A stretch of 64,000 nt of DNA from an uncultured Clostridia bacterium (lineage in GTDB: Bacteria; Bacillota; Clostridia; Monoglobales; Monoglobaceae). Both the position numbers and the translations under genes were made by a program. The notes under the pieces are model-generated. The model was not told where the DNA came from. It saw nothing but the letters and a program-made list of their open reading frames with translations, and ran no database searches. This document shows positions 1 to 64,000 of this stretch, one piece after another. The stretch is taken from NCBI GenBank assembly GCA_947625905.1, contig CANQQJ010000001.1:1-64000 (forward strand), given 5' to 3'. Numbering within the stretch: the first letter of the stretch is position 1; each line of letters opens with the position of its first letter.

Positions 1-138
1 TTTTTCTTTCCCAAGGGTTACGATTTTCGGCAATTAACACAAGCGCAGCTCGATGTTGTAGTTGATCTGATTAATAATCGGCCGCGTAAGTGTCTCGGTT
101 GGAAATCTCCTAAAGAAATTTATGTTGCACTTGCTTGA
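1..138 (+). mobile_element. IS30-family transposase, C-terminal end (partial)
   Basis: Frame 1 is open from the window edge to a TGA at 136-138 and encodes 45 residues. It contains NNRPRKCLGWKSPKE, typical of the C-terminus of IS30-family DDE transposases, where an LNxRPRKxLGxxTPxE segment follows the last catalytic Glu. The catalytic core lies outside the window, so it cannot be judged whether the element is intact. The stop is followed at once by mosaic intergenic repeats. Confidence 0.85.
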
Positions 139-267
139 CATTCCGCCCTGTCTGCGAAGCAGACTGAGGGGGTAGCCTAATCGCTATTCACTAATCACTA
201 ATCACTACGTTGACTGAGGGGGGAGGCCTAATCGCTAATCGCTAATCCCTAATCACTATGTTCGTTT
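139..267. repeat. Mosaic intergenic repeat: GC hairpin plus two heptad arrays
   Basis: An imperfect hairpin (CTGTCTGCG/AGCAGAC) at about 149-166 is followed by two arrays of degenerate 7-bp units of form TCNCTAN (about 177-206 and 222-256). A similar hairpin module occurs near 35090, and the heptads recur in every repeat block of this window. No gene is visible. Confidence 0.7.
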
Positions 268-729
268 TTAGTCGTCCTCGGTCTCGACCCACTCGGTCAC
301 AAGCTCGGTGAAAAAGTGTCCGTTCAGATGGTCGATCTCATGGCAGAATGCGCGGGCGGTCAGGTCCTCGCCGGTGTACTCATACTCAGCTCCGTTCCTG
401 TCCGTGGCGCGTATTTTTACGATTTTGGGCCGCGTCACCATTCCGTATTTCCCGGGATAGCTCAGGCAGCCCTCCGCGTCGGTCTGCTCGCCCTCGGTGT
501 AAAGTATCTCGGGGTTTATAAGCTCAAGATACGTGTCGCCCGTGTCGATTATCGCGACGCGGCGCAGCACGCCCACCTGAGGCGCCGCCAGCCCCACGCC
601 GCCTGAGGCTTCGAGGGTCTCGCGCATATCGTCGAGCAGGCATATTATTCTGTCGTTTATCTCCTTCACCTCGCGGCACTTTTTTGTCAGTATCTCGTCC
701 CCGAGTTTTACTATGTTTCTGATTGCCAT
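268..729 (-). CDS. def: Peptide deformylase
   Basis: Removes the N-formyl group from nascent proteins using a metal held by one Cys and two His. The 153-residue protein has the three diagnostic motifs in order: GVGLAAPQVG, EGCLSYPG (metal Cys) and HEIDHL (HExxH, two metal His and catalytic Glu). The length is normal for a compact deformylase. It is the last gene of the minus-strand yicC-remA-gmk-rpoZ-coaBC-priA-def run and starts 24 nt after priA ends. In many Firmicutes fmt follows. Here the operon ends at repeats and an IS30 relic and no fmt is seen. Confidence 0.96.
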   Translation of the reverse strand: MAIRNIVKLGDEILTKKCREVKEINDRIICLLDDMRETLEASGGVGLAAPQVGVLRRVAIIDTGDTYLELINPEILYTEGEQTDAEGCLSYPGKYGMVTRPKIVKIRATDRNGAEYEYTGEDLTARAFCHEIDHLNGHFFTELVTEWVETEDD

Positions 730-753
730 TTATGTCACTCCGTTTGTAAATTT

Positions 754-3201
754 TTAGCTCATGTTCACGGGGTTTACGTCGATCACCAGCGTCGCGCGGC
801 TGTCATGTCCGTAGATCTCGTTTATCCCGTGGAGCGTTTTGAGGATCTTGTCCTTGTCTCTGACCTTGAGAAACAGCCGATGTCGGTAGCTGCCCTTGAT
901 CTTTCCGATAGGAGCGGGCATGGGGCCGCTGAGAAAAATTATATTTTCCTCGTCCGCGTTTGCCGTGATGTAGCTGTGTATCAGGCTGAGACAGGCCCGC
1001 GCCTTCTCATTGTCGGCGCTCGTGATCATTATGTTTATTATGTCACAAAACGGCGGATAAATCAAGCGTTTTCTGAATATAATTTCATTTTTGTAAAAGC
1101 CCTCGTAGTTGTGCTCCTTCGCGTAGCCGATGGTCGAGTTTTTGGGCTGGTACGTCTGGATCACCGCTCTGCCGGGGATGCCGCCCCGTCCCGCCCGGCC
1201 GCAGACCTGGGTCAGCAGCGAGAACGTGCGCTCGTTGGCGCGGAAATCATCGACGCCGAGCGACGAGTCGGCCGCCAGCACGCCCACCAAGGTGACCTCG
1301 GAAATGTCGAGCCCCTTGGTCACCATCTGTGTGCCGAGAAGGATGTCGGCGCCGCCGTTTTTGAACTCGTCGAGTATCCGCTCGTGGCTGCCCTTGCGAA
1401 CCGTCGTGTCTCTGTCCATCCGCAGGATGCGCGCCTCGGGGAACAGCCGCGAAAGCTCCTCCTGGATCCTCTGCGTGCCGGTGCCGAAAAATTTCACATG
1501 CTTTGAACCGCACTCGGGGCACACGGTGACGTTTCTGATCTTGTATCCGCAGTAGTGGCACTCAAGTGTGTCCGAAAACTTGTGGTACGTCAGCGGTATG
1601 CTGCAGTTTACGCACTCCATAACGTGCCCGCACTCGCGGCAGGACACAAAGGTGTTAAAGCCGCGCCTGTTTAAAAACAGTATGGTCTTTTCGCGGTTCT
1701 CGAGATTTGATCTGATCTCGTGCTCCAGTCTGCCGCTTATGGGCGACATATTGTGATATTCAAAGATCTCGCTGCGCATGTCCACAATGCGGACCTTGGG
1801 CAGCGGATTGCTGTTGTATCGGCTGTTCATTTCAAACAGCTTGTATTCCTTTGTCTCAAAGGCTCTGTAGTAGCTGTCGACCGAGGGCGTGGCGGACGCC
1901 AAAATCAGCGGCGCGCCGTTTTCCTCGGCGCGGAAGGCCGCCACCTCCCGCGCGTGGTACCTGGGTGAGATCTCGGATTTATAGCTGTTTTCGTGCTCCT
2001 CGTCGAGAATTATCAGGCCGATGTTTTTTATCGGCGCGAATATCGCGCTTCTTGCGCCGACCACAACGTCGACCTCGCCGTTTCTGATCTTGTTCCACTG
2101 GTCAAAGCGCTCGCCGTAGCTCAGGCCGCTGTGGATGACCGCCACGCGGCTGCCGAATCGGCTCACGAACCGCTCTACCGTCTGGGGCGTCAGAGAGATC
2201 TCGGGCACCAGCATGATCGCTTTTTTGTTGAGCTCTATGCAGCGTCTGATCGTTTGCAGAAAGACCTCGGTCTTGCCGCTTCCGGTCACGCCGCGTATCA
2301 GTATTTTCTCGTGTCTGCCGTCTTCGAGCAGCTTGTCAGCGTACTCGATTATCGGCTTTTGCTCGGCTGTCGGTTCATATTCGCGGGCCGCGGCGTATTT
2401 TTCGGGGTCGTATACCTCGCGCGTCTTTTTTTCGCTGAAAAGCTCTATATAGCCCCTGTCGACAAGCGCCGCCAGCGAGCTGTAATTCCCGCCCGAAAGC
2501 GAGATAAGCTCCGAGGTCGTCATTTTTCCGATGTCGGCCAGGGTCAGCAGCATGGCGGCCTGGGTGCCCGCGCGGCTGTTTTTCAGAAAATCAGCCGCCA
2601 TGTACGCCTCGTCGATCGGGACCGAAAGGCGCGCGCAGCGCACAGTCAGCTCCTTTATCGAGTCGTCGGCCTTGTCTGAAATTTTTATTATTTTTTTGCT
2701 TTCAAGGGAGCTCAGCGCCCGCCTCAGAGCTTTTGAATCTATGACCTCGGCCAGATGCTCGTATTCGATTATGCCGCCGTTTTGTTTTATCGCGCCGATC
2801 ACCTTTTTTTGAAAATCTGTGAGCTGTTCGGCGTTTTCCGCCTCTTCGCCGAGGCTTATCCATTCTTTTATTATAAGCTTCATTCCCGGCGGAACGGCAA
2901 GCTTAAATGCGCCGTAAAACGTGCACATATATTTTTCGCGCATCCAAAGGCAGAGCCTAAGCAGCTCCTGCGTGCATATCGGACCGTCCCCCACGATTCG
3001 CTTGATAGGCTTGAGGATATCGAATGAGTTGTTTTCGGGCAGATCAACGACCAGCGCCTCGACGGGATTGTTGTATATCCCGAAGGGCACTATGACCCTT
3101 ATGCCCGGGCCGATCTTGTCCTCAAGCTCCTCGGGCACGCTGTAGTCAAAAAATTTGTCTATGATGTGCCGGCTGCTTATCAGAGCCACCCGCGCCGTCA
3201 T
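754..3201 (-). CDS. priA: Primosomal replication-restart helicase PriA
   Basis: Superfamily 2 3'-5' DNA helicase that reloads the replisome at stalled forks. The 815-residue protein has an N-terminal DNA-binding region, Walker A GVTGSGKT near residues 304-311, the DEEH box near 400-403, and a zinc module of CxxC pairs (CRECG, CVNC, CHYCG, CPECG) inside the helicase core. Starting at ATG 3199-3201 gives the usual MTARVAL-type N-terminus and a 4-bp ATGA overlap with the coaBC stop, the hallmark of translational coupling. The longer open frame upstream (to 3378) lies inside coaBC and lacks family features. Confidence 0.96.
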   Translation of the reverse strand: MTARVALISSRHIIDKFFDYSVPEELEDKIGPGIRVIVPFGIYNNPVEALVVDLPENNSFDILKPIKRIVGDGPICTQELLRLCLWMREKYMCTFYGAFKLAVPPGMKLIIKEWISLGEEAENAEQLTDFQKKVIGAIKQNGGIIEYEHLAEVIDSKALRRALSSLESKKIIKISDKADDSIKELTVRCARLSVPIDEAYMAADFLKNSRAGTQAAMLLTLADIGKMTTSELISLSGGNYSSLAALVDRGYIELFSEKKTREVYDPEKYAAAREYEPTAEQKPIIEYADKLLEDGRHEKILIRGVTGSGKTEVFLQTIRRCIELNKKAIMLVPEISLTPQTVERFVSRFGSRVAVIHSGLSYGERFDQWNKIRNGEVDVVVGARSAIFAPIKNIGLIILDEEHENSYKSEISPRYHAREVAAFRAEENGAPLILASATPSVDSYYRAFETKEYKLFEMNSRYNSNPLPKVRIVDMRSEIFEYHNMSPISGRLEHEIRSNLENREKTILFLNRRGFNTFVSCRECGHVMECVNCSIPLTYHKFSDTLECHYCGYKIRNVTVCPECGSKHVKFFGTGTQRIQEELSRLFPEARILRMDRDTTVRKGSHERILDEFKNGGADILLGTQMVTKGLDISEVTLVGVLAADSSLGVDDFRANERTFSLLTQVCGRAGRGGIPGRAVIQTYQPKNSTIGYAKEHNYEGFYKNEIIFRKRLIYPPFCDIINIMITSADNEKARACLSLIHSYITANADEENIIFLSGPMPAPIGKIKGSYRHRLFLKVRDKDKILKTLHGINEIYGHDSRATLVIDVNPVNMS

Positions 3202-4394
3202 AGCTTTGCCGCCTCTGTCAAAATAATGCCGGCCAGCTCGTCCTTGCTCATTTTGGGCAGGTCCTCGGCCGTGCCGTCCTGCCGCACTATCGACGCGACA
3301 TTTGTGTCGGTGCCGAAGCCCGCGCCCGCCGTATTCAGGTTGTTGGCGACTATAAAATCCGCGCCCTTCGCCGCGCATTTTTCGGCGGCGTTTTTGATGA
3401 GGTCCTCGGTCTCCATCGCGAAGCCGACGATGACCTTTTTGCCCGCGTATTTCACGCCCAGCTCTTTTAAGATGTCGGGGTTCCGAGTCAGCTCAAGGCT
3501 CATTTCGCCGCCGATTTTTTTGATTTTCGATGCGGAAATATTTTTCGGGCGGTAGTCCGCAACGGCCGCCGCCATGATTATTATGTCCGCGTCCTCCGCC
3601 ACCGAAAGCACCGCGCCGCGCATTTCAAGCGCGGACGAAACGTTCACGGTCTTTACGCCGCGCGCCTCGGGGCAGGTGTGGGCCCCCGCGACGAGCGTGA
3701 CGTCGGCGCCGCGCAGATACGCGGCTTTTGCTATCGCGAAGCCCATTTTGCCGCTTGAATGGTTGGTCAGAAAACGGACGGGGTCGAGGCTTTCCGTTGT
3801 GGCGCCCGCGCTGACAACGACTTTTTTGCCCTTAAGGTCGGCGTCTTTTGAGAGCGCCAAACGGGCGATATTGTCAAAAATCAAATCAATGTCCGCCAGT
3901 TTTCCGATTCCCGCGTCGCCGCACGCCAGCCGTCCCTCGGCGGGCATAACGAACTCGGCGCCCAAGGCTTTGAGCTTTTTGATGTTCTCTTGGGTCACGG
4001 GGTTTTCAAACATATTCGTGTTCATGGCGGGCGCTATGAGCTTGGGTGCCACGCACGCCATGTATGTGGTCGTCAGCATATCGTCGGCTATCCCGTTCGC
4101 CGCCTTTCCGAGAAAGTTGGCCGTCGCGGGTACGACCGCGAACACGTCCGCCGCCTTCGCAAGCGATATGTGGCGTATCTCCCAGGCATTGGGCTCCTCG
4201 AACATATCGAGCGCCACGGGATTTTGCGAAAGGCTCCTGAAGCTGAGCGGTGCCACAAACTCCGCGGCCGCCTTTGTCATTATGATTTTGACGTCGGCCC
4301 CCGCTTTTTTGAGCCTTGAGGTCAGTTCAAGCGCTTTGTAGGCGGCGATACCGCCCGTAACGCCCAGAACGACGGTCTTGTTTTTAAGAACCAT
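3198..4394 (-). CDS. coaBC: Bifunctional phosphopantothenoylcysteine decarboxylase / phosphopantothenate-cysteine ligase
   Basis: Catalyses two consecutive steps of coenzyme A synthesis. The N-terminal CoaC flavoprotein half has VTGGIAAYK, an active-site His in HISLAKAAD, the PAMNTNM motif, and the substrate-clamp Cys in RLACGDAG. The C-terminal CoaB half (from about residue 183) has the SAGATTESLDPVRF and NHSSGKMG nucleotide/dimer motifs. ATG 4392-4394 is chosen because AAGGTG lies at a good distance upstream. The in-frame GTG at 4403 would itself sit within that Shine-Dalgarno. Length (398 aa) is normal. It overlaps priA by 4 bp. Confidence 0.95.
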   Translation of the reverse strand: MVLKNKTVVLGVTGGIAAYKALELTSRLKKAGADVKIIMTKAAAEFVAPLSFRSLSQNPVALDMFEEPNAWEIRHISLAKAADVFAVVPATANFLGKAANGIADDMLTTTYMACVAPKLIAPAMNTNMFENPVTQENIKKLKALGAEFVMPAEGRLACGDAGIGKLADIDLIFDNIARLALSKDADLKGKKVVVSAGATTESLDPVRFLTNHSSGKMGFAIAKAAYLRGADVTLVAGAHTCPEARGVKTVNVSSALEMRGAVLSVAEDADIIIMAAAVADYRPKNISASKIKKIGGEMSLELTRNPDILKELGVKYAGKKVIVGFAMETEDLIKNAAEKCAAKGADFIVANNLNTAGAGFGTDTNVASIVRQDGTAEDLPKMSKDELAGIILTEAAKL

Positions 4395-4417
4395 AAAAAT
4401 CACCTTCGTTTAATTAC

Positions 4418-4437
4418 GCCCGCTTTTGGGAGCGGGC
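4418..4437 (-). other. GC-rich hairpin between rpoZ and coaBC
   Basis: GCCCGCT and AGCGGGC form a 7-bp perfect stem in the rpoZ-coaBC gap. No U-run follows on the minus strand, so it is not a convincing terminator. It could be an RNA-processing or stability element. Confidence 0.4.
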
Positions 4438-4448
4438 GCGATATATTT

Positions 4449-4664
4449 TCAGTTAAGTGTGCCGATGTCGGGGGTGTGAATGTAATTCAGCTTGTCCTCG
4501 TAGATCTCCTCGGCGGCGATGGTAACCTCTTTGCCCGATTTTGTCTCGATCAGAGGCTGTTTGCCGTCGGTGAGCTGTCTGGCTCTCTTGGCTGTTTCGA
4601 TAGTGAGCAGATAGCGGCTTCCGGCCTTCTGCACCAGTTCCGCGATAGGCGGTTTGATCATCAT
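4449..4664 (-). CDS. rpoZ: RNA polymerase omega subunit
   Basis: Small RNA polymerase assembly subunit that embraces the beta-prime C-terminus. The 71-residue product has the omega core with YLLTIETAKRARQL and the downstream acidic EEIYEDKLNY stretch. AAGGAG lies upstream of tandem ATG codons, of which the first is taken. The position between gmk and coaBC is the standard Firmicutes arrangement and confirms the assignment of this short gene. Confidence 0.93.
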   Translation of the reverse strand: MMIKPPIAELVQKAGSRYLLTIETAKRARQLTDGKQPLIETKSGKEVTIAAEEIYEDKLNYIHTPDIGTLN

Positions 4665-4729
4665 AAAGCATCTCTCCTTTTGAATTTAATGCGCTTGTGT
4701 TTTCTGATTGTGTCCGAACAGATAATGTT

Positions 4730-5293
4730 TTATCCGGCCTTGTTTTCGTCTATTATGTTTTTGATCTCGCGCGCGGCGTCCTCGACCACGCGGTTTATAA
4801 CAATATAATCATAGTTGTTCATCTGCGTCAGCTCCCATTCGGCGGCCTTGACGCGCTTCTCTATCTCTTCGGCGTCCTCGGTGCCGCGCCCCGACAGCCG
4901 CTCGCGCAGAACGTCGAGATTCTCGGGCGCGATAAAAATATAAACGCCCTCGGTGTTGTTGTCCCTGAGCTTTAGCGCGCCCTGCACGTCGATCTCAAGC
5001 AGCACGTCCCGCCCGGCGTTAAGATTGCTCTCAACGTATTCGAGCGGAGTTCCGTAGTAGTTTTCGCTGAACTCGGCCCATTCCATAAACTTGCCCTCGT
5101 CGATCATTTTGAGAAACTCGGGCACGGTCTTAAAGAAGTACGTGACACCTTCGGTGTCCTCGTCTCTGGGCGGGCGGGTCGTGGCCGATATCGAAGGCAC
5201 GATATTCGGGTCGCTCTCCCGCAGCTTTTTCAGCACCGTTCCTTTGCCGACCCCCGAGGGACCCGACACAATAATCAAAAGTCCTTTATTCAT
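4730..5293 (-). CDS. gmk: Guanylate kinase
   Basis: Phosphorylates GMP to GDP with ATP. It has the P-loop [11 protein letters not shown], the GMP-binding segment with [11 protein letters not shown], and the lid region ending in [15 protein letters not shown] 5291-5293 gives the normal [14 protein letters not shown] start (187 aa). A GTG at 5302 is an alternative with a closer GGGGAAG sequence. The start overlaps the end of remA by 8 bp, so the two are probably translationally coupled. Confidence 0.95.
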
Positions 5294-5546
5294 CCTTGTC
5301 ACCGTCTTCCCCGCTCTGTTCGGCGCGTCCCGCGATAGTTTCGGTCTGTATCGCCGAAAGTATTATGTGGTCGCTGTCGGTCACTATGACCGATCGGGTC
5401 CGTCTGCCGCAGGTGGCGTCTATAACCATGCCGCGCTCCTTGGCCTCCTGCACTATGCGCTTGATAGGCGCCGAGTCGGGGCTCACGATAGCGATGACCC
5501 TCGCGCCGGAAACGATGTTTCCGAATCCCACGTTAATAAGTTTCAT
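5286..5546 (-). CDS. remA: RemA/DUF370 DNA-binding regulator
   Basis: An 86-residue member of the RemA family, which in Bacillus subtilis forms ring-like DNA-binding oligomers and activates biofilm-matrix and osmoprotection genes. Conserved features are the N-terminal KLINVGFGN, the [16 protein letters not shown] segment and the [14 protein letters not shown] segment. The C-terminal tail after about residue 73 is acidic and poorly conserved. The position between yicC and gmk is the typical Firmicutes synteny. The targets in this organism are unknown. Confidence 0.93.
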
Positions 5547-5562
5547 AGCTGTCTCACCTTGA

Positions 5563-6447
5563 TCACTCTATATTCTGTATCTGTTCTCTTATTTTTTCGA
5601 TTGTTGATTTCATCTCGACCACATGGCGTGTCAGTTCTATATCGCTGCACTTCGAGCCGATGGTGTTGGTCTCGCGGTTCATCTCCTGAACGATAAAGTC
5701 AAGCTTTTTGCCGATCGGGCCGTTTTCCTCAAGAGCCGCCCCGAACGCCTTGATGTGGCTTTTAAGGCGCACCGTCTCCTCGTCGACAGCCACCTTGTCG
5801 GCGAATACTGCCGCTTCGGTCAGGATCCTGCTCTCGTCCGCAGATGCTCCGATCTCAGCCAAAGTGTCGTTAAGCCTCTTCCTCAGCCTGTCTTGGTACT
5901 CGATCACGGTTTGCGGCGAGCGTTCCTCGACCGCGTCGGTGTGCGCGGCGAGAGTGTCAAGATGCTCGAGTATGCTTTTTTTGAGCCGCTCTCCCTCGCT
6001 TATCCTCATGGCGATGAATCCCTCAAGGGCGATCCCGAGAGCCTCGTCGATCGCGCTTTTGACGGCTTCCTCGTCGATCTCTTTGTACTCGATGTCAAAA
6101 ATATCGCCGAAGGCCGAAAGCGTGCTCATTGATATATCGTCCGAAAGACCGAACTCCGAAAGCTCCCTGAGGCTCGATATGTATGATTCAGCCAGCGTCT
6201 TGTTGAGCTTCACCTGCTTGTTGTCGTCCTCAATCTTGCTGATAGAGGCGTAGACCTCGACCTTTCCGCGTGATATGCTGCCCGCCAGGCGGCTCCTGAT
6301 ATGTTCCTCCAGAAAGCCGTATATCCTTGGGGTTTTTATGTTGTAGTCGGCGTACCGATGATTGACCGCCTTGATCTGCACGCTGACCTCGTATGTTTCG
6401 TTAAATACCGTTTCGGCTCTGCCGAATCCCGTCATGCTCCTGATCAT
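5563..6447 (-). CDS. yicC: YicC family endoribonuclease
   Basis: A 294-residue YicC/YloC-type protein, a family shown to have endoribonuclease activity in other bacteria. Visible signatures are the N-terminal [12 protein letters not shown], the VNHRY segment, and the C-terminal [22 protein letters not shown] region. It is the first gene of the minus-strand operon, 17 nt ahead of remA, and lies behind a probable promoter at 6557-6584. Confidence 0.93.
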
Positions 6448-6811
6448 TCAATTACCTCGCAATTTTGTGCAATTTTGCCGCCTCGATTTCGGCGCGCCGA
6501 GAGCTAAAATAACAGCGTCGGTGATAACATTGCCGAAAATCTCCCATATTAGAATTATTATACCACAAATTCGGCGGTTTGCAATAGGTAAATTGATTTT
6601 GAAACACATTTGTAACATTTAAGAAACACAAATGTTAGAGATGCGAAATCGTAATGTAAGCAAAATTTGTTTGAAAATTTATAATTTCGCGGAAGTTTTT
6701 TGAATGTTTACAATTTGTTCACATTTCCGGCAAACGCCCGAAAACACGCGATTTTCGCGGTGTGAACGCACATTTTTTGAGGCTTTTTTATCTATATATA
6801 AAAAGTCGGTA
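6448..6811. other. AT-rich intergenic region between divergent operons
   Basis: No open frame with gene-like features is visible. The stretch holds the minus-strand yicC promoter (6557-6584) and leads into the plus-strand promoter at 6812-6840. The 6600-6800 part is strongly AT-rich with poly-A and poly-T runs, and I see no known element there. Confidence 0.6.
6557..6584 (-). promoter_or_regulatory. Promoter for the yicC operon
   Basis: On the minus strand TTGCAA and TATAAT are separated by 16 bp, about 110 bp upstream of yicC. This is a good match to the vegetative sigma-A consensus. Confidence 0.65.
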
Positions 6812-6840
6812 TTGACATTTTCTTCAAATCATTGTATAAT
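6812..6840 (+). promoter_or_regulatory. Consensus sigma-A promoter for the NlpC/P60 gene
   Basis: TTGACA (6812-6817), a 17-bp spacer and TATAAT (6835-6840): a perfect vegetative consensus. It implies a 5' leader of about 148 nt before the hydrolase gene. Confidence 0.85.
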
Positions 6841-6846
6841 CAGAAC

Positions 6847-6994
6847 ATAGTTTTAACAAGCAGAATGGAAAATTTGTGATTTATTTTCTTGTTTTCTGCT
6901 TTTTAATGCTATTGTCAAAAATATTCGCGGAGAGGATGTGACCATAGGATAAAAGCTATGATAAGACACGCAAGATTTTTGGAGGTTTTTTGTT
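6847..6994 (+). promoter_or_regulatory. Long structured 5' leader of the NlpC/P60 gene
   Basis: Between the predicted transcription start and the TTG start is a long leader. It has a hairpin whose outer arms are AAGCAGAA and TTCTGCTT and whose inner arms are GAAAAT and ATTTTC, ending in a T-run near 6901, which resembles an intrinsic terminator. A second small stem, CATAG/CTATG, lies at about 6941-6958. The arrangement is compatible with attenuation. I could not match it to a known riboswitch, including the c-di-AMP class that often precedes such hydrolases. Confidence 0.4.
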
Positions 6995-7702
6995 TTGAGT
7001 TTTAGTTTTAGAAAAAGTATGAGAAGAATTGTTGCAACACTTGTGGCTTTGATGACAATTTCTGCTTTTATAATAGTACCGGCTTATGCCGATTTTGACG
7101 ACATTGACGAACCGGCTCAATACTACGGTGTTGTACAAGTCTCGAGTCTTAATGTCAGACAGAGCGCGTCTATGGACGCGGGAATAATAACCACTCTGAA
7201 TTACGGCTCGCGCGTTAGAGTTAATTGGATCGAACCCGGTTGGGTTTGCGTTGCTTATAATAACGACGGTCTGATGGGATACGTTTCATCGGATTACATA
7301 ACGGTTTACGACGGCACTGTTCCCGACGCCACCGAGGGCGGTCAGGCGGTTTGCGATCTGGCGGCTCAGTTCTTGGGCGTCCCCTACGTTTGGGGCGGCA
7401 CAACGCCTTCGGGCTTTGACTGCAGCGGACTTTGCCAGTATGTATACGCACAGCTTGGCATCAAGATCGCCCGCGTTGCGGATGATCAGATGAAAGAAGG
7501 CGTTTACGTTACAAGAGATCAGCTGATGCCCGGCGATCTGGTCGGATTCGGTTCCGGCGGATACGCTTCCCATATAGGTATCTACGTGGGCGACGGCATG
7601 ATGATACACGCGCCCCACACAGGCGACGTTGTTAAGTACACAAGCATTGATTCGGATTATTACGCAAGCCGTTTCTTGGGCGGCAGACGCATTATTTATT
7701 AA
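6995..7702 (+). CDS. Secreted NlpC/P60 peptidoglycan endopeptidase with SH3 domain
   Basis: Predicted cell-wall hydrolase cutting gamma-D-Glu-diamino-acid bonds. It has a signal peptide (residues 1-32, ending AYA), a bacterial SH3 domain (about 46-106, with SLNVRQSAS) and an NlpC/P60 domain (about 115-235). Catalytic Cys143 lies in DCSG, His193 in SHIGIYVG, and the third polar residue is probably His205. The start is a TTG at 6995 with GGAGG nine bases upstream. The ATG at 7019 lacks a suitable Shine-Dalgarno. It is monocistronic, with a strong promoter and a terminator at 7721-7747. Confidence 0.93.
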   Translation: MSFSFRKSMRRIVATLVALMTISAFIIVPAYADFDDIDEPAQYYGVVQVSSLNVRQSASMDAGIITTLNYGSRVRVNWIEPGWVCVAYNNDGLMGYVSSDYITVYDGTVPDATEGGQAVCDLAAQFLGVPYVWGGTTPSGFDCSGLCQYVYAQLGIKIARVADDQMKEGVYVTRDQLMPGDLVGFGSGGYASHIGIYVGDGMMIHAPHTGDVVKYTSIDSDYYASRFLGGRRIIY

Positions 7703-7720
7703 TTAGCAGGGCATTAAGGC

Positions 7721-7747
7721 GGAGTGGCGTTTTGCCACTCCCTTTTT
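7721..7747 (+). terminator. Intrinsic terminator after the NlpC/P60 gene
   Basis: GGAGTGGC and GCCACTCC form an 8-bp stem with a 5-nt loop, followed by CTTTTTCTC. Confidence 0.88.
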
Positions 7748-7776
7748 CTCATTATTTATAAATAAGGGGTAGGAAT

Positions 7777-8799
7777 ATGACCGTAGATGAGCTGAATAAA
7801 ATAATAAGGTCGGGAGCGATACCCGCCGCGCTGTTCTTTTTCGGCGAGGAGCGGTTCATGCTCGAAAACCGCCTGGCGGCGCTTCGGAAAAAACTGCTGC
7901 CCGGCGGTCTCGAGGAGTTCAATCTCGCGATCCTTGAGGGAAAAACGACCGCGGCGGATATCATAGCGGCGGCCGAGGTGCTGCCCCAGATCGGGGAGAG
8001 GCGGCTGGTGATCGTCAAAAACAGCGGGCTTTTCGCGAATTTGACCGCGTCCGAGTTCAAGGCCGTCAAGGCGTATGTGCCGGAGCTTCCGGAGTACGCG
8101 TGCCTGGTTTTTGTCGAGCCCGAGTTCGACCCTAAAAAGGTGCGCTCGCTCAAGTTCATAGAGGACGCGGGCGGCGCGGTGGTCAACTTTGAATATATGC
8201 CCGTGAACAAGCTCGAGGTATGGACCGAAAAGCGGCTCGCCAAAGCCGACAAGGATATAATCGCCCGCGACCTGAGCTATCTTGTGCGGCTCGCGGGGCC
8301 GTCTATGGCGGGGCTCGACAAGGAGTGCGGCAAGCTTATACTGTACCTCGGGGATGCCCGCCGCAGAGTCACGCGCGAGGATATCGACGCGGTAGTGCCC
8401 AAATCCGCCGAGGTGCGGCTCTATGATATTTTCGGAAAGCTGCTGGCGGGCGGCAAAAGCGTCGGGCTGGCGCGGGAGCAGATGGCGCGGCTCAAGACCG
8501 AAAACGCCTCGCCCACAATGGTGCTGAGCGTGCTGCTCGACCAGGTGTATGAGCTGCTGCTTTGCAAGCTTTTGAAGCAGGACGGCATGACCGCAGCCGA
8601 GATGGTCGGATATTTCGACCGCAAGCCCCCGCTTTTCGCCGTCAACAAGGCGGTGGAAAACGGCAGACGCTTCAGCGAGGGCGCGCTCAAGTCACTGGTG
8701 CGCGAAGGCCTGGGATATCTCACGGATATCAAAACGGGAAAAATTGACGGCTGGGACGCCGCCGAGCTTTACGCCGCGGAGATAACTCTGAAAAAGTAA
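7777..8799 (+). CDS. holA: DNA polymerase III delta subunit (clamp-loader wrench)
   Basis: The 340-residue protein matches the HolA fold: an N-terminal AAA-like domain without a working P-loop (start MTVDELNKIIRSG, with FFFGEERFMLENRL), the central DIIAAAEVLPQIGERRLVIVK stretch, and a helical C-terminal collar domain. The delta subunit opens the beta sliding clamp. An AGGGG-type Shine-Dalgarno precedes ATG 7777. It stands alone between a terminator and the sigma-factor promoter. Confidence 0.92.
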   Translation: MTVDELNKIIRSGAIPAALFFFGEERFMLENRLAALRKKLLPGGLEEFNLAILEGKTTAADIIAAAEVLPQIGERRLVIVKNSGLFANLTASEFKAVKAYVPELPEYACLVFVEPEFDPKKVRSLKFIEDAGGAVVNFEYMPVNKLEVWTEKRLAKADKDIIARDLSYLVRLAGPSMAGLDKECGKLILYLGDARRRVTREDIDAVVPKSAEVRLYDIFGKLLAGGKSVGLAREQMARLKTENASPTMVLSVLLDQVYELLLCKLLKQDGMTAAEMVGYFDRKPPLFAVNKAVENGRRFSEGALKSLVREGLGYLTDIKTGKIDGWDAAELYAAEITLKK

Positions 8800-8856
8800 A
8801 TCGAAACCGACCGTAAAATAAATTTCGGGCCCGCCGAATAAAATTCTCGAATTTGT

Positions 8857-8885
8857 TTGACAAACCTCATATTTTGTGGTATTCT
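8857..8885 (+). promoter_or_regulatory. Promoter for the ECF sigma/anti-sigma pair
   Basis: TTGACA (8857-8862), 17 bp, TATTCT (8880-8885). A 7-bp GC hairpin (TGCGGCG/CGCCGCA, 8941-8959) follows in the leader, about 26 nt before the Shine-Dalgarno. Confidence 0.65.
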
Positions 8886-8998
8886 TATTAATGGTATGAA
8901 ATTTTGGAGGATCACACGCGAAGTAAAATTTGCTAAAAAATGCGGCGGCAAGCGCCGCAAAGCGTGATTTGACCGATACCGCAAAAGGAGGTGAGTCT

Positions 8999-9601
8999 TT
9001 GACTGACGAGCTGAAACTTATTAAAAAAGCGCAAAAGGGCGATGTTTCGGCCTTTGAGCAGATCATAACCAGATATCAATCCGTGGTGTACGGCGTGTCT
9101 TACAGATACGCGGGAAATCCGGAAGACGCGTCCGACATGGCGCAGGAGATCTTTCTCAAAATGTTTCGCACGATAAACTCGTTCAAATATAAATCAAGAC
9201 TCTCCACCTGGATCTATCGCGTCGCCACAAACACCTGCCTCGATATGCTTAAAAAGCGCAAAAACGGCATTTCGGAGAGCGCGTACCCGTACGACGGCGG
9301 ATATGAGGACTTAGACGGCAATCAAAATTTTGCCGAGATCGAGGACACCCGCTACATGCCCGACAAAAAAGCCGAGGAATCCGAAACCAAAGACGTTATC
9401 AACCGCGCCATAGGCCGTCTGCCCGACGACTACAGGACCGCGGTCATACTCAGGGATATAAGAGGGCTGTCTTACGATGAAATAGCGGAAATTACCGACT
9501 GCTCGGTCGGAACCGTGAAATCCCGAATAAGCCGTGCCAGGAAAAATTTAAGAGAAATTTTATCGGAAGATCGGGAACTTTTTGAAGAATTTTTCGTCTA
9601 A
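8999..9601 (+). CDS. ECF-type RNA polymerase sigma factor
   Basis: A 200-residue group 4 sigma factor. Region 2 has a Y-x-x-V-Y-x-V-S-Y-R-Y helix, the EDASDMAQEIFLKMFRTI -10-binding segment and STWIYRVATNTCLD. Region 4 has LPDDYRTAVILRDIRGLSYDEIA and the helix-turn-helix GTVKSRISRARKNLRE. TTG 8999 is taken as start because AAGGAGGTG ends six bases upstream. An upstream TTG at 8930 has no suitable Shine-Dalgarno. The next gene encodes a zinc-finger membrane anti-sigma factor, so activity is probably controlled by envelope signals. Confidence 0.93.
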   Translation: MTDELKLIKKAQKGDVSAFEQIITRYQSVVYGVSYRYAGNPEDASDMAQEIFLKMFRTINSFKYKSRLSTWIYRVATNTCLDMLKKRKNGISESAYPYDGGYEDLDGNQNFAEIEDTRYMPDKKAEESETKDVINRAIGRLPDDYRTAVILRDIRGLSYDEIAEITDCSVGTVKSRISRARKNLREILSEDRELFEEFFV

Positions 9602-9694
9602 TATAGTGAAGGCGGAAATAAGCGGCTTTTTATACATAATTTCATAAATTTTCACGCCGCATATACCGTTAAATACACAGGAAGGAGGGGTACC

Positions 9695-11701
9695 ATGTCA
9701 GATTTTGAAAAGGACAACGAGCTCAGAGAGAAGTACAGCGATGTTATGGGCAGTATTGCCGACGATATCCGTCAGATCAATCTGGATGAAAAGACCGAGG
9801 AGCGTCACTTTGATTTCGAGGCCGGTTCCGATGAATTTGACGCTGCCCCCATCAAAATGAGCGAATCAACCGTCGAAGGAACCGATGCCGCATACGCGGA
9901 GACGATTCCGGGGCATGAGGGAGAGGCGGTTTCGGCCGAACCCGAGCCCGAGGCGCTTTCGATGATCGGAACAGAGGCGGTCCCGACGGAGGCCGAGACG
10001 GAAGCTTTGATAGCGAAGATCAAGAGCGAGACCTTGGCCGAGATCGGCACCGAAGCGTTCCCGGCAGAGAACAAGACGGATGTTTTGGAGGTCGAGGCGG
10101 AGGAAATCCCCGCGGTGCCCGCGGCGTTTGAGAACGCGGACAGCGATCTTGATATTTTAAGCTGCGAGCAATGCTCCGACATGCTCTGCGATTACGTTTC
10201 CGACGTTCTTGACAAGGACGAAGCGGCTGTCGTTGAGGCGCATTTGAAAGACTGCGAAAACTGCCGCCTCGAATACTACGAGATAAAGGACATGATCGGC
10301 GTTCTCGGCGCGAGCAGCGTGCCCGAGCCGCCCGTCGACTTCGCGGCCGCTCTTCACAGCAGGCTCACAAACGCCGTGCCCGAGGTCAAGGCGGAATACG
10401 CCAAGCTGAATGAGCACGGAATAGACGGCTCAAATATTATCGACAAAGTTCGCGGCGCGTTCGATACCGCGGTATCGAAGATCAATCATGTTATCAAAAA
10501 CGCCAATTGGAAAATCGTGGCTCCCGCGGCGCTCAGCGCGGTGCTTGTTCTGGGGGTCGCGGGCAGCGGAATGTATCAGGTCATGAAGTCGTCAGACGAG
10601 ATATATGACTTTTCGGACAACGCGGCGATCGCCGACGCGAGAGCGACGGCGCGCCCCAGCTCAAGCGGGCTTGACGACTATGTGACCGGCGCCAAAGGCG
10701 GTTCTTCGAGTTCCACTCCGTCGCCGCGCTCGACCGCGTCGCCCGTTTCGGGTTCGGGAAGCACGGCTTCGGGCGGATATTCGGCGTCGACCGTGCCGAG
10801 AGTAACGCCGAGACCGTCCGCTTCAACGTCATCCTCGGGCCTGCCGAGCGTGAGCTCAAGCTCGCGCAGCAGCTCGACTTCAACAACTCCGAGCACAAGC
10901 TCATCAAGCAGAACGACGAGCACCGCGAACTCGACAAACAGAACGACCTCATCGGGCACGACGACAAGCAGGACAACGACCTCGTCGTCAAGTTCGGCAA
11001 AGGCGGCTTCGCCCACGCCCACGCCCACAAAGAGACCGTATGTAACGCCGAAGATCATACTGCCCGATATAGCGTCGGGGGTCACATCTCCCACATATGT
11101 GGCGCCCGAGACAGTAGCGGCTGCCACGCCGCCGCCGTTTGTGTATGTTCCGACGGTCACGCCGGAGCCCGAGGCGGTTCCCGCTCAGGCGGCCGAGATA
11201 AGCGGCGAGGGCAAGACGGCGGCAACGCCCGCTCCCGCTGCGGCGCCGACCGCAACGCCGAGACCCGCCGTGACGCCGACGCCGAGACCCACCGCGACGC
11301 CGAAAACAACGGCCGCACCGCCGCCTACGGCCACGGCAAAGCCCGGAACGACTGCGGCCCCGTCAGCAACGCTTAAGCCGGGCTCGACCAAGGAGGCCGA
11401 CCGCAAGCGCAGCGCCGACGGCGAAACGGCCGAGTACGCCGAAAAAGCCAAGAGTATGGAAAACGCTTCGGTCATCACATGCGAGGTCACGGATAAGGCT
11501 GTGCTTGACGAGATCATGAACTCAAGTCTCGCCGATTGCTCCAAGATTGACAAAAACGGAGAGATCACGCTCTATTTCGGAAAAGACGATTATCAAGCGT
11601 TTACCGATTACATGAAAGAAAAGGGCTTGAACTATTCTCTGGTGTCGCTCGGCAGCGGCGACGATGTGAAAGTCACGATCAAAGACAACACTAAAAAATA
11701 A
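9695..11701 (+). CDS. Membrane anti-sigma factor with Ser/Thr/Pro-rich extracellular stalk
   Basis: A 668-residue partner of the upstream ECF sigma factor. Residues 1-150 are an acidic cytoplasmic extension. A ZAS zinc-binding anti-sigma motif follows at about 155-195, with H183, C187 and C190 in HLKDCENC. One membrane helix lies at about 273-292. Then come a Ser/Thr-rich stretch (about 310-450), a Thr/Pro/Ala-rich stretch (about 450-570), and a small C-terminal domain (about 590-665). Family knowledge predicts that it holds the sigma factor at the membrane until a signal triggers release. The stalk resembles wall-spanning or glycosylated linkers. The C-terminal domain is not recognised. GGAGG precedes ATG 9695. 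Confidence 0.88.
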   Translation: MSDFEKDNELREKYSDVMGSIADDIRQINLDEKTEERHFDFEAGSDEFDAAPIKMSESTVEGTDAAYAETIPGHEGEAVSAEPEPEALSMIGTEAVPTEAETEALIAKIKSETLAEIGTEAFPAENKTDVLEVEAEEIPAVPAAFENADSDLDILSCEQCSDMLCDYVSDVLDKDEAAVVEAHLKDCENCRLEYYEIKDMIGVLGASSVPEPPVDFAAALHSRLTNAVPEVKAEYAKLNEHGIDGSNIIDKVRGAFDTAVSKINHVIKNANWKIVAPAALSAVLVLGVAGSGMYQVMKSSDEIYDFSDNAAIADARATARPSSSGLDDYVTGAKGGSSSSTPSPRSTASPVSGSGSTASGGYSASTVPRVTPRPSASTSSSGLPSVSSSSRSSSTSTTPSTSSSSRTTSTANSTNRTTSSGTTTSRTTTSSSSSAKAASPTPTPTKRPYVTPKIILPDIASGVTSPTYVAPETVAAATPPPFVYVPTVTPEPEAVPAQAAEISGEGKTAATPAPAAAPTATPRPAVTPTPRPTATPKTTAAPPPTATAKPGTTAAPSATLKPGSTKEADRKRSADGETAEYAEKAKSMENASVITCEVTDKAVLDEIMNSSLADCSKIDKNGEITLYFGKDDYQAFTDYMKEKGLNYSLVSLGSGDDVKVTIKDNTKK

Positions 11702-11710
11702 AATAAACCG

Positions 11711-11735
11711 CCGAGGCGTCAGCCTCGGCTTTTTA
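11711..11735 (+). terminator. Intrinsic terminator after the anti-sigma gene
   Basis: CCGAGGC/GCCTCGG 7-bp stem with a 4-nt loop, followed by CTTTTTAAT. It lies between convergent genes. Confidence 0.88.
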
Positions 11736-11808
11736 ATACATAAATCACATAACTCTCAAACACATAAGCTCGTATGCGCGTTATCGGCGCTTGCGGCGCC
11801 GCGGAAGC

Positions 11809-13101
11809 TTAGCGCGACAGCGGTATCTCGGCCGCGAACTCGACCGTTCCCGGTTGATTGGAAAGCCTTATCGAGCCTTTGTGCAGCTCGGTGATCGACT
11901 TCGCGATCGCCAGTCCAAGGCCGTATCCCCCCGCCGAGCGCGTCCGCGACTCGTCCTCGCGGTAGAAACGGTCGAATATTCTCTCTCCGTCGAGAGGGAC
12001 CTCGCAGCTGTTGCGCACCGTCAGCCGCGCTTTGCCGTCGGCTTTTTTAAGGCTGAGCGAGATCTCCCCGCCGCCGTCGGTGTATTTCACCGCGTTGTCC
12101 AGCAGTATCAGAACAAGCTGCTTTATCCTGCTCTCGTCGCCCAAAACATAAACATCGTCCTCGACTTCGTCTGTGAAGCTGAGCTTTTTTTCATATATGA
12201 CCGCTTCGTATGTTAGAATAACGCTCTCCGCCGCCTGCGAGAACGAGATCTCGCCAAGTTCGGCGCCGTCGTCCGCACCGCAGTCCATCCGCGCCAGATA
12301 GAGCAGGTCTCCGGTCAGCTCAGCCATGCGCGCGGCCTCGTCCTTGATGTACATGAGCCACTTTTTTTCGCTGTTTATCGTGCTGTCTCCGTGGGCCAGC
12401 AGCACGTCCGCGTTGGTGTTGATCGTCGTCAGCGGCGTTTTGAGCTCGTGGGAAGCGTCGGCGATAAAGCGGTTCTGCTTGTCCCACGCCTCCTTTATCG
12501 GCCGTATGGCGCGGTTGGCGAAAAACAGGCTGATCAAAAACACCAGCAGCAGCGCCGCCAGCAGCACCACGCTCAGCGTCAGCGTCAGATTTTTCAGCAT
12601 CGTTATCTGCGCCTCCGCTCCCGCGAGATTCAAAGAATAATTTGTCTCGCCGAGCTCGTTTTGGTAGGCGCTCAGCATGTATTTATAATATCCGTTCTCG
12701 GTTTTTATGTAGCGCGTCGTCGGCTCGCCCGAATATTCCGCTTTGGCGCCGCTTATGACCCCGCTGTAAAAGCTGTCGCTGTACTCTATGGGCGAGCGTT
12801 TTTCCAGAATATTCCAATCGCTGTCGAGGCGCAGCGACGCGTTCTCTATCATATCGGGCCTGTCCGCGGGTTCATCGTTTCGGGGCGGCTCGGCGATATC
12901 GCCTCGGGGTTTGAAGCCTATGTCGCGGTCAGCGCGCATCCTGCCGTCGGCGGCGAAAAAGCTGCGGCGGACCATGTTTTCAAGCTCCCTGTCCGCGTTC
13001 CGCACCGAAAACGCCAGCACCAGCGCGAACGCCGATATCAGCAGCACAGAGATCAGGGTCATATTAATGATCAAAAATTTGTTTCTAAGCTTCTTAAACA
13101 T
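11809..13101 (-). CDS. Membrane sensor histidine kinase
   Basis: A 430-residue class I histidine kinase: membrane helix 9-31, extracellular sensor of about 140 residues, second helix about 172-194, then a HisKA domain with phospho-acceptor His218 in DASHELKTPLTTI. The HATPase domain has the N-box LILLDNAVKYT and a glycine-rich GGYGLGLAIA motif. The sensor domain has no recognisable ligand fold. It starts 13 nt downstream of the response-regulator gene, so they form one operon. The target genes are not evident. The closest non-housekeeping neighbour is the ECF sigma pair. Confidence 0.93.
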   Translation of the reverse strand: MFKKLRNKFLIINMTLISVLLISAFALVLAFSVRNADRELENMVRRSFFAADGRMRADRDIGFKPRGDIAEPPRNDEPADRPDMIENASLRLDSDWNILEKRSPIEYSDSFYSGVISGAKAEYSGEPTTRYIKTENGYYKYMLSAYQNELGETNYSLNLAGAEAQITMLKNLTLTLSVVLLAALLLVFLISLFFANRAIRPIKEAWDKQNRFIADASHELKTPLTTINTNADVLLAHGDSTINSEKKWLMYIKDEAARMAELTGDLLYLARMDCGADDGAELGEISFSQAAESVILTYEAVIYEKKLSFTDEVEDDVYVLGDESRIKQLVLILLDNAVKYTDGGGEISLSLKKADGKARLTVRNSCEVPLDGERIFDRFYREDESRTRSAGGYGLGLAIAKSITELHKGSIRLSNQPGTVEFAAEIPLSR

Positions 13102-13114
13102 AATAAATTCCTTT

Positions 13115-13783
13115 TTATTTCAAAGTATACCCAACGCCGCGGACCGTGACTATCTGCGTCTCGGAGCCAACGTATTTCAATTTTTTCCTCAGAAACGAGA
13201 CGTAAACCTCCACGTGGTTCGATTCCGCCTCGGAGTCAAAGCCCCACAGCTTTTCGATTATCATATCTTTCGAGAGTACAGCGTTACCGTTGGTTATGAG
13301 ATATTCCAAAAGCTCGGATTCCTTGAGCGTCAGGCTTATGCTTTTGCCGCCGCTGCTCAGGGTCAGGCTTCGGGTGTCCAGCTCGATATCGCCGAAGGCC
13401 ATCCCGCTTTCGGGCACCACCTCGCCCCTGCGCCTGCCGAGAGCGCGTATCCTCGCCAGCAGCTCCTCGGTGTTAAAGGGCTTGGGCAGATAGTCGTCGG
13501 CTCCACTGTCAAGGCCGCGGACCCTGTCCGAGATACCGCTTTTGGCGGTCAGCATAATGACCGGAGTGTCTATCCCCTCGGCTCTCAGATTTTTTATCAC
13601 GTCGATGCCGTTCATTTTGGGCAGCATCAAATCAAGCACGATCACGTCGTATATCCCGCTTAGGGCGCAGTCCAGGCCCGCCTCCCCGTCGTTAACGCTG
13701 TCAACCGTGTATTTCTGCTTTTTGAGCAGCGAGGTCAGCGCCTCGGCCAAATGCAGCTCGTCCTCCACGATAAGCACTCGCAT
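13115..13783 (-). CDS. OmpR/PhoB-family response regulator
   Basis: N-terminal receiver domain with the acidic pair in IVEDE, phospho-acceptor Asp in VIVLDLMLPKMNG, Thr/Lys switch residues in MLTAKSG, and a C-terminal winged helix ending in TVRGVGYTLK. ATG 13783 is preferred because AAAGGA lies nine bases upstream. The ATG at 13789 is only three bases from it. It is the partner of the kinase encoded just downstream. Its 5' end faces the cysS promoter. Confidence 0.93.
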   Translation of the reverse strand: MRVLIVEDELHLAEALTSLLKKQKYTVDSVNDGEAGLDCALSGIYDVIVLDLMLPKMNGIDVIKNLRAEGIDTPVIMLTAKSGISDRVRGLDSGADDYLPKPFNTEELLARIRALGRRRGEVVPESGMAFGDIELDTRSLTLSSGGKSISLTLKESELLEYLITNGNAVLSKDMIIEKLWGFDSEAESNHVEVYVSFLRKKLKYVGSETQIVTVRGVGYTLK

Positions 13784-13863
13784 ATTCATCAGTCCTTTCG
13801 GAACAATTTTATCACATCAATATTATATTAGCAATCAATTCTTAAAATTTTCTTAAAAACCCC

Positions 13864-13892
13864 TTGTTAGATCAAATCTTTAGTGTTATAAT
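13864..13892 (+). promoter_or_regulatory. Promoter for cysS
   Basis: TTGTTA (13864-13869), 17 bp, TATAAT (13887-13892), about 35 bp ahead of the cysS start. Confidence 0.7.
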
Positions 13893-13926
13893 ATTACGGA
13901 ATTACCCGTGAAAGGAGAATTTGCGT

Positions 13927-15327
13927 ATGAAGCTTTACAATACCATGACAAATAAAAAAGAGGAATTCGTGCCGATCAACAAGGACGAGGTTATGATGTA
14001 CTCCTGCGGCCCAACGGTGTACAATTATTTTCATATAGGCAACGCGCGGCCGTTTATAATTTTCGACACGCTGCGCCGCTATCTTGAGTACCGCGGCTAC
14101 AAGGTGAAGTTCGTGCAGAACTTCACGGATATAGACGACAAGATGATAAACAAGGCAAACGACCTGGGCATAACCGTGGCGGAACTGGCCGAGCGGTATA
14201 TCGCCGAGTATTTTAAGGATGCCGACGGCCTGGGTATCCGCCGCGCGAGTGTGCACCCCAGAGCCACCGAGAATATCGGCGCGATAATAAATATCATAAA
14301 AAAGCTGGTCGATAAGGGCTACGCCTACAACGTGGACGGCGACGTGTACTACAGCACAAAAAAGTTCAAGGAATACGGCAAGCTGTCGCACCAGCCGCTT
14401 GACGAGCTTGAGAGCGGCGCCAGGATCGACATAAACGAGGATAAGCGCGACCCGATGGACTTCGCGGTATGGAAGAAACAGAAGCCCGGCGAGCCCGCGT
14501 GGGACAGCCCGTGGGGCAAGGGCAGGCCCGGCTGGCACATCGAGTGCAGCGCGATGGCCAACAAATATCTGGCCGACACGATCGACATCCACAGCGGCGG
14601 CCGCGATCTTATCTTCCCGCACCACGAGAACGAGATCGCCCAGAGCGAGGCGGCGAACGGCTGCGCCTTCGCCAACTACTGGGTCCACAACGGATATATA
14701 AATATAGACAACCGCAAGATGTCAAAATCCCTCGGCAACTTTTTCACCGTGCGCGATGTGGTGAAGGAGTTTGACTACGAGGTGATACGCTTCTTCATGC
14801 TGTCGGCGCACTACCGCAGTCCGATCAACTTCAGCAAGGACCTTATGGAATCGTCAAAGGCGGCTCTGGACAGAATATATAACTGCCTGAAGACTTTGAA
14901 GTTTTTGAGCGGAGCGGCTGAGACCGCGGAGTTTAAGAACGGCGAAGCCGGGATCGCAGCGGCACTTGACAAGCGCAAAGAGCAGTTTATCGCCGCGATG
15001 GATGACGACCTCAACACCGCCGACGCGATCTCGGCTCTGTTTGACATAGTGTCCGACGTGAACGTGAATCTGATCGGCGGCAACCCCTCAAAACAGATGG
15101 CGGATAAGGCTTACGGCCTGCTCAAGGAGCTGGGCGGCGTTCTGGGACTTCTCGATAATGAGAAAGATGACGATGTCCCCGCCGAGATCACCGCGCTGCT
15201 TGACGAGCGCGCCGACGCCAGGAAGAACAAGGACTGGGCCAAGTCCGACGAGATACGCGACAAGCTGAAAGAAATGGGCTACACCGTGAAAGACACCAGA
15301 CAGGGCCAGCAGCTGATAAAAGAATAA
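13927..15327 (+). CDS. cysS: Cysteinyl-tRNA synthetase
   Basis: Class I aminoacyl-tRNA synthetase charging tRNA-Cys. The 466-residue protein has the HIGH-type motif in [11 protein letters not shown], a zinc-binding Cys in YSCGPT, the HIECS and HHENE segments that complete the zinc and substrate site, and [11 protein letters not shown] 13927 has AAAGGAG nine bases upstream. The TTG six bases earlier is too close to it. It is followed after 8 nt by mrnC, as in other Firmicutes. Confidence 0.97.
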
Positions 15328-15335
15328 AAATAATT

Positions 15336-15737
15336 ATGTTAGAAACAATACTAAACGAATTAAATCTGTCAAAGACCCCGCCGGGCGAATACTCGGCGCT
15401 GACGCTGGCGTATCTGGGCGACTGCGTTTACGAGCTGTACGTCAGGAGCTACCTTGTCAAGGACGGCAACAAAAACGTCAACACCCTGCACAAGACCGCC
15501 ACAAAGCACGTGTGCTGCGCGGCGCAGGCCGAGCTTTACCGAAAGATAGAAAACAAGCTGACAGACGAGGAAGCGGCTGTCTTCCACCGCGGCAGGAACA
15601 CCAAATCCCACGTGCCGAAAAATTCCGATATGCGGGACTACCGCGACGCCACCGGAGTGGAGGCGCTTATCGGCTGGCTGTACTTAAAAGGCGAAAAGCA
15701 AAGGATATGCGATTTGCTGAGATACATTTTTGATTGA
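15336..15737 (+). CDS. mrnC: Mini-ribonuclease III
   Basis: A 133-residue RNase III catalytic domain without a dsRNA-binding domain. The motif around the metal-binding Asp, AYLGDCVYELYVR, and the C-terminal ATGVEALIGWLYL are visible. In Bacillus subtilis MrnC matures 23S rRNA ends. The location directly after cysS is conserved and supports the call. The end lies 14 nt before the yitT-type start. Confidence 0.93.
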   Translation: MLETILNELNLSKTPPGEYSALTLAYLGDCVYELYVRSYLVKDGNKNVNTLHKTATKHVCCAAQAELYRKIENKLTDEEAAVFHRGRNTKSHVPKNSDMRDYRDATGVEALIGWLYLKGEKQRICDLLRYIFD

Positions 15738-15751
15738 TCGGAGGAAGTGTA

Positions 15752-16627
15752 ATGAACGCTGAGTTTAAGTTCAAAAATATAATTATGATAATATTGGGCG
15801 GAGCCGTTATGGGCTTCGCTCTGGAATTTCTGCTTGTGCCCGCAAAGATAGCGGCGGGCGGCGTCAGCGGCGTCGCGACTATCTTGTATTATCTGTTCAG
15901 ACTGCCGGTCGGCGTTATGGTGTTCGTGATAAACATTCCGATATTCCTGATCGGAATGAAGGAATTCAGCTGGAGGTTCCTGCTCACGTCAATAATCGGC
16001 ACCGCGGCCATGTCGGGCGCGGCGCAGCTTTTCGAGCTTGACTTTTTCCAAAAATTCCTGCCGCTGTCCGAGGACATTTTTCTCTGCTCGGTGCTGGGCG
16101 GCGCCATATACGGCGCGGGGCTCGGCATCACGATACGCGCGGGCGGCACCACCGGAGGCACCGACATCGTGTCGCTGGTGCTCAAAAAGAAGTTCCCGAA
16201 TTTCTCGGTGGGCCAGCTTATTATTTTCATTGACGGCGCGGTGATCGCCGCGGCCGGTATCGCGTTTAAAAGCATGGAGACGATCTTGTATTCGGCGGTG
16301 CTGCTGTTCGTCAGCTCGTACGTGCTCGACACAATGCTCGCCGGCGTTGACTTCGCCAAGATCGTGTATATAATCTCGGAAAAGAACGCCGATATCTCAA
16401 AGGCTATCAGCGAGAGGATCAGCCGCGGCTCCACCGCCTTAAACGGACATTCCTACTACAGCGGAATGTCGCGGGACGTGCTTATGTGCGTCATGCGCAA
16501 GTACCAGGTGCCGCCGCTCAAGCAGCTGGTGACCGAGATCGACCCGTCCGCCTTCGTGATAGTGACCGACGCCAAAGAAGTCATAGGCGAAGGCTTCAGA
16601 TACGACCTGAAGCCGAAAGAAAAATAA
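15752..16627 (+). CDS. YitT-family membrane protein (DUF161 + DUF2179)
   Basis: A 291-residue integral membrane protein with an N-terminal multi-helix DUF161 region (VMGFALEFLLVPAKIAAGG, GTTGGTDIVS) and a soluble C-terminal DUF2179 domain (about 215-288, with SAFVIVTDAKEVIGEGF). The family is widespread in Firmicutes, and the transported substrate is not firmly known. ATG 15752 has GGAGG upstream. The open frame could extend to 15734, but no start signal is seen there. Confidence 0.88.
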   Translation: MNAEFKFKNIIMIILGGAVMGFALEFLLVPAKIAAGGVSGVATILYYLFRLPVGVMVFVINIPIFLIGMKEFSWRFLLTSIIGTAAMSGAAQLFELDFFQKFLPLSEDIFLCSVLGGAIYGAGLGITIRAGGTTGGTDIVSLVLKKKFPNFSVGQLIIFIDGAVIAAAGIAFKSMETILYSAVLLFVSSYVLDTMLAGVDFAKIVYIISEKNADISKAISERISRGSTALNGHSYYSGMSRDVLMCVMRKYQVPPLKQLVTEIDPSAFVIVTDAKEVIGEGFRYDLKPKEK

Positions 16628-16683
16628 AATCAAAGCGCCTCTCTGAGCGGATACTTTTAAACAAAATTTTTACAAAAAAACTG

Positions 16684-16712
16684 TTGAAAAGTATATTGAT
16701 ATGTGATAAAAT
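16684..16712 (+). promoter_or_regulatory. Promoter for the transketolase operon
   Basis: TTGAAA (16684-16689), 17 bp, TAAAAT (16707-16712). Confidence 0.65.
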
Positions 16713-16756
16713 ATATGGTTAGAAAGAAAAAATCAACCATACAAGGGGGAATTATA

Positions 16757-17605
16757 ATGGATTCAAACGAAATCAAAGATTTACAGATCCACGCGGCCCA
16801 TGTGAGAAAGATGGCTCTTGAGGCCGTTCACGCGGCGGGCGCGGGTCATCCGGGCGGCTCGCTTTCGGTAGCCGACATCCTCACTTACCTTTATTTCAAA
16901 GAGATGAATGTCGACCCGAAGAACGCTAAGGATCCCGACCGCGACAGATTCGTGCTGTCGAAAGGACACTGCTCGCCCGCTCTTTACGGAATTCTGGCGG
17001 AGCGGGGATTCATTCCCAAGGAGGACATAAAGGGATTCAGAAGCATCGACAGCTATCTGCAGGGCCATCCCGATATGAAAAAGGTAAACGGCGTTGATAT
17101 GTCAACAGGCTCGCTGGGCCAGGGCATAAGCTGCGCCAACGGCATGGCGCTCGCGGCCAAGCTGGACGGCAAGAGCTACCGCGTTTACACCGCGCTGGGC
17201 GACGGCGAGATCGAGGAAGGCGAGGTATGGGAGGCGGCCATGTTCGCCGCTCACTATAAGCTCGACAACCTGACCGCGTTTCTTGACTTCAACGGTCTGC
17301 AGATAGACGGCGAGATCACCAAGGTCATGAACTCAACGCCGATAGACAAAAAGTTTGAGGCGTTCAACTGGCACGTTATCACGATCGACGCCCACGACTT
17401 TGATCAGATCGAGGCGGCGGTAAACGAGGCGAAGCAGACCAAGGGCAGGCCCACGCTTATCATGGCGAAGTCCGTAAAGGGCAAGGGCGTATCCTTTATG
17501 GAGGGTCAGGCGGCATGGCACGGCACGGCTCCCAACGACGAGCAGTACGCGCAGGCGGTTTCGGAGCTTGACGCATATATCGATTCTCTCGGAGGTGACA
17601 AATAA
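16757..17605 (+). CDS. Transketolase, N-terminal (thiamine-diphosphate) subunit
   Basis: The 282-residue half enzyme carries the pyrophosphate-binding domain: His in SKGHCSPALY, and the TPP motif starting GDGEIEEGEVWE and ending in a conserved Asn of DFNGLQIDG. It pairs with the next gene to form a split transketolase of the non-oxidative pentose phosphate pathway, common in Clostridia and archaea. ATG 16757 follows AAGGGGG. Its stop overlaps the next start by one base (TAATG). Confidence 0.95.
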   Translation: MDSNEIKDLQIHAAHVRKMALEAVHAAGAGHPGGSLSVADILTYLYFKEMNVDPKNAKDPDRDRFVLSKGHCSPALYGILAERGFIPKEDIKGFRSIDSYLQGHPDMKKVNGVDMSTGSLGQGISCANGMALAAKLDGKSYRVYTALGDGEIEEGEVWEAAMFAAHYKLDNLTAFLDFNGLQIDGEITKVMNSTPIDKKFEAFNWHVITIDAHDFDQIEAAVNEAKQTKGRPTLIMAKSVKGKGVSFMEGQAAWHGTAPNDEQYAQAVSELDAYIDSLGGDK

Positions 17606-18552
17606 TGAACTATAAAATAGGTGAAAGTATAGCTACAAGACAGGCATACGGCGACGCTCTGGTCGAGTACGGAAATGACCCCAGAATAGTCGTTATGGAC
17701 GCCGACCTTTCAAAGTCCACCAAGACAGACGGCTTTAAGGCGACATATCCCGAAAGATTCATCAACACGGGTATCGCGGAGGGCAACATGATGGCGACCG
17801 CGGCAGGTCTTGCCACCTGCGGCAAGATAGTTTTCGCCAGTTCGTTCGCGATGTTCGCGGCGGGAAGAGCCTTCGAGCAGATCAGAAACTCGATCGGCTA
17901 TCCGCACCTGAACGTTAAGATAGGCGCGACCCACGCGGGCATCTCGGTGGGCGAGGACGGCGCCTCGCACCAGTGCCTTGAGGATATAGGCATTATGCGC
18001 ACGATCCCCGGCATGGTCATCTTAAACCCCGCCGACGCGGTCGAGTCAAACCTGGCGGTCAAGGCCGCTATCGACTACGACGGTCCGGTATATCTGAGAT
18101 TCGGCAGACTGGCCGTTCCCACGATATTTGACGAGAACTACAAGTTCGAGATCGGCAAAGGCGTCTTGCTTAAGGACGGCTCCGACGTAACGCTGATAGG
18201 CACCGGCCTTTTGGTTCCCGCCTGCACCGAGGCGGCTGAGATATTAGCCGGCGAGGGCATAAGCGCGAGGGTCATCAATATGGCGACGATCAAGCCCATA
18301 GACAAGGACATAATTATAAAAGCGGCCAAGGAGACCGGAGCCGTGGTCACCGCCGAGGAGCACAACGTTATCGGCGGACTGGGCAGCGCTGTTGCGGAAG
18401 TCCTGGTCGAGAACGCGCCCGTTCCCATGAAGCGCGTCGGCACGCAGGACGTTTTCGGACGTTCCGGAAAGCCGTACCCGTTGCTTGAGATGTACGGCCT
18501 CGATGCCAAGACCATCGCGGCGAAAGCCAAAGAAGCGATAGCGATGAAATAA
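17605..18552 (+). CDS. Transketolase, C-terminal subunit
   Basis: The 315-residue second half provides the pyrimidine-binding domain (MDADLSKSTKTDGF, GIAEGNMMATAAGLA with the activating Glu, HAGISVGEDGASHQ) and the C-terminal transketolase domain ending in GRSGKPYPLLEMYGL. Together with the preceding subunit it transfers two-carbon units between sugar phosphates. The start overlaps the upstream stop, so subunit synthesis is coupled. Confidence 0.95.
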   Translation: MNYKIGESIATRQAYGDALVEYGNDPRIVVMDADLSKSTKTDGFKATYPERFINTGIAEGNMMATAAGLATCGKIVFASSFAMFAAGRAFEQIRNSIGYPHLNVKIGATHAGISVGEDGASHQCLEDIGIMRTIPGMVILNPADAVESNLAVKAAIDYDGPVYLRFGRLAVPTIFDENYKFEIGKGVLLKDGSDVTLIGTGLLVPACTEAAEILAGEGISARVINMATIKPIDKDIIIKAAKETGAVVTAEEHNVIGGLGSAVAEVLVENAPVPMKRVGTQDVFGRSGKPYPLLEMYGLDAKTIAAKAKEAIAMK

Positions 18553-18568
18553 AATTTAACAAAAAATG

Positions 18569-18598
18569 TCCCTCGGCGGCGCCGTGGGATATTTTTTT
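18569..18598 (+). terminator. Intrinsic terminator after the transketolase operon
   Basis: The TCCC-T-CGGC and GCCG-T-GGGA arms pair with one T-T mismatch and a 3-nt loop, followed by TATTTTTTTG. Confidence 0.8.
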
Positions 18599-18653
18599 GT
18601 GCGGGCTTGCCAAATTTTGAAGGTAATAGCGGCATATTTTGTGTAATATATAC

Positions 18654-18682
18654 TTGAATTGACGGCGTTTTTGGGATATAAT
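18654..18682 (+). promoter_or_regulatory. Promoter for murT-gatD
   Basis: TTGAAT (18654-18659), 17 bp, TATAAT (18677-18682), about 75 bp ahead of the start codon. Confidence 0.65.
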
Positions 18683-18755
18683 GTATCATAATTGGGTTTT
18701 TATTGGCATTTGGGACCCGATAAACCGAATAAAGCTCCGAAAGGATTGAAATACA

Positions 18756-20141
18756 TTGAACGCGATACGATTGATCCTCGCGATCTGGGCGGCCAAGCTG
18801 GCGTCCGTCGCGGGAAGGATCATAGGCAAAAAATCATCGTCGTCGCCCGGAGTGCTGGCGCTCAAGATATGCCCGAGTCTTATAAGCACGCTCAAGAAAA
18901 ACGTTAAAAAGGGCGTTATAGTGACCTGCGGCACCAACGGCAAGACGACCACGAACAATCTGCTCAACAGTTCGCTGAAAAAATACGGATACGCCACGGT
19001 GTGCAACACGCTGGGCGCCAACATGGTGGGCGGGATCGCCACGGCGTTCGCGCAGGCGTGCGATATTTTCGGCAGGTTCAAGGCCGACTACGCGGTGCTT
19101 GAGGTCGACGAGGCCTCGGCGCGCCGAGTATTTAAGCACATCAAGCCCGACTATATGCTGATAACCAACCTTTTCCGCGACCAGCTGGACCGCTACGGCG
19201 AGATCGACATAACCGTCGACCTGCTCAACGAGGCGATCAACATGGCGGACGGCGTGAAGCTTATCCTAAACGGCGACGACCCGCTGACCGCGCAGTTCGG
19301 CGAGGGCCGCGACGCGGTCTATTTCGGAATCTCGGAGCAGGTGCTGCCCGAGACCAACGAGACCAAAGAGGGACGTTTTTGCTTAAAGTGCGGCGCCGAG
19401 CAGGAGTATAACTATTTCCACTACAGCCAGCTGGGCGACTACTACTGCCCAAACTGCGGCAACAAGCGCCCGAATATCGACTACGCCGCCACCGGCGTCG
19501 ACCTTTCGGAGTCGATGAAATTCACGGTGGGCGGCAGGCGGATAGATGTCAATTACCGCGGTTTTTACAACATCTACAACATACTCGCGGTGTACGCCGC
19601 GCTGAACACGATAGGCATCAAGACCGAAAACTTCAACGAGATACTCTCGGACTACAAGCCCCAGATCGGCAGAATGGAGCTGATACCGATGGGCGGCAAG
19701 CCGTTTATCTTAAACCTTGCCAAGAACCCCGCGGGCTTCAATCAGGCTATACAGACCGTGCTGCTCGACAAGCGGCCCAAGGACGTTATCGTCGCGATAA
19801 ACGACCTCGCCAACGACGGGCGCGACGTGTCGTGGCTGTGGGACGTGGATTTTGACAAGCTCGGCGGAGCCAACCTCAGGCAGCTTATAACCTCCGGAAT
19901 ACGGCGGTACGATATGTGCCTGCGTTTTAAGTACGCCGATATGAAGGTCGATCTGGCCACCGAGGATATGAAGTTCGCGCTCACGAGGTGCTTTGGCAAT
20001 AAAGACACCGAGGTGTGCTATGTGCTGGTCAACTACACCGCGCTTTATCCCACACAGACCGCGATGCTCGAATACAAAAAGGAAGCCGACGCGGCGCTTC
20101 CCGCCCCGACGGATAAGGGAGGTGCCTTGAGTGCAGAATAA
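18756..20141 (+). CDS. murT: Lipid II isoglutaminyl synthase, MurT subunit
   Basis: A Mur-ligase-like subunit that activates the D-Glu of lipid II with ATP so that GatD can amidate it to D-isoglutamine. The 461-residue protein has a P-loop CGTNGKTTT (about 58-66), the Mur central domain (LEVDEASARRVF, LITNLFRDQLDRYGE), a Cys4 zinc ribbon inserted in that domain (CLKCG and CPNCG) and a C-terminal DUF1727 domain. The TTG start at 18756 has AAAGGA about ten bases upstream. It overlaps gatD by 11 bp. Confidence 0.95.
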   Translation: MNAIRLILAIWAAKLASVAGRIIGKKSSSSPGVLALKICPSLISTLKKNVKKGVIVTCGTNGKTTTNNLLNSSLKKYGYATVCNTLGANMVGGIATAFAQACDIFGRFKADYAVLEVDEASARRVFKHIKPDYMLITNLFRDQLDRYGEIDITVDLLNEAINMADGVKLILNGDDPLTAQFGEGRDAVYFGISEQVLPETNETKEGRFCLKCGAEQEYNYFHYSQLGDYYCPNCGNKRPNIDYAATGVDLSESMKFTVGGRRIDVNYRGFYNIYNILAVYAALNTIGIKTENFNEILSDYKPQIGRMELIPMGGKPFILNLAKNPAGFNQAIQTVLLDKRPKDVIVAINDLANDGRDVSWLWDVDFDKLGGANLRQLITSGIRRYDMCLRFKYADMKVDLATEDMKFALTRCFGNKDTEVCYVLVNYTALYPTQTAMLEYKKEADAALPAPTDKGGALSAE

Positions 20142-20892
20142 CTATGAGATAAATATAATACATCTTTATCCCGACCTTTTGAACCTTTACGGCGACCGCG
20201 GCAATATCGCCTGCATGGAAAAGCGCCTCGAGTGGCGGGGCATCAAAGCCAACGTCAGGACCTGCACCAACAAGGACCACAGCATTGATCTGTCGGGCGC
20301 GGATATAATTTTCGTGGGCGGCGGCTCCGACCGCGAGCAGGAGATCGTGTGCAATCTGCTGCTCAAAAAGAAGGACGAGCTTATAAAGCACGTGGAATCC
20401 GACGGCGTGCTCGTGGCGGTCTGCGGCGGCTATCAGCTGCTGGGAAAATACTACAAGACCGCGAACACCAAGATCGAGGGCCTCGGGATACTGGATATAT
20501 ACACCGACTCGGGCGACACGCGCCTTATCAGCAACGTGGTGCTTGAGTGCGGCAGATTCAAAATGCCGATAGTGGGATTTGAGAACCATGCGGGCAGGAC
20601 CTACCTGGGCGAGGGAGTGACCCCTCTGGGCAGGGTGCTGTTCGGGAACGGCAATACGGGCGACAGCGGATACGAGGGCGTTTTGTACAAAAACGTTATA
20701 GCCACCTATCTCCACGGTCCGCTTCTGCCGAAGAACCCGCAGCTCTGCGACTATATCCTCGAGCGGGCGCTCAAGCGCAAGTACCCGGATTTTGAGGGGC
20801 TTGAGCCGCTGGACGACGGAATAGAGATTCTCGCCAACGATTATATCGCAGACAAGTACGCGGGCGTAACGCAAATAAAGCGCCGCGCGTAA
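20131..20892 (+). CDS. gatD: Lipid II isoglutaminyl synthase, GatD glutamine amidotransferase subunit
   Basis: A class I glutaminase-type domain of 253 residues that supplies ammonia to MurT. The catalytic nucleophile is Cys98 in VCGGYQ and the catalytic His is His195 in TYLHGP. The oxyanion-side loop FVGGGSDREQ is also typical. The start is GTG 20131, preceded by GGAGG, inside the end of murT. Amidation of peptidoglycan stems is required for efficient cross-linking in many Gram-positive bacteria. Confidence 0.95.
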   Translation: MQNNYEINIIHLYPDLLNLYGDRGNIACMEKRLEWRGIKANVRTCTNKDHSIDLSGADIIFVGGGSDREQEIVCNLLLKKKDELIKHVESDGVLVAVCGGYQLLGKYYKTANTKIEGLGILDIYTDSGDTRLISNVVLECGRFKMPIVGFENHAGRTYLGEGVTPLGRVLFGNGNTGDSGYEGVLYKNVIATYLHGPLLPKNPQLCDYILERALKRKYPDFEGLEPLDDGIEILANDYIADKYAGVTQIKRRA

Positions 20893-20932
20893 TAGAATGT
20901 TAACATTTGTTTAATAATTACGTGATAAACTT

Positions 20933-20961
20933 TTGACAAAAATGTGTTAAAATAGTAATGT
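20933..20961 (+). promoter_or_regulatory. Probable promoter for the adaptor-protein operon
   Basis: TTGACA (20933-20938), 17 bp, TAATGT (20956-20961). The -10 is weak. TAAAAT lies inside the spacer. Confidence 0.5.
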
Positions 20962-20997
20962 ATGTAAATATCGTGATTGCATACGGGAGGACAACGG

Positions 20998-23325
20998 ATG
21001 AGCTTTTTTGGGAAATTGTTTTCCGATAAGGACAAGGAAAACAATGAGTCGGAATATTTGGACCGGGTATATGAGAGCTTGGGCGATGAGAGCGACCTGG
21101 ATCCGGACAGGATCCTGGACGAAAACAGCGCCGCCGACCCAATGTCGGCTTATGACGAAATTGAGTTTATGACAGACAATGAAGAGCTGCCATCAGACGC
21201 CGCGGAGCGCTCCGTCGGCGGTTTTGGCGTATCCGAAATCCCCGATATCGTTCAAGACGCCGAAAACGAGGCTCTCGAGATCACGCTCGAGCCCGAGAAG
21301 GGCGCTTTAGAATATGAAACCGAGCCGGAGGCGGAATTTGAGCCGCCCGAATATGAACCCGAACCTTTGACCGCGGAATATGCGGACGAAGAATCAATAC
21401 CCGATAAACGATACGCGGACGACGCGCTTGATGCCGAGGAGTACGGATTCGGGGCGGATACCGAGGAAACCGAGCCGGAGGAAATGCTCCGTGCGTCCGA
21501 GGACGGCGCCGCCGAGCCCGAGAACGATTCGCCCGGGTCCGAAGATGTTTTTGACGAGAAAGACGCGTACGCGGCCTTTGAGGACGATAAGGGCGATACC
21601 GACGAGATGGACGTTGATCAGCTGATCAACGCCATGAAAGAGGCGGACGGCTACGTGGAGTCCGAGCCCGAGTATGAGACTGTTTCGGACGCGGCGGATA
21701 GGATGCCCGTTTCGGTGGACGATCCGTCATACGCGCTTTTGAGCGGGGACATCGACACCGAGGAGGTATACACCGCCTACGCGCCCAAGAGCATGCGTCC
21801 GAAGGTCACCGAGACCTCGTACTATGATCTGGACGACATGGAGGATCTTGATCCCGAGCCCGAAAAAGAGAGCAGATTCAAGAATTTCGTAACCAAAAAC
21901 AAAAAGTGGATCATCGGCGCGGCGGTCGCGGCGGCGGTTGTTCTGACTACTGTCGGAGCGCTGTTTTTCGCCCGCTGGCGCATGAACCCTCTGATGGGAT
22001 ATACCGAGCTGTACGTCACAAAGGGCAACATAATTAAGACAATGGAGGCGGGCGGAAACGTTGAGCCGAACGCCAGGTACAACATAATCCCGCCGGTTAG
22101 CGGAACGATAATCGAGTCGCCTCTGAACGCGGGCGATACGGTTCGCGCGGGCGAGCTGGTCTATAAGATCGACGACACAAACGCGCAGATAGCGGTGCAG
22201 CAGGCCCAGAACGCGGTCAGCCGCGCCCAGCAGGAACCGACCGGCTCAACAACATCGTCCGGGCGGGTGAATATATACGCCAACTCGTCGGGAACGATAA
22301 GGGGACTCAATATCTCGTCGGGCAGCCGCATAAACGGCGGCCAGATCGCGACTATAACACAGGCCAACGGCACCGAAATAGGGCTTATCCCGTCGGTTAC
22401 CGGAACGGTCGAGAGAGTAAACGTAAGCAACGGTTCCACGGTCAGCTCGGGGCAGGTCGTCGCTGTTGTTGCCGCCGACAGCGCATCAAGCGCGGGCGCG
22501 AACACAAGAGAAAACGACATAACAGCCGCTAATCTGGCTCTTGAGCAGGCGCAGAAGGACCTTGAAAAATACAAGATAGCGGCGCCCATAGACGGCACCA
22601 TTCTTGTCAAAAACGCCAAGGTGGGCGAAAGCGTTGCCGAAGGCGCGAGCGATCAGCCCATGATGGTGATAGCCGATATGAGCAAAATGAAGCTTAAGAT
22701 CGACGTTGACGAGCTGGACATCTGGAATATCGAACTCGGTCAAACCGTTGTTATCACGGTCAGCGCGCTGCCCGGCGAGACCTTCAGCGGCGAGATCACA
22801 AACATTGCCGGAGAGGGCGAAAAGAAGGGCGACGGCGTAACATCCTACGCGGTAGAGATAACCGTGAACGACCCGGGCAAGATCAAGTCGGGTATGAATG
22901 TTGACGCGAAGATCATCATAGACTCGGCTATCAATGTGCTTTCGCTTCCCGAGTCGGCGCTCTATGAGTCCGACGGCGAAAACGCGCTTGTTATAACAGA
23001 CGGCGGAGAGGACGGCGAGGTTGTCGATCCCGCGGATTATCCCGATATCACCGTGCCTTCGGGCTACAGACTGGTAAAGGTAAAATACGGAGTCAGCGAC
23101 GGCGACAACGTTGAGATCATATCGGGCCTGAGCGTTGGCGACGCGGTCCTTCACAAGGCGTCCGAGGAAGGCGAAAGCGAATCCGAGACGAAACCCGCCG
23201 ATAACAAAAAGCCCGCGGCGCCCGACGATGCGGATGACAGAGACGACGATGCGGTCGCGCCCGAGGAGGATTCCGAAAACCTGGAGTCCACCGGAAAAGC
23301 GGCCACGGGCGTTATGGATATTTAA
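20998..23325 (+). CDS. HlyD/MacA-type membrane-fusion adaptor with long acidic N-terminal domain
   Basis: A 775-residue protein. Residues 1 to about 300 are strongly acidic, low-complexity and cytoplasmic, rich in Glu, Asp and Pro. A single membrane helix (about 309-333, with WIIGAAVAAAVVLTTVGALF) leads to an extracellular adaptor domain. That part has two lipoyl-like half motifs (VSGTIIESPLNAGDTVRAGE and a second around SVTGTVERVNV), a short coiled coil near LALEQAQKDLEKYK, and a beta-barrel (LGQTVVITVSALPGETFSG). Such adaptors normally work with an ABC ATPase and a MacB permease. The next gene encodes a MacB-like protein, but no ATPase gene is nearby. The acidic extension is unusual for the family. 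Confidence 0.85.
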   Translation: MSFFGKLFSDKDKENNESEYLDRVYESLGDESDLDPDRILDENSAADPMSAYDEIEFMTDNEELPSDAAERSVGGFGVSEIPDIVQDAENEALEITLEPEKGALEYETEPEAEFEPPEYEPEPLTAEYADEESIPDKRYADDALDAEEYGFGADTEETEPEEMLRASEDGAAEPENDSPGSEDVFDEKDAYAAFEDDKGDTDEMDVDQLINAMKEADGYVESEPEYETVSDAADRMPVSVDDPSYALLSGDIDTEEVYTAYAPKSMRPKVTETSYYDLDDMEDLDPEPEKESRFKNFVTKNKKWIIGAAVAAAVVLTTVGALFFARWRMNPLMGYTELYVTKGNIIKTMEAGGNVEPNARYNIIPPVSGTIIESPLNAGDTVRAGELVYKIDDTNAQIAVQQAQNAVSRAQQEPTGSTTSSGRVNIYANSSGTIRGLNISSGSRINGGQIATITQANGTEIGLIPSVTGTVERVNVSNGSTVSSGQVVAVVAADSASSAGANTRENDITAANLALEQAQKDLEKYKIAAPIDGTILVKNAKVGESVAEGASDQPMMVIADMSKMKLKIDVDELDIWNIELGQTVVITVSALPGETFSGEITNIAGEGEKKGDGVTSYAVEITVNDPGKIKSGMNVDAKIIIDSAINVLSLPESALYESDGENALVITDGGEDGEVVDPADYPDITVPSGYRLVKVKYGVSDGDNVEIISGLSVGDAVLHKASEEGESESETKPADNKKPAAPDDADDRDDDAVAPEEDSENLESTGKAATGVMDI

Positions 23326-23347
23326 TTGTATTAATTGGAGTGTACGG

Positions 23348-24541
23348 ATGGTAAACTTTAACAGCGCGAGCGAAAACGGAGCGCCGGCGCGTTTGAAGCG
23401 CGCGGCGAAAGCCGCGGTATCGGGCGCGAGGGACGGTATCGCGCGGATAAAACTGAATAAAACTCAGGCGGGCTTTGTTGTTATCGCTTTTGCGGCCGCG
23501 GTTTTCGCGGCTGTGGCGATCGGGCTCGCTTTAAACTCGTCCGCCCTAAATGCGGCCTACGCCTCAAATCCGCTGGGGGCCGACACAGTTGCCCTCAAGA
23601 TCAACGGCGAGCGCACCGGAATAACGGCGGACGGGCTGACGTCGCTCGCTTCGGAAAATCTCGATCTGTTTGAGGCGGTCGTTCCCTTTGCTAAAGCGGA
23701 CGGCGTCGAGCTGCGCGGAACTTCGGGCAAGGGCCTTATCGGCACCGCGATAGTCACCGACGATTTGTTTTTTGAGTACGGAGCGATAGACGTCACAAAA
23801 GGCGCCGAGCTGACGCGGGCCGGTCTCGGCAAAAGCGAGGCGCTGATCTCCGAGGACCTGGCCGAGGGGCTGTTCGGTGAGGCCGAGCCCGTGGGTCAGA
23901 GCGTCAGGATCAACAACCGCTCATACGACGTTATCGGATTGTTCGGCGGGAAAAACGGCTGCGATCTGAGCGGCAGCGTGATACTGCCGTCGGGCGCCGC
24001 CAGGCTGGTGCTCAACTCGTCCGAACCGAACGAGTACGTGTTTATTACGCGCGGCGACACGGATGCCGCGCTCAAAAAAATCGACGGATTCGTGAATTCA
24101 AACATGAACAAAGTATCCGGCGGAAGCTGCGAGACCGAGATTTTGGGAAAGACTTCGGACGGGCCTTCGGCGGCATGGATCGCGCTCTACATTCTCATGC
24201 TGATAATCTGCGGCATCACGCTGGTTATGTTCCTCCTGTTCCCGTCGAGGAAGGCAGCCGATTTTTCGGAGGGCTTCGCCGCCGCTGACAAATATATTTA
24301 TATTTTAAAAAGAGGGATATGCCCGTCGTTTTTGCTCGCGCTCGTCGGCTCGCTGATCGGAGCCGCGCTGGGGATCGGCGGCGCCGCGGCCTATACCGCG
24401 CTGAGCGGAGGCGGATTCTTTATGTCGGTTTCCGCGGCGGCCGTGCCTTTGGTGTCGGCGCCTCTGTTCGCGGTCTTGGCGGCGGCCGCGGCCGAAACAA
24501 TAAAAAGGCCGGGCGGCCGACCGAAGATAAAGTCAAGGTGA
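23348..24541 (+). CDS. MacB/FtsX-like membrane protein without ATPase partner
   Basis: A 397-residue protein. Helix 1 (about 43-64) is followed by an extracellular region of about 220 residues resembling the MacB periplasmic core (GTAIVTDDLFFEYGAIDVTKG, GQSVRINNRSYDVIGLFG), then about three C-terminal helices. ATG 23348 lies 22 nt after the adaptor gene. Upstream codons in this frame overlap that gene and are ignored. The transmembrane part is short and very Ala/Gly-rich compared with typical FtsX permeases, so it may be a degenerate or non-transporting member. The operon ends at the terminator at 24590-24617. Confidence 0.75.
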   Translation: MVNFNSASENGAPARLKRAAKAAVSGARDGIARIKLNKTQAGFVVIAFAAAVFAAVAIGLALNSSALNAAYASNPLGADTVALKINGERTGITADGLTSLASENLDLFEAVVPFAKADGVELRGTSGKGLIGTAIVTDDLFFEYGAIDVTKGAELTRAGLGKSEALISEDLAEGLFGEAEPVGQSVRINNRSYDVIGLFGGKNGCDLSGSVILPSGAARLVLNSSEPNEYVFITRGDTDAALKKIDGFVNSNMNKVSGGSCETEILGKTSDGPSAAWIALYILMLIICGITLVMFLLFPSRKAADFSEGFAAADKYIYILKRGICPSFLLALVGSLIGAALGIGGAAAYTALSGGGFFMSVSAAAVPLVSAPLFAVLAAAAAETIKRPGGRPKIKSR

Positions 24542-24589
24542 GCGGAAATCCTCAATGCGTGGTTTGCGTGAGATAATAAAAAATTATAA

Positions 24590-24617
24590 AAAGCCCTTGA
24601 AATTTGGGCTTTTTTGT
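24590..24617 (+). terminator. Intrinsic terminator overlapping the hisD promoter
   Basis: AAGCCC/GGGCTT stem (24591-24596 with 24606-24611), extended by A-T pairs, then TTTTTTG. The loop contains the -35 hexamer of the next promoter. Confidence 0.85.
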
Positions 24618-24625
24618 TATATAAT
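24597..24625 (+). promoter_or_regulatory. Promoter for the hisD operon
   Basis: TTGAAA (24597-24602), 17 bp, TATAAT (24620-24625). The -35 lies in the loop of the preceding terminator, so the two signals are interlaced. Confidence 0.65.
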
Positions 24626-24670
24626 TATTTAGTGCGCGCACGCGCAAAACTAAGACTAAGGAGTTTTTAC

Positions 24671-25963
24671 ATGAATATTTATAAATTATCCGAAATGACG
24701 CCCGAAAAAAAGGACTTTATCATGAAGCGCGCGGAGCTTGATATCTCCGAGCAGATGAAGGTCGCCAAAGAGGTGTCGGATGATATAAGGCGCCGCGGCG
24801 ACGAGGCGGTGCTTGAGTACACCGAAAAGTTTGACCGCGTTAAGCTGACCGCCGACCGCATGAAGGTAAAGCCCGAGGAGATAGAAGAAGGCTATAAACG
24901 CCTCGACGAAAAGACCCGCGAGGCGCTGGCCTACGCGATCGGCAACATCCGCGACTTCCACTCAAAGCAGATGCCCGAGGAAATGTGGTTCACCGAGGTG
25001 GACAAGGGTCTGATGGTCGGCGAAAAGACCACGCCCATCGTTGACGTCTGCCTGTATGTGCCCCGCGGCAAGGGCAGCTTTCCGTCGGTGCTGTGCATGC
25101 TGGCGACTCCGGCTGTGGTAGCGGGAGTTGAGAAAATAGTGGTCGTGACTCCGCCCAACGAGCAGGGCGGCGTTGACGACGCGATACTGGCCGCCGCCAA
25201 GATAATCGGCGTTTCCGAGATATACAAAGTCGGCGGAATACAGGCCGTGGCGGCTGTAGCTTACGGCACCGAGACAATACCCAAATGTCATAAGATAATC
25301 GGCCCCGGCAACGCTTACGCAACCGCGGCAAAGCGCGTGCTGGCGAACTACATAGACTCGGGTCTGCCCGCGGGCCCCAGCGAGTGCATAATCCTGGCCG
25401 ACGAGCACGCCGACCCCGAAAAGGTCGCGCTCGACTGGATGATAGAGGCGGAGCACGGCCCCGATTCGGCGGCGCTGCTGGTCACAAACAGCGAGGAGCT
25501 CGCGCATAAGGCGGCTAAGATAACCGAGCGCCAGCTCGAAAAGATCTCCGATAAGCGCCGCGAGTTCGTGACGACCAACTTCAATACCTACGGCGGAGCG
25601 ATCATAACCGACAGCCTCGAGGAGAGCATCGCGTTTGTCAACGAGTACGCGCCCGAGCACATGGAGGTAATGACTGAAAAGCCGTTTGACGTGCTGCCCA
25701 AGATAAAGAACGCGGGCGAGATACTTCTGGGCGACTACACGCCGGTCACGCTGTGCAACTTTGTGCTGGGCCCCAACGCGATACTGCCCACGGGCCAGTT
25801 CGCCAAGACCTACTCGAGCGTGTCCGTTCTGGATTTCCTCAAGCGCTCGTCGGTGGGCTACGCCAGCCGCGAGGGCTTCGAGCGCGTCCGCGACTACGCC
25901 TACAGAATAGCGACTGTCGAGGGTTTTGATACCCACGGCCTTGCCGTAAAAGAGAGAAAATAA
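24671..25963 (+). CDS. hisD: Histidinol dehydrogenase
   Basis: Catalyses the last two oxidations of histidine synthesis, from L-histidinol to L-histidine, with NAD and zinc. The 430-residue protein shows the VPRGKGSFPS and PPNEQGGVDDAILAAA segments, IIGPGNAYATAAKRVL, the GPSECIILAD stretch, catalytic residues around EHGPDSAALLVT and EYAPEHMEVM, and the C-terminal Gly/His of FDTHGLAVKER. ATG 24671 has AAGGAG upstream. It is first in an operon with a hisB homologue and a HAD phosphatase. Degenerate copies of its 3' end follow the stop. Confidence 0.96.
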   Translation: MNIYKLSEMTPEKKDFIMKRAELDISEQMKVAKEVSDDIRRRGDEAVLEYTEKFDRVKLTADRMKVKPEEIEEGYKRLDEKTREALAYAIGNIRDFHSKQMPEEMWFTEVDKGLMVGEKTTPIVDVCLYVPRGKGSFPSVLCMLATPAVVAGVEKIVVVTPPNEQGGVDDAILAAAKIIGVSEIYKVGGIQAVAAVAYGTETIPKCHKIIGPGNAYATAAKRVLANYIDSGLPAGPSECIILADEHADPEKVALDWMIEAEHGPDSAALLVTNSEELAHKAAKITERQLEKISDKRREFVTTNFNTYGGAIITDSLEESIAFVNEYAPEHMEVMTEKPFDVLPKIKNAGEILLGDYTPVTLCNFVLGPNAILPTGQFAKTYSSVSVLDFLKRSSVGYASREGFERVRDYAYRIATVEGFDTHGLAVKERK

Positions 25964-26098
25964 ATTATTTTTTGCAAAAATAATCAGGCAATTGACACCC
26001 GCGGCCTCGCGAGCGATCGCAAAATGAATTATTGCAGGCAGAATAATTAAGCAATCAATATCCGCGGCCTCGCGGTCAAAACACGAAAATAAATTATT
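25924..26098 (+). repeat. Three degenerate tandem copies of the hisD 3' end
   Basis: The genuine hisD end (about 25924-25972) is followed by two diverged copies starting near 25988 and 26050, at about 62-67 bp spacing. Read in register, copy 2 gives AIDTRGLASDRK and copy 3 gives AINIRGLAVKTRK-stop, against FDTHGLAVKERK-stop in hisD. The copies also keep the AAATAAATTATTT tail in part. This fits old tandem duplications that left untranslated copies between hisD and hisB. Confidence 0.75.
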
Positions 26099-26110
26099 TG
26101 GGGTGATATT

Positions 26111-26731
26111 ATGAAAAATACGATTACGGTCACCAGAAGATCGACCGAGACGGCCATAACCGTCAAGATCGAAAAGGGCGAGCTTGTTCCGAACTACAGA
26201 AAGCGGATAAAGACGCCGCTGCCCTTCCTAAACCACATGATCGAGCACATCGCGTGGAGAGCGGGGCTGAACATTTCGATCGGCATGGATTTTGACGCCT
26301 TCGAGCTCAACCACCTTGTCTGCGAGGATGTGGGAATGACTCTCGGCAAAGCCGTGGGCGAGTTTGTGCGCCTTAACGTGCCCTCGGGCTACGGCTCGGG
26401 TATCGGCATGATAGACGAGGCCGTCGCTGACGCGGTGATCTCGTTTGAGGACCGCTCGCTGTTTAACTTCAAAACCGATGTGGAATACTGCGAGACGGTG
26501 GAAAACATGCCCTCCGAGGAGCTTTTAACATTCCTTGACGGATTCGCCCAGGGTGCGCGCTGCACGCTCTTTGTGGAGCTGCGCTGCGGCCGGAACGGGC
26601 ACCACATCTGGGAGGCGGTCTACCGCGGCGTGGGCATCGCGCTGGGACAGGCGCTCTCGGTCGACCCGAACAGAAAGGGCAAAACCTCCGGAGTTGCGGG
26701 AGAAGTGATGTATGAAATTTCAGCCGAGTGA
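26111..26731 (+). CDS. Divergent imidazoleglycerol-phosphate dehydratase (HisB) homologue
   Basis: The 206-residue protein follows the HisB fold: an N-terminal RRSTETAI element, PFLNHMIEH (metal His42), the duplicated-half motif NHLVCEDVG (68-74), MIDEAVAD, and GHHIWEAV (His164, His165, Glu168). Two positions differ from normal enzymes. The HHTxED box reads H-L-V-C-E-D, so its second metal His is Leu69, and the His of the first-half ARHG segment is lost (AWRAG). The C-terminal STKG is KTSG. It may be a variant dehydratase or a repurposed paralogue. The 20-bp overlap with the next gene implies coupling. Confidence 0.78.
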   Translation: MKNTITVTRRSTETAITVKIEKGELVPNYRKRIKTPLPFLNHMIEHIAWRAGLNISIGMDFDAFELNHLVCEDVGMTLGKAVGEFVRLNVPSGYGSGIGMIDEAVADAVISFEDRSLFNFKTDVEYCETVENMPSEELLTFLDGFAQGARCTLFVELRCGRNGHHIWEAVYRGVGIALGQALSVDPNRKGKTSGVAGEVMYEISAE

Positions 26732-27716
26732 TTTTAAAAATATAATATTCGATATGGACGGCGTTATCACAAGCGAGTATATCTATTGGGATACCGCCGC
26801 TCTTACTGTGTACGAGCTGCTGCTCGATTATCGCTTTTACGGAAAGAGTGAGATTGACCGCGAAAGCTGCCTCGAAAACTACGGCGAGCTGAGGCGGCTG
26901 ATTTTTGATAACGATAAAACGATACGCGCGGTCAAGGCGCTGGGCGTCAACACCAACTGGGACCTGGCGTATCTGACATTCTGCGTTTCGCGCTACCTCG
27001 AGCCCGAGCTTGCCGGCCTTGACGAGTGGCACTTCCGCTCGGTGCGCATGTTTATCGAGAACATCGTGGCCAAAGCGCCCGAGGTCTACGGCTTAGTTGG
27101 CGAGCTGGCGGCAGGCGCCTGCGGAAAGCCGAAGGAGGAATTTGAGCGCGCAAGCGGAGAGCTGTGGAAAAATCTGTATTCCTGCTTTCAGCGCTGGTTC
27201 AAGGACGACGGCATGTGCAGACGCGAAAAGCCGCTGATAGCGATAGACAAGATACGCGCGGCCCTTGATTATCTCAAAAAATCGGGTCTTCGGCTCGGCA
27301 TCGGCACAGGCCGCCCGAGGGACGAGATCATGTATCCGCTGAAGGCTTGGGACATACTCAAGTTTTTTGACGAAAACATGATAGTCACATACGACGAGGT
27401 CTCGGCGGCCGAGCAAAGTCTGAGGCTGACGACGTCGATCGCCAAGCCGCACCCGTACGTGTTTTTAAAGGCGGCGCTGGGCCTCGATTATCCCGACAAA
27501 AAGATTGTGGGCAGCGCGTACGCCAAGAGCGTCGCGAGAGCCACCGCGGTAGTTGGTGACGCGCCCAGTGATTTTCTGGCGGCCAGAGTCGCCGAAATGC
27601 CGTTTGTCGGAGTGCTGACCGGAGTTGATAAAGCTGCTGCCGAGGCGTATTTCAAGACCAACAAGGCGGACTATATTTTTGACGATATAATGGGATTTTT
27701 GCCCGAAAAAATTTAA
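26712..27716 (+). CDS. HAD-superfamily phosphatase with large helical cap
   Basis: The 334-residue protein has the four HAD motifs: FDMDGV (nucleophile and acid/base Asp), GIGTGRP (motif II), Lys in IAKPHPYVF (motif III) and VVGDAPSDF (motif IV). Between motifs I and II lies a cap of about 170 residues, mostly helical, longer than usual. It overlaps the hisB homologue by 20 bp. In some bacteria HisB is fused to a HAD-type histidinol-phosphate phosphatase, so this could serve that step. That is inference from context only, and the substrate is otherwise unknown. Confidence 0.85.
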   Translation: MKFQPSDFKNIIFDMDGVITSEYIYWDTAALTVYELLLDYRFYGKSEIDRESCLENYGELRRLIFDNDKTIRAVKALGVNTNWDLAYLTFCVSRYLEPELAGLDEWHFRSVRMFIENIVAKAPEVYGLVGELAAGACGKPKEEFERASGELWKNLYSCFQRWFKDDGMCRREKPLIAIDKIRAALDYLKKSGLRLGIGTGRPRDEIMYPLKAWDILKFFDENMIVTYDEVSAAEQSLRLTTSIAKPHPYVFLKAALGLDYPDKKIVGSAYAKSVARATAVVGDAPSDFLAARVAEMPFVGVLTGVDKAAAEAYFKTNKADYIFDDIMGFLPEKI

Positions 27717-27729
27717 AAGGCGGGATAAT

Positions 27730-28266
27730 ATGAGCGATGCGATCAAGATAACCACACCGATAACAAAGGATAAGATAAAAATTTTAAAGGCGGGCGACAG
27801 CGTACTGCTCAGTGGCACGATCTACACCGCACGAGACGCGGCGCACAAGAGAATGATCGAGGCCCTCGAGCGCGGCGAAAAGCTGCCGATAGAGATAAAA
27901 GATCAGACTATATACTACGCGGGCCCCGCTCCGGCCAAGCCGGGCAGGGTCATCGGCTCATGCGGTCCCACCACCAGCGGGCGCATGGACGCCTACGCCC
28001 CGACGCTGATTCGCCTGGGGCTCACCGGAATGATAGGCAAGGGCGAGCGCTCCGACGAGGTTGTGAGCGCCATGACGGAATGCGGCGCGGTGTATTTCGG
28101 CGCCATCGGCGGCGCGGGCGCGCTTATCTCAAAGTGCGTGACCTCGGCCGAGGTTGTGGCCTACGAGGATCTGGGCGCCGAGGCGATCAGACGCCTGACT
28201 GTCGAAAACTTCCCCCTCACCGTGATAATAGACACCAAGGGCAATAATTTATATCACGACAGATAG
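27730..28266 (+). CDS. Class I fumarase/tartrate dehydratase beta subunit
   Basis: The 178-residue protein matches the C-terminal (beta) domain of Fe-S hydro-lyases: GDSVLLSGTIYTARDAAHKR, IYYAGPAPA, GSCGPTTSGRMD, IGKGERSDEV and YFGAIGGAGALI. In two-subunit enzymes the alpha subunit carries the iron-sulfur cluster and its gene normally lies just upstream. Here the upstream gene is a HAD phosphatase and no alpha gene is present in the window. It may pair with a distant alpha subunit. It is 13 nt downstream of the HAD gene and likely in the same operon. Confidence 0.92.
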   Translation: MSDAIKITTPITKDKIKILKAGDSVLLSGTIYTARDAAHKRMIEALERGEKLPIEIKDQTIYYAGPAPAKPGRVIGSCGPTTSGRMDAYAPTLIRLGLTGMIGKGERSDEVVSAMTECGAVYFGAIGGAGALISKCVTSAEVVAYEDLGAEAIRRLTVENFPLTVIIDTKGNNLYHDR

Positions 28267-28284
28267 TTTGCCGGAGAATACATT

Positions 28285-29034
28285 ATGAATAAATCCAATA
28301 TAATAGTGACGACCGCCGCTGTACTGATTCTGATTGCCGCGGCATTGTGCGCGACTATATTTTGTAATAACAGACAGGAGCCCGCCGAGGTAAACTCGGG
28401 TGAAGGCTCCGTAGTTTTTAATGCCGAAGAAGCTGCAAACGGCGTTCTGTGTTTTTCGGCCGTGTCCGATGAGTTTATTAATGCTTTTAACAAGGCCTAT
28501 AAAACTGACAAAGGAACTGATTTTTTGCCGGCTCTTTCCGAATGGACAGCCTCCGACTATGCCGAAAGAGATGGCCGCGAAACGGTGCTATACACATTCA
28601 GCCGTGAACCTGACATTTGGTCGCTGCCGACTGTTTCCGTATACTCTTTTTTAGACAATGATTATATTCGGGAAATAAGCCTTAACTTTGACGACCACAG
28701 CTACTCGCCAAATCTCTTTAAACAATATGAGGAATTGTGTTATTACGCGATAAAGGCGGTAATGCCGGATTTATCGGGTGATGAAATTAAAGCAATTTAT
28801 CAAGACTTAAATCAAAAGGCGTATGATTTCATTACAACAACGCCATATTCGTTGAACGTTTCGCCGTCGATAATTTATTATAATGACAGTATCGGCCTAT
28901 ATCCGTATTTTGCCATAGGCGAGCGGATGCACCTCTGTATTGTGCCGGTGACAAATGAATATTTGAAGCAGCTAAAAGATCAAGGCACTCATGTAACTGA
29001 AATTTCGGAGTTTCTTAAATTTACTCAAGTATGA
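28285..29034 (+). CDS. Hypothetical membrane-anchored extracellular protein
   Basis: A 249-residue protein not assigned to a family. It has an N-terminal membrane helix (about 6-27) that could be a signal anchor, then a mixed, mostly acidic extracellular region with many aromatic residues. No catalytic motif is evident. It begins 18 nt after the fumarase beta gene but is less GC-rich, and the gene after it has its own promoter. It is probably a real gene, given codon use and a usable start. Function unknown. Confidence 0.6.
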   Translation: MNKSNIIVTTAAVLILIAAALCATIFCNNRQEPAEVNSGEGSVVFNAEEAANGVLCFSAVSDEFINAFNKAYKTDKGTDFLPALSEWTASDYAERDGRETVLYTFSREPDIWSLPTVSVYSFLDNDYIREISLNFDDHSYSPNLFKQYEELCYYAIKAVMPDLSGDEIKAIYQDLNQKAYDFITTTPYSLNVSPSIIYYNDSIGLYPYFAIGERMHLCIVPVTNEYLKQLKDQGTHVTEISEFLKFTQV

Positions 29035-29049
29035 TTTATCAAATCGTAC

Positions 29050-29078
29050 TTGACTAAATCAAACTTGTGTGATATAAT
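29050..29078 (+). promoter_or_regulatory. Promoter for the ATPase gene
   Basis: TTGACT (29050-29055), 17 bp, TATAAT (29073-29078), 30 bp ahead of the ATPase start. Confidence 0.75.
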
Positions 29079-29108
29079 ATAAACATCAAAATGATCGGAG
29101 GTCATGAC

Positions 29109-30518
29109 ATGTTTATAGGCAGAGAACGCGAGCTTGCGGCTCTTGAGAGATTATATGATTCGGACAAGTTTGAATTCGCGGTCATCTACGGCAGACGGCG
29201 CGTCGGCAAAACCGCGCTTATCAACAAGTTTATTGCCGACAAAAGCGCGATATATTTCACGGGCGTTGAAAGCAACGCGAAGCAAAATCTTGAAAATTTT
29301 TCAAAAAGTATTATGGAATACGCGAGCGGAATTGACGCGGAAATGTCGTTCCAATCTTTTCAGGCGGCGTTTGAATACGTTTTTAAGCTTGCGGAAAACA
29401 AAAGACTTGTGCTCGCGATCGACGAGTATCCTTATGTTGCCCGTTCGTCCAAGAGCCTTGCTTCGACCTTGCAGCTTTTAATTGATAAAAATAAAGACAC
29501 GTCAAAGCTTATGCTTATCCTGTGCGGCTCGTCAATGTCATATATGGATGATCACGTCCTCGCGTATAAAGCGCCGCTATACGGCAGGAGAACGGCTCAG
29601 ATGAAGCTTTTGCCGTTTGATTTTGAGGAAGTCTGCCGCTATCTCAAAGAATTTTCGGACAGGGACAAAGCCTTGATTTACGGAGCCGTCGGCGGTACTC
29701 CGCAATACCTTTTGCAGATCGACAATAAACTGAGCGTTGAGGAAAATATTAAAAATACATTTTTGAATCCTGTTTCGTTTTTGTATGAGGAACCGATAAA
29801 TCTGCTAAAGCAGGAGGTCAGGGAGCCGTCAATCTATACGGCGGTTATCGCCGCTATAGCCGCGGGGGCGTCAAGAATGTCGGAAATTTCAAGCAAAGTC
29901 GGCGAGGACGCGAACGTTTGCTCGATGTATTTGAAAAATCTTGTAAATCTCGGCATTGTGCGAAAAGAAACGCCTTACGGGGAAAAGATGTCGCGAAAGT
30001 CGATCTATTCGATCGAGGATAATATGTTTAGGTTTTGGTATCGGTTTGTGTTTGAAAACAATTCGATCATCGCCCGCGGCGCCGCGGATCTGCTGTATAA
30101 GCGCATTGAGCCGCATTTTTCGGAATATATGGGCAAGGTCTTTGAGGAGATCTGCAAGCAGTACCTTTGGAAAGCGCTTTTAAACGGCGATTGTCCGGTG
30201 GAGTTTTCTTCTCTCGGCCGCTGGTGGGGCAATAATCCGAGAGAAAAGCGGCAGGAAGAGATCGACATTATGGGCGAGCAGGATAAAAACACAGCCCTTT
30301 TTGCGGAGTGTAAATGGACAAACGAAAAGGTTGACATCGGCGTTTTGGAAACCCTTGTTAGGCGAAGCAATCTGTTTAATTATACGACAAAGCATTTTTA
30401 TCTGTTTTCAAAATCCGGCTTTACAAAGGGCTGCAAAGATAAGGCGGCCGAAACGGGAAATGTGACATTGGTCGAGTACGCGGACATAACAGAGAAGATG
30501 CAAAACGAAAAACGTTGA
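29109..30518 (+). CDS. AAA ATPase with C-terminal DUF234 nuclease-like domain
   Basis: A 469-residue archaeal-type ATPase. It has an N-terminal FIGRERELAAL, Walker A GRRRVGKT (about 29-36), Walker B LVLAIDEYPYV, a winged-helix segment near SRMSEISSKVGEDANVCSMY, and a C-terminal DUF234 region whose EEIDIMG...FAECKW resembles a PD-(D/E)xK nuclease core. Such solitary genes are common in Clostridia and archaea. A link to mobile elements or stress has been suggested, but the function is not established. ATG 29109 is chosen because GGAGG ends just upstream. An earlier in-frame ATG at 29091 overlaps it. Confidence 0.88.
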   Translation: MFIGRERELAALERLYDSDKFEFAVIYGRRRVGKTALINKFIADKSAIYFTGVESNAKQNLENFSKSIMEYASGIDAEMSFQSFQAAFEYVFKLAENKRLVLAIDEYPYVARSSKSLASTLQLLIDKNKDTSKLMLILCGSSMSYMDDHVLAYKAPLYGRRTAQMKLLPFDFEEVCRYLKEFSDRDKALIYGAVGGTPQYLLQIDNKLSVEENIKNTFLNPVSFLYEEPINLLKQEVREPSIYTAVIAAIAAGASRMSEISSKVGEDANVCSMYLKNLVNLGIVRKETPYGEKMSRKSIYSIEDNMFRFWYRFVFENNSIIARGAADLLYKRIEPHFSEYMGKVFEEICKQYLWKALLNGDCPVEFSSLGRWWGNNPREKRQEEIDIMGEQDKNTALFAECKWTNEKVDIGVLETLVRRSNLFNYTTKHFYLFSKSGFTKGCKDKAAETGNVTLVEYADITEKMQNEKR

Positions 30519-30637
30519 TAAGTTGATCGAGTGAAATAATCGAACGCCGCGGCGGAGCCTTCGCGATTTGGAAGATCAGGCATTTTAAAGGCCGAACAAG
30601 CATATAATTAATTATAACTTGCTTGGGGGTTGGTTCT

Positions 30638-30904
30638 GTGAGCTTTGATATGCGCAGCATTTTGGTTTATATATTCGGCTTGGGACTGCTGATCATCCTG
30701 TTTCGGGTATTAAAAAAGCCGCTCGGCTGGGCGGCAAGATTTCTTATAAGCTGCGCGCTGGGCGCGGTCGGCATTTTTGTGTTCAACCTGATTTTCGCCA
30801 AGGCGGGAGTGTACCTGCCGATAAACCCGTTCAACGCCCTGACGATCGGGGTGTTCGGTCCTCCGGGCTTTGTTATACTGTGGGTGCTGGCCTCGATAAT
30901 TTAA
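30638..30904 (+). CDS. BofA-family sporulation membrane protein
   Basis: The 88-residue product has two hydrophobic segments and the C-terminal NPFNALTIGVFGPPGFVILW signature of the pro-sigma-K processing inhibitor BofA. In Bacillus subtilis BofA restrains the SpoIVFB protease in the outer forespore membrane. GTG 30638 is preferred because GGGGG lies eight bases upstream. A longer frame starts at TTG 30623, inside that Shine-Dalgarno. It is consistent with the other sporulation genes here. Confidence 0.85.
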   Translation: MSFDMRSILVYIFGLGLLIILFRVLKKPLGWAARFLISCALGAVGIFVFNLIFAKAGVYLPINPFNALTIGVFGPPGFVILWVLASII

Positions 30905-30919
30905 GCGCCGCGCGCCGTT

Positions 30920-31891
30920 TTACCGAGGCTTTAAATTTTCGTATTTTATCAGAGCGAGAGTCTCCGCGGAGCTCTCGCATTTGTTTATTTTTTCCCTGAG
31001 CGCCGCACCGCCGGGCATCCCTTTGAAGTACCACGCCATGTGCTTGCGCCCCTCTAAGGTGCCGCGCCGCTCGCCCTTGAATTTGACCAAAAGCTCAAGG
31101 TGCCGCGCCGCGACCTCGCACCGCTCCCTGAGCGATGGCGGAGGAAGAATGGCGCCGTCTTTTAGGTAGGCGTTCACCCGCTCGAATATCCACGGGTCGC
31201 CCTGCGCCGCTCTGCCGATCATCACGCCGTCGCAGCCGGTGTATTCGAGCATTTTTTTGGCCGACTCTCCGCCGCGCACGTCGCCGTTCCCGATGACCGG
31301 GATTTTCACCGCGGCCTTGACCTTTTTGATAATGTCAAGGTCGGCTTCGCCCGAGTAGAACTGCGTTCTCGTCCTGCCGTGGACGGTCAACGCGTCGGCG
31401 CCGCTCTGCTCGGCGATCTTGGCGAACTCCACAGCGTTCACGCTGCCCTCGTCCCAGCCCATGCGGAACTTGACCGTCACCGGGCAGGGCGCGGCTTTTT
31501 TCACGCTTTTAATTATTTCTCCGGCCAGGCGCGGGTCTTTCATCAGCGCGCAGCCGTCGCCGTTGTTCACTATTTTCGGCGCGGGGCAGCCCATGTTGAT
31601 GTCGATCATGTCGGCGCCGCTGCGGAGCGCGCCCTCGGTGATCTTAGCCATCACCTCGGGCTCGTGGCCGAAGATCTGCGCCGCTGCGGGTTTTTCCTCG
31701 TCGAGGACCTCAAGCAGCACCTCGGTCTTTTTGTTTTTGTAAAGCAGACCCTTGCCCGACACCATCTCGGTGTACATCAAAGACGGGCCGAAGGGCTTCG
31801 CGATCAGCCGAAAGGCCTTGTCTGTGACGCCCGCCATGGGCGCCAGCAGCACATTGCCGTCAAGCACGATGTTTCCGATTTTAAGATCCAA
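30920..31891 (-). CDS. dusB: tRNA-dihydrouridine synthase (DusB type)
   Basis: An FMN enzyme reducing uridines in tRNA D-loops. The 323-residue protein begins with APMAGVTDKAFR and has the catalytic Cys in DINMGCPAPKIV, Lys and Arg in TVKFRMGWD, HGRTRTQFYSG, and the FMN phosphate site in VIGNGDVRGG and GVMIGRAAQGDPW. The length is normal. It converges on bofA, with 15 nt between the ends. Confidence 0.95.
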   Translation of the reverse strand: MDLKIGNIVLDGNVLLAPMAGVTDKAFRLIAKPFGPSLMYTEMVSGKGLLYKNKKTEVLLEVLDEEKPAAAQIFGHEPEVMAKITEGALRSGADMIDINMGCPAPKIVNNGDGCALMKDPRLAGEIIKSVKKAAPCPVTVKFRMGWDEGSVNAVEFAKIAEQSGADALTVHGRTRTQFYSGEADLDIIKKVKAAVKIPVIGNGDVRGGESAKKMLEYTGCDGVMIGRAAQGDPWIFERVNAYLKDGAILPPPSLRERCEVAARHLELLVKFKGERRGTLEGRKHMAWYFKGMPGGAALREKINKCESSAETLALIKYENLKPR

Positions 31892-31975
31892 GTCATCACT
31901 TCCCTAAATGTTTTGAAGGATACTCAAATCATTATACAACAGTTCGCGTGCGTTTGCAAGCTCGGATTTTCGCGC

Positions 31976-32974
31976 TTATCTGTATCTGTCAACGTCGCTT
32001 AAGGTTATGCCTTCGTTGACCGCGATGTTTATGCCGTTTGCCACGACCGATGATATGTCGCCGATTATGGTGTCAACGTCCTTAGGCGCCACGATAAAGC
32101 TGCCGAACCGCGGCTTTATCACCTCGCGTATCAGCTCGTATTTTTCGTCCGCCATGCCGCCGATTATTTTAAGGATCTTCGCCGTGGGCTTGTCCTTGAT
32201 ACGGCTCCGCTCGTCCGCCGCCTCGACCAGCATGTCGAGCGTGTCGCCCGCTATCGTCGCGGCGTCCACCACGGTCGGCACACCGATAGCGATCACCGGC
32301 ACGCCCAGAGTTTCGCGGCTCAGGCCCTTTCGCTTGTTGCCCACGCCCTCGCCCGGGGTTATCCCCGTGTCGGCGATCTGTATCGTCGTGTTGACGCGCT
32401 CCATCTTGCGCGAGCACAGCGCGTCTATCGCGATTACCAGCTTGGGCTTTATCTTGTCGGTCACGCCGCGGATTATCTCGCCGGTCTCGATGCCGGTCAG
32501 CCCAAGCACCCCGGGCTCTATCCCGCATATCGAGCGCACGCCCTTCTGTATCTCGTCGGGCACGTATTCTTTAAGGTGCCGCGTTATCATCAGCGACGAT
32601 ATCACCTTGGGCCCCAGCGCGTCGGCCGTTATGTTTCGGTTCCCGAGCCCCACCACAAGGATAACGTCGTCGTCGCCGCTCAAAAATTTGTCGGTCAGCG
32701 ACTTGAGCTCCTTGGCGCACACGCGGCACATCTCCTCGTATATCTTTTGTTCGCCGTAAAACCTTTGGGGCATCTCGATCGTGATATAGTCGCCCATCGG
32801 CTTGCCAAGGCTTTGTTCGCCTTTCGGGCTGTTTATCACCACTCGCGTCACCTTTATGATGTCCGCCTCGGTGTACTCGTCCACCGATATCCCGCTCATG
32901 TCGGGCTCGTGCTCCACGCTCTCGGAGTACATCTCCTTCGCCTCAAGCGCCAGATCGCAGCGTATCTGTTCCAT
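31976..32974 (-). CDS. gpr: Germination protease (spore protease Gpr)
   Basis: An aspartic-type endopeptidase that degrades the small acid-soluble spore proteins protecting spore DNA. The 332-residue protein begins MEQIRCDLALEAKEM and includes VVGLGNRNITADALGPKV, SICGIEPGVLGLTGIET, AIDALCSRKMERVNTTIQIADTG and GVPTVVDAATIAGDT, all typical of Gpr. ATG 32974 has AAAGAGGTGG upstream. The frame extends to 33007 without a better start. The presence of Gpr is strong evidence for endospore formation. Confidence 0.96.
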   Translation of the reverse strand: MEQIRCDLALEAKEMYSESVEHEPDMSGISVDEYTEADIIKVTRVVINSPKGEQSLGKPMGDYITIEMPQRFYGEQKIYEEMCRVCAKELKSLTDKFLSGDDDVILVVGLGNRNITADALGPKVISSLMITRHLKEYVPDEIQKGVRSICGIEPGVLGLTGIETGEIIRGVTDKIKPKLVIAIDALCSRKMERVNTTIQIADTGITPGEGVGNKRKGLSRETLGVPVIAIGVPTVVDAATIAGDTLDMLVEAADERSRIKDKPTAKILKIIGGMADEKYELIREVIKPRFGSFIVAPKDVDTIIGDISSVVANGINIAVNEGITLSDVDRYR

Positions 32975-33043
32975 AAAAACCACCTCTTTCCCTAATATCA
33001 TTTCCAAAATTATTTAAAATAATGAATATTTTTAAATTTCGCA

Positions 33044-33072
33044 TTGACCTTTTGGGGATAATATGATAGAAT
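33044..33072 (+). promoter_or_regulatory. Promoter of the leader RNA / LRR gene
   Basis: TTGACC (33044-33049), 17 bp, TAGAAT (33067-33072). It places the transcription start at about 33078-33080, the first base of the closing stem of the leader. Confidence 0.8.
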
Positions 33073-33077
33073 AAAAA

Positions 33078-33250
33078 TGCCACATAACTTAATATTGTTT
33101 CTATTTGCAGTGCGTATTTTTATGCCTTTAGGCAAAAATACAGGCTCTATTTTTCGCGTACTGTTTATAGAATCGAAAGTTGTGTGGCAGCAATCGGAGC
33201 TATGTGTTTTTCGTGTTTAGCTTCGGTTGAGGCTAAACACTTTTTATTTT
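33078..33250 (+). ncRNA. Candidate regulatory leader RNA with alternative terminator/antiterminator
   Basis: The RNA begins with a 13-bp perfect closing stem (33078-33090 with 33177-33189). It encloses a rod of further helices: UUCUAU/AUAGAA, CAGU/ACUG, GCG/CGC and a terminal hairpin with an 8-bp U/A-rich stem capped by GCC-UUUA-GGC. One base after the stem, 33191-33202 can pair over 12 bp (two G-U) with 33218-33229. That pairing excludes the 12-bp terminator 33213-33224/33229-33240. The layout is that of a transcriptional riboswitch or protein-controlled attenuator for the LRR gene. It has no T-box, c-di-GMP, purine or other motif I recognise. A free-standing sRNA is an alternative. Confidence 0.65.
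33213..33250 (+). terminator. Leader terminator upstream of the LRR gene
   Basis: A 12-bp stem with GGUU tetraloop (33213-33240) followed by TTTTTATTTTA. The coding Shine-Dalgarno AGGAGG begins right after, so read-through is needed for expression of the LRR gene. Confidence 0.85.
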
Positions 33251-33265
33251 AGGAGGTATATTTTT

Positions 33266-34897
33266 ATGAAAAGGGTTTTATGTTTAAGTATGGTATTAAC
33301 AATGCTTTGCTCACTTTTGACATTTATGCCCGCAACTGCTGTGTCAATAATAGACAGCGGCGAATGCGGCATAGATTTAAAATGGGAGTTTGACTCGGAC
33401 GGAACTTTGACGATCAGCGGATTTGGCGAAATGAACGATATGTCAGGCTACGGACGAACCGCGCCATGGAAAGACTATGTGACCGATATAAAAAAAGTGG
33501 TTTTGCCGGACGGACTAATTTATATAGGTTCTTCTGCTTTTTCGGGCTGCGTAAATATGTCGGATGTTAATTTGCCCGACACATTGGAAGAAATAAGTGG
33601 AAGTGCTTTTAAAGGATGCTCAAAGCTTAAAAAGATAAATATTCCCCAAAGCTTAACGAAGATCGGTCGAATAGCTTTTGAAGGAACACCTTTAATAAGT
33701 CAAAAGGGTGATTTTAGATTTTTGGGAGATGATATACTTGTAGAATATACGGGCAGCGGCAAAGAAGTCATAATACCCGACGGAGTGAGAATTGTCGCTG
33801 ACGAAATATTTTTGCAAGAATCGCAAGAATGGCCGGGATCCTACGAACATAATCAAAAAATTACCAAGCTTGTTTTTCCCGACAGCGTAAAGTATATAGG
33901 AGAGACCTTGGCGGGTTGCAAAAACTTGGCCGATATTAAATTTCCGTCCGACTTGATCAGTATAAAAGGTCAAAGATTTGATGTCAACGGCAGCATTTCG
34001 TGGTATGATAATCAGCCTATTGGAGTTGTATATATAGGCGACATTGCATACCATTATAAATCGGAGAAAGGTCCCGAAGGAAACATAGTTCCCGATGTTG
34101 TCCGGATAAAAGAGGGTACAAGGGTAATATGCTCCGAATTTTTTGGTTTTTCTGCTATTTCCAAAAGTGCGGATAAAGTTATACTTCCCGACAGCATTGA
34201 AAGAGTTGAAGAATATGCTCTTCGCGAAACAGAAGTCAATTTGCCAAAAAATTTAAAGTATATAGGTCATGGAGCTTTTCAGCGTTGTCACATTACTCCG
34301 GAAAATATAAAAATACCCGACGGTGTAACAAGGATACATAATTATGGGTTTGCTGTATGCAGCGGCATAACAAGCATAAATATACCCGCCGGCGTGACGT
34401 ATATCGGCAGTGGCGCTTTTAACGGCAATGACGATTTAACAAAAGTAGTAATGTCGAATAGTATGACGTACATCGGCTATTATGCATTTGGTGACTGCGA
34501 TGCTTTAACCAATATATATTATTCCGGCAGCGAGGAGCAATGGAAAAGCACTAAAATAGGGGGAAATAACGAACCATTGATCAACGCGACTATTCACTAT
34601 AACTACGATATGCCCGTGAGCGAGGTCGTCGTGCAAAATGACAGGATCGAGATAAGCACCAATCTTGACAATCTGGTTGAGCCGGAGAAAAAGCAAAAAT
34701 CAAAGGTATACGTGGCGCTTTATGATAAAAACGACGCACTGATCGACAGCTATATCGCGGATTACGACGGAAAGAATATACAAGGCACGCTTGAAAACAA
34801 CGCGAAGGCCGACCATATAAAGGTATTCGTGTGGAACAAAGACGGAAGTCTCGAACCGATAACCGACATAGCCGAATATATAAATTTGAAAAAATAA
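33266..34897 (+). CDS. Secreted BspA-like leucine-rich-repeat (LRR_5) protein
   Basis: A 543-residue secreted protein with a signal peptide (about 1-25). LRR_5 repeats follow from about residue 75 to 440. Repeated elements read like IPDGVTRIHNYGFAVCSGITSINIPAGVTYIGSGAF. The C-terminal region of about 85 residues (from MPVSEVVVQND) resembles a small beta domain used in cell-surface proteins of Clostridia. BspA-type LRR proteins usually bind host or cell-surface ligands. Base composition is clearly more AT-rich than the neighbours, which hints at acquisition. Expression is probably controlled by the leader at 33078-33250. ATG 33266 follows AGGAGG. Confidence 0.88.
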   Translation: MKRVLCLSMVLTMLCSLLTFMPATAVSIIDSGECGIDLKWEFDSDGTLTISGFGEMNDMSGYGRTAPWKDYVTDIKKVVLPDGLIYIGSSAFSGCVNMSDVNLPDTLEEISGSAFKGCSKLKKINIPQSLTKIGRIAFEGTPLISQKGDFRFLGDDILVEYTGSGKEVIIPDGVRIVADEIFLQESQEWPGSYEHNQKITKLVFPDSVKYIGETLAGCKNLADIKFPSDLISIKGQRFDVNGSISWYDNQPIGVVYIGDIAYHYKSEKGPEGNIVPDVVRIKEGTRVICSEFFGFSAISKSADKVILPDSIERVEEYALRETEVNLPKNLKYIGHGAFQRCHITPENIKIPDGVTRIHNYGFAVCSGITSINIPAGVTYIGSGAFNGNDDLTKVVMSNSMTYIGYYAFGDCDALTNIYYSGSEEQWKSTKIGGNNEPLINATIHYNYDMPVSEVVVQNDRIEISTNLDNLVEPEKKQKSKVYVALYDKNDALIDSYIADYDGKNIQGTLENNAKADHIKVFVWNKDGSLEPITDIAEYINLKK

Positions 34898-35741
34898 TTA
34901 AAAATTCCCAATTAAATCCAAAAGGGCGGGCGGCCGAGGTCGTCCGCCCCTACGACTTTTTGCGCATCACGGCCGTAGGGAACGCAAAAAATAGGCGCCC
35001 CCTCGGGGATAATCAGCAAGCTTGCTTGCGGGTTCAAAGCTATCTTTCAAAATTGCTTGCAATTTTGACCAAGAGCTTCCTTAATGCCGGCTGCGGCTTG
35101 TCCGCAGACTGAGGGGGGGGGAGGCCTAATTACTATTCGTTAATAGGGACGTCGAGGGCGCCGTCCCCTACAACATTTTGCGCACTTTTGCCGTAGGGGA
35201 CGACGACCCCGGCGTCCCGCAGGGCGGCAATCTGCCGCCCGTCCTAGTCCCTAGATCCTATTCCCTAGTCCCTACGTTCCCACCTCCGTCTTTTCGCCTT
35301 TGGCGAAAATCCACCTCCTCCCGGGAGGAGGCAAACGGGCGGGTAATATCCACCCCTACAGTATTTTGCAAACTACGGTCGTAGGGGACGACGACCCCGG
35401 CGTCCCGCAGGGCGGCAATCTGCCGCCCGTTCTAGTCCCTAGATCCTATTCCCTAGTCCCTACGTTCCCACCTCCGTCTTTTCGCCTTTGGTGGAAATCC
35501 ACCTCCTCCCGGGAGAAGGCAGACGGGCGGCCGAGGTCGTCCGCCCCTACGATATTTTGCAAACTACGGTCGTAGGGGACGACGACCTCGGCGTCCCGCA
35601 GGGCGGCAACCTGCCGCCCGTCCTAGTCCCTATATCCTATTCCCTAGTCCCTACGTTCCCACCTCCGTCTTTTCGCCTTTGGCGAAAATCCACCTCCTCC
35701 CGGGAGGAGGCAAAGCGGCGCGGAGCCAGCGGGAGGGTTGT
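34898..35741. repeat. 844-bp block of mosaic palindromic repeats
   Basis: The gap between the LRR gene and malQ consists almost wholly of repeat modules. A REP-B hairpin lies at 34927-34954. Next come small hairpins, including AAAATTGC/GCAATTTT near 35050, then a GC module with CTGAGGGGG near 35107, then the three-unit tandem array at 35192-35712. Open frames through this block read only repeat sequence and are not genes. Confidence 0.85.
35192..35712. repeat. Three tandem copies of a ~190-bp composite repeat
   Basis: Units start at 35192, 35380 and 35571 (spacing 188 and 191 bp). The third is truncated at about 142 bp. Each unit contains, in order, a REP-A hairpin, a GGGCGGC/GCCGCCC hairpin, a heptad array, a TTTTCGCC/GGCGAAAA hairpin and the CCTCCTCCCGGGAGGAGG palindrome. 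Units 1 and 2 also continue into a REP-B-like hairpin and a short spacer. Units differ by scattered substitutions. Confidence 0.9.
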
Positions 35742-37223
35742 TTATCTTGAATATGTTTTTGTGATCTTCAGGAGCTTGGCGGCGAGGTCGTCGGTCAGGA
35801 CGTTTATGTCAGGCAGGCGCCACGCCCAGTTCCCGCCGAGGGTCGACGGGGTGTTCATTCTCGCATCGCTGCCCAGGTCCAGGATGTCCTGCATTGTGAT
35901 TATCGCGGTGTCCGCGGTGCTCATCATCAGACTTTTTATAAAGCCCCAGTTACAGCCCTCGTCCTTTGTGAGGCGCAGATAGTCGACCGCGAAATCTCTC
36001 ATGTAGTCGGGCAGAGACTCAAACCAGCCCTTTAAGGTGTCGTTGTCGTGGGTGCCGATATAGGCCACCGAGTTCTCGGGGAAGTTGTGGGGCAGGTAGT
36101 CGCTGTCCTCTCCCGGAGTGAAACCGAACTGCATGACTTTCATACCGGGCATGCCGCTGAATTTCAGCAGCGCGCGCACGTCGTCGGTTATGGTGCCCAG
36201 GTCCTCGGCGATCAGAGGCGGCGTCTCGCCGAACTCCTCTTTCACCTTGTTGAAGAAATCGCTGCCGGGGCCTTTTAGCCACTCGCCCTCAACCGCGTCG
36301 GGCTTTCCGTACTCTATGGCGTAGAACGCGTCAAAGCCGCGGAAATGGTCGATCCTCACGATGTCGTACATATTGAGAGCCGCGGACAGCCGCTTCATCC
36401 ACCACTCGTATCCGGTCTGCGCCAGATAGTCCCAGTTGTAGAGCGGGTTTCCCCAGAGCTGGCCCTTGGGCGCGTAGCCGTCGGGCGGGCAGCCCGCGAC
36501 CTTGATCGGCGTCCTGTCGGGATTCAGCATAAGCACCTCGTTGTGGGCCCATGCGTCGGCGCTGTCCTCGGCCACGTATATCGGTATGTCGCCGATTATT
36601 TTTATGCCCTGCTTGTTGGCGTATGACTTGAGCTCGTTCCACTGCTCGTAGAACCGATACTGAACGTAGACCCAGAAATTTATCTCGTCATCCAGGCGGT
36701 TGTAGACCTTTATGATCGCCTCGGGCTCGCGGCGCACTATGTCATCGTCCCAGTCGCGGTACATCTTGTGGCCGCTGTCGAACTTGAGCGCCATGAACAT
36801 AGCGTAGTTCTCGATCCAGTATGAGTTCTCAACGCGGAACTTTTCTATCTCCTCTTTTTTGCGCGCCTTGTCGCGCTCAAACGCGATCCTCAGCACGCGG
36901 AACTTGCCGCGGAATATTTTTTCATAGTCGACCTTTCCCAAATCCGCGCCCCAGTCGATATAGGCGTAGTCCTCAAAATTCAGCGCCCCGTCCTCGCGCA
37001 GCAGGTCAAAGTCGATAAAATACGGATTGCCCGCGAAGGTCGAGAACGACTGATAGGGCGAGTCGCCGTAGCCCGTGGGGCCGATCGGCAGTATCTGCCA
37101 GTATTTCTGATTGCTTTTTTGCAGAAAGTCAACGAACCGATGAGCCTCGCTGCCCATGGTCCCGATCCCGTATTTCCCCGGAAATGATGATATATGCATT
37201 AAGATACCGCTGCCGCGTTCCAT
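35742..37223 (-). CDS. malQ: 4-alpha-glucanotransferase (amylomaltase, GH77)
   Basis: Transfers alpha-1,4-glucan segments in maltodextrin and glycogen metabolism. The 493-residue protein shows GILMHISSFPGKYGIGTMG, QILPIGPTGYGDSPYQ, GDIPIYVAEDSADAWA, PDGYAPKGQLWGNPLY, the nucleophile region RIDHFRGF, the acid in IAEDLG, and the third carboxylate in YIGTHDNDT. ATG 37223 with GGGGG upstream is taken rather than the longer frame to 37274. Its 3' end runs directly into the repeat block. Confidence 0.96.
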   Translation of the reverse strand: MERGSGILMHISSFPGKYGIGTMGSEAHRFVDFLQKSNQKYWQILPIGPTGYGDSPYQSFSTFAGNPYFIDFDLLREDGALNFEDYAYIDWGADLGKVDYEKIFRGKFRVLRIAFERDKARKKEEIEKFRVENSYWIENYAMFMALKFDSGHKMYRDWDDDIVRREPEAIIKVYNRLDDEINFWVYVQYRFYEQWNELKSYANKQGIKIIGDIPIYVAEDSADAWAHNEVLMLNPDRTPIKVAGCPPDGYAPKGQLWGNPLYNWDYLAQTGYEWWMKRLSAALNMYDIVRIDHFRGFDAFYAIEYGKPDAVEGEWLKGPGSDFFNKVKEEFGETPPLIAEDLGTITDDVRALLKFSGMPGMKVMQFGFTPGEDSDYLPHNFPENSVAYIGTHDNDTLKGWFESLPDYMRDFAVDYLRLTKDEGCNWGFIKSLMMSTADTAIITMQDILDLGSDARMNTPSTLGGNWAWRLPDINVLTDDLAAKLLKITKTYSR

Positions 37224-37269
37224 AGAATAACCCCCTCGACTTGCGTAAAAAGTCAAATTAACAAAGCGA

Positions 37270-37306
37270 GACACCCCATCCGACAGGCAGCGCCTGATGA
37301 GGTGTC
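37270..37306. terminator. Strong hairpin between ilvE and malQ
   Basis: GACACC plus five more pairs form an 11-bp outer stem around a 4-bp AGGC/GCCT hairpin. On the plus strand it is followed by ATATTTTTTATTT. On the minus strand, the direction of ilvE, only TCGCTTTGTT follows. It probably terminates ilvE transcription and may be bidirectional. Confidence 0.6.
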
Positions 37307-37317
37307 ATATTTTTTAT

Positions 37318-38382
37318 TTAGTCAACAGTTACGACCCAGCCCATTTCGTCCTCGGCTTTGCCGGTCTGGATGTTGGTTATGGCGTCGAAAATCCGCTGAG
37401 TTACCTCGCCGATCTCGTTGTTGTTGATGTGCATAACCTTGTCTTCCCAGCGCAGCTCGCCGACGGGCGATATAATGGCCGCCGTGCCGGTGCCGAAGCA
37501 TTCCTCAAGAGTTCCGTTGTCGTATGCGTCGGCAACCTCCTGGATCGAGATCCGCTTCTCGGAAACCGGAACGCCCCACTTTTTGAGCAGCTGTATGGCG
37601 GACATTCTGGTGATGCCGCTCAGTATGCTGCCGTTCAGCGCCGGGGTCACTACCTCGCCGTTGATCTTGAAGAAGATGTTCATCGAGCCGACTTCCTCGA
37701 TGTACTTCTGCTCAACGCCGTCCAGCCAGAGCACCTGTGAATAGCCCTTCTCGTGAGCCACGACCTGCGCTCTGATGCTTCCCGCGTAGTTGCCGCCGGT
37801 CTTGGTGAAGCCCGTGCCGCCGCGCACCGCGCGAACATACGAATCCTCGACATAGATCTTGACCGGAGCCAGTCCTTCGGGATAGTACAGTCCGCTGGGA
37901 GAGCAGATGATCATAAACTTGTACGAGTGCGACGGTCTCACGCCGAGGAAAGGATCGGTCGCTATAATAAACGGCCTGATGTAGAGCGATGTGCCCTCCT
38001 GCTCGGGGATCCAGTCGCGGTCCAGCTCAACCAGCTGCTTGAGACCCTCCAGGCAGAGTTTCTCGTCGATTTGCGGTATAGCCAGACGCTCGTTTGAAAC
38101 GTTCAGTCTCTCAAAATTCTTGTCGGGTCTGAAAAGGCGAACGTGTCCGTCAGCGGACTTATAAGCCTTGAGGCCCTCGAAAACCTCCTGCGCGTAGTGG
38201 AAAACCATGGCTGACGGATCAAGGTCTATCGGGCCGTAGGGCACGATCCTCGGGTCATGCCAGCCCTTGCCCTCGTCGTAGTCCATAACGAACATGTGGT
38301 CCGAGAAATAAACGCCGAAAGGCAGGTCCTTCATGTCCGGCTTAGCCTTGGGATTTTGTGTTTTGATTACTTTAATTTCCAC
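37318..38382 (-). CDS. ilvE: Branched-chain amino acid aminotransferase
   Basis: A PLP fold-type IV transaminase for the last step of Leu, Ile and Val synthesis or the first step of their breakdown. The 354-residue protein is of the eukaryotic/BCAT2-like type: [15 protein letters not shown], the PLP Lys in [45 protein letters not shown] and [17 protein letters not shown] 38382 is preferred since GGAAGGG lies nine bases upstream. The TTG at 38391 directly abuts that Shine-Dalgarno. Confidence 0.95.
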
Positions 38383-38514
38383 TTTTATCAACCCTTCCTG
38401 ATATAGAATTATATTATTTTTAATTTAAACTAATTTAGTATAACATACATATCCGATTATTTCAAGGGGTTTTATCCAAAAAAATCCTAAATAAAATAAA
38501 AATCCGCCGCTGTT

Positions 38515-38547
38515 TTGACAGAATTTTCATCGGCTCGGGTTTATAAT
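38515..38547 (+). promoter_or_regulatory. Possible spoIIG-type promoter with long spacer
   Basis: TTGACA (38515-38520) and TATAAT (38542-38547) are 21 bp apart. The Bacillus subtilis spoIIG promoter also has an over-long spacer (22 bp) and depends on Spo0A. TTTTGACA at 38513-38520 is the complement of TGTCAAAA, which fits a Spo0A box. If the -10 is real, translation must begin downstream of ATG 38549, for example at GTG 38564. Confidence 0.45.
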
Positions 38548-38548
38548 T

Positions 38549-40114
38549 ATGGCGGTGATAAAAGTGACGGTGTATATCGACATGCTGTTTTTGAGCAATC
38601 TGATAATAAACTCAATGCTCGTTCTGTGGTCGGGGATCATATTCCGCGAGCGGATGACGGCGGCGCGGGCGCTGCTGGGCGGCGCTGTCCTTTCGTGCTA
38701 CTCGGTTATCATGTTTTTTCCGCGCGCGGGGCCGCTGCTCACGGTCACGGGCAAGATAATCTGCACCGCGCTGTTCGTGCTGCTGTTCTACCGCCCCAAG
38801 ACCCCGATCGCGCTGATTCGGCGGACCGCGGTGTTTTTCGCGCTGTCGCTCATAGTGTGCGGAGCGGCGTTCGCGGCAGCGGCGTGCCTGCCCGGGACCG
38901 TTATCTCAAACGGCGTGCCCTGTTTTGACCTGAGCCTCAAAAAACTGCTGGCCGCTTCTGCCGCGGCCTTTGTGATGATCAAGCTCACCGCGGACATATA
39001 CACAAGAAACCTGAGCCGCGGCATTGTGCATATGACGATTTTTTCGGGCGGACAAAAGGCAAGGGCGAGAGTGCTGATCGACACGGGATGCGAGCTGTTT
39101 GAGCCGCTGGGCGGGCGGCCGGTGCTGCTTGTCCGCGGAACGCCGCTTAAGAGCGGCGTTCCGATAGCGCTCGGCACCGTTGCGGGAGACGGCGTGGTGT
39201 TCGCTAAAAAAGCCGACAGGATCATCTGTCGGGACAGGGAGTTCGGGATCGACGCGGGCCGCTGCCTCGTCGCGTTCACCGAGGCCGAGTTTGCGGGCGA
39301 CGGCCTGTATAACGGCGTCGCGCCGCCCGAGGCGTTTTATTTTAAACACAAAAAATTATTATTGGGAGGAATGAGAATGAAAGGGCTCACAGACAGAATC
39401 AGGGCGCTGCTCGTTCGCGCGCTTGTTAAGCTGGCGCGGCTCAAAAAAGGCCGCGTTCATTACATAGGAGGAAGCGACACCCTGCCGCCGCCCCTTGAGA
39501 GAGAAGAAGAGCAGATATGGCTCGCAAGGCTCGGCGACCCCGACTTCGCCGAGGAGGCGCGGCAGCTGCTGATCGAGCGGAACCTGCGGCTGGTGGTGTA
39601 CATCGCCAAGCGGTTTGACAGCACGGGCATAGGCATTGAAGACCTGATCTCGATCGGCACTATCGGGCTTATAAAGGCTATCAACACCTTCAGGCTCGAG
39701 AAGAAAATCAAGCTCGCGACCTATGCCTCGCGCTGCATCGAAAACGAAATACTTATGTACCTGCGCAAAAACAGCAACGCCAAAACCGAGGTGTCGATCG
39801 ACGAGCCGCTCAACGTGGACTGGGACGGGAAGGAACTGCTGCTGTCCGACATACTGGGGACCGACGGCGACGTTACCCAAAAGAGCATAGAGGATGAGAC
39901 CGACCGCGAGCTGCTGAGCATCGCGCTGAGCAAGCTGGGCGGCAGAGAGCGCAGCATTGTGGAGATGCGTTTCGGCATAGGGCGCGGCGGCGATGAGATG
40001 ACCCAAAAGGAAGTGGCGGATCTTTTGGGGATCTCGCAGTCATACATATCAAGGCTTGAAAAGCGGATCATAAAGCGCCTGCGCAAGGACATGACCAAAA
40101 TGCTGACGAGCTAA
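38549..40114 (+). CDS. spoIIGA-sigE: SpoIIGA pro-sigma-E protease fused in frame to pro-sigma-E
   Basis: One frame of 521 codons. Residues 1 to about 272 are SpoIIGA: about five N-terminal membrane helices, then a soluble aspartic-protease domain with the catalytic Asp178 in [13 protein letters not shown] (the residue after DTG is Cys, not the usual Asn). From Met275/Met277 the frame continues as complete sigma-E. In Bacillus subtilis these are adjacent separate genes and SpoIIGA cleaves the pro-peptide of sigma-E. No stop separates them here, so a fused product is possible. ATG 38549 has no clear Shine-Dalgarno. GTG 38564 (GGCGG upstream) gives the typical [10 protein letters not shown] start and may be the true one. 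Confidence 0.88.
39377..40114 (+). CDS. sigE: Pro-sigma-E, probable internal translation start within the fusion frame
   Basis: Mother-cell sporulation sigma factor. ATG 39377 has GGGAGGA six bases upstream, so a separate 245-residue pro-sigma-E is likely made even though the SpoIIGA frame reads into it. The N-terminus is a basic amphipathic pro-sequence of about 28 residues ending before [12 protein letters not shown], where SpoIIGA cleaves in Bacillus. Then come region 2 ([50 protein letters not shown]), [17 protein letters not shown], and region 4 with [20 protein letters not shown]. All are close to known sigma-E sequences. Confidence 0.93.
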
Positions 40115-40512
40115 CCTATATTGTAGGCGACGAGCAGATCGTGTACGCGCTCGAAGATCAGCCCCACGGCGAACCATACGGGAGCGTAATCGAGACGGAT
40201 AAGCCCCAAGACCGACAGCCCTCCCGTATAGCGCCACGCCTCGATCCCGAAAAGCCGCAGGATGCCGCCGCTTAAAAACTCCAGCGCGAAGATCATCGAC
40301 GCCCAGACGCAGCCGCGCAGGAACCAGTTCTCGTTTCCGATCAGCCTGTGGACGGGCTCCAGCACGGCCGCGGCCAGCCCGTAGATAAAAAACATCCAGA
40401 TCGAGGTGTGGCCGATGAAATTCAGCGTTTTTCCGCCGTTTGGCGCGAGGCCTGTCCAAAAGATCTCCATGTTCATTCCCAGAAGTCCGTAAATAATATA
40501 ACGTATAACCAT
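40111..40512 (-). CDS. Putative ABC-transporter type IV membrane protein (CmpB-like)
   Basis: A 133-residue membrane protein with about four helices and the family motifs [55 protein letters not shown] and [17 protein letters not shown]. The family is annotated as a putative transporter component, and its function is not known. Its TAG stop overlaps the TAA of sigma-E (40111-40113 against 40112-40114), so the two genes converge on the same four bases. Start taken at ATG 40512. The Shine-Dalgarno is weak. Confidence 0.82.
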
Positions 40513-40582
40513 ACGTTTAGTATTGCGCCTTAAAGTAAAAATATACCTTTAAAATTATTTAAAAAATTTTTCAAAAAAAGTC

Positions 40583-40611
40583 TTGACATCTCAAAACTAT
40601 TTTGCTATAAT
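40583..40611 (+). promoter_or_regulatory. tRNA operon promoter
   Basis: TTGACA (40583-40588), 17 bp, TATAAT (40606-40611): perfect consensus, about 50 bp before the first tRNA. Confidence 0.85.
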
Positions 40612-40662
40612 TGTCAATGTTGTTTATGAGTAGTCCGCCAAAGCTCGCGGATATTGAGACAT

Positions 40663-40739
40663 GGCGGTATAGCTCAGTTGGCTAGAGCATACGGTTCATA
40701 CCCGTAGTGTCACTGGTTCAAATCCAGTTACCGCTACCA
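40663..40739 (+). tRNA. tRNA-Met (CAT), elongator type
   Basis: A 77-nt cloverleaf including CCA. Acceptor arms GGCGGTA/TACCGCT, D-arm with AGCTCAGTTGGCTAGAGC, anticodon stem TACGG/CCGTA around TTCATAC (anticodon CAT), and T-loop GGTTCAAATCC. The initiator-specific GGG/CCC anticodon-stem pairs are absent, so it is elongator Met. A tRNA-Ile(CAU) modified by TilS cannot be fully excluded. Confidence 0.92.
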
Positions 40740-40745
40740 ACACCC

Positions 40746-40820
40746 GGCTCCTTGGTCAAGTGGTTAAGACTCCGGCCTCTCACGCCGGCTACAGGGGTTC
40801 GAATCCCCTAGGAGTCACCA
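40746..40820 (+). tRNA. tRNA-Glu (CTC)
   Basis: 75 nt including CCA. Acceptor arms GGCTCCT/AGGAGTC, anticodon loop CCTCTCACG with anticodon CTC, and a T-arm ACAGGGGTTCGAATCCCCT closely like known tRNA-Glu. It lies six bases after tRNA-Met in the same transcript. Confidence 0.93.
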
Positions 40821-40821
40821 G

Positions 40822-40852
40822 AAAACCCCGCGGTATCCCGCGGGGTTTTGTT
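40822..40852 (+). terminator. Terminator of the tRNA operon
   Basis: AAAACCCCGCGG/CCGCGGGGTTTT 12-bp perfect stem with a 4-nt loop, followed by GTTGC. It may work in both directions, also ending the minus-strand phage-like genes. Confidence 0.85.
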
Positions 40853-40854
40853 GC

Positions 40855-40953
40855 TTAATCAAGCTCCGCCTTGACCTTATCCCGCCAAAGCGCGGGCACG
40901 TCATCGATCGTTATTTTTCCCTGGTGTATTTTCATAACATACAATTTAACCAT
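40855..40953 (-). CDS. Small phage-tail-associated protein (CD1375-like)
   Basis: A 32-residue frame beginning MVKLYVMKIHQGKITIDDV and ending KAELD. It is preceded by GGAGGTG, which lies inside the end of the upstream gene. Tiny proteins of this kind (CD1375 family) sit after tail-fibre genes in clostridial prophages. The strong Shine-Dalgarno, the tight spacing and the context support a real gene despite its size. Confidence 0.7.
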   Translation of the reverse strand: MVKLYVMKIHQGKITIDDVPALWRDKVKAELD

Positions 40954-40955
40954 TG

Positions 40956-41321
40956 CTATTCACCTCCAACGATTGACGCCAACTCCATCAACGCTTCCTC
41001 AAGCACCGATACGCGGTATTCGGGGTCGGACTCTTGTTTTTGTCGCTTATACTCGACTTCTCCAAGTTCTATCGCACGTTCAAGCTCTCCCGCGCGCAGC
41101 TGCTCCTGCGTGAATATCATTCCGTCCAGCCACTCATAGCCCGTGTTGTCTATCTCGGCGACCTCCGCCTCGGGATATTGCTTCAAAAGCTCCTCCTTCT
41201 CATTTTCGCTTACGGCTCGGATAATCTCGTCATGCTCATCGTCGCCGAAACTCCTCTTTACGGTCAGCTCGTATTTTAACAGCCGAAGCGTATCTCCGTT
41301 AAATCTGTATTTCAAAACCAT
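40956..41321 (-). CDS. Hypothetical phage tail accessory protein
   Basis: A 121-residue protein, start MVLKYRFNGDTLRLL, charged, with a C-terminal helical stretch rich in Glu and Lys (LERAIELGEVEYKRQKQE). I do not recognise a family with certainty. It lies 15 nt downstream of the tail-fibre gene and ends two bases before the CD1375-like start. The three genes therefore form a tight tail-end module, as in clostridial prophages. Confidence 0.68.
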   Translation of the reverse strand: MVLKYRFNGDTLRLLKYELTVKRSFGDDEHDEIIRAVSENEKEELLKQYPEAEVAEIDNTGYEWLDGMIFTQEQLRAGELERAIELGEVEYKRQKQESDPEYRVSVLEEALMELASIVGGE

Positions 41322-41336
41322 ATCGCCGCAACCTCC

Positions 41337-43751
41337 TTACTCATACCTGTTGTTTTCGAATGTGTTTGTCGTTCCGCCTTCGTTTGTATAGTTTTTGCCT
41401 GCAATATAGTTGTCCGACACATAGTTGCCGCTGCTGTTTGAGCTCACAAAGATCGAATGCTGGGCGTCGGTATATGCCGCGTCCCGCTTAATATAATTAT
41501 CACAGACCTTATTTTTGCTGGCGTTCCAATCAAACTTTATTCCCGTTCCGGAGTTTTCTATGTAATTGTCCGAAATACGTGATTCAAATGTCAGATAAAA
41601 ATATATTCCTATGTCTGTGGTGTTTCGAACGGTATTGTTCTCCACAAAGAGGTGGTACGAGCCGCTGCTGGACTGTATTCCCTTAAACTCGTTCTCGACC
41701 GTAACGCCGCTGACCGTCATGTACTTGCAATTAACCATTTTTACCGCGCCGTTGTTGTTCGTGGTATAATTCGATTTGTTTCCGTCTATGCGCAGATTTT
41801 GAACCTTGCAATAACTGCAGTCGTTTGCGTGTATCACTCCGTCTTCGTAGAACGCGTTTCCGCCTCTGTCGTTAAACATCCTCTTAAGGATCGTGGAATT
41901 GCCCATACCCTCGACAGTCACGGCGGACTTGGCAATTGTAACGGGAGCGGAAATGTTATATGTTCCTTCAAGCAATACAATTTTACCGCCGCCTGCGGGC
42001 AGAGCGTTTATAGCATTTTGTATCTCGACTTGATCCGCCGTGCCGTCGCAGAGATGGTCTGCTCCCGCTTTGGACTTGGTCGAGCTGTCCGACGCCGCGA
42101 CCACAAGCGTGGCGGATCTTTGCAGACCGGAGTATCTGTTCACGTCTATCCAGTCACCAAACGCACAGTCGTCAAATATCTCTGCGAGGTTTTGGCAGTC
42201 ATTATATACCCACCGCATTAATTGAGGTTCTCCCGCATGGGCGTATAAAGTCTGCGATACAAACCAACAATTTTCAAAATCATAACTGCTATTCACGCGT
42301 ATCAGATGTTGCGGCTTGCCATAGGTTTCATTTGGCAAATTAAATTGACACATATACCATCCCGACCGCCATGTTTTATCAAGTTGTTCTTTGGTTACAG
42401 CAATAGGATTTTTAAGTGTGCCGGCAAGCGCCCCGTCGGCCAGTTTCTCGGCCGTCACTGTATGATCGGCTATTTTCGCTGTCGTTACCGCCGCTTCTCC
42501 TATATGATTCTCCCAAACCGAATTTGATCTGAGCTTATCATGGGTTATCGAATTACCGGCGATCTTTTCGTTGGTCACGGCGCCGTCAAATAGCTTTGCC
42601 GTGATGATCGCGCCGTCCTCGATCTTGTTGTGCGAAACGGCGCCGTTCGCGATCTTATCGTTAGTCACGGCCTGGCTCCCGAGCTGCTCCTCCCAAACCG
42701 AGTTTTCGGCGATTTTGGTGTGGGTAACGGCTCCGTCTTTGATCTCGTTCGCTTCCTTTTTGACCTCATTTATCGCCGCCACGATATTGGATCTGTCGGT
42801 CGTTTTAAGACCGCTTAATTCGCCGATATCTTCGGATGTCGCAAGTTTTATCCATTCTCCCCATATCATTTGTTCGCCGTTATCGACGCCGACCCTGACA
42901 TACGGGCCTCCCAACGATTCATTTCGGTAAGTTGAAATCAGATACTGCACCGTGTAGTCCTTCAAGCCCGAGGCTTGGGGCGCGGGGAAGGTTATTACTT
43001 TTAAAATATCCGTTCCGGTATAAAAATCGGGCTCGCTTTCATAGCCCTCTTCGTAATTAACAATTCGATAATTTCCGGGTTGGTTATAGCTGTCCCATGA
43101 AAAATCATCAACGTGCGAAGTATAGCTGTCGGGCTCAAAATTCACGCTTTGACCGAGCGCTAAAGTGTTTATGGCGTTAACGATCGATTCGGTATCAACG
43201 GTCACCAGATCCGAAAGACTGCCGATTATTTTGTCAAATTTGTCCCGAGTGTCCTTGTCTGCTGTCTCGCGCGCGGAGGCTTCGTCGTTTATCCTGCCTC
43301 CGAGATTTGTGTCCGCCGCTTTACGCTCCGAAGCTTCGGCGTCTATCCTGCCGCCGAGAGCCGTGTCCGCGCTCTGTCTTGCCGAGATCTCGTTGTTGAT
43401 ATCGGTTTGCAAACCGCGGTCGGCTGTCTGGCGCGCGGAGGCTTCGGTGTCTATCCTTCCTCCGAGAGCCGCGTCAGCCGATTTGCGCTCCGACGTTTCG
43501 GTGTTCAGCTTGTTTTGAAGATTATTTACCGACTCGCTTATGTCGCTGTCGATATTGTCCAGTTTGTCTCTGACGGTCATCTCCTCGTCATAGTCCACAT
43601 CGCGGGCGTTGTGTCGGTTTGAAAGGCCTTTGAAGTGCGCCTCGCACAGTTCCTTGATGTCGGCCGCGAGCCTGTCGCAGTATTTTTGAAACCAGCCGTT
43701 TTTGCCGTCCGAGGCGTATTCGCGCCTTTTCGAGTCATACCATAGTGCCAT
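41337..43751 (-). CDS. Phage tail-fibre/tailspike-like protein with parallel beta-helix
   Basis: An 804-residue protein. The N-terminal ~80 residues (MALWYDSKRREYASDGKNGW) may attach to a tail. Residues about 85-180 are tandem 15-16-residue coiled-coil repeats (ASARQTAD, ASERKAAD, NLGGRI). A middle domain (about 210-320) resembles a carbohydrate-binding region. A second repeat set (about 340-450) reads GAVTxxKIA about every ten residues. From about residue 565 comes a right-handed beta-helix with a pectate-lyase-like start (DQVEIQNAINALPAGGGKIVLLEGTYNI). No structural, lysis or integrase genes accompany it, so it is an orphan prophage or tailocin piece, or a domesticated adhesin. ATG 43751 follows AAAGGAG. 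Confidence 0.85.
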   Translation of the reverse strand: MALWYDSKRREYASDGKNGWFQKYCDRLAADIKELCEAHFKGLSNRHNARDVDYDEEMTVRDKLDNIDSDISESVNNLQNKLNTETSERKSADAALGGRIDTEASARQTADRGLQTDINNEISARQSADTALGGRIDAEASERKAADTNLGGRINDEASARETADKDTRDKFDKIIGSLSDLVTVDTESIVNAINTLALGQSVNFEPDSYTSHVDDFSWDSYNQPGNYRIVNYEEGYESEPDFYTGTDILKVITFPAPQASGLKDYTVQYLISTYRNESLGGPYVRVGVDNGEQMIWGEWIKLATSEDIGELSGLKTTDRSNIVAAINEVKKEANEIKDGAVTHTKIAENSVWEEQLGSQAVTNDKIANGAVSHNKIEDGAIITAKLFDGAVTNEKIAGNSITHDKLRSNSVWENHIGEAAVTTAKIADHTVTAEKLADGALAGTLKNPIAVTKEQLDKTWRSGWYMCQFNLPNETYGKPQHLIRVNSSYDFENCWFVSQTLYAHAGEPQLMRWVYNDCQNLAEIFDDCAFGDWIDVNRYSGLQRSATLVVAASDSSTKSKAGADHLCDGTADQVEIQNAINALPAGGGKIVLLEGTYNISAPVTIAKSAVTVEGMGNSTILKRMFNDRGGNAFYEDGVIHANDCSYCKVQNLRIDGNKSNYTTNNNGAVKMVNCKYMTVSGVTVENEFKGIQSSSGSYHLFVENNTVRNTTDIGIYFYLTFESRISDNYIENSGTGIKFDWNASKNKVCDNYIKRDAAYTDAQHSIFVSSNSSGNYVSDNYIAGKNYTNEGGTTNTFENNRYE

Positions 43752-43843
43752 GGCTTGTCTCCTTTCTAAAATTGATTGATATTCTTCTGTGGTATCCTCT
43801 TTTATTGTAATCCCGAGCGCGTGCCGCGGAGTGACACAAACAG

Positions 43844-43872
43844 TTGACAAGAGCCGAATTTCGTGATACAAT
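43844..43872 (+). promoter_or_regulatory. Promoter for the small membrane protein
   Basis: TTGACA (43844-43849), 17 bp, TACAAT (43867-43872), 28 bp before the start codon. Confidence 0.8.
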
Positions 43873-43900
43873 TAAAAAAATATTGTTTGGGAGCGATAGC

Positions 43901-44311
43901 ATGAACAGATACAAATCGAATTTATATATTTATCTTATCGTATGCGGCGTGATATACGTCGTGTATTCAACGTTTAAGGGCAACCTTGAGGCTCAGTATC
44001 TGTCGGGCTGGTTCAGGGGGATTTATTTCTTCCTGTCGCTTATCGTAATGGTTATCGCGTACATGAAAATAGCCAAAAAGAGCGACGCTTATATAAAAGA
44101 GAACCACCCCGATCTTTACGACCGGTTCTACAACGTTCTCATAACCGGCACAAAGCAGCCCAAGCGTCCCGTGTACATCGGCCTTCAGAGCATGTTCAAC
44201 ACCGATTATCTGGGCGACCCGAATCTGAAAACGATCCGCAAAGAGGCCAAGCTCTACGCGGCGGCTCTGGCGATCGTCTTTATCTTAACTTTAATAAACG
44301 TGATGGCATAG
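43901..44311 (+). CDS. Small membrane protein of unknown function
   Basis: A 136-residue protein with helices at about 8-24, 37-55 and 115-133, and a soluble segment between helices 2 and 3. The segment (ENHPDLYDRF ... GDPNLKTIRKEAKLY) loosely recalls UspB-type stress membrane proteins, but this is only a resemblance. ATG 43901 with TTGGGAG upstream is used. It is monocistronic, with its own consensus promoter and terminator, so it is a real and independently expressed gene. Confidence 0.7.
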   Translation: MNRYKSNLYIYLIVCGVIYVVYSTFKGNLEAQYLSGWFRGIYFFLSLIVMVIAYMKIAKKSDAYIKENHPDLYDRFYNVLITGTKQPKRPVYIGLQSMFNTDYLGDPNLKTIRKEAKLYAAALAIVFILTLINVMA

Positions 44312-44337
44312 GGCGGCAGCTGCCGCCCTTTTATTTT
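44311..44337 (+). terminator. Terminator after the small membrane protein gene
   Basis: GGGCGGCA/TGCCGCCC 8-bp stem with a 2-nt loop (effectively one palindrome), followed by TTTTATTTT. It starts at the last base of the stop codon. Confidence 0.85.
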
Positions 44338-44442
44338 GCTCCAAAAACGCGCCGCTGTCATTTTGTGAGCCGATTTGCGGCTCGAAAATCATGTTCGGCA
44401 AATTTTGTTTAAAAATTTTTTCAAAAAATTTCAAAAAAACTC

Positions 44443-44471
44443 TTGACAAATCCCTCGTACGGGTGTAAGAT
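44443..44471 (+). promoter_or_regulatory. Promoter of the blaI-type operon
   Basis: TTGACA (44443-44448), 17 bp, TAAGAT (44466-44471), immediately followed by a long dyad operator. Confidence 0.8.
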
Positions 44472-44501
44472 AAATTCAGAGTACTTAAGTAGTCTGAATT
44501 T
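44472..44501 (+). promoter_or_regulatory. 30-bp dyad operator, probable BlaI-type repressor site
   Basis: AAATTCAGA, then TACTTAAGTA, then TCTGAATTT form a palindrome of 30 bp with only one mismatched pair (G at 44481 against G at 44492). It covers the transcription start region. The inner TACTTAAGTA resembles half-sites bound by BlaI/MecI repressors (TACA-TGTA type). The next gene encodes such a repressor, so autoregulation is likely. Confidence 0.7.
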
Positions 44502-44520
44502 GAACAGGAGGATGAATATT

Positions 44521-44907
44521 ATGAAAACCCCCGAAAAAATTCCGCAGATTTCGGCCTCTGAGCTCGAGGTCATGAATGTGCTGTGGAGAAACGGCTCAAT
44601 GACGAGCGCCGAGATCGTTGCCGAGGTGTCGAAGGTCAGCGAGTGGAAGCCCAAGACGATCCACACATTGATCAAGCGTCTGAGCGCCAAGGGCGCGATT
44701 GCGGCCGAGAAGATCAATCTTCATTCCAATATCTACACCGCGGCCGTCGGAGAGGATGAGTACAAGTATCACGAGGCGGAGTCTTTCGTTAAGCGGATGT
44801 TCGGCGGTTCGGTCAACAGGATGATGGCCGGATTTATCCAAAAGAACGACCTTACCAAAGACGACATCGAGGAGCTTAAAAACATGCTCAAATCAAACGG
44901 CGGCTAA
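44521..44907 (+). CDS. BlaI/MecI-family transcriptional repressor
   Basis: A 128-residue winged-helix repressor: ISASELEVMNVLWRNGSMTSAEIVAEV, recognition helix WKPKTIHTLIKRLSAKG, then a dimerisation tail. Family repressors are cleaved when the partner M56 protease senses its signal. ATG 44521 has AGGAGG upstream. The earlier in-frame ATG at 44512 is too close to it. It lies 12 nt before the M56 peptidase gene and behind the 30-bp dyad at 44472-44501. Confidence 0.93.
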   Translation: MKTPEKIPQISASELEVMNVLWRNGSMTSAEIVAEVSKVSEWKPKTIHTLIKRLSAKGAIAAEKINLHSNIYTAAVGEDEYKYHEAESFVKRMFGGSVNRMMAGFIQKNDLTKDDIEELKNMLKSNGG

Positions 44908-44919
44908 AAAGGAGGAGCT

Positions 44920-46569
44920 ATGGCTGTAAAACTGTTGTTCAGCTTTTGCCTGACCGCCGCGCTCTACGGCACCATACTCGGCATGATCGTGTATCTCTTG
45001 AATCTGCTGCTCAAAAAGCAGGTCCCGGCGGGTTTCAGATTCGCCCTGTGGCTGATCGCCGCGATCAGATTTATGGTTCCGCTTGCGCCCGAGACGAGGT
45101 TCAGTCTGTTCAATCTGCTGCCGCGCCGGGCCGAGAGTGTTTCGGCAGTCAAGGAAGTACCGCTTTCGGGCGGGAGCGACGTGTTTTTGATACTCGGGAT
45201 AATATGGCTGTCGGTCGCGGCTCTGCTGATCATCCGCGAGATATCAGCGTGGTCCGTGATGAGCCGCAGGATATCGCGGCTCAAGGAATACGACGACCCG
45301 ATTTTTGAAGCCGAGCTGAGCGCCTGCGCGAAAAGGCTGAGGATAAAGAAAAAGATTGTTCCGATCATGCAGAGTGAGATCGAGACCCCCGCGGTATTCG
45401 GCTGTTTTCGGCCGAAACTGCTGCTCGGCAAAGACGCCGCCGAGATGCCGCTCGAGGAGCTGCGCCACATAATTCTACACGAGTGCTGCCATGTAAAGCG
45501 GCGCGACATTTTGTCGGGATACCTGCTTTCGATCGTGCGGGCGGTGTACTGGTTCGATCCGCTTGTGTACCTGTTTGAGCATAAGGCGCGGCAGGAAATG
45601 GAAATGGCGGCCGACGCCAAAGCGATGGGCTATATGAAAAACGACGAGCGAATAGGATACGGAATGACGATCATAAACACAGCCGCAAAGTTCTCGGCAT
45701 TCGCTTCCGCGGCGGTGGGTATGTCGGGCGAAAAGCGCGGCATAAAGAGCAGGATCAAAAGCGTGGCCGCGTTCAAAAAACCCGCGGTGATATGCCGAGT
45801 TCTCTGCTCGGCTGCCGTGATCCTTGTCGGCTGCACCTGCCTGACAAACGCCAAGCTTCCCGAGTCGATACGCCCCGAGAGCAGCGAGCTGTATCAAGCG
45901 ATAGTTACCGAGCATCGGTTCAGCCCGAGCTTAAAAAACGCGCATAGCTCCGCCGACATCTCTGACGCGCGGCCCTCGGAAGATATCGGCGTTGAAAGTT
46001 CCGCTGAATCTGCACTGAATACTGCGGCAGAAGTTCCGCGGACTGACGGCGCAACCGATGGCAGCCGCCAAACCGTGAGCGATGGCGAATCGGATATGTC
46101 CGATCAAACCCCGGCTACGGTCATAATCCGAGACGCGGGGATATACTCCTCAAACGGCGCGGTGCAGACCGAGTCGGAGGCAAACGGCGGGAGCGAAACT
46201 GAAACGGTTCTGTATTCACGAGGTGACGGCGCGAATGTTTCGGTCAAGTCGAACCGACTGATGCCCGGCACGGATTACGACGACGTAAGAGCCGAGGCGG
46301 AGGCGGAGGGAAAGCTGCCCGATGAGATCGAGGTCGCCGCGGGCGAAACTCGGGCCGCCGACAAAGAGCCGACAAACGGCGAGGTCAGCGTTTACCTGAG
46401 CTCCGAAAGCTCCGACCTGGTGACTGTTGAAGTGAGCGAGGGCGGGACAGCGCTCGGAAGGCTGTTTTTAAAACCCAGGACATTTGCCTCCTACACGGTG
46501 TCGGGACTGAGCGGTATCTGCCGCCTCGAGATCACCGCCGCCGCTCCGACCAAGGCGCTGATCTACTAA
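44920..46569 (+). CDS. BlaR1-like M56 membrane metallopeptidase with non-penicillin-binding sensor domain
   Basis: A 549-residue protein. It has three N-terminal helices (about 4-30, 36-56, 85-108), a zinc protease domain with HECCH at 187-191 and a third ligand in EMEMAADAKA, a fourth helix (about 289-308) and an extracellular region of about 240 residues. In BlaR1/MecR1 that region is a class D beta-lactamase-like penicillin sensor. Here it lacks SxxK and KTG motifs, so it probably senses something else. Its last ~110 residues are homologous to the small secreted protein encoded at 46842-47258. Transcribed with the repressor gene, 12 nt away. GGAGG precedes the ATG. Confidence 0.92.
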   Translation: MAVKLLFSFCLTAALYGTILGMIVYLLNLLLKKQVPAGFRFALWLIAAIRFMVPLAPETRFSLFNLLPRRAESVSAVKEVPLSGGSDVFLILGIIWLSVAALLIIREISAWSVMSRRISRLKEYDDPIFEAELSACAKRLRIKKKIVPIMQSEIETPAVFGCFRPKLLLGKDAAEMPLEELRHIILHECCHVKRRDILSGYLLSIVRAVYWFDPLVYLFEHKARQEMEMAADAKAMGYMKNDERIGYGMTIINTAAKFSAFASAAVGMSGEKRGIKSRIKSVAAFKKPAVICRVLCSAAVILVGCTCLTNAKLPESIRPESSELYQAIVTEHRFSPSLKNAHSSADISDARPSEDIGVESSAESALNTAAEVPRTDGATDGSRQTVSDGESDMSDQTPATVIIRDAGIYSSNGAVQTESEANGGSETETVLYSRGDGANVSVKSNRLMPGTDYDDVRAEAEAEGKLPDEIEVAAGETRAADKEPTNGEVSVYLSSESSDLVTVEVSEGGTALGRLFLKPRTFASYTVSGLSGICRLEITAAAPTKALIY

Positions 46570-46841
46570 CGTAGTGATTAGTGATTAGCGAATAGAACGG
46601 GCGGCCGAGGTCGTCCGCCCCTACGGCATTTTGCGTACAGTAGTCGTAGGGGACGACGACCCCGGCGTCCCGTCGGGCGGATATTATCCGCCCGCTTGCC
46701 TCCCCTGCGATAGTGGGGAGGGGGACCGCGATAGCGGTGGAAGGGGCGTTGATATTTGCTTACCTCGTAGGGGCGGATATTATCCGCCCGCTCCAATGCT
46801 TTTTTACAAAACCCATATCACAAAACGAAAGGATGATTATT
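46570..46841. repeat. REP-like repeat block upstream of the small secreted protein gene
   Basis: Heptad array (46570-46594), REP-B hairpin (46598-46625), REP-A hairpin (46645-46672), the GGGCGGATATTATCCGCCC palindrome twice (about 46675-46694 and 46772-46792), and a GC stretch with GATAGTGGGGAGGGG and GATAGCGGTGGAAGGGG. From 46598 it is nearly identical to the block upstream of the next secreted-protein gene. Confidence 0.88.
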
Positions 46842-46921
46842 ATGAAAAACAAATTAAAACAAACGATCGCGGCGATCGCCGCGGCGGCGGTGCTGGCGGC
46901 AATGCCCGCGGCTTACGCCGA
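46598..46921 (+). repeat. Long direct repeat, copy 1
   Basis: 324 bp repeated at 47407-47730 (offset 809) with three differences, at 46816, 46890 and 46901. The unit covers intergenic palindromes, the Shine-Dalgarno and the complete signal-peptide coding region of the following gene. Identity ends at the signal peptidase site. Confidence 0.95.
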
Positions 46922-47258
46922 CGGCGCCGGAATTTCGGCAAACCGCCTGAGACCCGGCACAAATTGGGTTTATATGACCAATGCGCATCCCGAGGCGCAA
47001 ACCGCTGCATTGACAAACGGCGAGACCTCGCTTGGCAAAACAGCCGACGAAAACGGAAATATTTCGCTGTATTTCACGTCGGACACATCCGATATGATAA
47101 AGATCGGGATATGCCCCGCGGCCACGCGCGAGAGTATCGGAACGATATACGCCAAGCCCAGGACGTTCACCGAATACTCGATCCACGGCCTGACCCCCGG
47201 CGAGAGCTATCTGATCACGCTCACCTCTACCTCAAACGGCAAGGCGCTGTGCTACTAA
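46842..47258 (+). CDS. Small secreted protein homologous to the M56 sensor domain
   Basis: A 138-residue protein: signal peptide 1-26 (ends AYA), mature domain of about 112 residues. The mature part aligns with the C-terminal ~110 residues of the M56 peptidase encoded upstream: DGAGISANRLRPGTNW against DGANVSVKSNRLMPGTDY, YAKPRTFTEYSIHGL against LKPRTFASYTVSGL, and both end in KALxY. No known family is recognised. It may be a soluble decoy, ligand or partner of the membrane sensor (inference). ATG 46842 follows AAAGGA. The 5' end lies in the 324-bp direct repeat. Confidence 0.82.
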   Translation: MKNKLKQTIAAIAAAAVLAAMPAAYADGAGISANRLRPGTNWVYMTNAHPEAQTAALTNGETSLGKTADENGNISLYFTSDTSDMIKIGICPAATRESIGTIYAKPRTFTEYSIHGLTPGESYLITLTSTSNGKALCY

Positions 47259-47650
47259 CGTAGGGACTAGTGATTAGCGAATAGTGAATACGCGGAAACA
47301 GTATGGCGTAAAACTTTCGCATATTCCCGCGCTCTAAGTCAGGCTCGCCCCTTGGGGAGAGCTGGCGCCGAAGGCGACTGAGAGGGGTTTGTGTTCCGAA
47401 CTAAATCGGGCGGCCGAGGTCGTCCGCCCCTACGGCATTTTGCGTACAGTAGTCGTAGGGGACGACGACCCCGGCGTCCCGTCGGGCGGATATTATCCGC
47501 CCGCTTGCCTCCCCTGCGATAGTGGGGAGGGGGACCGCGATAGCGGTGGAAGGGGCGTTGATATTTGCTTACCTCGTAGGGGCGGATATTATCCGCCCGC
47601 TCCAATGCTTTTTTACAAAACCCAAATCACAAAACGAAAGGATGATTATT
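47259..47650. repeat. REP-like repeat block between the two secreted-protein genes
   Basis: Heptad array (about 47259-47285), a CGCGGAAA...CCCGCG hairpin (about 47291-47332), a CGCCCCTTGGGG module (about 47345-47390), then the second copy of the long direct repeat with its REP-B (47407-47434) and REP-A (47454-47481) hairpins. No gene is seen. Confidence 0.88.
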
Positions 47651-47730
47651 ATGAAAAACAAATTAAAACAAACGATCGCGGCGATCGCCGCGGCGGCGAT
47701 GCTGGCGGCGATGCCCGCGGCTTACGCCGA
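47407..47730 (+). repeat. Long direct repeat, copy 2
   Basis: Second copy of the 324-bp unit, with 321 identities to 46598-46921. It ends at the signal-peptide cleavage region of the WG-repeat protein. Confidence 0.95.
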
Positions 47731-49795
47731 AGATCCCGCCGCCGACGTATCGGCGCTGCCGAATCTGACCGATGTCGTTCGGCGCGGCGATAACACCTAT
47801 ATCAATTACAAGCCCTATTTGGCGGAAAACGGCAAGTACGGCGTTAAATACGGAACCGATGTCGCGGTCGAGCCGATATGGGACGACGTGAACTTCGGAA
47901 GGAACTACTTCGGGGGCCGAAGCGTAAACTCGTTCTCGGCAAGCGAGATCGAGCTCACACACAAATATAACTCGGTCAGCTTCCGCGAGACCACGTCGTT
48001 TGACAGATTCATGTATATTTTGGGCGAGGACGACGCCGAGAAGGTCGAAGCCTTCGCGGAAAAGCCGATCGTCGCGGTCAAGAAAGACGGCAAGTGGGGC
48101 TGCCTGGATATTTCAAGCGGCAGTCTGATCATGCCCTGCGAGTACAAAGAGGTCGTGATCGACTATGACAAGATACGCTTTATGACAGACGATGACAAAA
48201 TAGGATTCGCTGACCTATCCGGAAACGAGATAGTAAAGCCCATATACGACTACGCCCAGAGCTGCGCGGTGGGAGATTATATCGTCGTCGGCCGCGACTA
48301 CGGCTACACGTTGATCGACAAAACGGGCCGAGAGATAATGCCCCTCTCGGAGTACGAGCCCTCAAGCATTGACGGAAAGTATTTTTCCGTGACCCGCGAC
48401 GACGGGTATATCGAGATATATTCCGATAGCGGCGAAAAGCTGTTCGAAAAAGAGGCGTCCGATATCTCGGACTACGCCGACGGCTTGTTTGTGTTCAGCA
48501 GCGACACCGTCAAAGAAAACGGCGAGATCGAGCAGTCGTTCGAGATCTGCGACGACAGCGGACGCACGGTACTGAGCGACGGCGGTAAATACATGGACCC
48601 TATCTTAATGAAGGCCTACGATACGTACTATTTTTACGGTTCGGATTTTCCGATGAGATATTCAAAGGATCTGCCCACGCTTATTCGAGTGATAGATCGG
48701 CAGCGCGACGAAAACGGAATTGCGCGCGCTTACTATTTCGGTGCGGACGGAAACCTCGTTTTGGGCGGTTATGACGCGCAGGGCGGCTTCGGCCCCGGCG
48801 ACAGCCTGATAAAGATCACCCAAAACGGCAAGATCGGTTTTGCCGACCGCCGCGGAAATATCGTGTATGAGCCTCAGTTTGACTACGCCGTGTATCCGAT
48901 AGGCCAAAAGGACTGCAAGACCTGCTTCCTGCTTGACGACGGATCCATGAAGGAGATTGGTGGTTTTAAAGGCGACGTTTACCCGAACATCATCAAGGTC
49001 GGAGAAAACCTTTACTACACGGTAGGCGGCGTAAGCTGCAGCGATATGGATTATTGCGTCGGCCTGATGAGCGAGAGCGGCGACTGGCTGCTGCCCCCGA
49101 TATTCGATGATATTCGGCTTGAGTCAGACGGCGTTCTGAGGCTTATCACGGGCGGAAGCGAACCGCAGTACTATTCCGCGAAGCTTGCCGACGATCCGCA
49201 GCCGATAGATATTTCCCCGTACGTCGGCGAGCCGGAGCTCGACGATTTTGCGCAGTGGTTCGTTGATAATAATTACGTCACGGGCAAAACTCCCGAGGAA
49301 CTGAGGACGAACGAGCCCACCACCCGCGCCGAGTTTTTGGCGCTGCTTTCAAGGATAGACGGTTGGCAGATAGACGACGGCGCCCCCGCAGCCTTCCCCG
49401 ACACCGAGGGACATTGGGCCAACGGCGTCATATATGAGGCAAAAAACCGCGGTCTGATAAGCGGGAACGACAGCGGGAACTTTGACCCCGACGGGGTCAT
49501 AGATTACAGTGAGGAATATGAGATCCTGCTTAAAGCGATCAATTTCCCCGGAACTGAAGACCGTTACAGATACGGCGATGACGCTTTCGGCGGATACGGA
49601 TATGTAAACGAAAGCCACAGCGCCTGCGAGCCGGTCCCGCGCCGCGTGACATTCGCGGTCCTCAAATGCTATAACGACGAGGGCAGATATTATCAATATG
49701 ACCCGGAAGCCTTCAGCGGCGCCGACGTTATTTCCTTTAGCGACGGCGACACAGTCTCCACCACCTTCGGCACCGATGCCTACTTCTTCAATTGA
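47651..49795 (+). CDS. Secreted WG-repeat protein with C-terminal SLH domain
   Basis: A 714-residue protein with a signal peptide (1-26) nearly identical to that of the preceding gene. Then come WG-type beta repeats: KDGKWGCLDISSG, DDKIGFADLSG, DYGYTLIDKTG, NGKIGFADRRGN and a last one near LMSESGDWLLPP. An S-layer-homology motif lies near the C-terminus (about 570-625), with TTRAEFLALLSRIDGWQ and FPDTEGHWANGVIYEAKNRGL. SLH motifs anchor proteins to secondary wall polymers. Function otherwise unknown. Location suggests it belongs to the BlaI/M56-controlled set, but a promoter of its own could not be excluded. Confidence 0.87.
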   Translation: MKNKLKQTIAAIAAAAMLAAMPAAYAEDPAADVSALPNLTDVVRRGDNTYINYKPYLAENGKYGVKYGTDVAVEPIWDDVNFGRNYFGGRSVNSFSASEIELTHKYNSVSFRETTSFDRFMYILGEDDAEKVEAFAEKPIVAVKKDGKWGCLDISSGSLIMPCEYKEVVIDYDKIRFMTDDDKIGFADLSGNEIVKPIYDYAQSCAVGDYIVVGRDYGYTLIDKTGREIMPLSEYEPSSIDGKYFSVTRDDGYIEIYSDSGEKLFEKEASDISDYADGLFVFSSDTVKENGEIEQSFEICDDSGRTVLSDGGKYMDPILMKAYDTYYFYGSDFPMRYSKDLPTLIRVIDRQRDENGIARAYYFGADGNLVLGGYDAQGGFGPGDSLIKITQNGKIGFADRRGNIVYEPQFDYAVYPIGQKDCKTCFLLDDGSMKEIGGFKGDVYPNIIKVGENLYYTVGGVSCSDMDYCVGLMSESGDWLLPPIFDDIRLESDGVLRLITGGSEPQYYSAKLADDPQPIDISPYVGEPELDDFAQWFVDNNYVTGKTPEELRTNEPTTRAEFLALLSRIDGWQIDDGAPAAFPDTEGHWANGVIYEAKNRGLISGNDSGNFDPDGVIDYSEEYEILLKAINFPGTEDRYRYGDDAFGGYGYVNESHSACEPVPRRVTFAVLKCYNDEGRYYQYDPEAFSGADVISFSDGDTVSTTFGTDAYFFN

Positions 49796-49945
49796 TGTCA
49801 TAACAAAAACTTGCCTTCCCCTTGAGGGGGAAGGTGGGTTTTTGCCCGAACGGGCAAAAAGTCGGATGAGGTGGCAACGTAGGGACTGGGAAATAGGTAC
49901 TAGAGACTAGGACGGGCGGATATTATCCGCCCGAGCTAATTAAAT
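49796..49945. repeat. Repeat block with hairpins after the WG-repeat gene
   Basis: CCTTCCCC/GGGGGAAGG and TTTTTGCCCG/CGGGCAAAAA hairpins (about 49813-49864), a heptad-type array (about 49878-49912) and the GGGCGGATATTATCCGCCC palindrome (about 49914-49933). The first hairpins could also end transcription of the WG-repeat gene. Confidence 0.8.
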
Positions 49946-49974
49946 CACCGTGTTGTATCGCTATATTTGTGTCA

Positions 49975-50126
49975 TATAAAAAAACCGCCTTGATTTCTCA
50001 AAGCGGTTTAAAATCGTTATTCGGCAGGCGTAGCCGTCTCCTGCATCTCTCGGGGCATTCGCCCTTGTCGTACCGTCGGCGTGTGGTCGCTACGAAATTT
50101 ACCACCTCGAATAACTAATTTATTAT
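49975..50126 (-). ncRNA. Candidate independent structured ncRNA
   Basis: On the minus strand a consensus promoter (50133-50161) and a strong terminator (12-bp stem 49982-49993/49998-50009, GAAA loop, U-run) define a transcript of about 150 nt without an evident reading frame. Inside, GUUAUUCG/CGAAUAAC closes the structure (50108-50115 with 50016-50023). CGUAGC/GCUACG (50089-50094 with 50029-50034) and GGGC/GCCC and GCAGG/CCUGC hairpins fill it, and some of these pairings exclude each other. It lacks the SRP-RNA GGAA-bulge motif, tmRNA ends and RNase P motifs. I do not recognise the family. Confidence 0.6.
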
Positions 50127-50132
50127 ATTCAT

Positions 50133-50161
50133 ATTGTATCATTTTTATTTGATTTTGTCAA
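50133..50161 (-). promoter_or_regulatory. Promoter of the candidate ncRNA
   Basis: Minus strand: TTGACA (50156-50161), 17 bp, TACAAT (50133-50138). The -35 overlaps the 3' end of the PBECR-like gene. Confidence 0.75.
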
Positions 50162-50537
50162 GCTTTTCATATATCGGCTTATTATTTCTGAGTCTTTGCT
50201 CGAAACGTTTTCGCCCTTCTATCATTGCGGTTATAATTGAATTTTTAAAATTTGGATCGTCGTTTTCTGTCACTAAACGAACTACTAAATTTACGCTTGA
50301 ACCGTCTTGTATAATTCTTTTTGCCGCAAGTGCTGTATTTTCCATTTTATCTCTGAATATATAATCGGGGTTTTTAACAACTTCTGCAAAAACAGATTTA
50401 TATTCTTCATAAAAATCTTTTCCGCGACGTTGTATGATATGATTAATTCGCTCATCGGTAATAATAACATCATCTGTAATTATGTTTTCTGCAATAGCTT
50501 TATAAAGATTTCTATCCAGTTTTCCGACAAAATTCAC
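50145..50537 (-). CDS. PBECR-type (colicin/barnase-like) nuclease domain protein
   Basis: A 130-residue protein resembling the phage Barnase-EndoU-ColicinE5/D-RelE-like nuclease domains (PBECR2/3 type): IITDERINHIIQRRGKDFY, VKNPDYIFRDKMENTALAAKRI and NSIITAMIEGRKRFEQRLRNN. Such domains act as RNase toxins or phage-associated effectors. No antitoxin gene is adjacent. A structured RNA is encoded immediately downstream. The gene is AT-rich against its surroundings, suggesting transfer. GTG 50537 is the likely start. The family call rests on motif memory and is moderate. Confidence 0.65.
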   Translation of the reverse strand: MNFVGKLDRNLYKAIAENIITDDVIITDERINHIIQRRGKDFYEEYKSVFAEVVKNPDYIFRDKMENTALAAKRIIQDGSSVNLVVRLVTENDDPNFKNSIITAMIEGRKRFEQRLRNNKPIYEKLDKIK

Positions 50538-50623
50538 ATCATTTCCCGCCGTTTCAACTTTTTTCTTTAATTATACCACCTTTCGCTGTTTTGTCAATAT
50601 TATTGAGAGAAGAACAGCCTTGT

Positions 50624-51016
50624 TTATTTCAAATAATCAATATGCCGCCTATAGCGGCGGGGGATCTCTATCGGCACATCATAACCGACGGCTTTTAAAA
50701 ACTCGGTGATAACATTAACGCCGTCTGCGAAGAAACGGGTAATGCGCCGCTCTTTGTCGGAAATGTTTTTGTAATCCGGCGGGCACACGAATGTCCAGTC
50801 GCAGCCCTCGTTGTCAAAAATTATTCTGAAAAATTTGTCGATGTCGTGTCTGTCCATGGCGTTCGCCAGAAGTATATGGTGTTCGCCGCCTTCGTCAAGC
50901 AGCGACACCGCCGCGCGTGAGCCGTCATGGGCGATCACCGCCATCAGCGGCTCGCTGTCGTGATTTATAAACTCGCGTTTTTCCGTGTCGGTGCCGTAGA
51001 ATTTTATAATATCCAT
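50624..51016 (-). CDS. Hypothetical protein
   Basis: A 130-residue, soluble, acidic protein, start MDIIKFYGTDTEKREF, with no recognised motif. AAGGGG precedes ATG 51016 at normal spacing. It lies downstream of spoIIR on the same strand, with 58 nt between them, but nothing in it points to sporulation. Codon use and Shine-Dalgarno support a real gene. Confidence 0.6.
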   Translation of the reverse strand: MDIIKFYGTDTEKREFINHDSEPLMAVIAHDGSRAAVSLLDEGGEHHILLANAMDRHDIDKFFRIIFDNEGCDWTFVCPPDYKNISDKERRITRFFADGVNVITEFLKAVGYDVPIEIPRRYRRHIDYLK

Positions 51017-51074
51017 AATAAATTCCCCTTTTATGACAATATTATAAACCGGGCGCGGAATTATGTCAACAAAA

Positions 51075-51692
51075 CTATTTTCCGAGAAGCTCGGCTATTT
51101 TGAATTTGATTTTTATTTCGGGCGAATCGCCTGTTATAAGCTCGTATTCCGAGTCTGTGAGGCTGTCGCGCAGCCTTTCGTCGGCCTCCTCGGCGGTCAC
51201 GCCGTCCACAAAGCAAAGCGGCGGATACATGACGCACCACCAGTTGGCGCCCGCCGCGCTGCCTATCCCGACGTTCAGCGCCGAATACTCGCCCCGCGGC
51301 AGGGACACAGCGTCGAACGGCCGCTCATAGCGCTTCGTGGGAAACGCGCGCCGCTCAACTTCGCAGCTCACGTCATAGTCATAGCCCTCGCTCCGAATAA
51401 CGTCACGCGCCACATATTTTATAAAGCCGAGATTGTTGCTTGCCGCGCGTTCGGATTCCTCAAGGGTGCGGCAGTTGCGGAACAAAAATCCGCAGCGCTC
51501 GATTATCTCGTCCCTGACCTTGAGCTTCAGCGCCTGATCCGCCTCCGAGTCGCTGTTCGCCACGATGTGCAGCCTCAGCACGCTTGACTGTATGTCCTCG
51601 GTCTCTTGGTCGACAAAGCTCAGGTATATCACCGCGGCGAGCGCCGCCGCGAGAATTACGCCTATGAGCCGCATATAATTGATCTTCGGCAT
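51075..51692 (-). CDS. spoIIR: Stage II sporulation protein R
   Basis: A forespore-secreted signal that activates SpoIIGA in the mother-cell membrane so that pro-sigma-E is processed. The 205-residue protein has an N-terminal signal anchor (about 7-26), VLRLHIVANSDSEADQALKLKVRDEI, and the diagnostic NWWCVMYPPLCFVD. In this window it complements the spoIIGA-sigE frame at 38549-40114, about 11 kb away. A GGAGG-like site precedes ATG 51692. Confidence 0.95.
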   Translation of the reverse strand: MPKINYMRLIGVILAAALAAVIYLSFVDQETEDIQSSVLRLHIVANSDSEADQALKLKVRDEIIERCGFLFRNCRTLEESERAASNNLGFIKYVARDVIRSEGYDYDVSCEVERRAFPTKRYERPFDAVSLPRGEYSALNVGIGSAAGANWWCVMYPPLCFVDGVTAEEADERLRDSLTDSEYELITGDSPEIKIKFKIAELLGK

Positions 51693-51762
51693 ATTTTACC
51701 TCCAAATTATGAATTTATTAAGAAGTATTGACCGAAGATTCGAATTTATACACGCGCGGAGC

Positions 51763-52524
51763 TTATTCGATAACAAGCTCCACCGGGCAGTGGTCGGAGC
51801 CGAATATTTCTTGATGAATGGCGGCCGATCTCAGGCGGCCTTTTAATTTATCCGACGCGATGAAGTAGTCGATGCGCCATCCGGCGTTCTTTTCCCTGGC
51901 GCGGAAGCGATACGACCACCAGGAATACTCGCCCTCGGCGTCGGGATAAAAATGCCTGTAGGTGTCGATATAGCCCATGCCTAAAAGGTTCGTCATCTCG
52001 GCGCGCTCCTCGTCGGTAAAGCCCGCGTTCCTGCGGTTGGTTTTCGGGTTTTTGAGGTCGATCTCATTATGCGCCACATTGAGGTCTCCGCAAATTATTA
52101 CGGGCTTTTTTTGCTCAATGCCCGCGATGTATCCTCGCAGCGCCTTTTCCCACTCAATACGATAGTCCAGCCGCCTGAGCTCGTTTTGCGAGTTGGGCGT
52201 GTAGCAGGTGATAAGGTAATAGTCCTCAAACTCGGCGGTGATCAGCCTGCCCTCGGTGTCGTGCTCGGGAATGCCCATGCCGTACGCCACGGATATCGGC
52301 TCGTCTTTGGTGAACATGGCGACGCCGGAATAACCCTTTTTCTCGGCACAGTTCCAAAAGTCGTGATATCCGGCGAGCATTTCCGAAAGGTCGATCTGGC
52401 CTTTTTGCAGCTTGGTTTCCTGGATGCAGAAAACGTCCGCGTCGGCCTCTTTGAAGTATTCGCAGAACCCTTTTTGAACGCAGGCCCGCAGGCCGTTCAC
52501 GTTCCATGATATAAATTTTTTCAT
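51763..52524 (-). CDS. xth: Exodeoxyribonuclease III / AP endonuclease
   Basis: A base-excision-repair enzyme cutting at abasic sites. The 253-residue protein has the EEP-family motifs [16 protein letters not shown] (metal Glu), [42 protein letters not shown] and the C-terminal [11 protein letters not shown] (Asp-His pair). Length and order are standard for the ExoA/Xth type. ATG 52524 follows GGAAA. It is read from the repeat-rich gap that separates it from tatD. Confidence 0.95.
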
Positions 52525-52909
52525 AATAATTTTTCCTTTCAGCGTAGTGATTAGAGATTAGTGAATAGCGAATAGAACGGGCGGCCGGGGTCGTCCGCCC
52601 CTACGACGTTTTACACGATTTGGACGTAGGGGACGACGACCTCGGCGTCCCGCAGGGCGGCAATCTGCCGCCCGTTTGCCTCCTCCCGGGAGGAGGTGGA
52701 TTTTCGCCTTGGCGAAAAGACGGAGGTGGGAACGTAGGTACTAGGGATTAGCGACTAGCGAATACGCGGAAATAATTCGGCGTAAAATATTCGCATATTT
52801 CCGCGAGATATCGTTCCACCCTGTAGGAGCGGATATTATCCGCCCGTTTGCCTCCCATGCCGTAAGGTGGGGGGCGACGACCTCGGCGTCCCGTAAACGC
52901 AGTAAACGG
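52525..52909. repeat. 385-bp mosaic repeat block between xth and tatD
   Basis: In order: heptad array (about 52541-52575), REP-B (52578-52605), REP-A (52625-52652), a GGGCGGC/GCCGCCC hairpin, the CCTCCTCCCGGGAGGAGG palindrome, a TTTTCGCC/GGCGAAAA hairpin, a second heptad array (about 52731-52764), a CGCGGAAA/TTTCCGCG hairpin (about 52766-52804), a GCGGATATTATCCGC palindrome, and a REP-A variant with a GGGCG/CGTCC stem (about 52868-52892). Relative to the array at 35192-35712 the first part is inverted. No gene is seen. Confidence 0.88.
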
Positions 52910-53680
52910 TTAATCTATATTAAAAAACTTCATCGCGTTTTCGTAGGTTATATCGCACAGTTCTTCAAAGCTCACGCCCTTGATCTCGGCCATTTTTTCG
53001 GCGATGTGCCGCACATATGAACTGTCGTTGCGCCTGCCTCGGTGGGGCTCGGGAGCCATATAGGGGCTGTCGGTCTCGATCATTAAGCGCTCGAGCGGTA
53101 TCACTTTCAGCGCCTCAACGGCCTTTCTGGCGTTTTTGAACGTGATGACTCCGGTGAACGAGATCATAAGTCCCATTTTAACCAGCACCTTGGCGGTCTC
53201 GGCGCTGCCCGAAAAGCAGTGCATGACCGCGTTTGACACATTTTTTTCTTTTAATATTTTCAGCACGTCGCCCTTTGATTCCCTGTCGTGTATGACGGCG
53301 GGCAGACCCAGCTCCGCCGCCATGTCCAGCTGCCTCTCAAAGCAGGAGATCTGCTTTTCTCTCGGCGCGCAGCCGTCGTAGTGGTAGTCGATGCCGATCT
53401 CGCCTATCGCCTTGACTTTGGGATTTTTGAGAGCCAGCTCCTTTATCCTTTCAAAGTCCGCGTCCGAAACGTCGTCCGCCGCCTCGGGGTGTATGCCCGC
53501 GGCGCAGTATATAAAGTCGTGCGAGTTCGCGATCCCGACCGCGGTCTCGGAGCTTTTCACGTCCGAGCCGACCTCGATCACGCGGGCCACGCCGCTGTTT
53601 TTAATTTTTTCGATGACAGCCTCGCGGTCGGCGTCGAACCGGCTGTCGTCAAGATGAGCGTGGGTGTCAAACAGTTTCAT
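52910..53680 (-). CDS. tatD: TatD-family metal-dependent DNase
   Basis: A TIM-barrel hydrolase of 256 residues with all family motifs: FDTHAHLDDSRF, AIGEIGIDYHYD, LGLPAVIHDRESKGD, MHCFSGS, and the C-terminal LMIETDSPYMAPEPHRGRRND. TatD proteins act as 3'-5' DNases in repair and DNA turnover. Start ATG 53680. The gene diverges from proA across a 119-bp promoter region. Confidence 0.95.
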   Translation of the reverse strand: MKLFDTHAHLDDSRFDADREAVIEKIKNSGVARVIEVGSDVKSSETAVGIANSHDFIYCAAGIHPEAADDVSDADFERIKELALKNPKVKAIGEIGIDYHYDGCAPREKQISCFERQLDMAAELGLPAVIHDRESKGDVLKILKEKNVSNAVMHCFSGSAETAKVLVKMGLMISFTGVITFKNARKAVEALKVIPLERLMIETDSPYMAPEPHRGRRNDSSYVRHIAEKMAEIKGVSFEELCDITYENAMKFFNID

Positions 53681-53732
53681 GATATTTTCCTCGCTTTCGC
53701 CTTGAGTAATTGTTGATCACAGTAAATTTTTC

Positions 53733-53761
53733 TTGATTATACCATAAAACTGTGATATAAT
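53733..53761 (+). promoter_or_regulatory. Promoter for proA
   Basis: TTGATT (53733-53738), 17 bp, TATAAT (53756-53761), 38 bp before the start. Confidence 0.75.
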
Positions 53762-53799
53762 CAATAAGATATGAAAAAATTTGTATGAGGTGAGAAATC

Positions 53800-55044
53800 A
53801 TGCGCGAATTAGACGAAAAAGGAAAGCTGGCAAAGGCCGCGGCGCGGAAGCTGGCCGTGCTTTCGACTTCCGTCAAGGACAAGGCGCTGCTTAGTATGGC
53901 GGACGCTCTTGAAAATTCGGCGGAATATATCATAGGTGAAAACAAAAAGGACATAGAGGCGGGACGCGGGAGCGGCCTCAGAGAGGGCCTTATAGACAGG
54001 CTCATGCTGAACGCCGACAGGATCGCGGGGATCGCCGAGGGGCTGCGCCAGATTGCCGCGCTGCCCGACCCGATCGGCGAGGCGGTGTCCCGCGTGACGC
54101 GGCCCAACGGGCTCAAAATAACCAAAGTGCGCGTGCCGCTGGGCGTTATCGGAATAATATACGAAGCGCGCCCCAACGTGACGGCCGACGCGGCGGGTCT
54201 GTGCGTCAAGTCGGGCAACGCGGTGATACTCCGCGGGGGCAAGGAGGCCTTTAACTCCAACATGGCGATAGTCAAGGTCATGCAGGAGGCCGGATACGCG
54301 GCGGGCCTGCCCGAGGGCTCGATAAATCTGGTCGAGAACACGACCCGCGAGAGCTCGACCGCTCTGATGCGGCTCAACGAGTATCTGGACGTGATCATAC
54401 CCAGAGGCGGAGCGGGCCTTATAAAGGCGGTAGTGGAAAACGCCACGGTGCCCGCCATCGAGACCGGGACCGGAAACTGTCATGTGTATGTCGACGAGAG
54501 CGCCGACCTTGAAATGGCGAAAAATATTGTTATAAACGCCAAGACTCAGCGTCCGTCGGTGTGCAACGCCGAGGAAAAGCTGCTGGTCCATGAGAAAATA
54601 GCGGCGGAGTTCCTGCCGAATATGCTTAAGGAATTATCCGACCGCGGCGTTGAGATAGTCGGCGACGAGCGGTGCCGCGCCCTTTGGCCTGATGCCGGCG
54701 CTGCGACGGAAGACGACTGGTACACCGAGTATCTCGAACTTAAGATCGGAGTAAAGGTGATCGGAAGTGTAGATGAAGCGATAGCCCACATCAACAAGTA
54801 CAACAGCGGCCATTCCGAGGCGATCGTCACGAGCAGCTACCAAAACGCGCAGAAGTTCCTTGACGAGGTCGACGCGGCGGCGGTCTATGTCAACGCCTCG
54901 ACCAGATTCACCGACGGATTTGAGTTCGGGTTCGGAGCCGAGATCGGCATCAGCACCCAAAAGACCCACGCTCGCGGCCCAATGGGGCTCAGGGAGCTCA
55001 CCTCGACCAAGTATATTATCGAGGGCAGCGGACAAATAAGATAA
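53800..55044 (+). CDS. proA: Glutamate-5-semialdehyde dehydrogenase (gamma-glutamyl phosphate reductase)
   Basis: Second step of proline synthesis, reducing gamma-glutamyl phosphate with NADPH. The 414-residue protein contains [31 protein letters not shown], the catalytic Cys in [51 protein letters not shown] and HARGPMGL near the end. No proB is adjacent in the window. It is followed after 28 nt by metY, possibly in one transcript. GAGGTGAG precedes the ATG. Confidence 0.96.
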
Positions 55045-55072
55045 AAATAAATTTATATATAGGAGAATTGTT

Positions 55073-56350
55073 ATGAGAATAGACACAAAATGTATCCAGT
55101 CGGGCTACACGCCCAAGAACGGCGAGGCGAGGATCCTGCCGATCTATCAAAGCACCACGTTTAAATATGATTCGACCGAGCATATGGGACGCCTGTTCGA
55201 CCTTGAGGAGGACGGATATTTCTACACGCGTCTCGCCAACCCCACCAACGACGCGGTGGCGGCCAAGATCGCCGACCTTGAGGGCGGCGTCGCGGGAATG
55301 CTCACATCGTCGGGACAGTCGGCCTGCTTCTACTCGATATTCAATATCTGCGAGGCGGGGGATCACTTCGTGTGCTCAACCAGCATTTACGGCGGCACCT
55401 ACAACCTGTTTTCGGTCACGATGAAAAAGCTGGGTATCGACGTCACGTTCGTTGACCCCGACGCACCCGCCGAGAAGATAGCCGCGGCGTTCAGACCCAA
55501 CACAAAGGCGCTGTTCGGCGAGACGATCGCGAACCCGGCGCTTGTTGTGCTCGATATAGAAAAATTCGCGAAGGTCGCCCACGACCACGGCGTTCCGCTG
55601 ATCGTTGACAACACGTTCGCCACGCCGATAAACTGCCGCCCCATAGAGTGGGGAGCCGATATCGTGGTCCATTCCACCACAAAGTATATGGACGGTCACG
55701 CCACATCGGTGGGCGGCGCGATAGTTGACAGCGGAAACTTTGACTGGGAAGCCCACAGCAACAAGTTCCCGGGCCTCACCACTCCCGATGAGTCGTACCA
55801 CGGGGTCGTGTACACCGAGAGATTCGGCAAGGCGGCATATATCACAAAGGCCACCGCCACGCTCATGCGCGATCTGGGCTCGATACCCTCGCCGCACAAC
55901 TCGTTCCTGCTTAATCTCGGTCTTGAAACGCTGGCGCTCCGCATGCGCAAGCATTGCGAGAACGCCCAAAAGATCGCCGAATATCTGAGCAAAAACGACA
56001 AGGTCTCATGGGTTAGCTTTTCGGGCCTTGAGGGCGACAAGTATCATGAGCTGGCGCAAAAATATATGCCGAGCGGCTCCTGCGGAGTTATCTCGTTCGG
56101 CGTCAAGGGCGGCAGAGATAACGCCGTCAAGTTTATGGACAGCCTCAAGCTGGCGGCGATCGTTACTCATGTGGCGGACGCGCGCACCTCGGTGCTGCAC
56201 CCTGCCAGCCATACCCATCGCCAGATGAACGACGAGGAGCTTAAAGCCGCGGGCGTTACGCCCGACCTTATCCGCTTCTCGGTAGGAATAGAAGACGCGG
56301 ACGATATTATCGAGGATATCGAAAACGCGCTTAACGCGGCCGTGAAATAA
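55073..56350 (+). CDS. metY: O-acetylhomoserine sulfhydrylase (MetY)
   Basis: A PLP enzyme making homocysteine from O-acetylhomoserine and sulfide. The 425-residue protein has YQSTTFKYDS, YTRLANPTNDAV, SGQSACFYSI, VDNTFATP, the PLP Lys in HSTTKYMDGHA, GGAIVDSGNFDW, and SVLHPASHTHRQM near the C-terminus. The insert after GGAIVDSG and the overall length favour MetY over cystathionine gamma-synthase. AGGAG precedes ATG 55073. Confidence 0.95.
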   Translation: MRIDTKCIQSGYTPKNGEARILPIYQSTTFKYDSTEHMGRLFDLEEDGYFYTRLANPTNDAVAAKIADLEGGVAGMLTSSGQSACFYSIFNICEAGDHFVCSTSIYGGTYNLFSVTMKKLGIDVTFVDPDAPAEKIAAAFRPNTKALFGETIANPALVVLDIEKFAKVAHDHGVPLIVDNTFATPINCRPIEWGADIVVHSTTKYMDGHATSVGGAIVDSGNFDWEAHSNKFPGLTTPDESYHGVVYTERFGKAAYITKATATLMRDLGSIPSPHNSFLLNLGLETLALRMRKHCENAQKIAEYLSKNDKVSWVSFSGLEGDKYHELAQKYMPSGSCGVISFGVKGGRDNAVKFMDSLKLAAIVTHVADARTSVLHPASHTHRQMNDEELKAAGVTPDLIRFSVGIEDADDIIEDIENALNAAVK

Positions 56351-56374
56351 CAAGATCAAAAGGGAGTGAGAATA

Positions 56375-56854
56375 TTGGCGGAAAAATCCAGACCGGTGTC
56401 CCATTCGTACACCGAGCAGGTGCAAATGATAACGTCGCAGGACTTAAACGGCTACGGCAGACTGTTCGGCGGCCGTTTGATGGAGTGGATAGACGTTGTG
56501 GCGGGCATCGTGGCGCGCCGCCACAGCGGATGCAACGTGACCACCGCGATGGTAGACACGCTCTGCTTCCGCGCGCCCGCCTATCCCAACGACACGCTTG
56601 TCCTCGCGGGACAGGTGACATGGGTGGGCAACACTTCTATGGAGGTTTGCGTGCGCACCATGGTCGAGGACTACGAGGGCGAGAAGCGCACGATCAACAA
56701 GGCGTATCTGGTCCTTGTGGCGCTTGACGAGAACGAGAAGCCCGTGCGGGTCCCGAGACTTATCCTCGAGGACGAGGAGCAGCGCATGGAATGGGAGCTG
56801 GGCGAGAGGCGCCAGCAGCTCAGAAACGAGAGGCGCAGGATCAACGCCGGATAA
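56375..56854 (+). CDS. Hotdog-fold acyl-CoA thioesterase
   Basis: A 159-residue YciA/BACH-type thioesterase: LNGYGRLFGGRLMEWIDVVAGIVARRHSG holds the hotdog helix with the catalytic Asp/Asn region, followed by TTAMVDTLCFRAPAYPNDTLVLAGQVTWVGNTSMEV. It probably hydrolyses acyl-CoA in the cytoplasm, and its chain-length preference cannot be read. TTG 56375 is preferred, with AAGGGAG eight bases upstream. The GTG at 56366 overlaps that site. Confidence 0.9.
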   Translation: MAEKSRPVSHSYTEQVQMITSQDLNGYGRLFGGRLMEWIDVVAGIVARRHSGCNVTTAMVDTLCFRAPAYPNDTLVLAGQVTWVGNTSMEVCVRTMVEDYEGEKRTINKAYLVLVALDENEKPVRVPRLILEDEEQRMEWELGERRQQLRNERRRINAG

Positions 56855-56877
56855 GTAAACTTGTGAGATGAGATCAA

Positions 56878-57987
56878 ATGATAGCCAAACGGACGCCGAA
56901 AATTGAATTGTCATACATGAATATAATCTGCGCTCTGCTGGTTATATTCATTCATTGCGCCTCGGTGCTTATCGGCGGGACCACAAAAGCCGACGCGGCG
57001 TTTAACATTGTGTTTGTGCCTTGGCGGTTCAGCACCTTCGTGGTGCCCGCGTTCATATTCATGAGCGGCGTCAAGTACTTTTTGACCGACAAGCGTATAA
57101 ATTATTTCAAGTTCTACGAGGGGCGCATTATCCGCGTGGTCCTGCCGTACATGCTGTGGGTCGTTATATACATGATGTTCTTTGTGAGTCATCACTTTTT
57201 TGACTTTTCGTGGGACAAGCTTATACACTCATGGGTCTGCGGCGATCTGGTCGGGCACTTCTATTTTGTGATAATCATAGTGCAGTTCTATCTGCTTATG
57301 CCGATCTGGATGTACGTGCTGCGCCGAACAGACACCGCCGCGGGCATTGTTTGCTCGATACTTATATCGGTCGTGTTCGGCTTTAATCTGAGCAACATAC
57401 TGGGAGCGGTTTTCCCGAACTACGTGTTCGAGGGTGGTGATGTGATATTCACAAAATATCTCTTCTACTGGGTTTTGGGCTGCTATGCGGGCATGAACTA
57501 CACCGCCTTCAAAAAGGCGGTCATGAGCAAAAAACTGCTGATAACCGTATTGTTTCTGCTGTCGGCGGCGCTGGATATTTTTCTGGCGTACAAGACCTAC
57601 AACGCCGCGGCGCCGTGGATGGAGGAAGTGCATATCGTCTACTGCACGGCCGCGATATTGTTCTTCTTTATGCTGACGTCGCTGCCGGCCGGCAGCCGCA
57701 AAAAGGCAACATGGCTCACCCGCGCCCTTGACGAACAGTGCTACAACATATATCTGTCGCACTGTCTGGTGGTGCTGTGGCTCAATGATTATCTGATCAC
57801 AGAGGCGGGCATAACAAATGTCACGGAGCGCTTCGGCATAATAACCGCCGCGGCGTATTCGGTCCCGATAATATTCTGGCTGCTTTGGCACTTTGTAAAG
57901 CTGCTGATAAAACAAGTAATTAATATGATAAAAAAATTATACGTGCGAATTAAAAACAAGAAAGGTTCTGATAATTATGAAATCTAA
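56878..57987 (+). CDS. Membrane acyltransferase (acyltransferase-3 family)
   Basis: A 369-residue polytopic protein with about ten membrane helices. Near the N-terminus is the family hallmark helix with VIFIHCASVLI (catalytic His), followed by RFSTFVVPAFIFMSGVKYF and the RIIRVVLPYMLW segment. The C-terminus is basic. Family members O-acetylate surface sugars or peptidoglycan, and the acceptor here is unknown. It starts 23 nt after the thioesterase and overlaps the following lipoprotein gene by 11 bp. Confidence 0.9.
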   Translation: MIAKRTPKIELSYMNIICALLVIFIHCASVLIGGTTKADAAFNIVFVPWRFSTFVVPAFIFMSGVKYFLTDKRINYFKFYEGRIIRVVLPYMLWVVIYMMFFVSHHFFDFSWDKLIHSWVCGDLVGHFYFVIIIVQFYLLMPIWMYVLRRTDTAAGIVCSILISVVFGFNLSNILGAVFPNYVFEGGDVIFTKYLFYWVLGCYAGMNYTAFKKAVMSKKLLITVLFLLSAALDIFLAYKTYNAAAPWMEEVHIVYCTAAILFFFMLTSLPAGSRKKATWLTRALDEQCYNIYLSHCLVVLWLNDYLITEAGITNVTERFGIITAAAYSVPIIFWLLWHFVKLLIKQVINMIKKLYVRIKNKKGSDNYEI

Positions 57988-58537
57988 AAAGATGATAGTG
58001 CTCGCCGCGTTCGCGGCTGCGGCTCTGTCGCTCACGGCTTGCGGCGGCTCGGGGGAGAGCGTGCAAAAGACGTCCGAGCAGCCCAAAGCGGCGCAGGCTT
58101 CGGCTCAAGGCAATTCTTTGCCGAACGAGCTGACCTCAAAATATTCAAACTACGCCGAGTCGTTCACAAAGGAGTTCGGAGAGTTCGTAAACGGCGACAT
58201 GGACACGGTGCTGAGGGGCGTGGGCGGTCTTAACGCCGACAACTTCGCGCAGTGGAAGGAGACCTATGACAAATACAACGAGCGCTGCGGCCACTGGTTC
58301 AACGAGCTGAGCGCCGCCGAAATGCTGTGTCCCGAAGACAAGGCCGAGGCGCACAAGGACCTTGAGGCGGTCGTCGCCACGATACAAAAGATATTCGAGG
58401 GTCTCGAGCCGAGAGTTCAGGCCGCGGAAGGCGGGGACTTATCGCAGCTCACAGGTATGGCCGCGCAGTACGAGCAGGCGTCAGACATAGCCCACGAGAT
58501 GTGGAACAAAGCGTCGGCGGAAGTAACAGCCGAATAA
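57977..58537 (+). CDS. Putative lipoprotein
   Basis: A 186-residue protein with a lipoprotein signal peptide and lipobox LTAC (Cys22), a Ser/Gln/Ala-rich linker, then a helical domain with no recognised family (about 50-180). The start overlaps the acyltransferase by 11 bp, so translation is coupled and a functional link at the cell surface is plausible. AGAAAGG precedes ATG 57977. Confidence 0.78.
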   Translation: MKSKKMIVLAAFAAAALSLTACGGSGESVQKTSEQPKAAQASAQGNSLPNELTSKYSNYAESFTKEFGEFVNGDMDTVLRGVGGLNADNFAQWKETYDKYNERCGHWFNELSAAEMLCPEDKAEAHKDLEAVVATIQKIFEGLEPRVQAAEGGDLSQLTGMAAQYEQASDIAHEMWNKASAEVTAE

Positions 58538-58552
58538 ATTTCTTGAAACCCC

Positions 58553-58580
58553 TTGATTTTTTGTCAAAATAGGTTATAAT
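58553..58580 (+). promoter_or_regulatory. Promoter for the DUF1858 gene
   Basis: TTGATT (58553-58558), 16 bp, TATAAT (58575-58580). Confidence 0.65.
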
Positions 58581-58612
58581 ATTTACAGAGATAAAATAAG
58601 GAGGAATATATT

Positions 58613-58825
58613 ATGGCAAAACAGGTAACAAAAGACACGATAATCATGGAAGCGCTTCAGCTTGATCCCGGCACCGCGGAATTCTTTTTTGAGATAGGCA
58701 TGCACTGCCTCGGCTGCCCCTCGTCAAGCGGCGAGAGCATCGAGCAGGCGTGCGCGGTCCACGGCGTGAACTGCGGCGAGCTTGTTGACAAGATCAACAG
58801 TTATCTCAAGTCAAAAGAGGCGTAA
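58613..58825 (+). CDS. DUF1858 domain protein
   Basis: A 70-residue protein, the full DUF1858 domain: TKDTIIMEALQLDPGTAEFFFEIGMHCLGCPSSSGESIEQAC with the CLGC motif. The domain is found alone or fused to redox and hybrid-cluster-associated proteins in anaerobes, and the conserved cysteines suggest metal or redox chemistry. GGAGG precedes ATG 58613. Confidence 0.9.
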   Translation: MAKQVTKDTIIMEALQLDPGTAEFFFEIGMHCLGCPSSSGESIEQACAVHGVNCGELVDKINSYLKSKEA

Positions 58826-58858
58826 TTTAAAAAATTTAGAGAAATTTTCAAAAATATG

Positions 58859-58888
58859 TTGACAAACAGACCGCGATTGATGTATAAT
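58859..58888 (+). promoter_or_regulatory. Promoter for yceD-rpmF
   Basis: TTGACA (58859-58864), 18 bp, TATAAT (58883-58888). Confidence 0.75.
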
Positions 58889-58950
58889 AATCGCTGTCTG
58901 TTTAGTTGCATGGATTCCGCGCACGCGCGCGGTTTAAACGGGAGAACAAA

Positions 58951-59460
58951 ATGGACATTAACATAGCGTCGATCAAGAACTACGAGGGCAAGAGTATTCC
59001 CATTGACTGCGAGATCGATCTGAAAGGCCGCGAGGGTGACGATTTTGAGATCATCGCTCCGATAAAAGTGAAGGGCGCAATACGCAACTTCGGCGGCACG
59101 ATCGAGCTTGACGCCAAAGGAGCGGCGGCGCTGCGCATGATCTGCGACAGATGCGCCGAGGAATACGAGGCCCGCGCGGAGTTTGACATAATCGAGAGCT
59201 TCAAGGAGACCGAGAGGTTTGAGCGAGGCGAGGAGAATGAGAATCCCGATATAATCGGATTTTCGGGCGACAGCATAGACCTTGACGAATACGTGTACAG
59301 CGGCCTTGTCGTCAGCCTGCCGGGAAAGCATTTGTGCCGCGAGGACTGCAAAGGCCTGTGTCCCGAGTGCGGAGCCAATCTCAACGACGGTCCGTGCCGC
59401 TGCGACACGCGCCCGACCGACCCCAGATTCGATATACTCGACAGTCTGGACATCGAGTAG
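58951..59460 (+). CDS. yceD: YceD/DUF177 family protein
   Basis: A 169-residue protein of the family that is almost always encoded next to rpmF and is implicated in 23S rRNA metabolism. The diagnostic C-terminal Cys cluster is present (CREDCKGLCPECGANLN), plus an upstream CDRC pair at about residues 68-71. ATG 58951 has GGGAG upstream. The longer frame to 58906 lacks a start signal. The usual close coupling to rpmF is interrupted here by a 173-bp insert carrying two repeat units. Confidence 0.9.
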   Translation: MDINIASIKNYEGKSIPIDCEIDLKGREGDDFEIIAPIKVKGAIRNFGGTIELDAKGAAALRMICDRCAEEYEARAEFDIIESFKETERFERGEENENPDIIGFSGDSIDLDEYVYSGLVVSLPGKHLCREDCKGLCPECGANLNDGPCRCDTRPTDPRFDILDSLDIE

Positions 59461-59477
59461 GGAAGGCGTTCCGAAAT

Positions 59478-59568
59478 AATCGGACCCCTCATCGTAGGGG
59501 ACGACGACCTCGGCGTCCCGAATCAATCGGACCCCTCATTGTAGGGGACGACGACCTCGGCGTCCCGC
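59478..59568. repeat. Two tandem REP-A units inside the yceD-rpmF operon
   Basis: Two copies of a ~47-bp unit, each AATCGGACCCCTCAT followed by a REP-A hairpin (59493-59520 and 59540-59567), lie between the co-transcribed genes. If transcribed they would form two GGGACG/CGTCCC hairpins in the mRNA. Confidence 0.88.
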
Positions 59569-59633
59569 AAACAAATACGTATAAAATAAAGCCTAAGGCT
59601 GTTCCATATAATTTGAAAAGAGGTGTAAAGTAA

Positions 59634-59813
59634 ATGGCAGTTCCAAAGAGAAAAACATCAAAAGCGAGAAGAGATAAGAGAAGAGCAAACTGGAAGCTGG
59701 CGGTTCCCGGTCTGGTGGCTTGCCCCCAGTGCGGAGAGCTTAAGCTCCCTCACAGAGCCTGCAAAGCCTGCGGTTCATACAAGGGCAGAGAGGTTATCGC
59801 TGTGGAGGACTAA
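59634..59813 (+). CDS. rpmF: 50S ribosomal protein L32
   Basis: A 59-residue ribosomal protein: start [20 protein letters not shown], then the zinc-binding set [11 protein letters not shown] and CKACG typical of the C+ form of L32. AGAGGTG precedes the ATG. This short gene follows yceD in most bacteria, which confirms the call. Confidence 0.97.
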
Positions 59814-59826
59814 CACTCGTGAAACG

Positions 59827-59853
59827 GCGCCGCGAACTCCGCGGCGTTTTTTG
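59827..59853 (+). terminator. Terminator after rpmF
   Basis: A CGCCGC/GCGGCG stem followed by TTTTTTGTTTT. Confidence 0.8.
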
Positions 59854-59862
59854 TTTTACGCC

Positions 59863-59891
59863 TTGAAATCATGTTGATTATATGATAGAAT
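59863..59891 (+). promoter_or_regulatory. Promoter for der
   Basis: TTGAAA (59863-59868), 17 bp, TAGAAT (59886-59891). Confidence 0.7.
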
Positions 59892-59918
59892 TAAAATCAG
59901 TATCAAGGAGGAAAAGTT

Positions 59919-61241
59919 ATGAAACCGACAGTCGCCGTTGTGGGGCGGCCCAATGTGGGCAAATCCACATTTTTCAACAAGGTCGCCGGAAAACGGATAT
60001 CAATAATAGAGGACACTCCGGGCGTGACGCGTGACAGAATCTACGTGGACGCCGAGTGGTGCGGCCGCGAATTTACCATGATCGACACCGGCGGAATAGA
60101 GCCCGGCACCGATGATGTTATATTAAGTCAGATGCGCGCTCAGGCCGAGCTCGCCATCGACATGGCGGACGTTATAGTGCTTATCGTCAACGTGCGCGAC
60201 GGGGTGACCGCCGCCGACAGCGACGTTGCCGCCATGCTGCAAAAGAGCGGCAAACCCGTGGTCCTGGCCGCCAACAAGGTCGACAGTCCCGGCGAGCCGC
60301 CCTTGGAGATGTATGAGTTTTATAACCTCGGCTTGGGCGATCCGTGGCCCATTTCCTCGGTCCACGGCTTGGGGCTCGGCGATCTGCTCGACGAGATAGT
60401 GAAGTATTTTCCCGAGGACGCGGAGCCGGAAGACGAGAGCGACATTATTCACGTGGCGATCGTCGGCAAACCCAACGCGGGCAAATCGTCGCTCGTGAAT
60501 AAGATACTGGGCGAGGAGCGAGTGATAGTCAGCGACATAGCGGGAACCACCCGCGACGCCATCGACACGCTGTATGAGCGAAACGGCCAAAAATATATGC
60601 TGATCGACACCGCGGGCATGCGCAAGCGGGGCAAGATCAACGAGAATGTCGAGCGCTACAGCGTGACCCGCGCCCTGAACGCGGTCGACCGCGCCGACGT
60701 GTGCCTTATAATGGTCGACGCCGCCGAGGGCATAACCGAGCAGGACACCAAGATTGCGGGCTATGTCCACGAGGCGGGCAAGGCGTCGGTGATCGTTGTG
60801 AACAAGTGGGACCTGATCGAAAAAGAGACCAACACCATGCGCAACTTTAAAAACAAAGTCAAAGAGGGCTTTAATTTTATGATGTACGCGCCGTCGGTTT
60901 TTATCTCGGCAAAGACCGGTCTCCGCGTGAATGATTTGTTTGAGGTCATGGACGCGGCTGTGGAGCAGAATTCAAAGCGCATTTCAACGGGAGTCCTGAA
61001 CGACGTGCTTAATGACGCGGTGGCGGCTGTGCAGCCGCCCAGCGACAAGGGACGCAGGCTCAAGATCTACTACGCGACCCAGGCCGCGATAAAGCCGCCC
61101 ACCTTTGTGCTGTTTGTCAACAGCGGAAAGCTGGCGCATTATTCATATGTCAGATATATCGAGAACCAGTTCAGGGCGCGCTTCGGATTTGAGGGCTCGC
61201 CGATAAAATTTATAATTCGAGAAAAAGGGGAGAAAAAATAA
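59919..61241 (+). CDS. der: Ribosome-assembly GTPase Der (EngA)
   Basis: A 440-residue double-GTPase acting in 50S subunit assembly. First G domain: GRPNVGKST (9-17), DTGG and NKVD. Second G domain: GKPNAGKSS, DTAG and NKWD. A C-terminal KH-like domain follows. Length and motif order are standard. AGGAGG precedes the ATG. The next gene, plsY, starts on the base after its stop codon. Confidence 0.97.
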   Translation: MKPTVAVVGRPNVGKSTFFNKVAGKRISIIEDTPGVTRDRIYVDAEWCGREFTMIDTGGIEPGTDDVILSQMRAQAELAIDMADVIVLIVNVRDGVTAADSDVAAMLQKSGKPVVLAANKVDSPGEPPLEMYEFYNLGLGDPWPISSVHGLGLGDLLDEIVKYFPEDAEPEDESDIIHVAIVGKPNAGKSSLVNKILGEERVIVSDIAGTTRDAIDTLYERNGQKYMLIDTAGMRKRGKINENVERYSVTRALNAVDRADVCLIMVDAAEGITEQDTKIAGYVHEAGKASVIVVNKWDLIEKETNTMRNFKNKVKEGFNFMMYAPSVFISAKTGLRVNDLFEVMDAAVEQNSKRISTGVLNDVLNDAVAAVQPPSDKGRRLKIYYATQAAIKPPTFVLFVNSGKLAHYSYVRYIENQFRARFGFEGSPIKFIIREKGEKK

Positions 61242-61883
61242 ATGGCGGTTTTAACAGCGGTTATCGCGGGAGTTCTGTCGTATCTCATAGGCTCGGTCAA
61301 TTTTTCGATCATACTTTCAAGGCTGATCTCCGGCGAGGATATAAGAAAGAGCGGCTCGGGCAACGCCGGAGCCACAAACATGCTGCGCACTCTCGGCAAG
61401 GCGCCCGCGGCCGCAACCTTGATACTTGACGTTTTAAAGGGAGTGGCGTGCGTGGTTTTCGCAAAGATTTTTGTTGGCCGCGCGGGCGGCGCCGGGCTTG
61501 AAAATATCTGCCTGCCGTATATAGCGGGTCTGTGCGCCGTGCTGGGCCACAATTTCCCGATATATTTCGGCTTTAAGGGCGGCAAGGGCGTCGCCACATC
61601 GCTGGGCGTTGTGATGACTCTTGACTGGAAGGTCGGACTTATCGTCATGATCGTGTCGCTCGCTATCATGGCGGCGACGAGGTATGTGTCGCTTGGCTCT
61701 GTTTTGGGCAGCGTGATGTTTGTGATAATTGAGATAATAAAGGATCTTGTGACGGGTGATATAAAGCCTGTCGGCATGATCTGCATAATAATCATGGGCG
61801 CGCTGATCGTTATCCGCCACCGCGCCAACATAAAGCGCCTTCTAAACGGCACCGAAAACAAACTGGGAAAAAAACATGAATAA
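61242..61883 (+). CDS. plsY: Acyl-phosphate:glycerol-3-phosphate acyltransferase
   Basis: First committed acylation of phospholipid synthesis, using acyl phosphate. The 213-residue membrane protein has the three PlsY motifs: SGSGNAGATNMLR, GHNFPIYFGFKGGKGVATSLG, and the RYVSLGS segment, within about five helices. It starts directly after der and in other Firmicutes is followed by gpsA. Here a RAYT gene and repeats lie between them. Confidence 0.95.
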   Translation: MAVLTAVIAGVLSYLIGSVNFSIILSRLISGEDIRKSGSGNAGATNMLRTLGKAPAAATLILDVLKGVACVVFAKIFVGRAGGAGLENICLPYIAGLCAVLGHNFPIYFGFKGGKGVATSLGVVMTLDWKVGLIVMIVSLAIMAATRYVSLGSVLGSVMFVIIEIIKDLVTGDIKPVGMICIIIMGALIVIRHRANIKRLLNGTENKLGKKHE

Positions 61884-61944
61884 AATATATAAAGCGCAGA
61901 GTATATAAGGCGATTACGAACAAGGTAATTCCGTGTAGACACTA

Positions 61945-62060
61945 TTTACTAATCACTAATTACTAATTACTATGTTCGTAGGGGGCGACGACCTCGGCGC
62001 CCCGCAAACCAACAAATTATATGTAACATTATAAGGGGGGCGGACGACCTCGGTCGCACG
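61945..62060. repeat. Heptad array and REP-A variants upstream of the RAYT gene
   Basis: Heptads at about 61945-61974 run directly into a REP-A variant (61977-62004) whose stem is GGGGCG/CGCCCC instead of GGGACG/CGTCCC. A diverged copy follows (about 62035-62060). Confidence 0.85.
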
Positions 62061-62108
62061 CGTCGGTATGCTTGCGTACCAAGTGATAAATATAGAAAGG
62101 GCGCAGCC

Positions 62109-62597
62109 ATGTCGGAATTACCTAAAAGAAAGCGTAACCGCATAAAAGATTTTGATTATGCCGAACCGGGCGGATATTTTATAACAATATGCACCCGCGG
62201 CAATAGATGTATTTTGAGCGATATTGTTTGTGAAGATAGATCTGATAATATAAAAAATAATTATACTAAAATTGGGTCGATTGTCGATAAGTATTTAAAT
62301 ATGATAGAATCATCGTATCAAAATGTGTCATTGGACAGATATGTTATTATGCCGAATCATGTGCATCTAATATTAATCCTGTCGAGCGGGACGCCGGGGT
62401 CGTCGTCCCCTACGATCAGTCAGATTATCAGCGCATTTAAGCGGTTTGTAAACAAAGAAATCGGATATTCGATTTGGCAGCGCTCGTTTTATGACCATAT
62501 TATAAGGGAAACGAGAGATTATGAAGAAATCAGTTTATATATTGAAAATAATCCCATGAAATGGAGATTTGATAAATTTTATACCGAGCAGGAGTGA
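62109..62597 (+). mobile_element. REP-associated tyrosine transposase (RAYT, TnpA-REP type)
   Basis: A 162-residue Y1-type HUH nuclease of the IS200-like RAYT group. Features: RRNRIKDFDYAEPGGYFITICT-like N-terminus, the HUH motif in MPNHVHLILI (84-86), a WQRSFYDHIIR helix, and candidate catalytic Tyr138 and Tyr144 in DYEEISLYIENNP. RAYTs process REP palindromes and are single-copy, non-IS chromosomal genes. This one sits between plsY and gpsA, six bases before the gpsA start. Residues 93-102 are encoded by an exact copy of the window's REP palindrome. Confidence 0.93.
62387..62414 (-). repeat. REP-A palindrome embedded in the RAYT coding sequence
   Basis: These 28 bases are the exact reverse complement of the REP-A copies at 35192-35219, 35380-35407 and 46645-46672. 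Read in the RAYT frame they encode SGTPGSSSPT without disrupting it. Confidence 0.95.
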
Positions 62598-62603
62598 AAC
62601 AAA

Positions 62604-63620
62604 ATGTCAAAAATAAGCGTTATAGGAAGCGGCGGCTGGGGAAGCGCGGTCGCCATAATGCTCGCCGAGAACGGGCATGACGTGACGGTTTGGTCGTACC
62701 TTGAGAGCGAGTGCGAAGATCTTAAAAAATACCGCGAAAACAAGCCGTTCCTGCCGGGCGTCAGGTTCCCGGACGGCATATGCTTTACGAATGATATAAG
62801 CTGCGCGAAGGGCGCCGATATAGTTGTTATGGCGACCCCGTCACACGGTGTTCGCGCCACCGCAAAGGCCATGGCGCCGTATATAAGCGATGGGCAGCTT
62901 GTGGTCAATATAGCCAAGGGCATCGAGGAGGGGACCTACTGCACCTTGTCGCAGGTCATAAAACAGGAGATACCAAACTGCGCGATCGCGGTCATGTCGG
63001 GCCCGAGCCACGCCGAGGAGGTCTCCCGCGGGATCCCGACGACCAATGTCGTGGCCTGCGCGGATGAAAAGATCGCCCGATATGTGCAGGACTCGTTTAT
63101 GAACCCGAATTTCAGAATATACACCAATCCCGACGTTTTGGGAGTGGAGCTGGGCGGCTCGCTTAAAAACGTGATCGCGCTGTGCGCCGGCATACTCGAC
63201 GGCATGGGCCTGGGCGACAACACTAAGGCTGCGCTGATGACGCGCGGACTTGTCGAAATGTCGCGCCTGGGCGTGGCTATGGGCGCCAAAGCCGAGACGT
63301 TCAGCGGCCTTTCCGGACTGGGCGATCTGATCGTCACCTGCACCAGCATGCATTCCCGCAATCGCAGGGCCGGAATACTTATTGGACAAGGCAAGACCGC
63401 CGAAGAAGCGAAGAACGAGGTCAAGATGGTGGTCGAGGGCGTGCGCACCTGCCGCGCCGCGAAGGAACTTTCGGAAAAATATGGGATAGAGATGCCGATA
63501 GTCAACGAGGCTTATAAAGTGCTGTTTGAAAATATGTCGACTGCGGAAGCGCTTAAAAACCTGATGGGCAGAGACAAGAAGCACGAAAGCGAAAAGGCGT
63601 TCCTGCGCCTCGGTGAATAA
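62604..63620 (+). CDS. gpsA: NAD(P)-dependent glycerol-3-phosphate dehydrogenase
   Basis: Supplies sn-glycerol-3-phosphate for phospholipids, the substrate of PlsY encoded upstream. The 338-residue protein shows the dinucleotide-binding IGSGGWGSAVA, KGIEEGT, MSGPSHAEEV, GGSLKNVIALCAGILDG with catalytic Lys, and GLSGLGDLIVTCTS. Start ATG 62604. The der-plsY-gpsA order is conserved, and insertion of the RAYT gene left gpsA intact. Whether it still depends on the der promoter cannot be seen. Confidence 0.96.
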   Translation: MSKISVIGSGGWGSAVAIMLAENGHDVTVWSYLESECEDLKKYRENKPFLPGVRFPDGICFTNDISCAKGADIVVMATPSHGVRATAKAMAPYISDGQLVVNIAKGIEEGTYCTLSQVIKQEIPNCAIAVMSGPSHAEEVSRGIPTTNVVACADEKIARYVQDSFMNPNFRIYTNPDVLGVELGGSLKNVIALCAGILDGMGLGDNTKAALMTRGLVEMSRLGVAMGAKAETFSGLSGLGDLIVTCTSMHSRNRRAGILIGQGKTAEEAKNEVKMVVEGVRTCRAAKELSEKYGIEMPIVNEAYKVLFENMSTAEALKNLMGRDKKHESEKAFLRLGE

Positions 63621-63670
63621 ATTGTGATATTACCGTAACTTTTTTGTAAGGAAGAGCAACTACTGTTTTA

Positions 63671-63699
63671 TTGCCATCGTATCGGAAATGTGATATAAT
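63671..63699 (+). promoter_or_regulatory. Promoter for the aquaporin gene
   Basis: TTGCCA (63671-63676), 17 bp, TATAAT (63694-63699). Confidence 0.7.
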
Positions 63700-63761
63700 A
63701 TTATAAAATTATAATTAAAATTTATTTAAAATTTATAATTTATATTAAGGGGTTGAAATCT

Positions 63762-64000
63762 ATGAAAAAGTACATTGCCGAATTTATCGGCACAGCGGTA
63801 TTGGTCATCTTCGGCTGCGGAAGCGCGGTCGCGGCGAACACGCTCGTAGGCAAACTTGAATTCGGTCAGTCCGCGCTTTCGGGAAGCGCGCTGGCGCTGA
63901 CCACGCTGCTGATCGCGTTCGCGTTCGGCTTGGTCATCGTGGCGATGGCGTACTCGATCGGCAACATATCGGGATGCCATATCAATCCGGCGGTCTCGAC
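63762..64000 (+). CDS. Aquaporin / MIP-family channel (partial, 5' end)
   Basis: The first 79 codons of a major intrinsic protein: MKKYIAEFIGTAVLVIFGCGSA (helix 1), a second hydrophobic helix, and the first pore half-helix with GCHINPAVS (NPA box). The rest is beyond the window. AqpZ-type water channel or GlpF-type glycerol facilitator cannot be separated from this part. The neighbouring gpsA makes glycerol transport conceivable. AAGGGG precedes ATG 63762. Confidence 0.93.
   Translation, partial: MKKYIAEFIGTAVLVIFGCGSAVAANTLVGKLEFGQSALSGSALALTTLLIAFAFGLVIVAMAYSIGNISGCHINPAVS

Follow-up and report, generated by a model that had tools for sequence, protein, structure and literature searches.

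A spoIIGA-sigE gene fusion with a retained internal sigE start, detected in Monoglobus but in none of the other genomes examined

SpoIIGA, the protease that activates the mother-cell sporulation factor sigma-E, and pro-sigma-E are encoded by a single stop-free reading frame in the DNA analysed here, a 64,000-nucleotide stretch (the window) from Monoglobus, a genus of gut bacteria. We conclude that this is a real gene fusion, in which the internal start of sigE is kept, and none was found outside Monoglobus in the genomes examined. The frame 38549-40111 translates to 521 residues and ends at the TAA 40112-40114, in line with the initial annotation, which had reported no stop between the DTG-protease domain and sigma-E. 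The features of the locus, and of a gene elsewhere in the window, are as follows.

38515..38547, + strand: putative spoIIG-type promoter, with TTGACA at 38515-38520, a 21-nt spacer and TATAAT at 38542-38547 (alignment of 10 Monoglobus loci)
38564..39340, + strand: SpoIIGA part, with five hydrophobic helices within residues 8-151 and the protease domain at 151-264 (PF03419, hydropathy and AlphaFold2 models; start by alignment)
39341..39376, + strand: 12-codon linker, the presumed sigE translation-initiation region, with GGGAGGA at 39364-39370 (conservation, GC content, RNA fold)
39377..39460, + strand: internal ATG and sigma-E pro-sequence, residues 277-304, with predicted cleavage just before Y305
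39461..40114, + strand: mature sigma-E, residues 305-521, and stop codon TAA (TIGR02835)
51204..51587, - strand: match to the expected activator SpoIIR (Spore_II_R, PF09551, E 2.9e-44)

Pfam matches assign residues 7-254 to SpoIIGA, and residues 341-409 and 459-513 to sigma-70 regions 2 and 4, respectively. The SpoIIGA half passes PF03419 (Peptidase_U4 / MEROPS A36) with 117.9 bits against a gathering score of 28.4; it scores 96.9 bits with the NCBIfam equivalog TIGR02854, below the cut-off of 209.55, as do the Monoglobus loci L002 (98.3) and L003 (109.8). As this cut-off is missed, the half is, judged by Pfam and position, a divergent SpoIIGA homologue rather than a certified equivalog. The sigma-E half exceeds the cut-offs of two NCBIfam SigE equivalog models, with 375 versus 339 bits and, for TIGR02835, 359.8 versus 348.6 bits. 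Hydropathy analysis revealed five N-terminal hydrophobic regions in the SpoIIGA part, and the D-T-G motif lies at 39080-39088, with Asp178 where it had been annotated and invariant in 48/48 aligned proteins. Since the structures listed for the entire fusion in a fold comparison were only those of sigma factors and related DNA-binding proteins, the protease domain was modelled alone with AlphaFold2, which gave a retropepsin-like fold; a search of the SpoIIGA profile against solved structures found no relative (one row, E 0.15). In the AlphaFold2 model of the fusion the linker has low confidence and is presumably flexible. The pro-sequence is followed by the Y-I-G-G of the cleavage-site region, a motif that we take to define this region in sigma-E, and Y305, G307 and G308 are invariant in the nine fused proteins aligned. 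The exact cleaved bond would thus lie just before Y305.

Among 12 Monoglobus genomes searched, 11 have a SpoIIGA profile match; in the remaining one, G001 (74% complete), there was no match to SpoIIGA and none of sigma-E grade. When the junction was followed across these relatives, as the initial annotation had advised, the missing stop proved to be kept in 10 of the 11 loci. Nine genomes have a single frame of 521-573 residues on one contig, and in G006, where the locus is split over two contig ends, the piece carrying the junction is continuous (345 residues). The whole fusion protein is 94-95% identical in three relatives, and it is through such relatives that the window is assigned to Monoglobus. 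Only the one-contig genome G002 (locus L002) is unfused. An error of sequencing or assembly around the junction, which had been named as a possible refutation, might be suspected from the fact that eight fused genomes (G003-G010) are metagenome-assembled, from seven 'Lapin' (presumably rabbit) samples, and that the one-contig genome is the unfused one. However, the ten genomes agree while their linkers have diverged, which refutes an error for the core clade and makes it barely credible for the locus as a whole. If anything, the junction to suspect is the exception, that of G002, which adjoins an A7 run.

No second sigE and no second spoIIGA were found in the 11 Monoglobus genomes holding the locus, and the fused gene is the only sigma-E-like gene found in the window's genome. 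The next sigma match in the 11 genomes reaches 42-45%, or 52% across a short segment for G002, and appears sigma-K-like by this identity and, in some genomes, by its closeness to spoIVA. The sigma-K-like gene of G002 is split into halves that share a strand and are separated by about 27 kb (C1:699856-700215 and 727421-727726; L104, L105), an arrangement with some resemblance to the skin elements described for sigK in other sporulating bacteria. Both the SpoIIGA and the sigma-E domains are under purifying selection. As a selected SpoIIGA is followed by no stop before sigma-E, its full translation enters sigma-E, and the protein could apparently be made only as a fusion, barring frameshift, ribosome drop-off or other proteolysis.

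Outside the genus, fusion was judged by open-frame length, about 480 residues or more being needed, in genome samples that overlap. There was no fusion in the 20 other matched genomes of the family, nor in the 31 matched genomes of the order that include them, leaving out a 541-residue frame in G045, a secondary match that scores below the cut-off of the family. The 119 other matched genomes of the class sample (125 matched of 166) likewise yielded none. In the phylum sample (160 matched of 179) no fusion occurred among the matches listed, the longest frame being 467 residues; the longest was 456 residues in another class (116 matched of 151; G645, judged by length alone) and 376 residues among the stronger matches listed of a further sample (287 matched of 391). 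Thirty non-Monoglobus loci (L052-L081) of 39 named have no shared spoIIGA/sigE frame, although for 12 of them BLAST did not locate the SpoIIGA part. A 655-residue frame in G132, considered as a fusion in another family, owes its length to a long open stretch upstream of spoIIGA and has sigE in another frame. Six phylum-sample frames of 399-467 residues were also rejected: five have sigE in a different frame, and L097 has it in the same frame but behind a stop. Phage records contained no near match, and no described spoIIGA-sigE fusion appeared among the ranked results of open-access literature searches, which is not proof of absence from print. The annotated contrast with Bacillus and characterised Clostridia, where the two genes are separate and adjacent, agrees with the class sample and with B. 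subtilis, whose spoIIGA and sigE are separate cotranscribed genes according to excerpts of PMC13174948.

The putative spoIIG-type promoter upstream of the fusion, TTGACA-N21-TATAAT, is exact in 8 of 10 aligned Monoglobus loci, while the -35 elements of L002 (CTGACA) and L003 (TCGACA) have one mismatch each with the spacer unchanged. The B. subtilis spoIIG promoter also has a long spacer, and the TTTTGACA/TTTCGACA stretch overlapping the -35 bears what we take to be a resemblance to a Spo0A box (putative). All 10 aligned loci have a start codon (ATG, GTG or TTG) at or a few bases from the position of GTG 38564, preceded by GGTGAT (GGTGAA in L009); the ATG of L003 sits six bases earlier in the alignment. 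ATG 38549 begins only 2 nt past the conserved -10 and is therefore no credible start, which makes GTG 38564 the more likely one. Hence the annotated 521-residue fusion holds as an open frame of 521 codons, whereas the protein from the likelier start would have 516 residues and 56.8 kDa. Predicted cleavage before Y305 would divide it into about 32.3 and 24.6 kDa, and pro-sigma-E started internally would have 27.8 kDa. If the -10 is used, with transcription starting at the usual distance, the spoIIGA leader, within 38548-38563, would be only about 10 nt and the mRNA nearly leaderless, which is odd. Further upstream, the window has a tandem array at 35165-35723, with a 188-bp unit, 2.9 copies and 91% matches.

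The linker has the features of an initiation region. The sigma-E start is ATG 39377, as ATG 39371 abuts the Shine-Dalgarno sequence. The GGGAGGA at 39364-39370 that had been annotated ahead of sigma-E is indeed kept, which makes two products possible: GGAGGA is invariant in 8/8 core-clade loci compared, with a spacing of 7 to the ATG. The GC content of the linker is 0.25 versus 0.58 for the gene. In 28 core pairs its pS is 0.30 versus 0.50-0.63 in four other regions, with a pN of 0.25. The predicted RNA fold of the linker is -4.4 kcal/mol, compared with -30.8 and -20.7 for the flanking 70-mers; it is no weaker than that of its own shuffles (z 0.17), and weak structure is what the composition gives. 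Low pS together with an invariant GGAGGA is the mark of a nucleotide signal, and internal initiation is probably real and selected. With an AT-rich linker and few synonymous changes, the region looks like an initiation site, and free pro-sigma-E is thus probably made besides the fusion.

The same linker bears on a competing explanation, that the loss of the stop was merely tolerated: the spoIIGA stop vanished from a short ancestral overlap, the reading frame led by chance into sigE, and sigma-E became an incidental C-terminal passenger of a working SpoIIGA while useful sigma-E came from the internal start. We regard this as possible but doubtful. It fits a linker constraint that looks mainly nucleotide-level, and a neutral simulation of linker openness, in which selection was not significant and drift remained compatible with the data. 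All eight linkers stayed open with probability 0.07-0.25 at a mean divergence of 0.29-0.48, close to the observed rates, and 0.015-0.042 at 0.63-0.70; the observed divergence over the first 24 nt is 0.29 (L001-L009) and 0.54 (L001-L004). As a control, the other two linker frames contain a stop in 15/18 cases at nine fused junctions (L012 left out), in 9/9 loci for +1 and 6/9 for +2, these junctions having been chosen for their open frame and several being close relatives. A relaxed pro-sequence was sought in the fused pairs and none was visible, again as a passenger origin would allow. Against it, the linker has no indel across the eight core loci, and sigma-E is unlikely to stay an inert passenger of an active protease when its cleavage site lies in that very chain.

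Mobile stops at this junction are also seen without fusion, which likewise suits a tolerated loss. In an overlap table of 20 loci, 5 of the 13 unfused (L014, L021, L025, L028 and L030) have a 4-nt spoIIGA/sigE overlap with the sigE Shine-Dalgarno inside spoIIGA, and in L002 spoIIGA runs 116 nt into sigE out of frame. In L031 (G018) the 3' end of spoIIGA runs 203 nt into sigE, also in another frame. A possible second fusion in L003, which rests on one genome, argues the other way. The Shine-Dalgarno codon phase and spacing are 3 and 7 in the core clade, 1 and 12 in L003, and 1 and 7 in G002. Mainly on these grounds, the simplest history suggested, though not proven, has spoIIGA first reading into sigE out of frame and two distinct indels then producing two fusions within the genus. 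Trees bear only weakly on the number of origins. The topology uniting the core and L003 without L002 has p values of 0.046 (AU), 0.078 (KH) and 0.28 (SH), and the other two have AU values of 0.59 and 0.47 (15 loci). L002 groups with the core in a tree of 25 loci (L004-L006 left out; support 55) and with L003 in one of 38 loci (L012 and L029 left out; support 65).

The genomes also hold other sporulation genes. SpoIIR was matched in 11 of the 12 Monoglobus genomes, and SpoIVA and Spo0A_C in 10 each; the window's genome has all three. Two fused genomes with high completeness lack matches, G008 (96%) for both SpoIIR and Spo0A_C and G007 (99%) for SpoIVA, as does the fused G003 (90%) for Spo0A_C. 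Either incomplete assembly or true gene loss may account for these absences. Together with the divergence of SpoIIGA, and with one Monoglobus metagenome-assembled genome predicted to be a non-spore-former in an excerpt of PMC12536801, they raise the prospect that sporulation is being lost in some of these Monoglobus, or in all of them, with the fusion as a symptom of a decaying locus. Such decay is quite unlikely in view of the purifying selection on both domains, the conserved promoter and the presence of the marker families in most genomes. In G002, the Spo0A C-terminal domain has two matches with equal scores (C1:299213-299524 and 2358690-2359001). Beside the fused gene, tRNA-Met and tRNA-Glu follow sigE (window 40663-40820), and no sigG was noticed next to it in the window's list of open reading frames.

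We lean towards a dual-output gene, which would yield a membrane-held, SpoIIR-triggered, self-cleaving polyprotein and free pro-sigma-E. One mRNA would arise from the spoIIG-type promoter. Ribosomes starting at GTG 38564 would produce a 57-kDa membrane polyprotein in the order of five helices, cytosolic retropepsin-like protease, flexible linker, sigma-E pro-sequence and sigma-E, while those starting at ATG 39377 would add free pro-sigma-E and thereby break a 1:1 stoichiometry of protease and substrate, in contrast to the fixed stoichiometry inferred in the initial annotation. Both forms would be inactive before septation. Upon the arrival of SpoIIR, the protease domains would pair and cleave immediately ahead of Y305, either in cis or across partner chains; retropepsin-like enzymes probably act as dimers, which makes the cutting of one fusion chain by another just as likely as strict cis cleavage. 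The cut would release mature sigma-E of about 25 kDa and leave SpoIIGA of about 32 kDa with the linker and pro-peptide as a tail, which might then process free pro-sigma-E in trans. We infer the translation of both products, activation by SpoIIR, pairing and the position of cleavage. By analogy with known systems, sigma-E in the same chain would be the substrate of this divergent SpoIIGA, in a cleavage that depends on SpoIIR.

For those systems, the excerpts of PMC13174948 state that B. subtilis pro-sigma-E loses 27 residues, that SpoIIGA and SpoIIR suffice in E. coli, and that the way in which SpoIIR from the forespore activates SpoIIGA is not yet settled. SpoIIGA is called a putative retroviral-type aspartic protease in an excerpt of PMC4140852, which gives no enzymology; further sources on mechanism and literature, also as excerpts, are PMC3416734, PMC11536998, PMC7593790 and PMC12239564. 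A wider picture, which we put forward tentatively, is a bacterial developmental switch resembling a retroviral polyprotein: a membrane retropepsin would carry its own transcription factor and cleave itself on a signal from the neighbouring cell, having arisen twice in one genus because overlapping genes had left behind an internal ribosome start, with which free pro-sigma-E persisted when the stop disappeared. If true, the fusion would be a testable natural case of on-demand self-cutting, would allow tests of cis versus trans cleavage, of pairing as the trigger and of whether pro-sigma-E needs its own membrane anchor, and would show a route from overlapping genes to one polyprotein.

Like B. 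subtilis spoIIG, the locus encodes SpoIIGA and then pro-sigma-E, with five helices at the N-terminus, a cytosolic aspartic protease, a pro-sequence of comparable length and a single upstream promoter with a long spacer, and its genome also has SpoIIR; the stop that separates the two B. subtilis genes is absent from the Monoglobus fusion. The out-of-frame overlaps of G002 and G018 are alike in that spoIIGA passes the sigE start and contains the sigE Shine-Dalgarno, but their frames differ and two proteins are made. Retroviral polyproteins, ASPRV1/SASPase and Rickettsia APRc also hold a retropepsin-like protease in one chain with its probable substrate (paper abstracts and excerpts of PMC4140852), a likeness that need not reflect common ancestry of the arrangement. 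In contrast to these systems, the Monoglobus fusion would release a transcription factor, needs no frameshift, and is expected to await a signal from the other cell before release.
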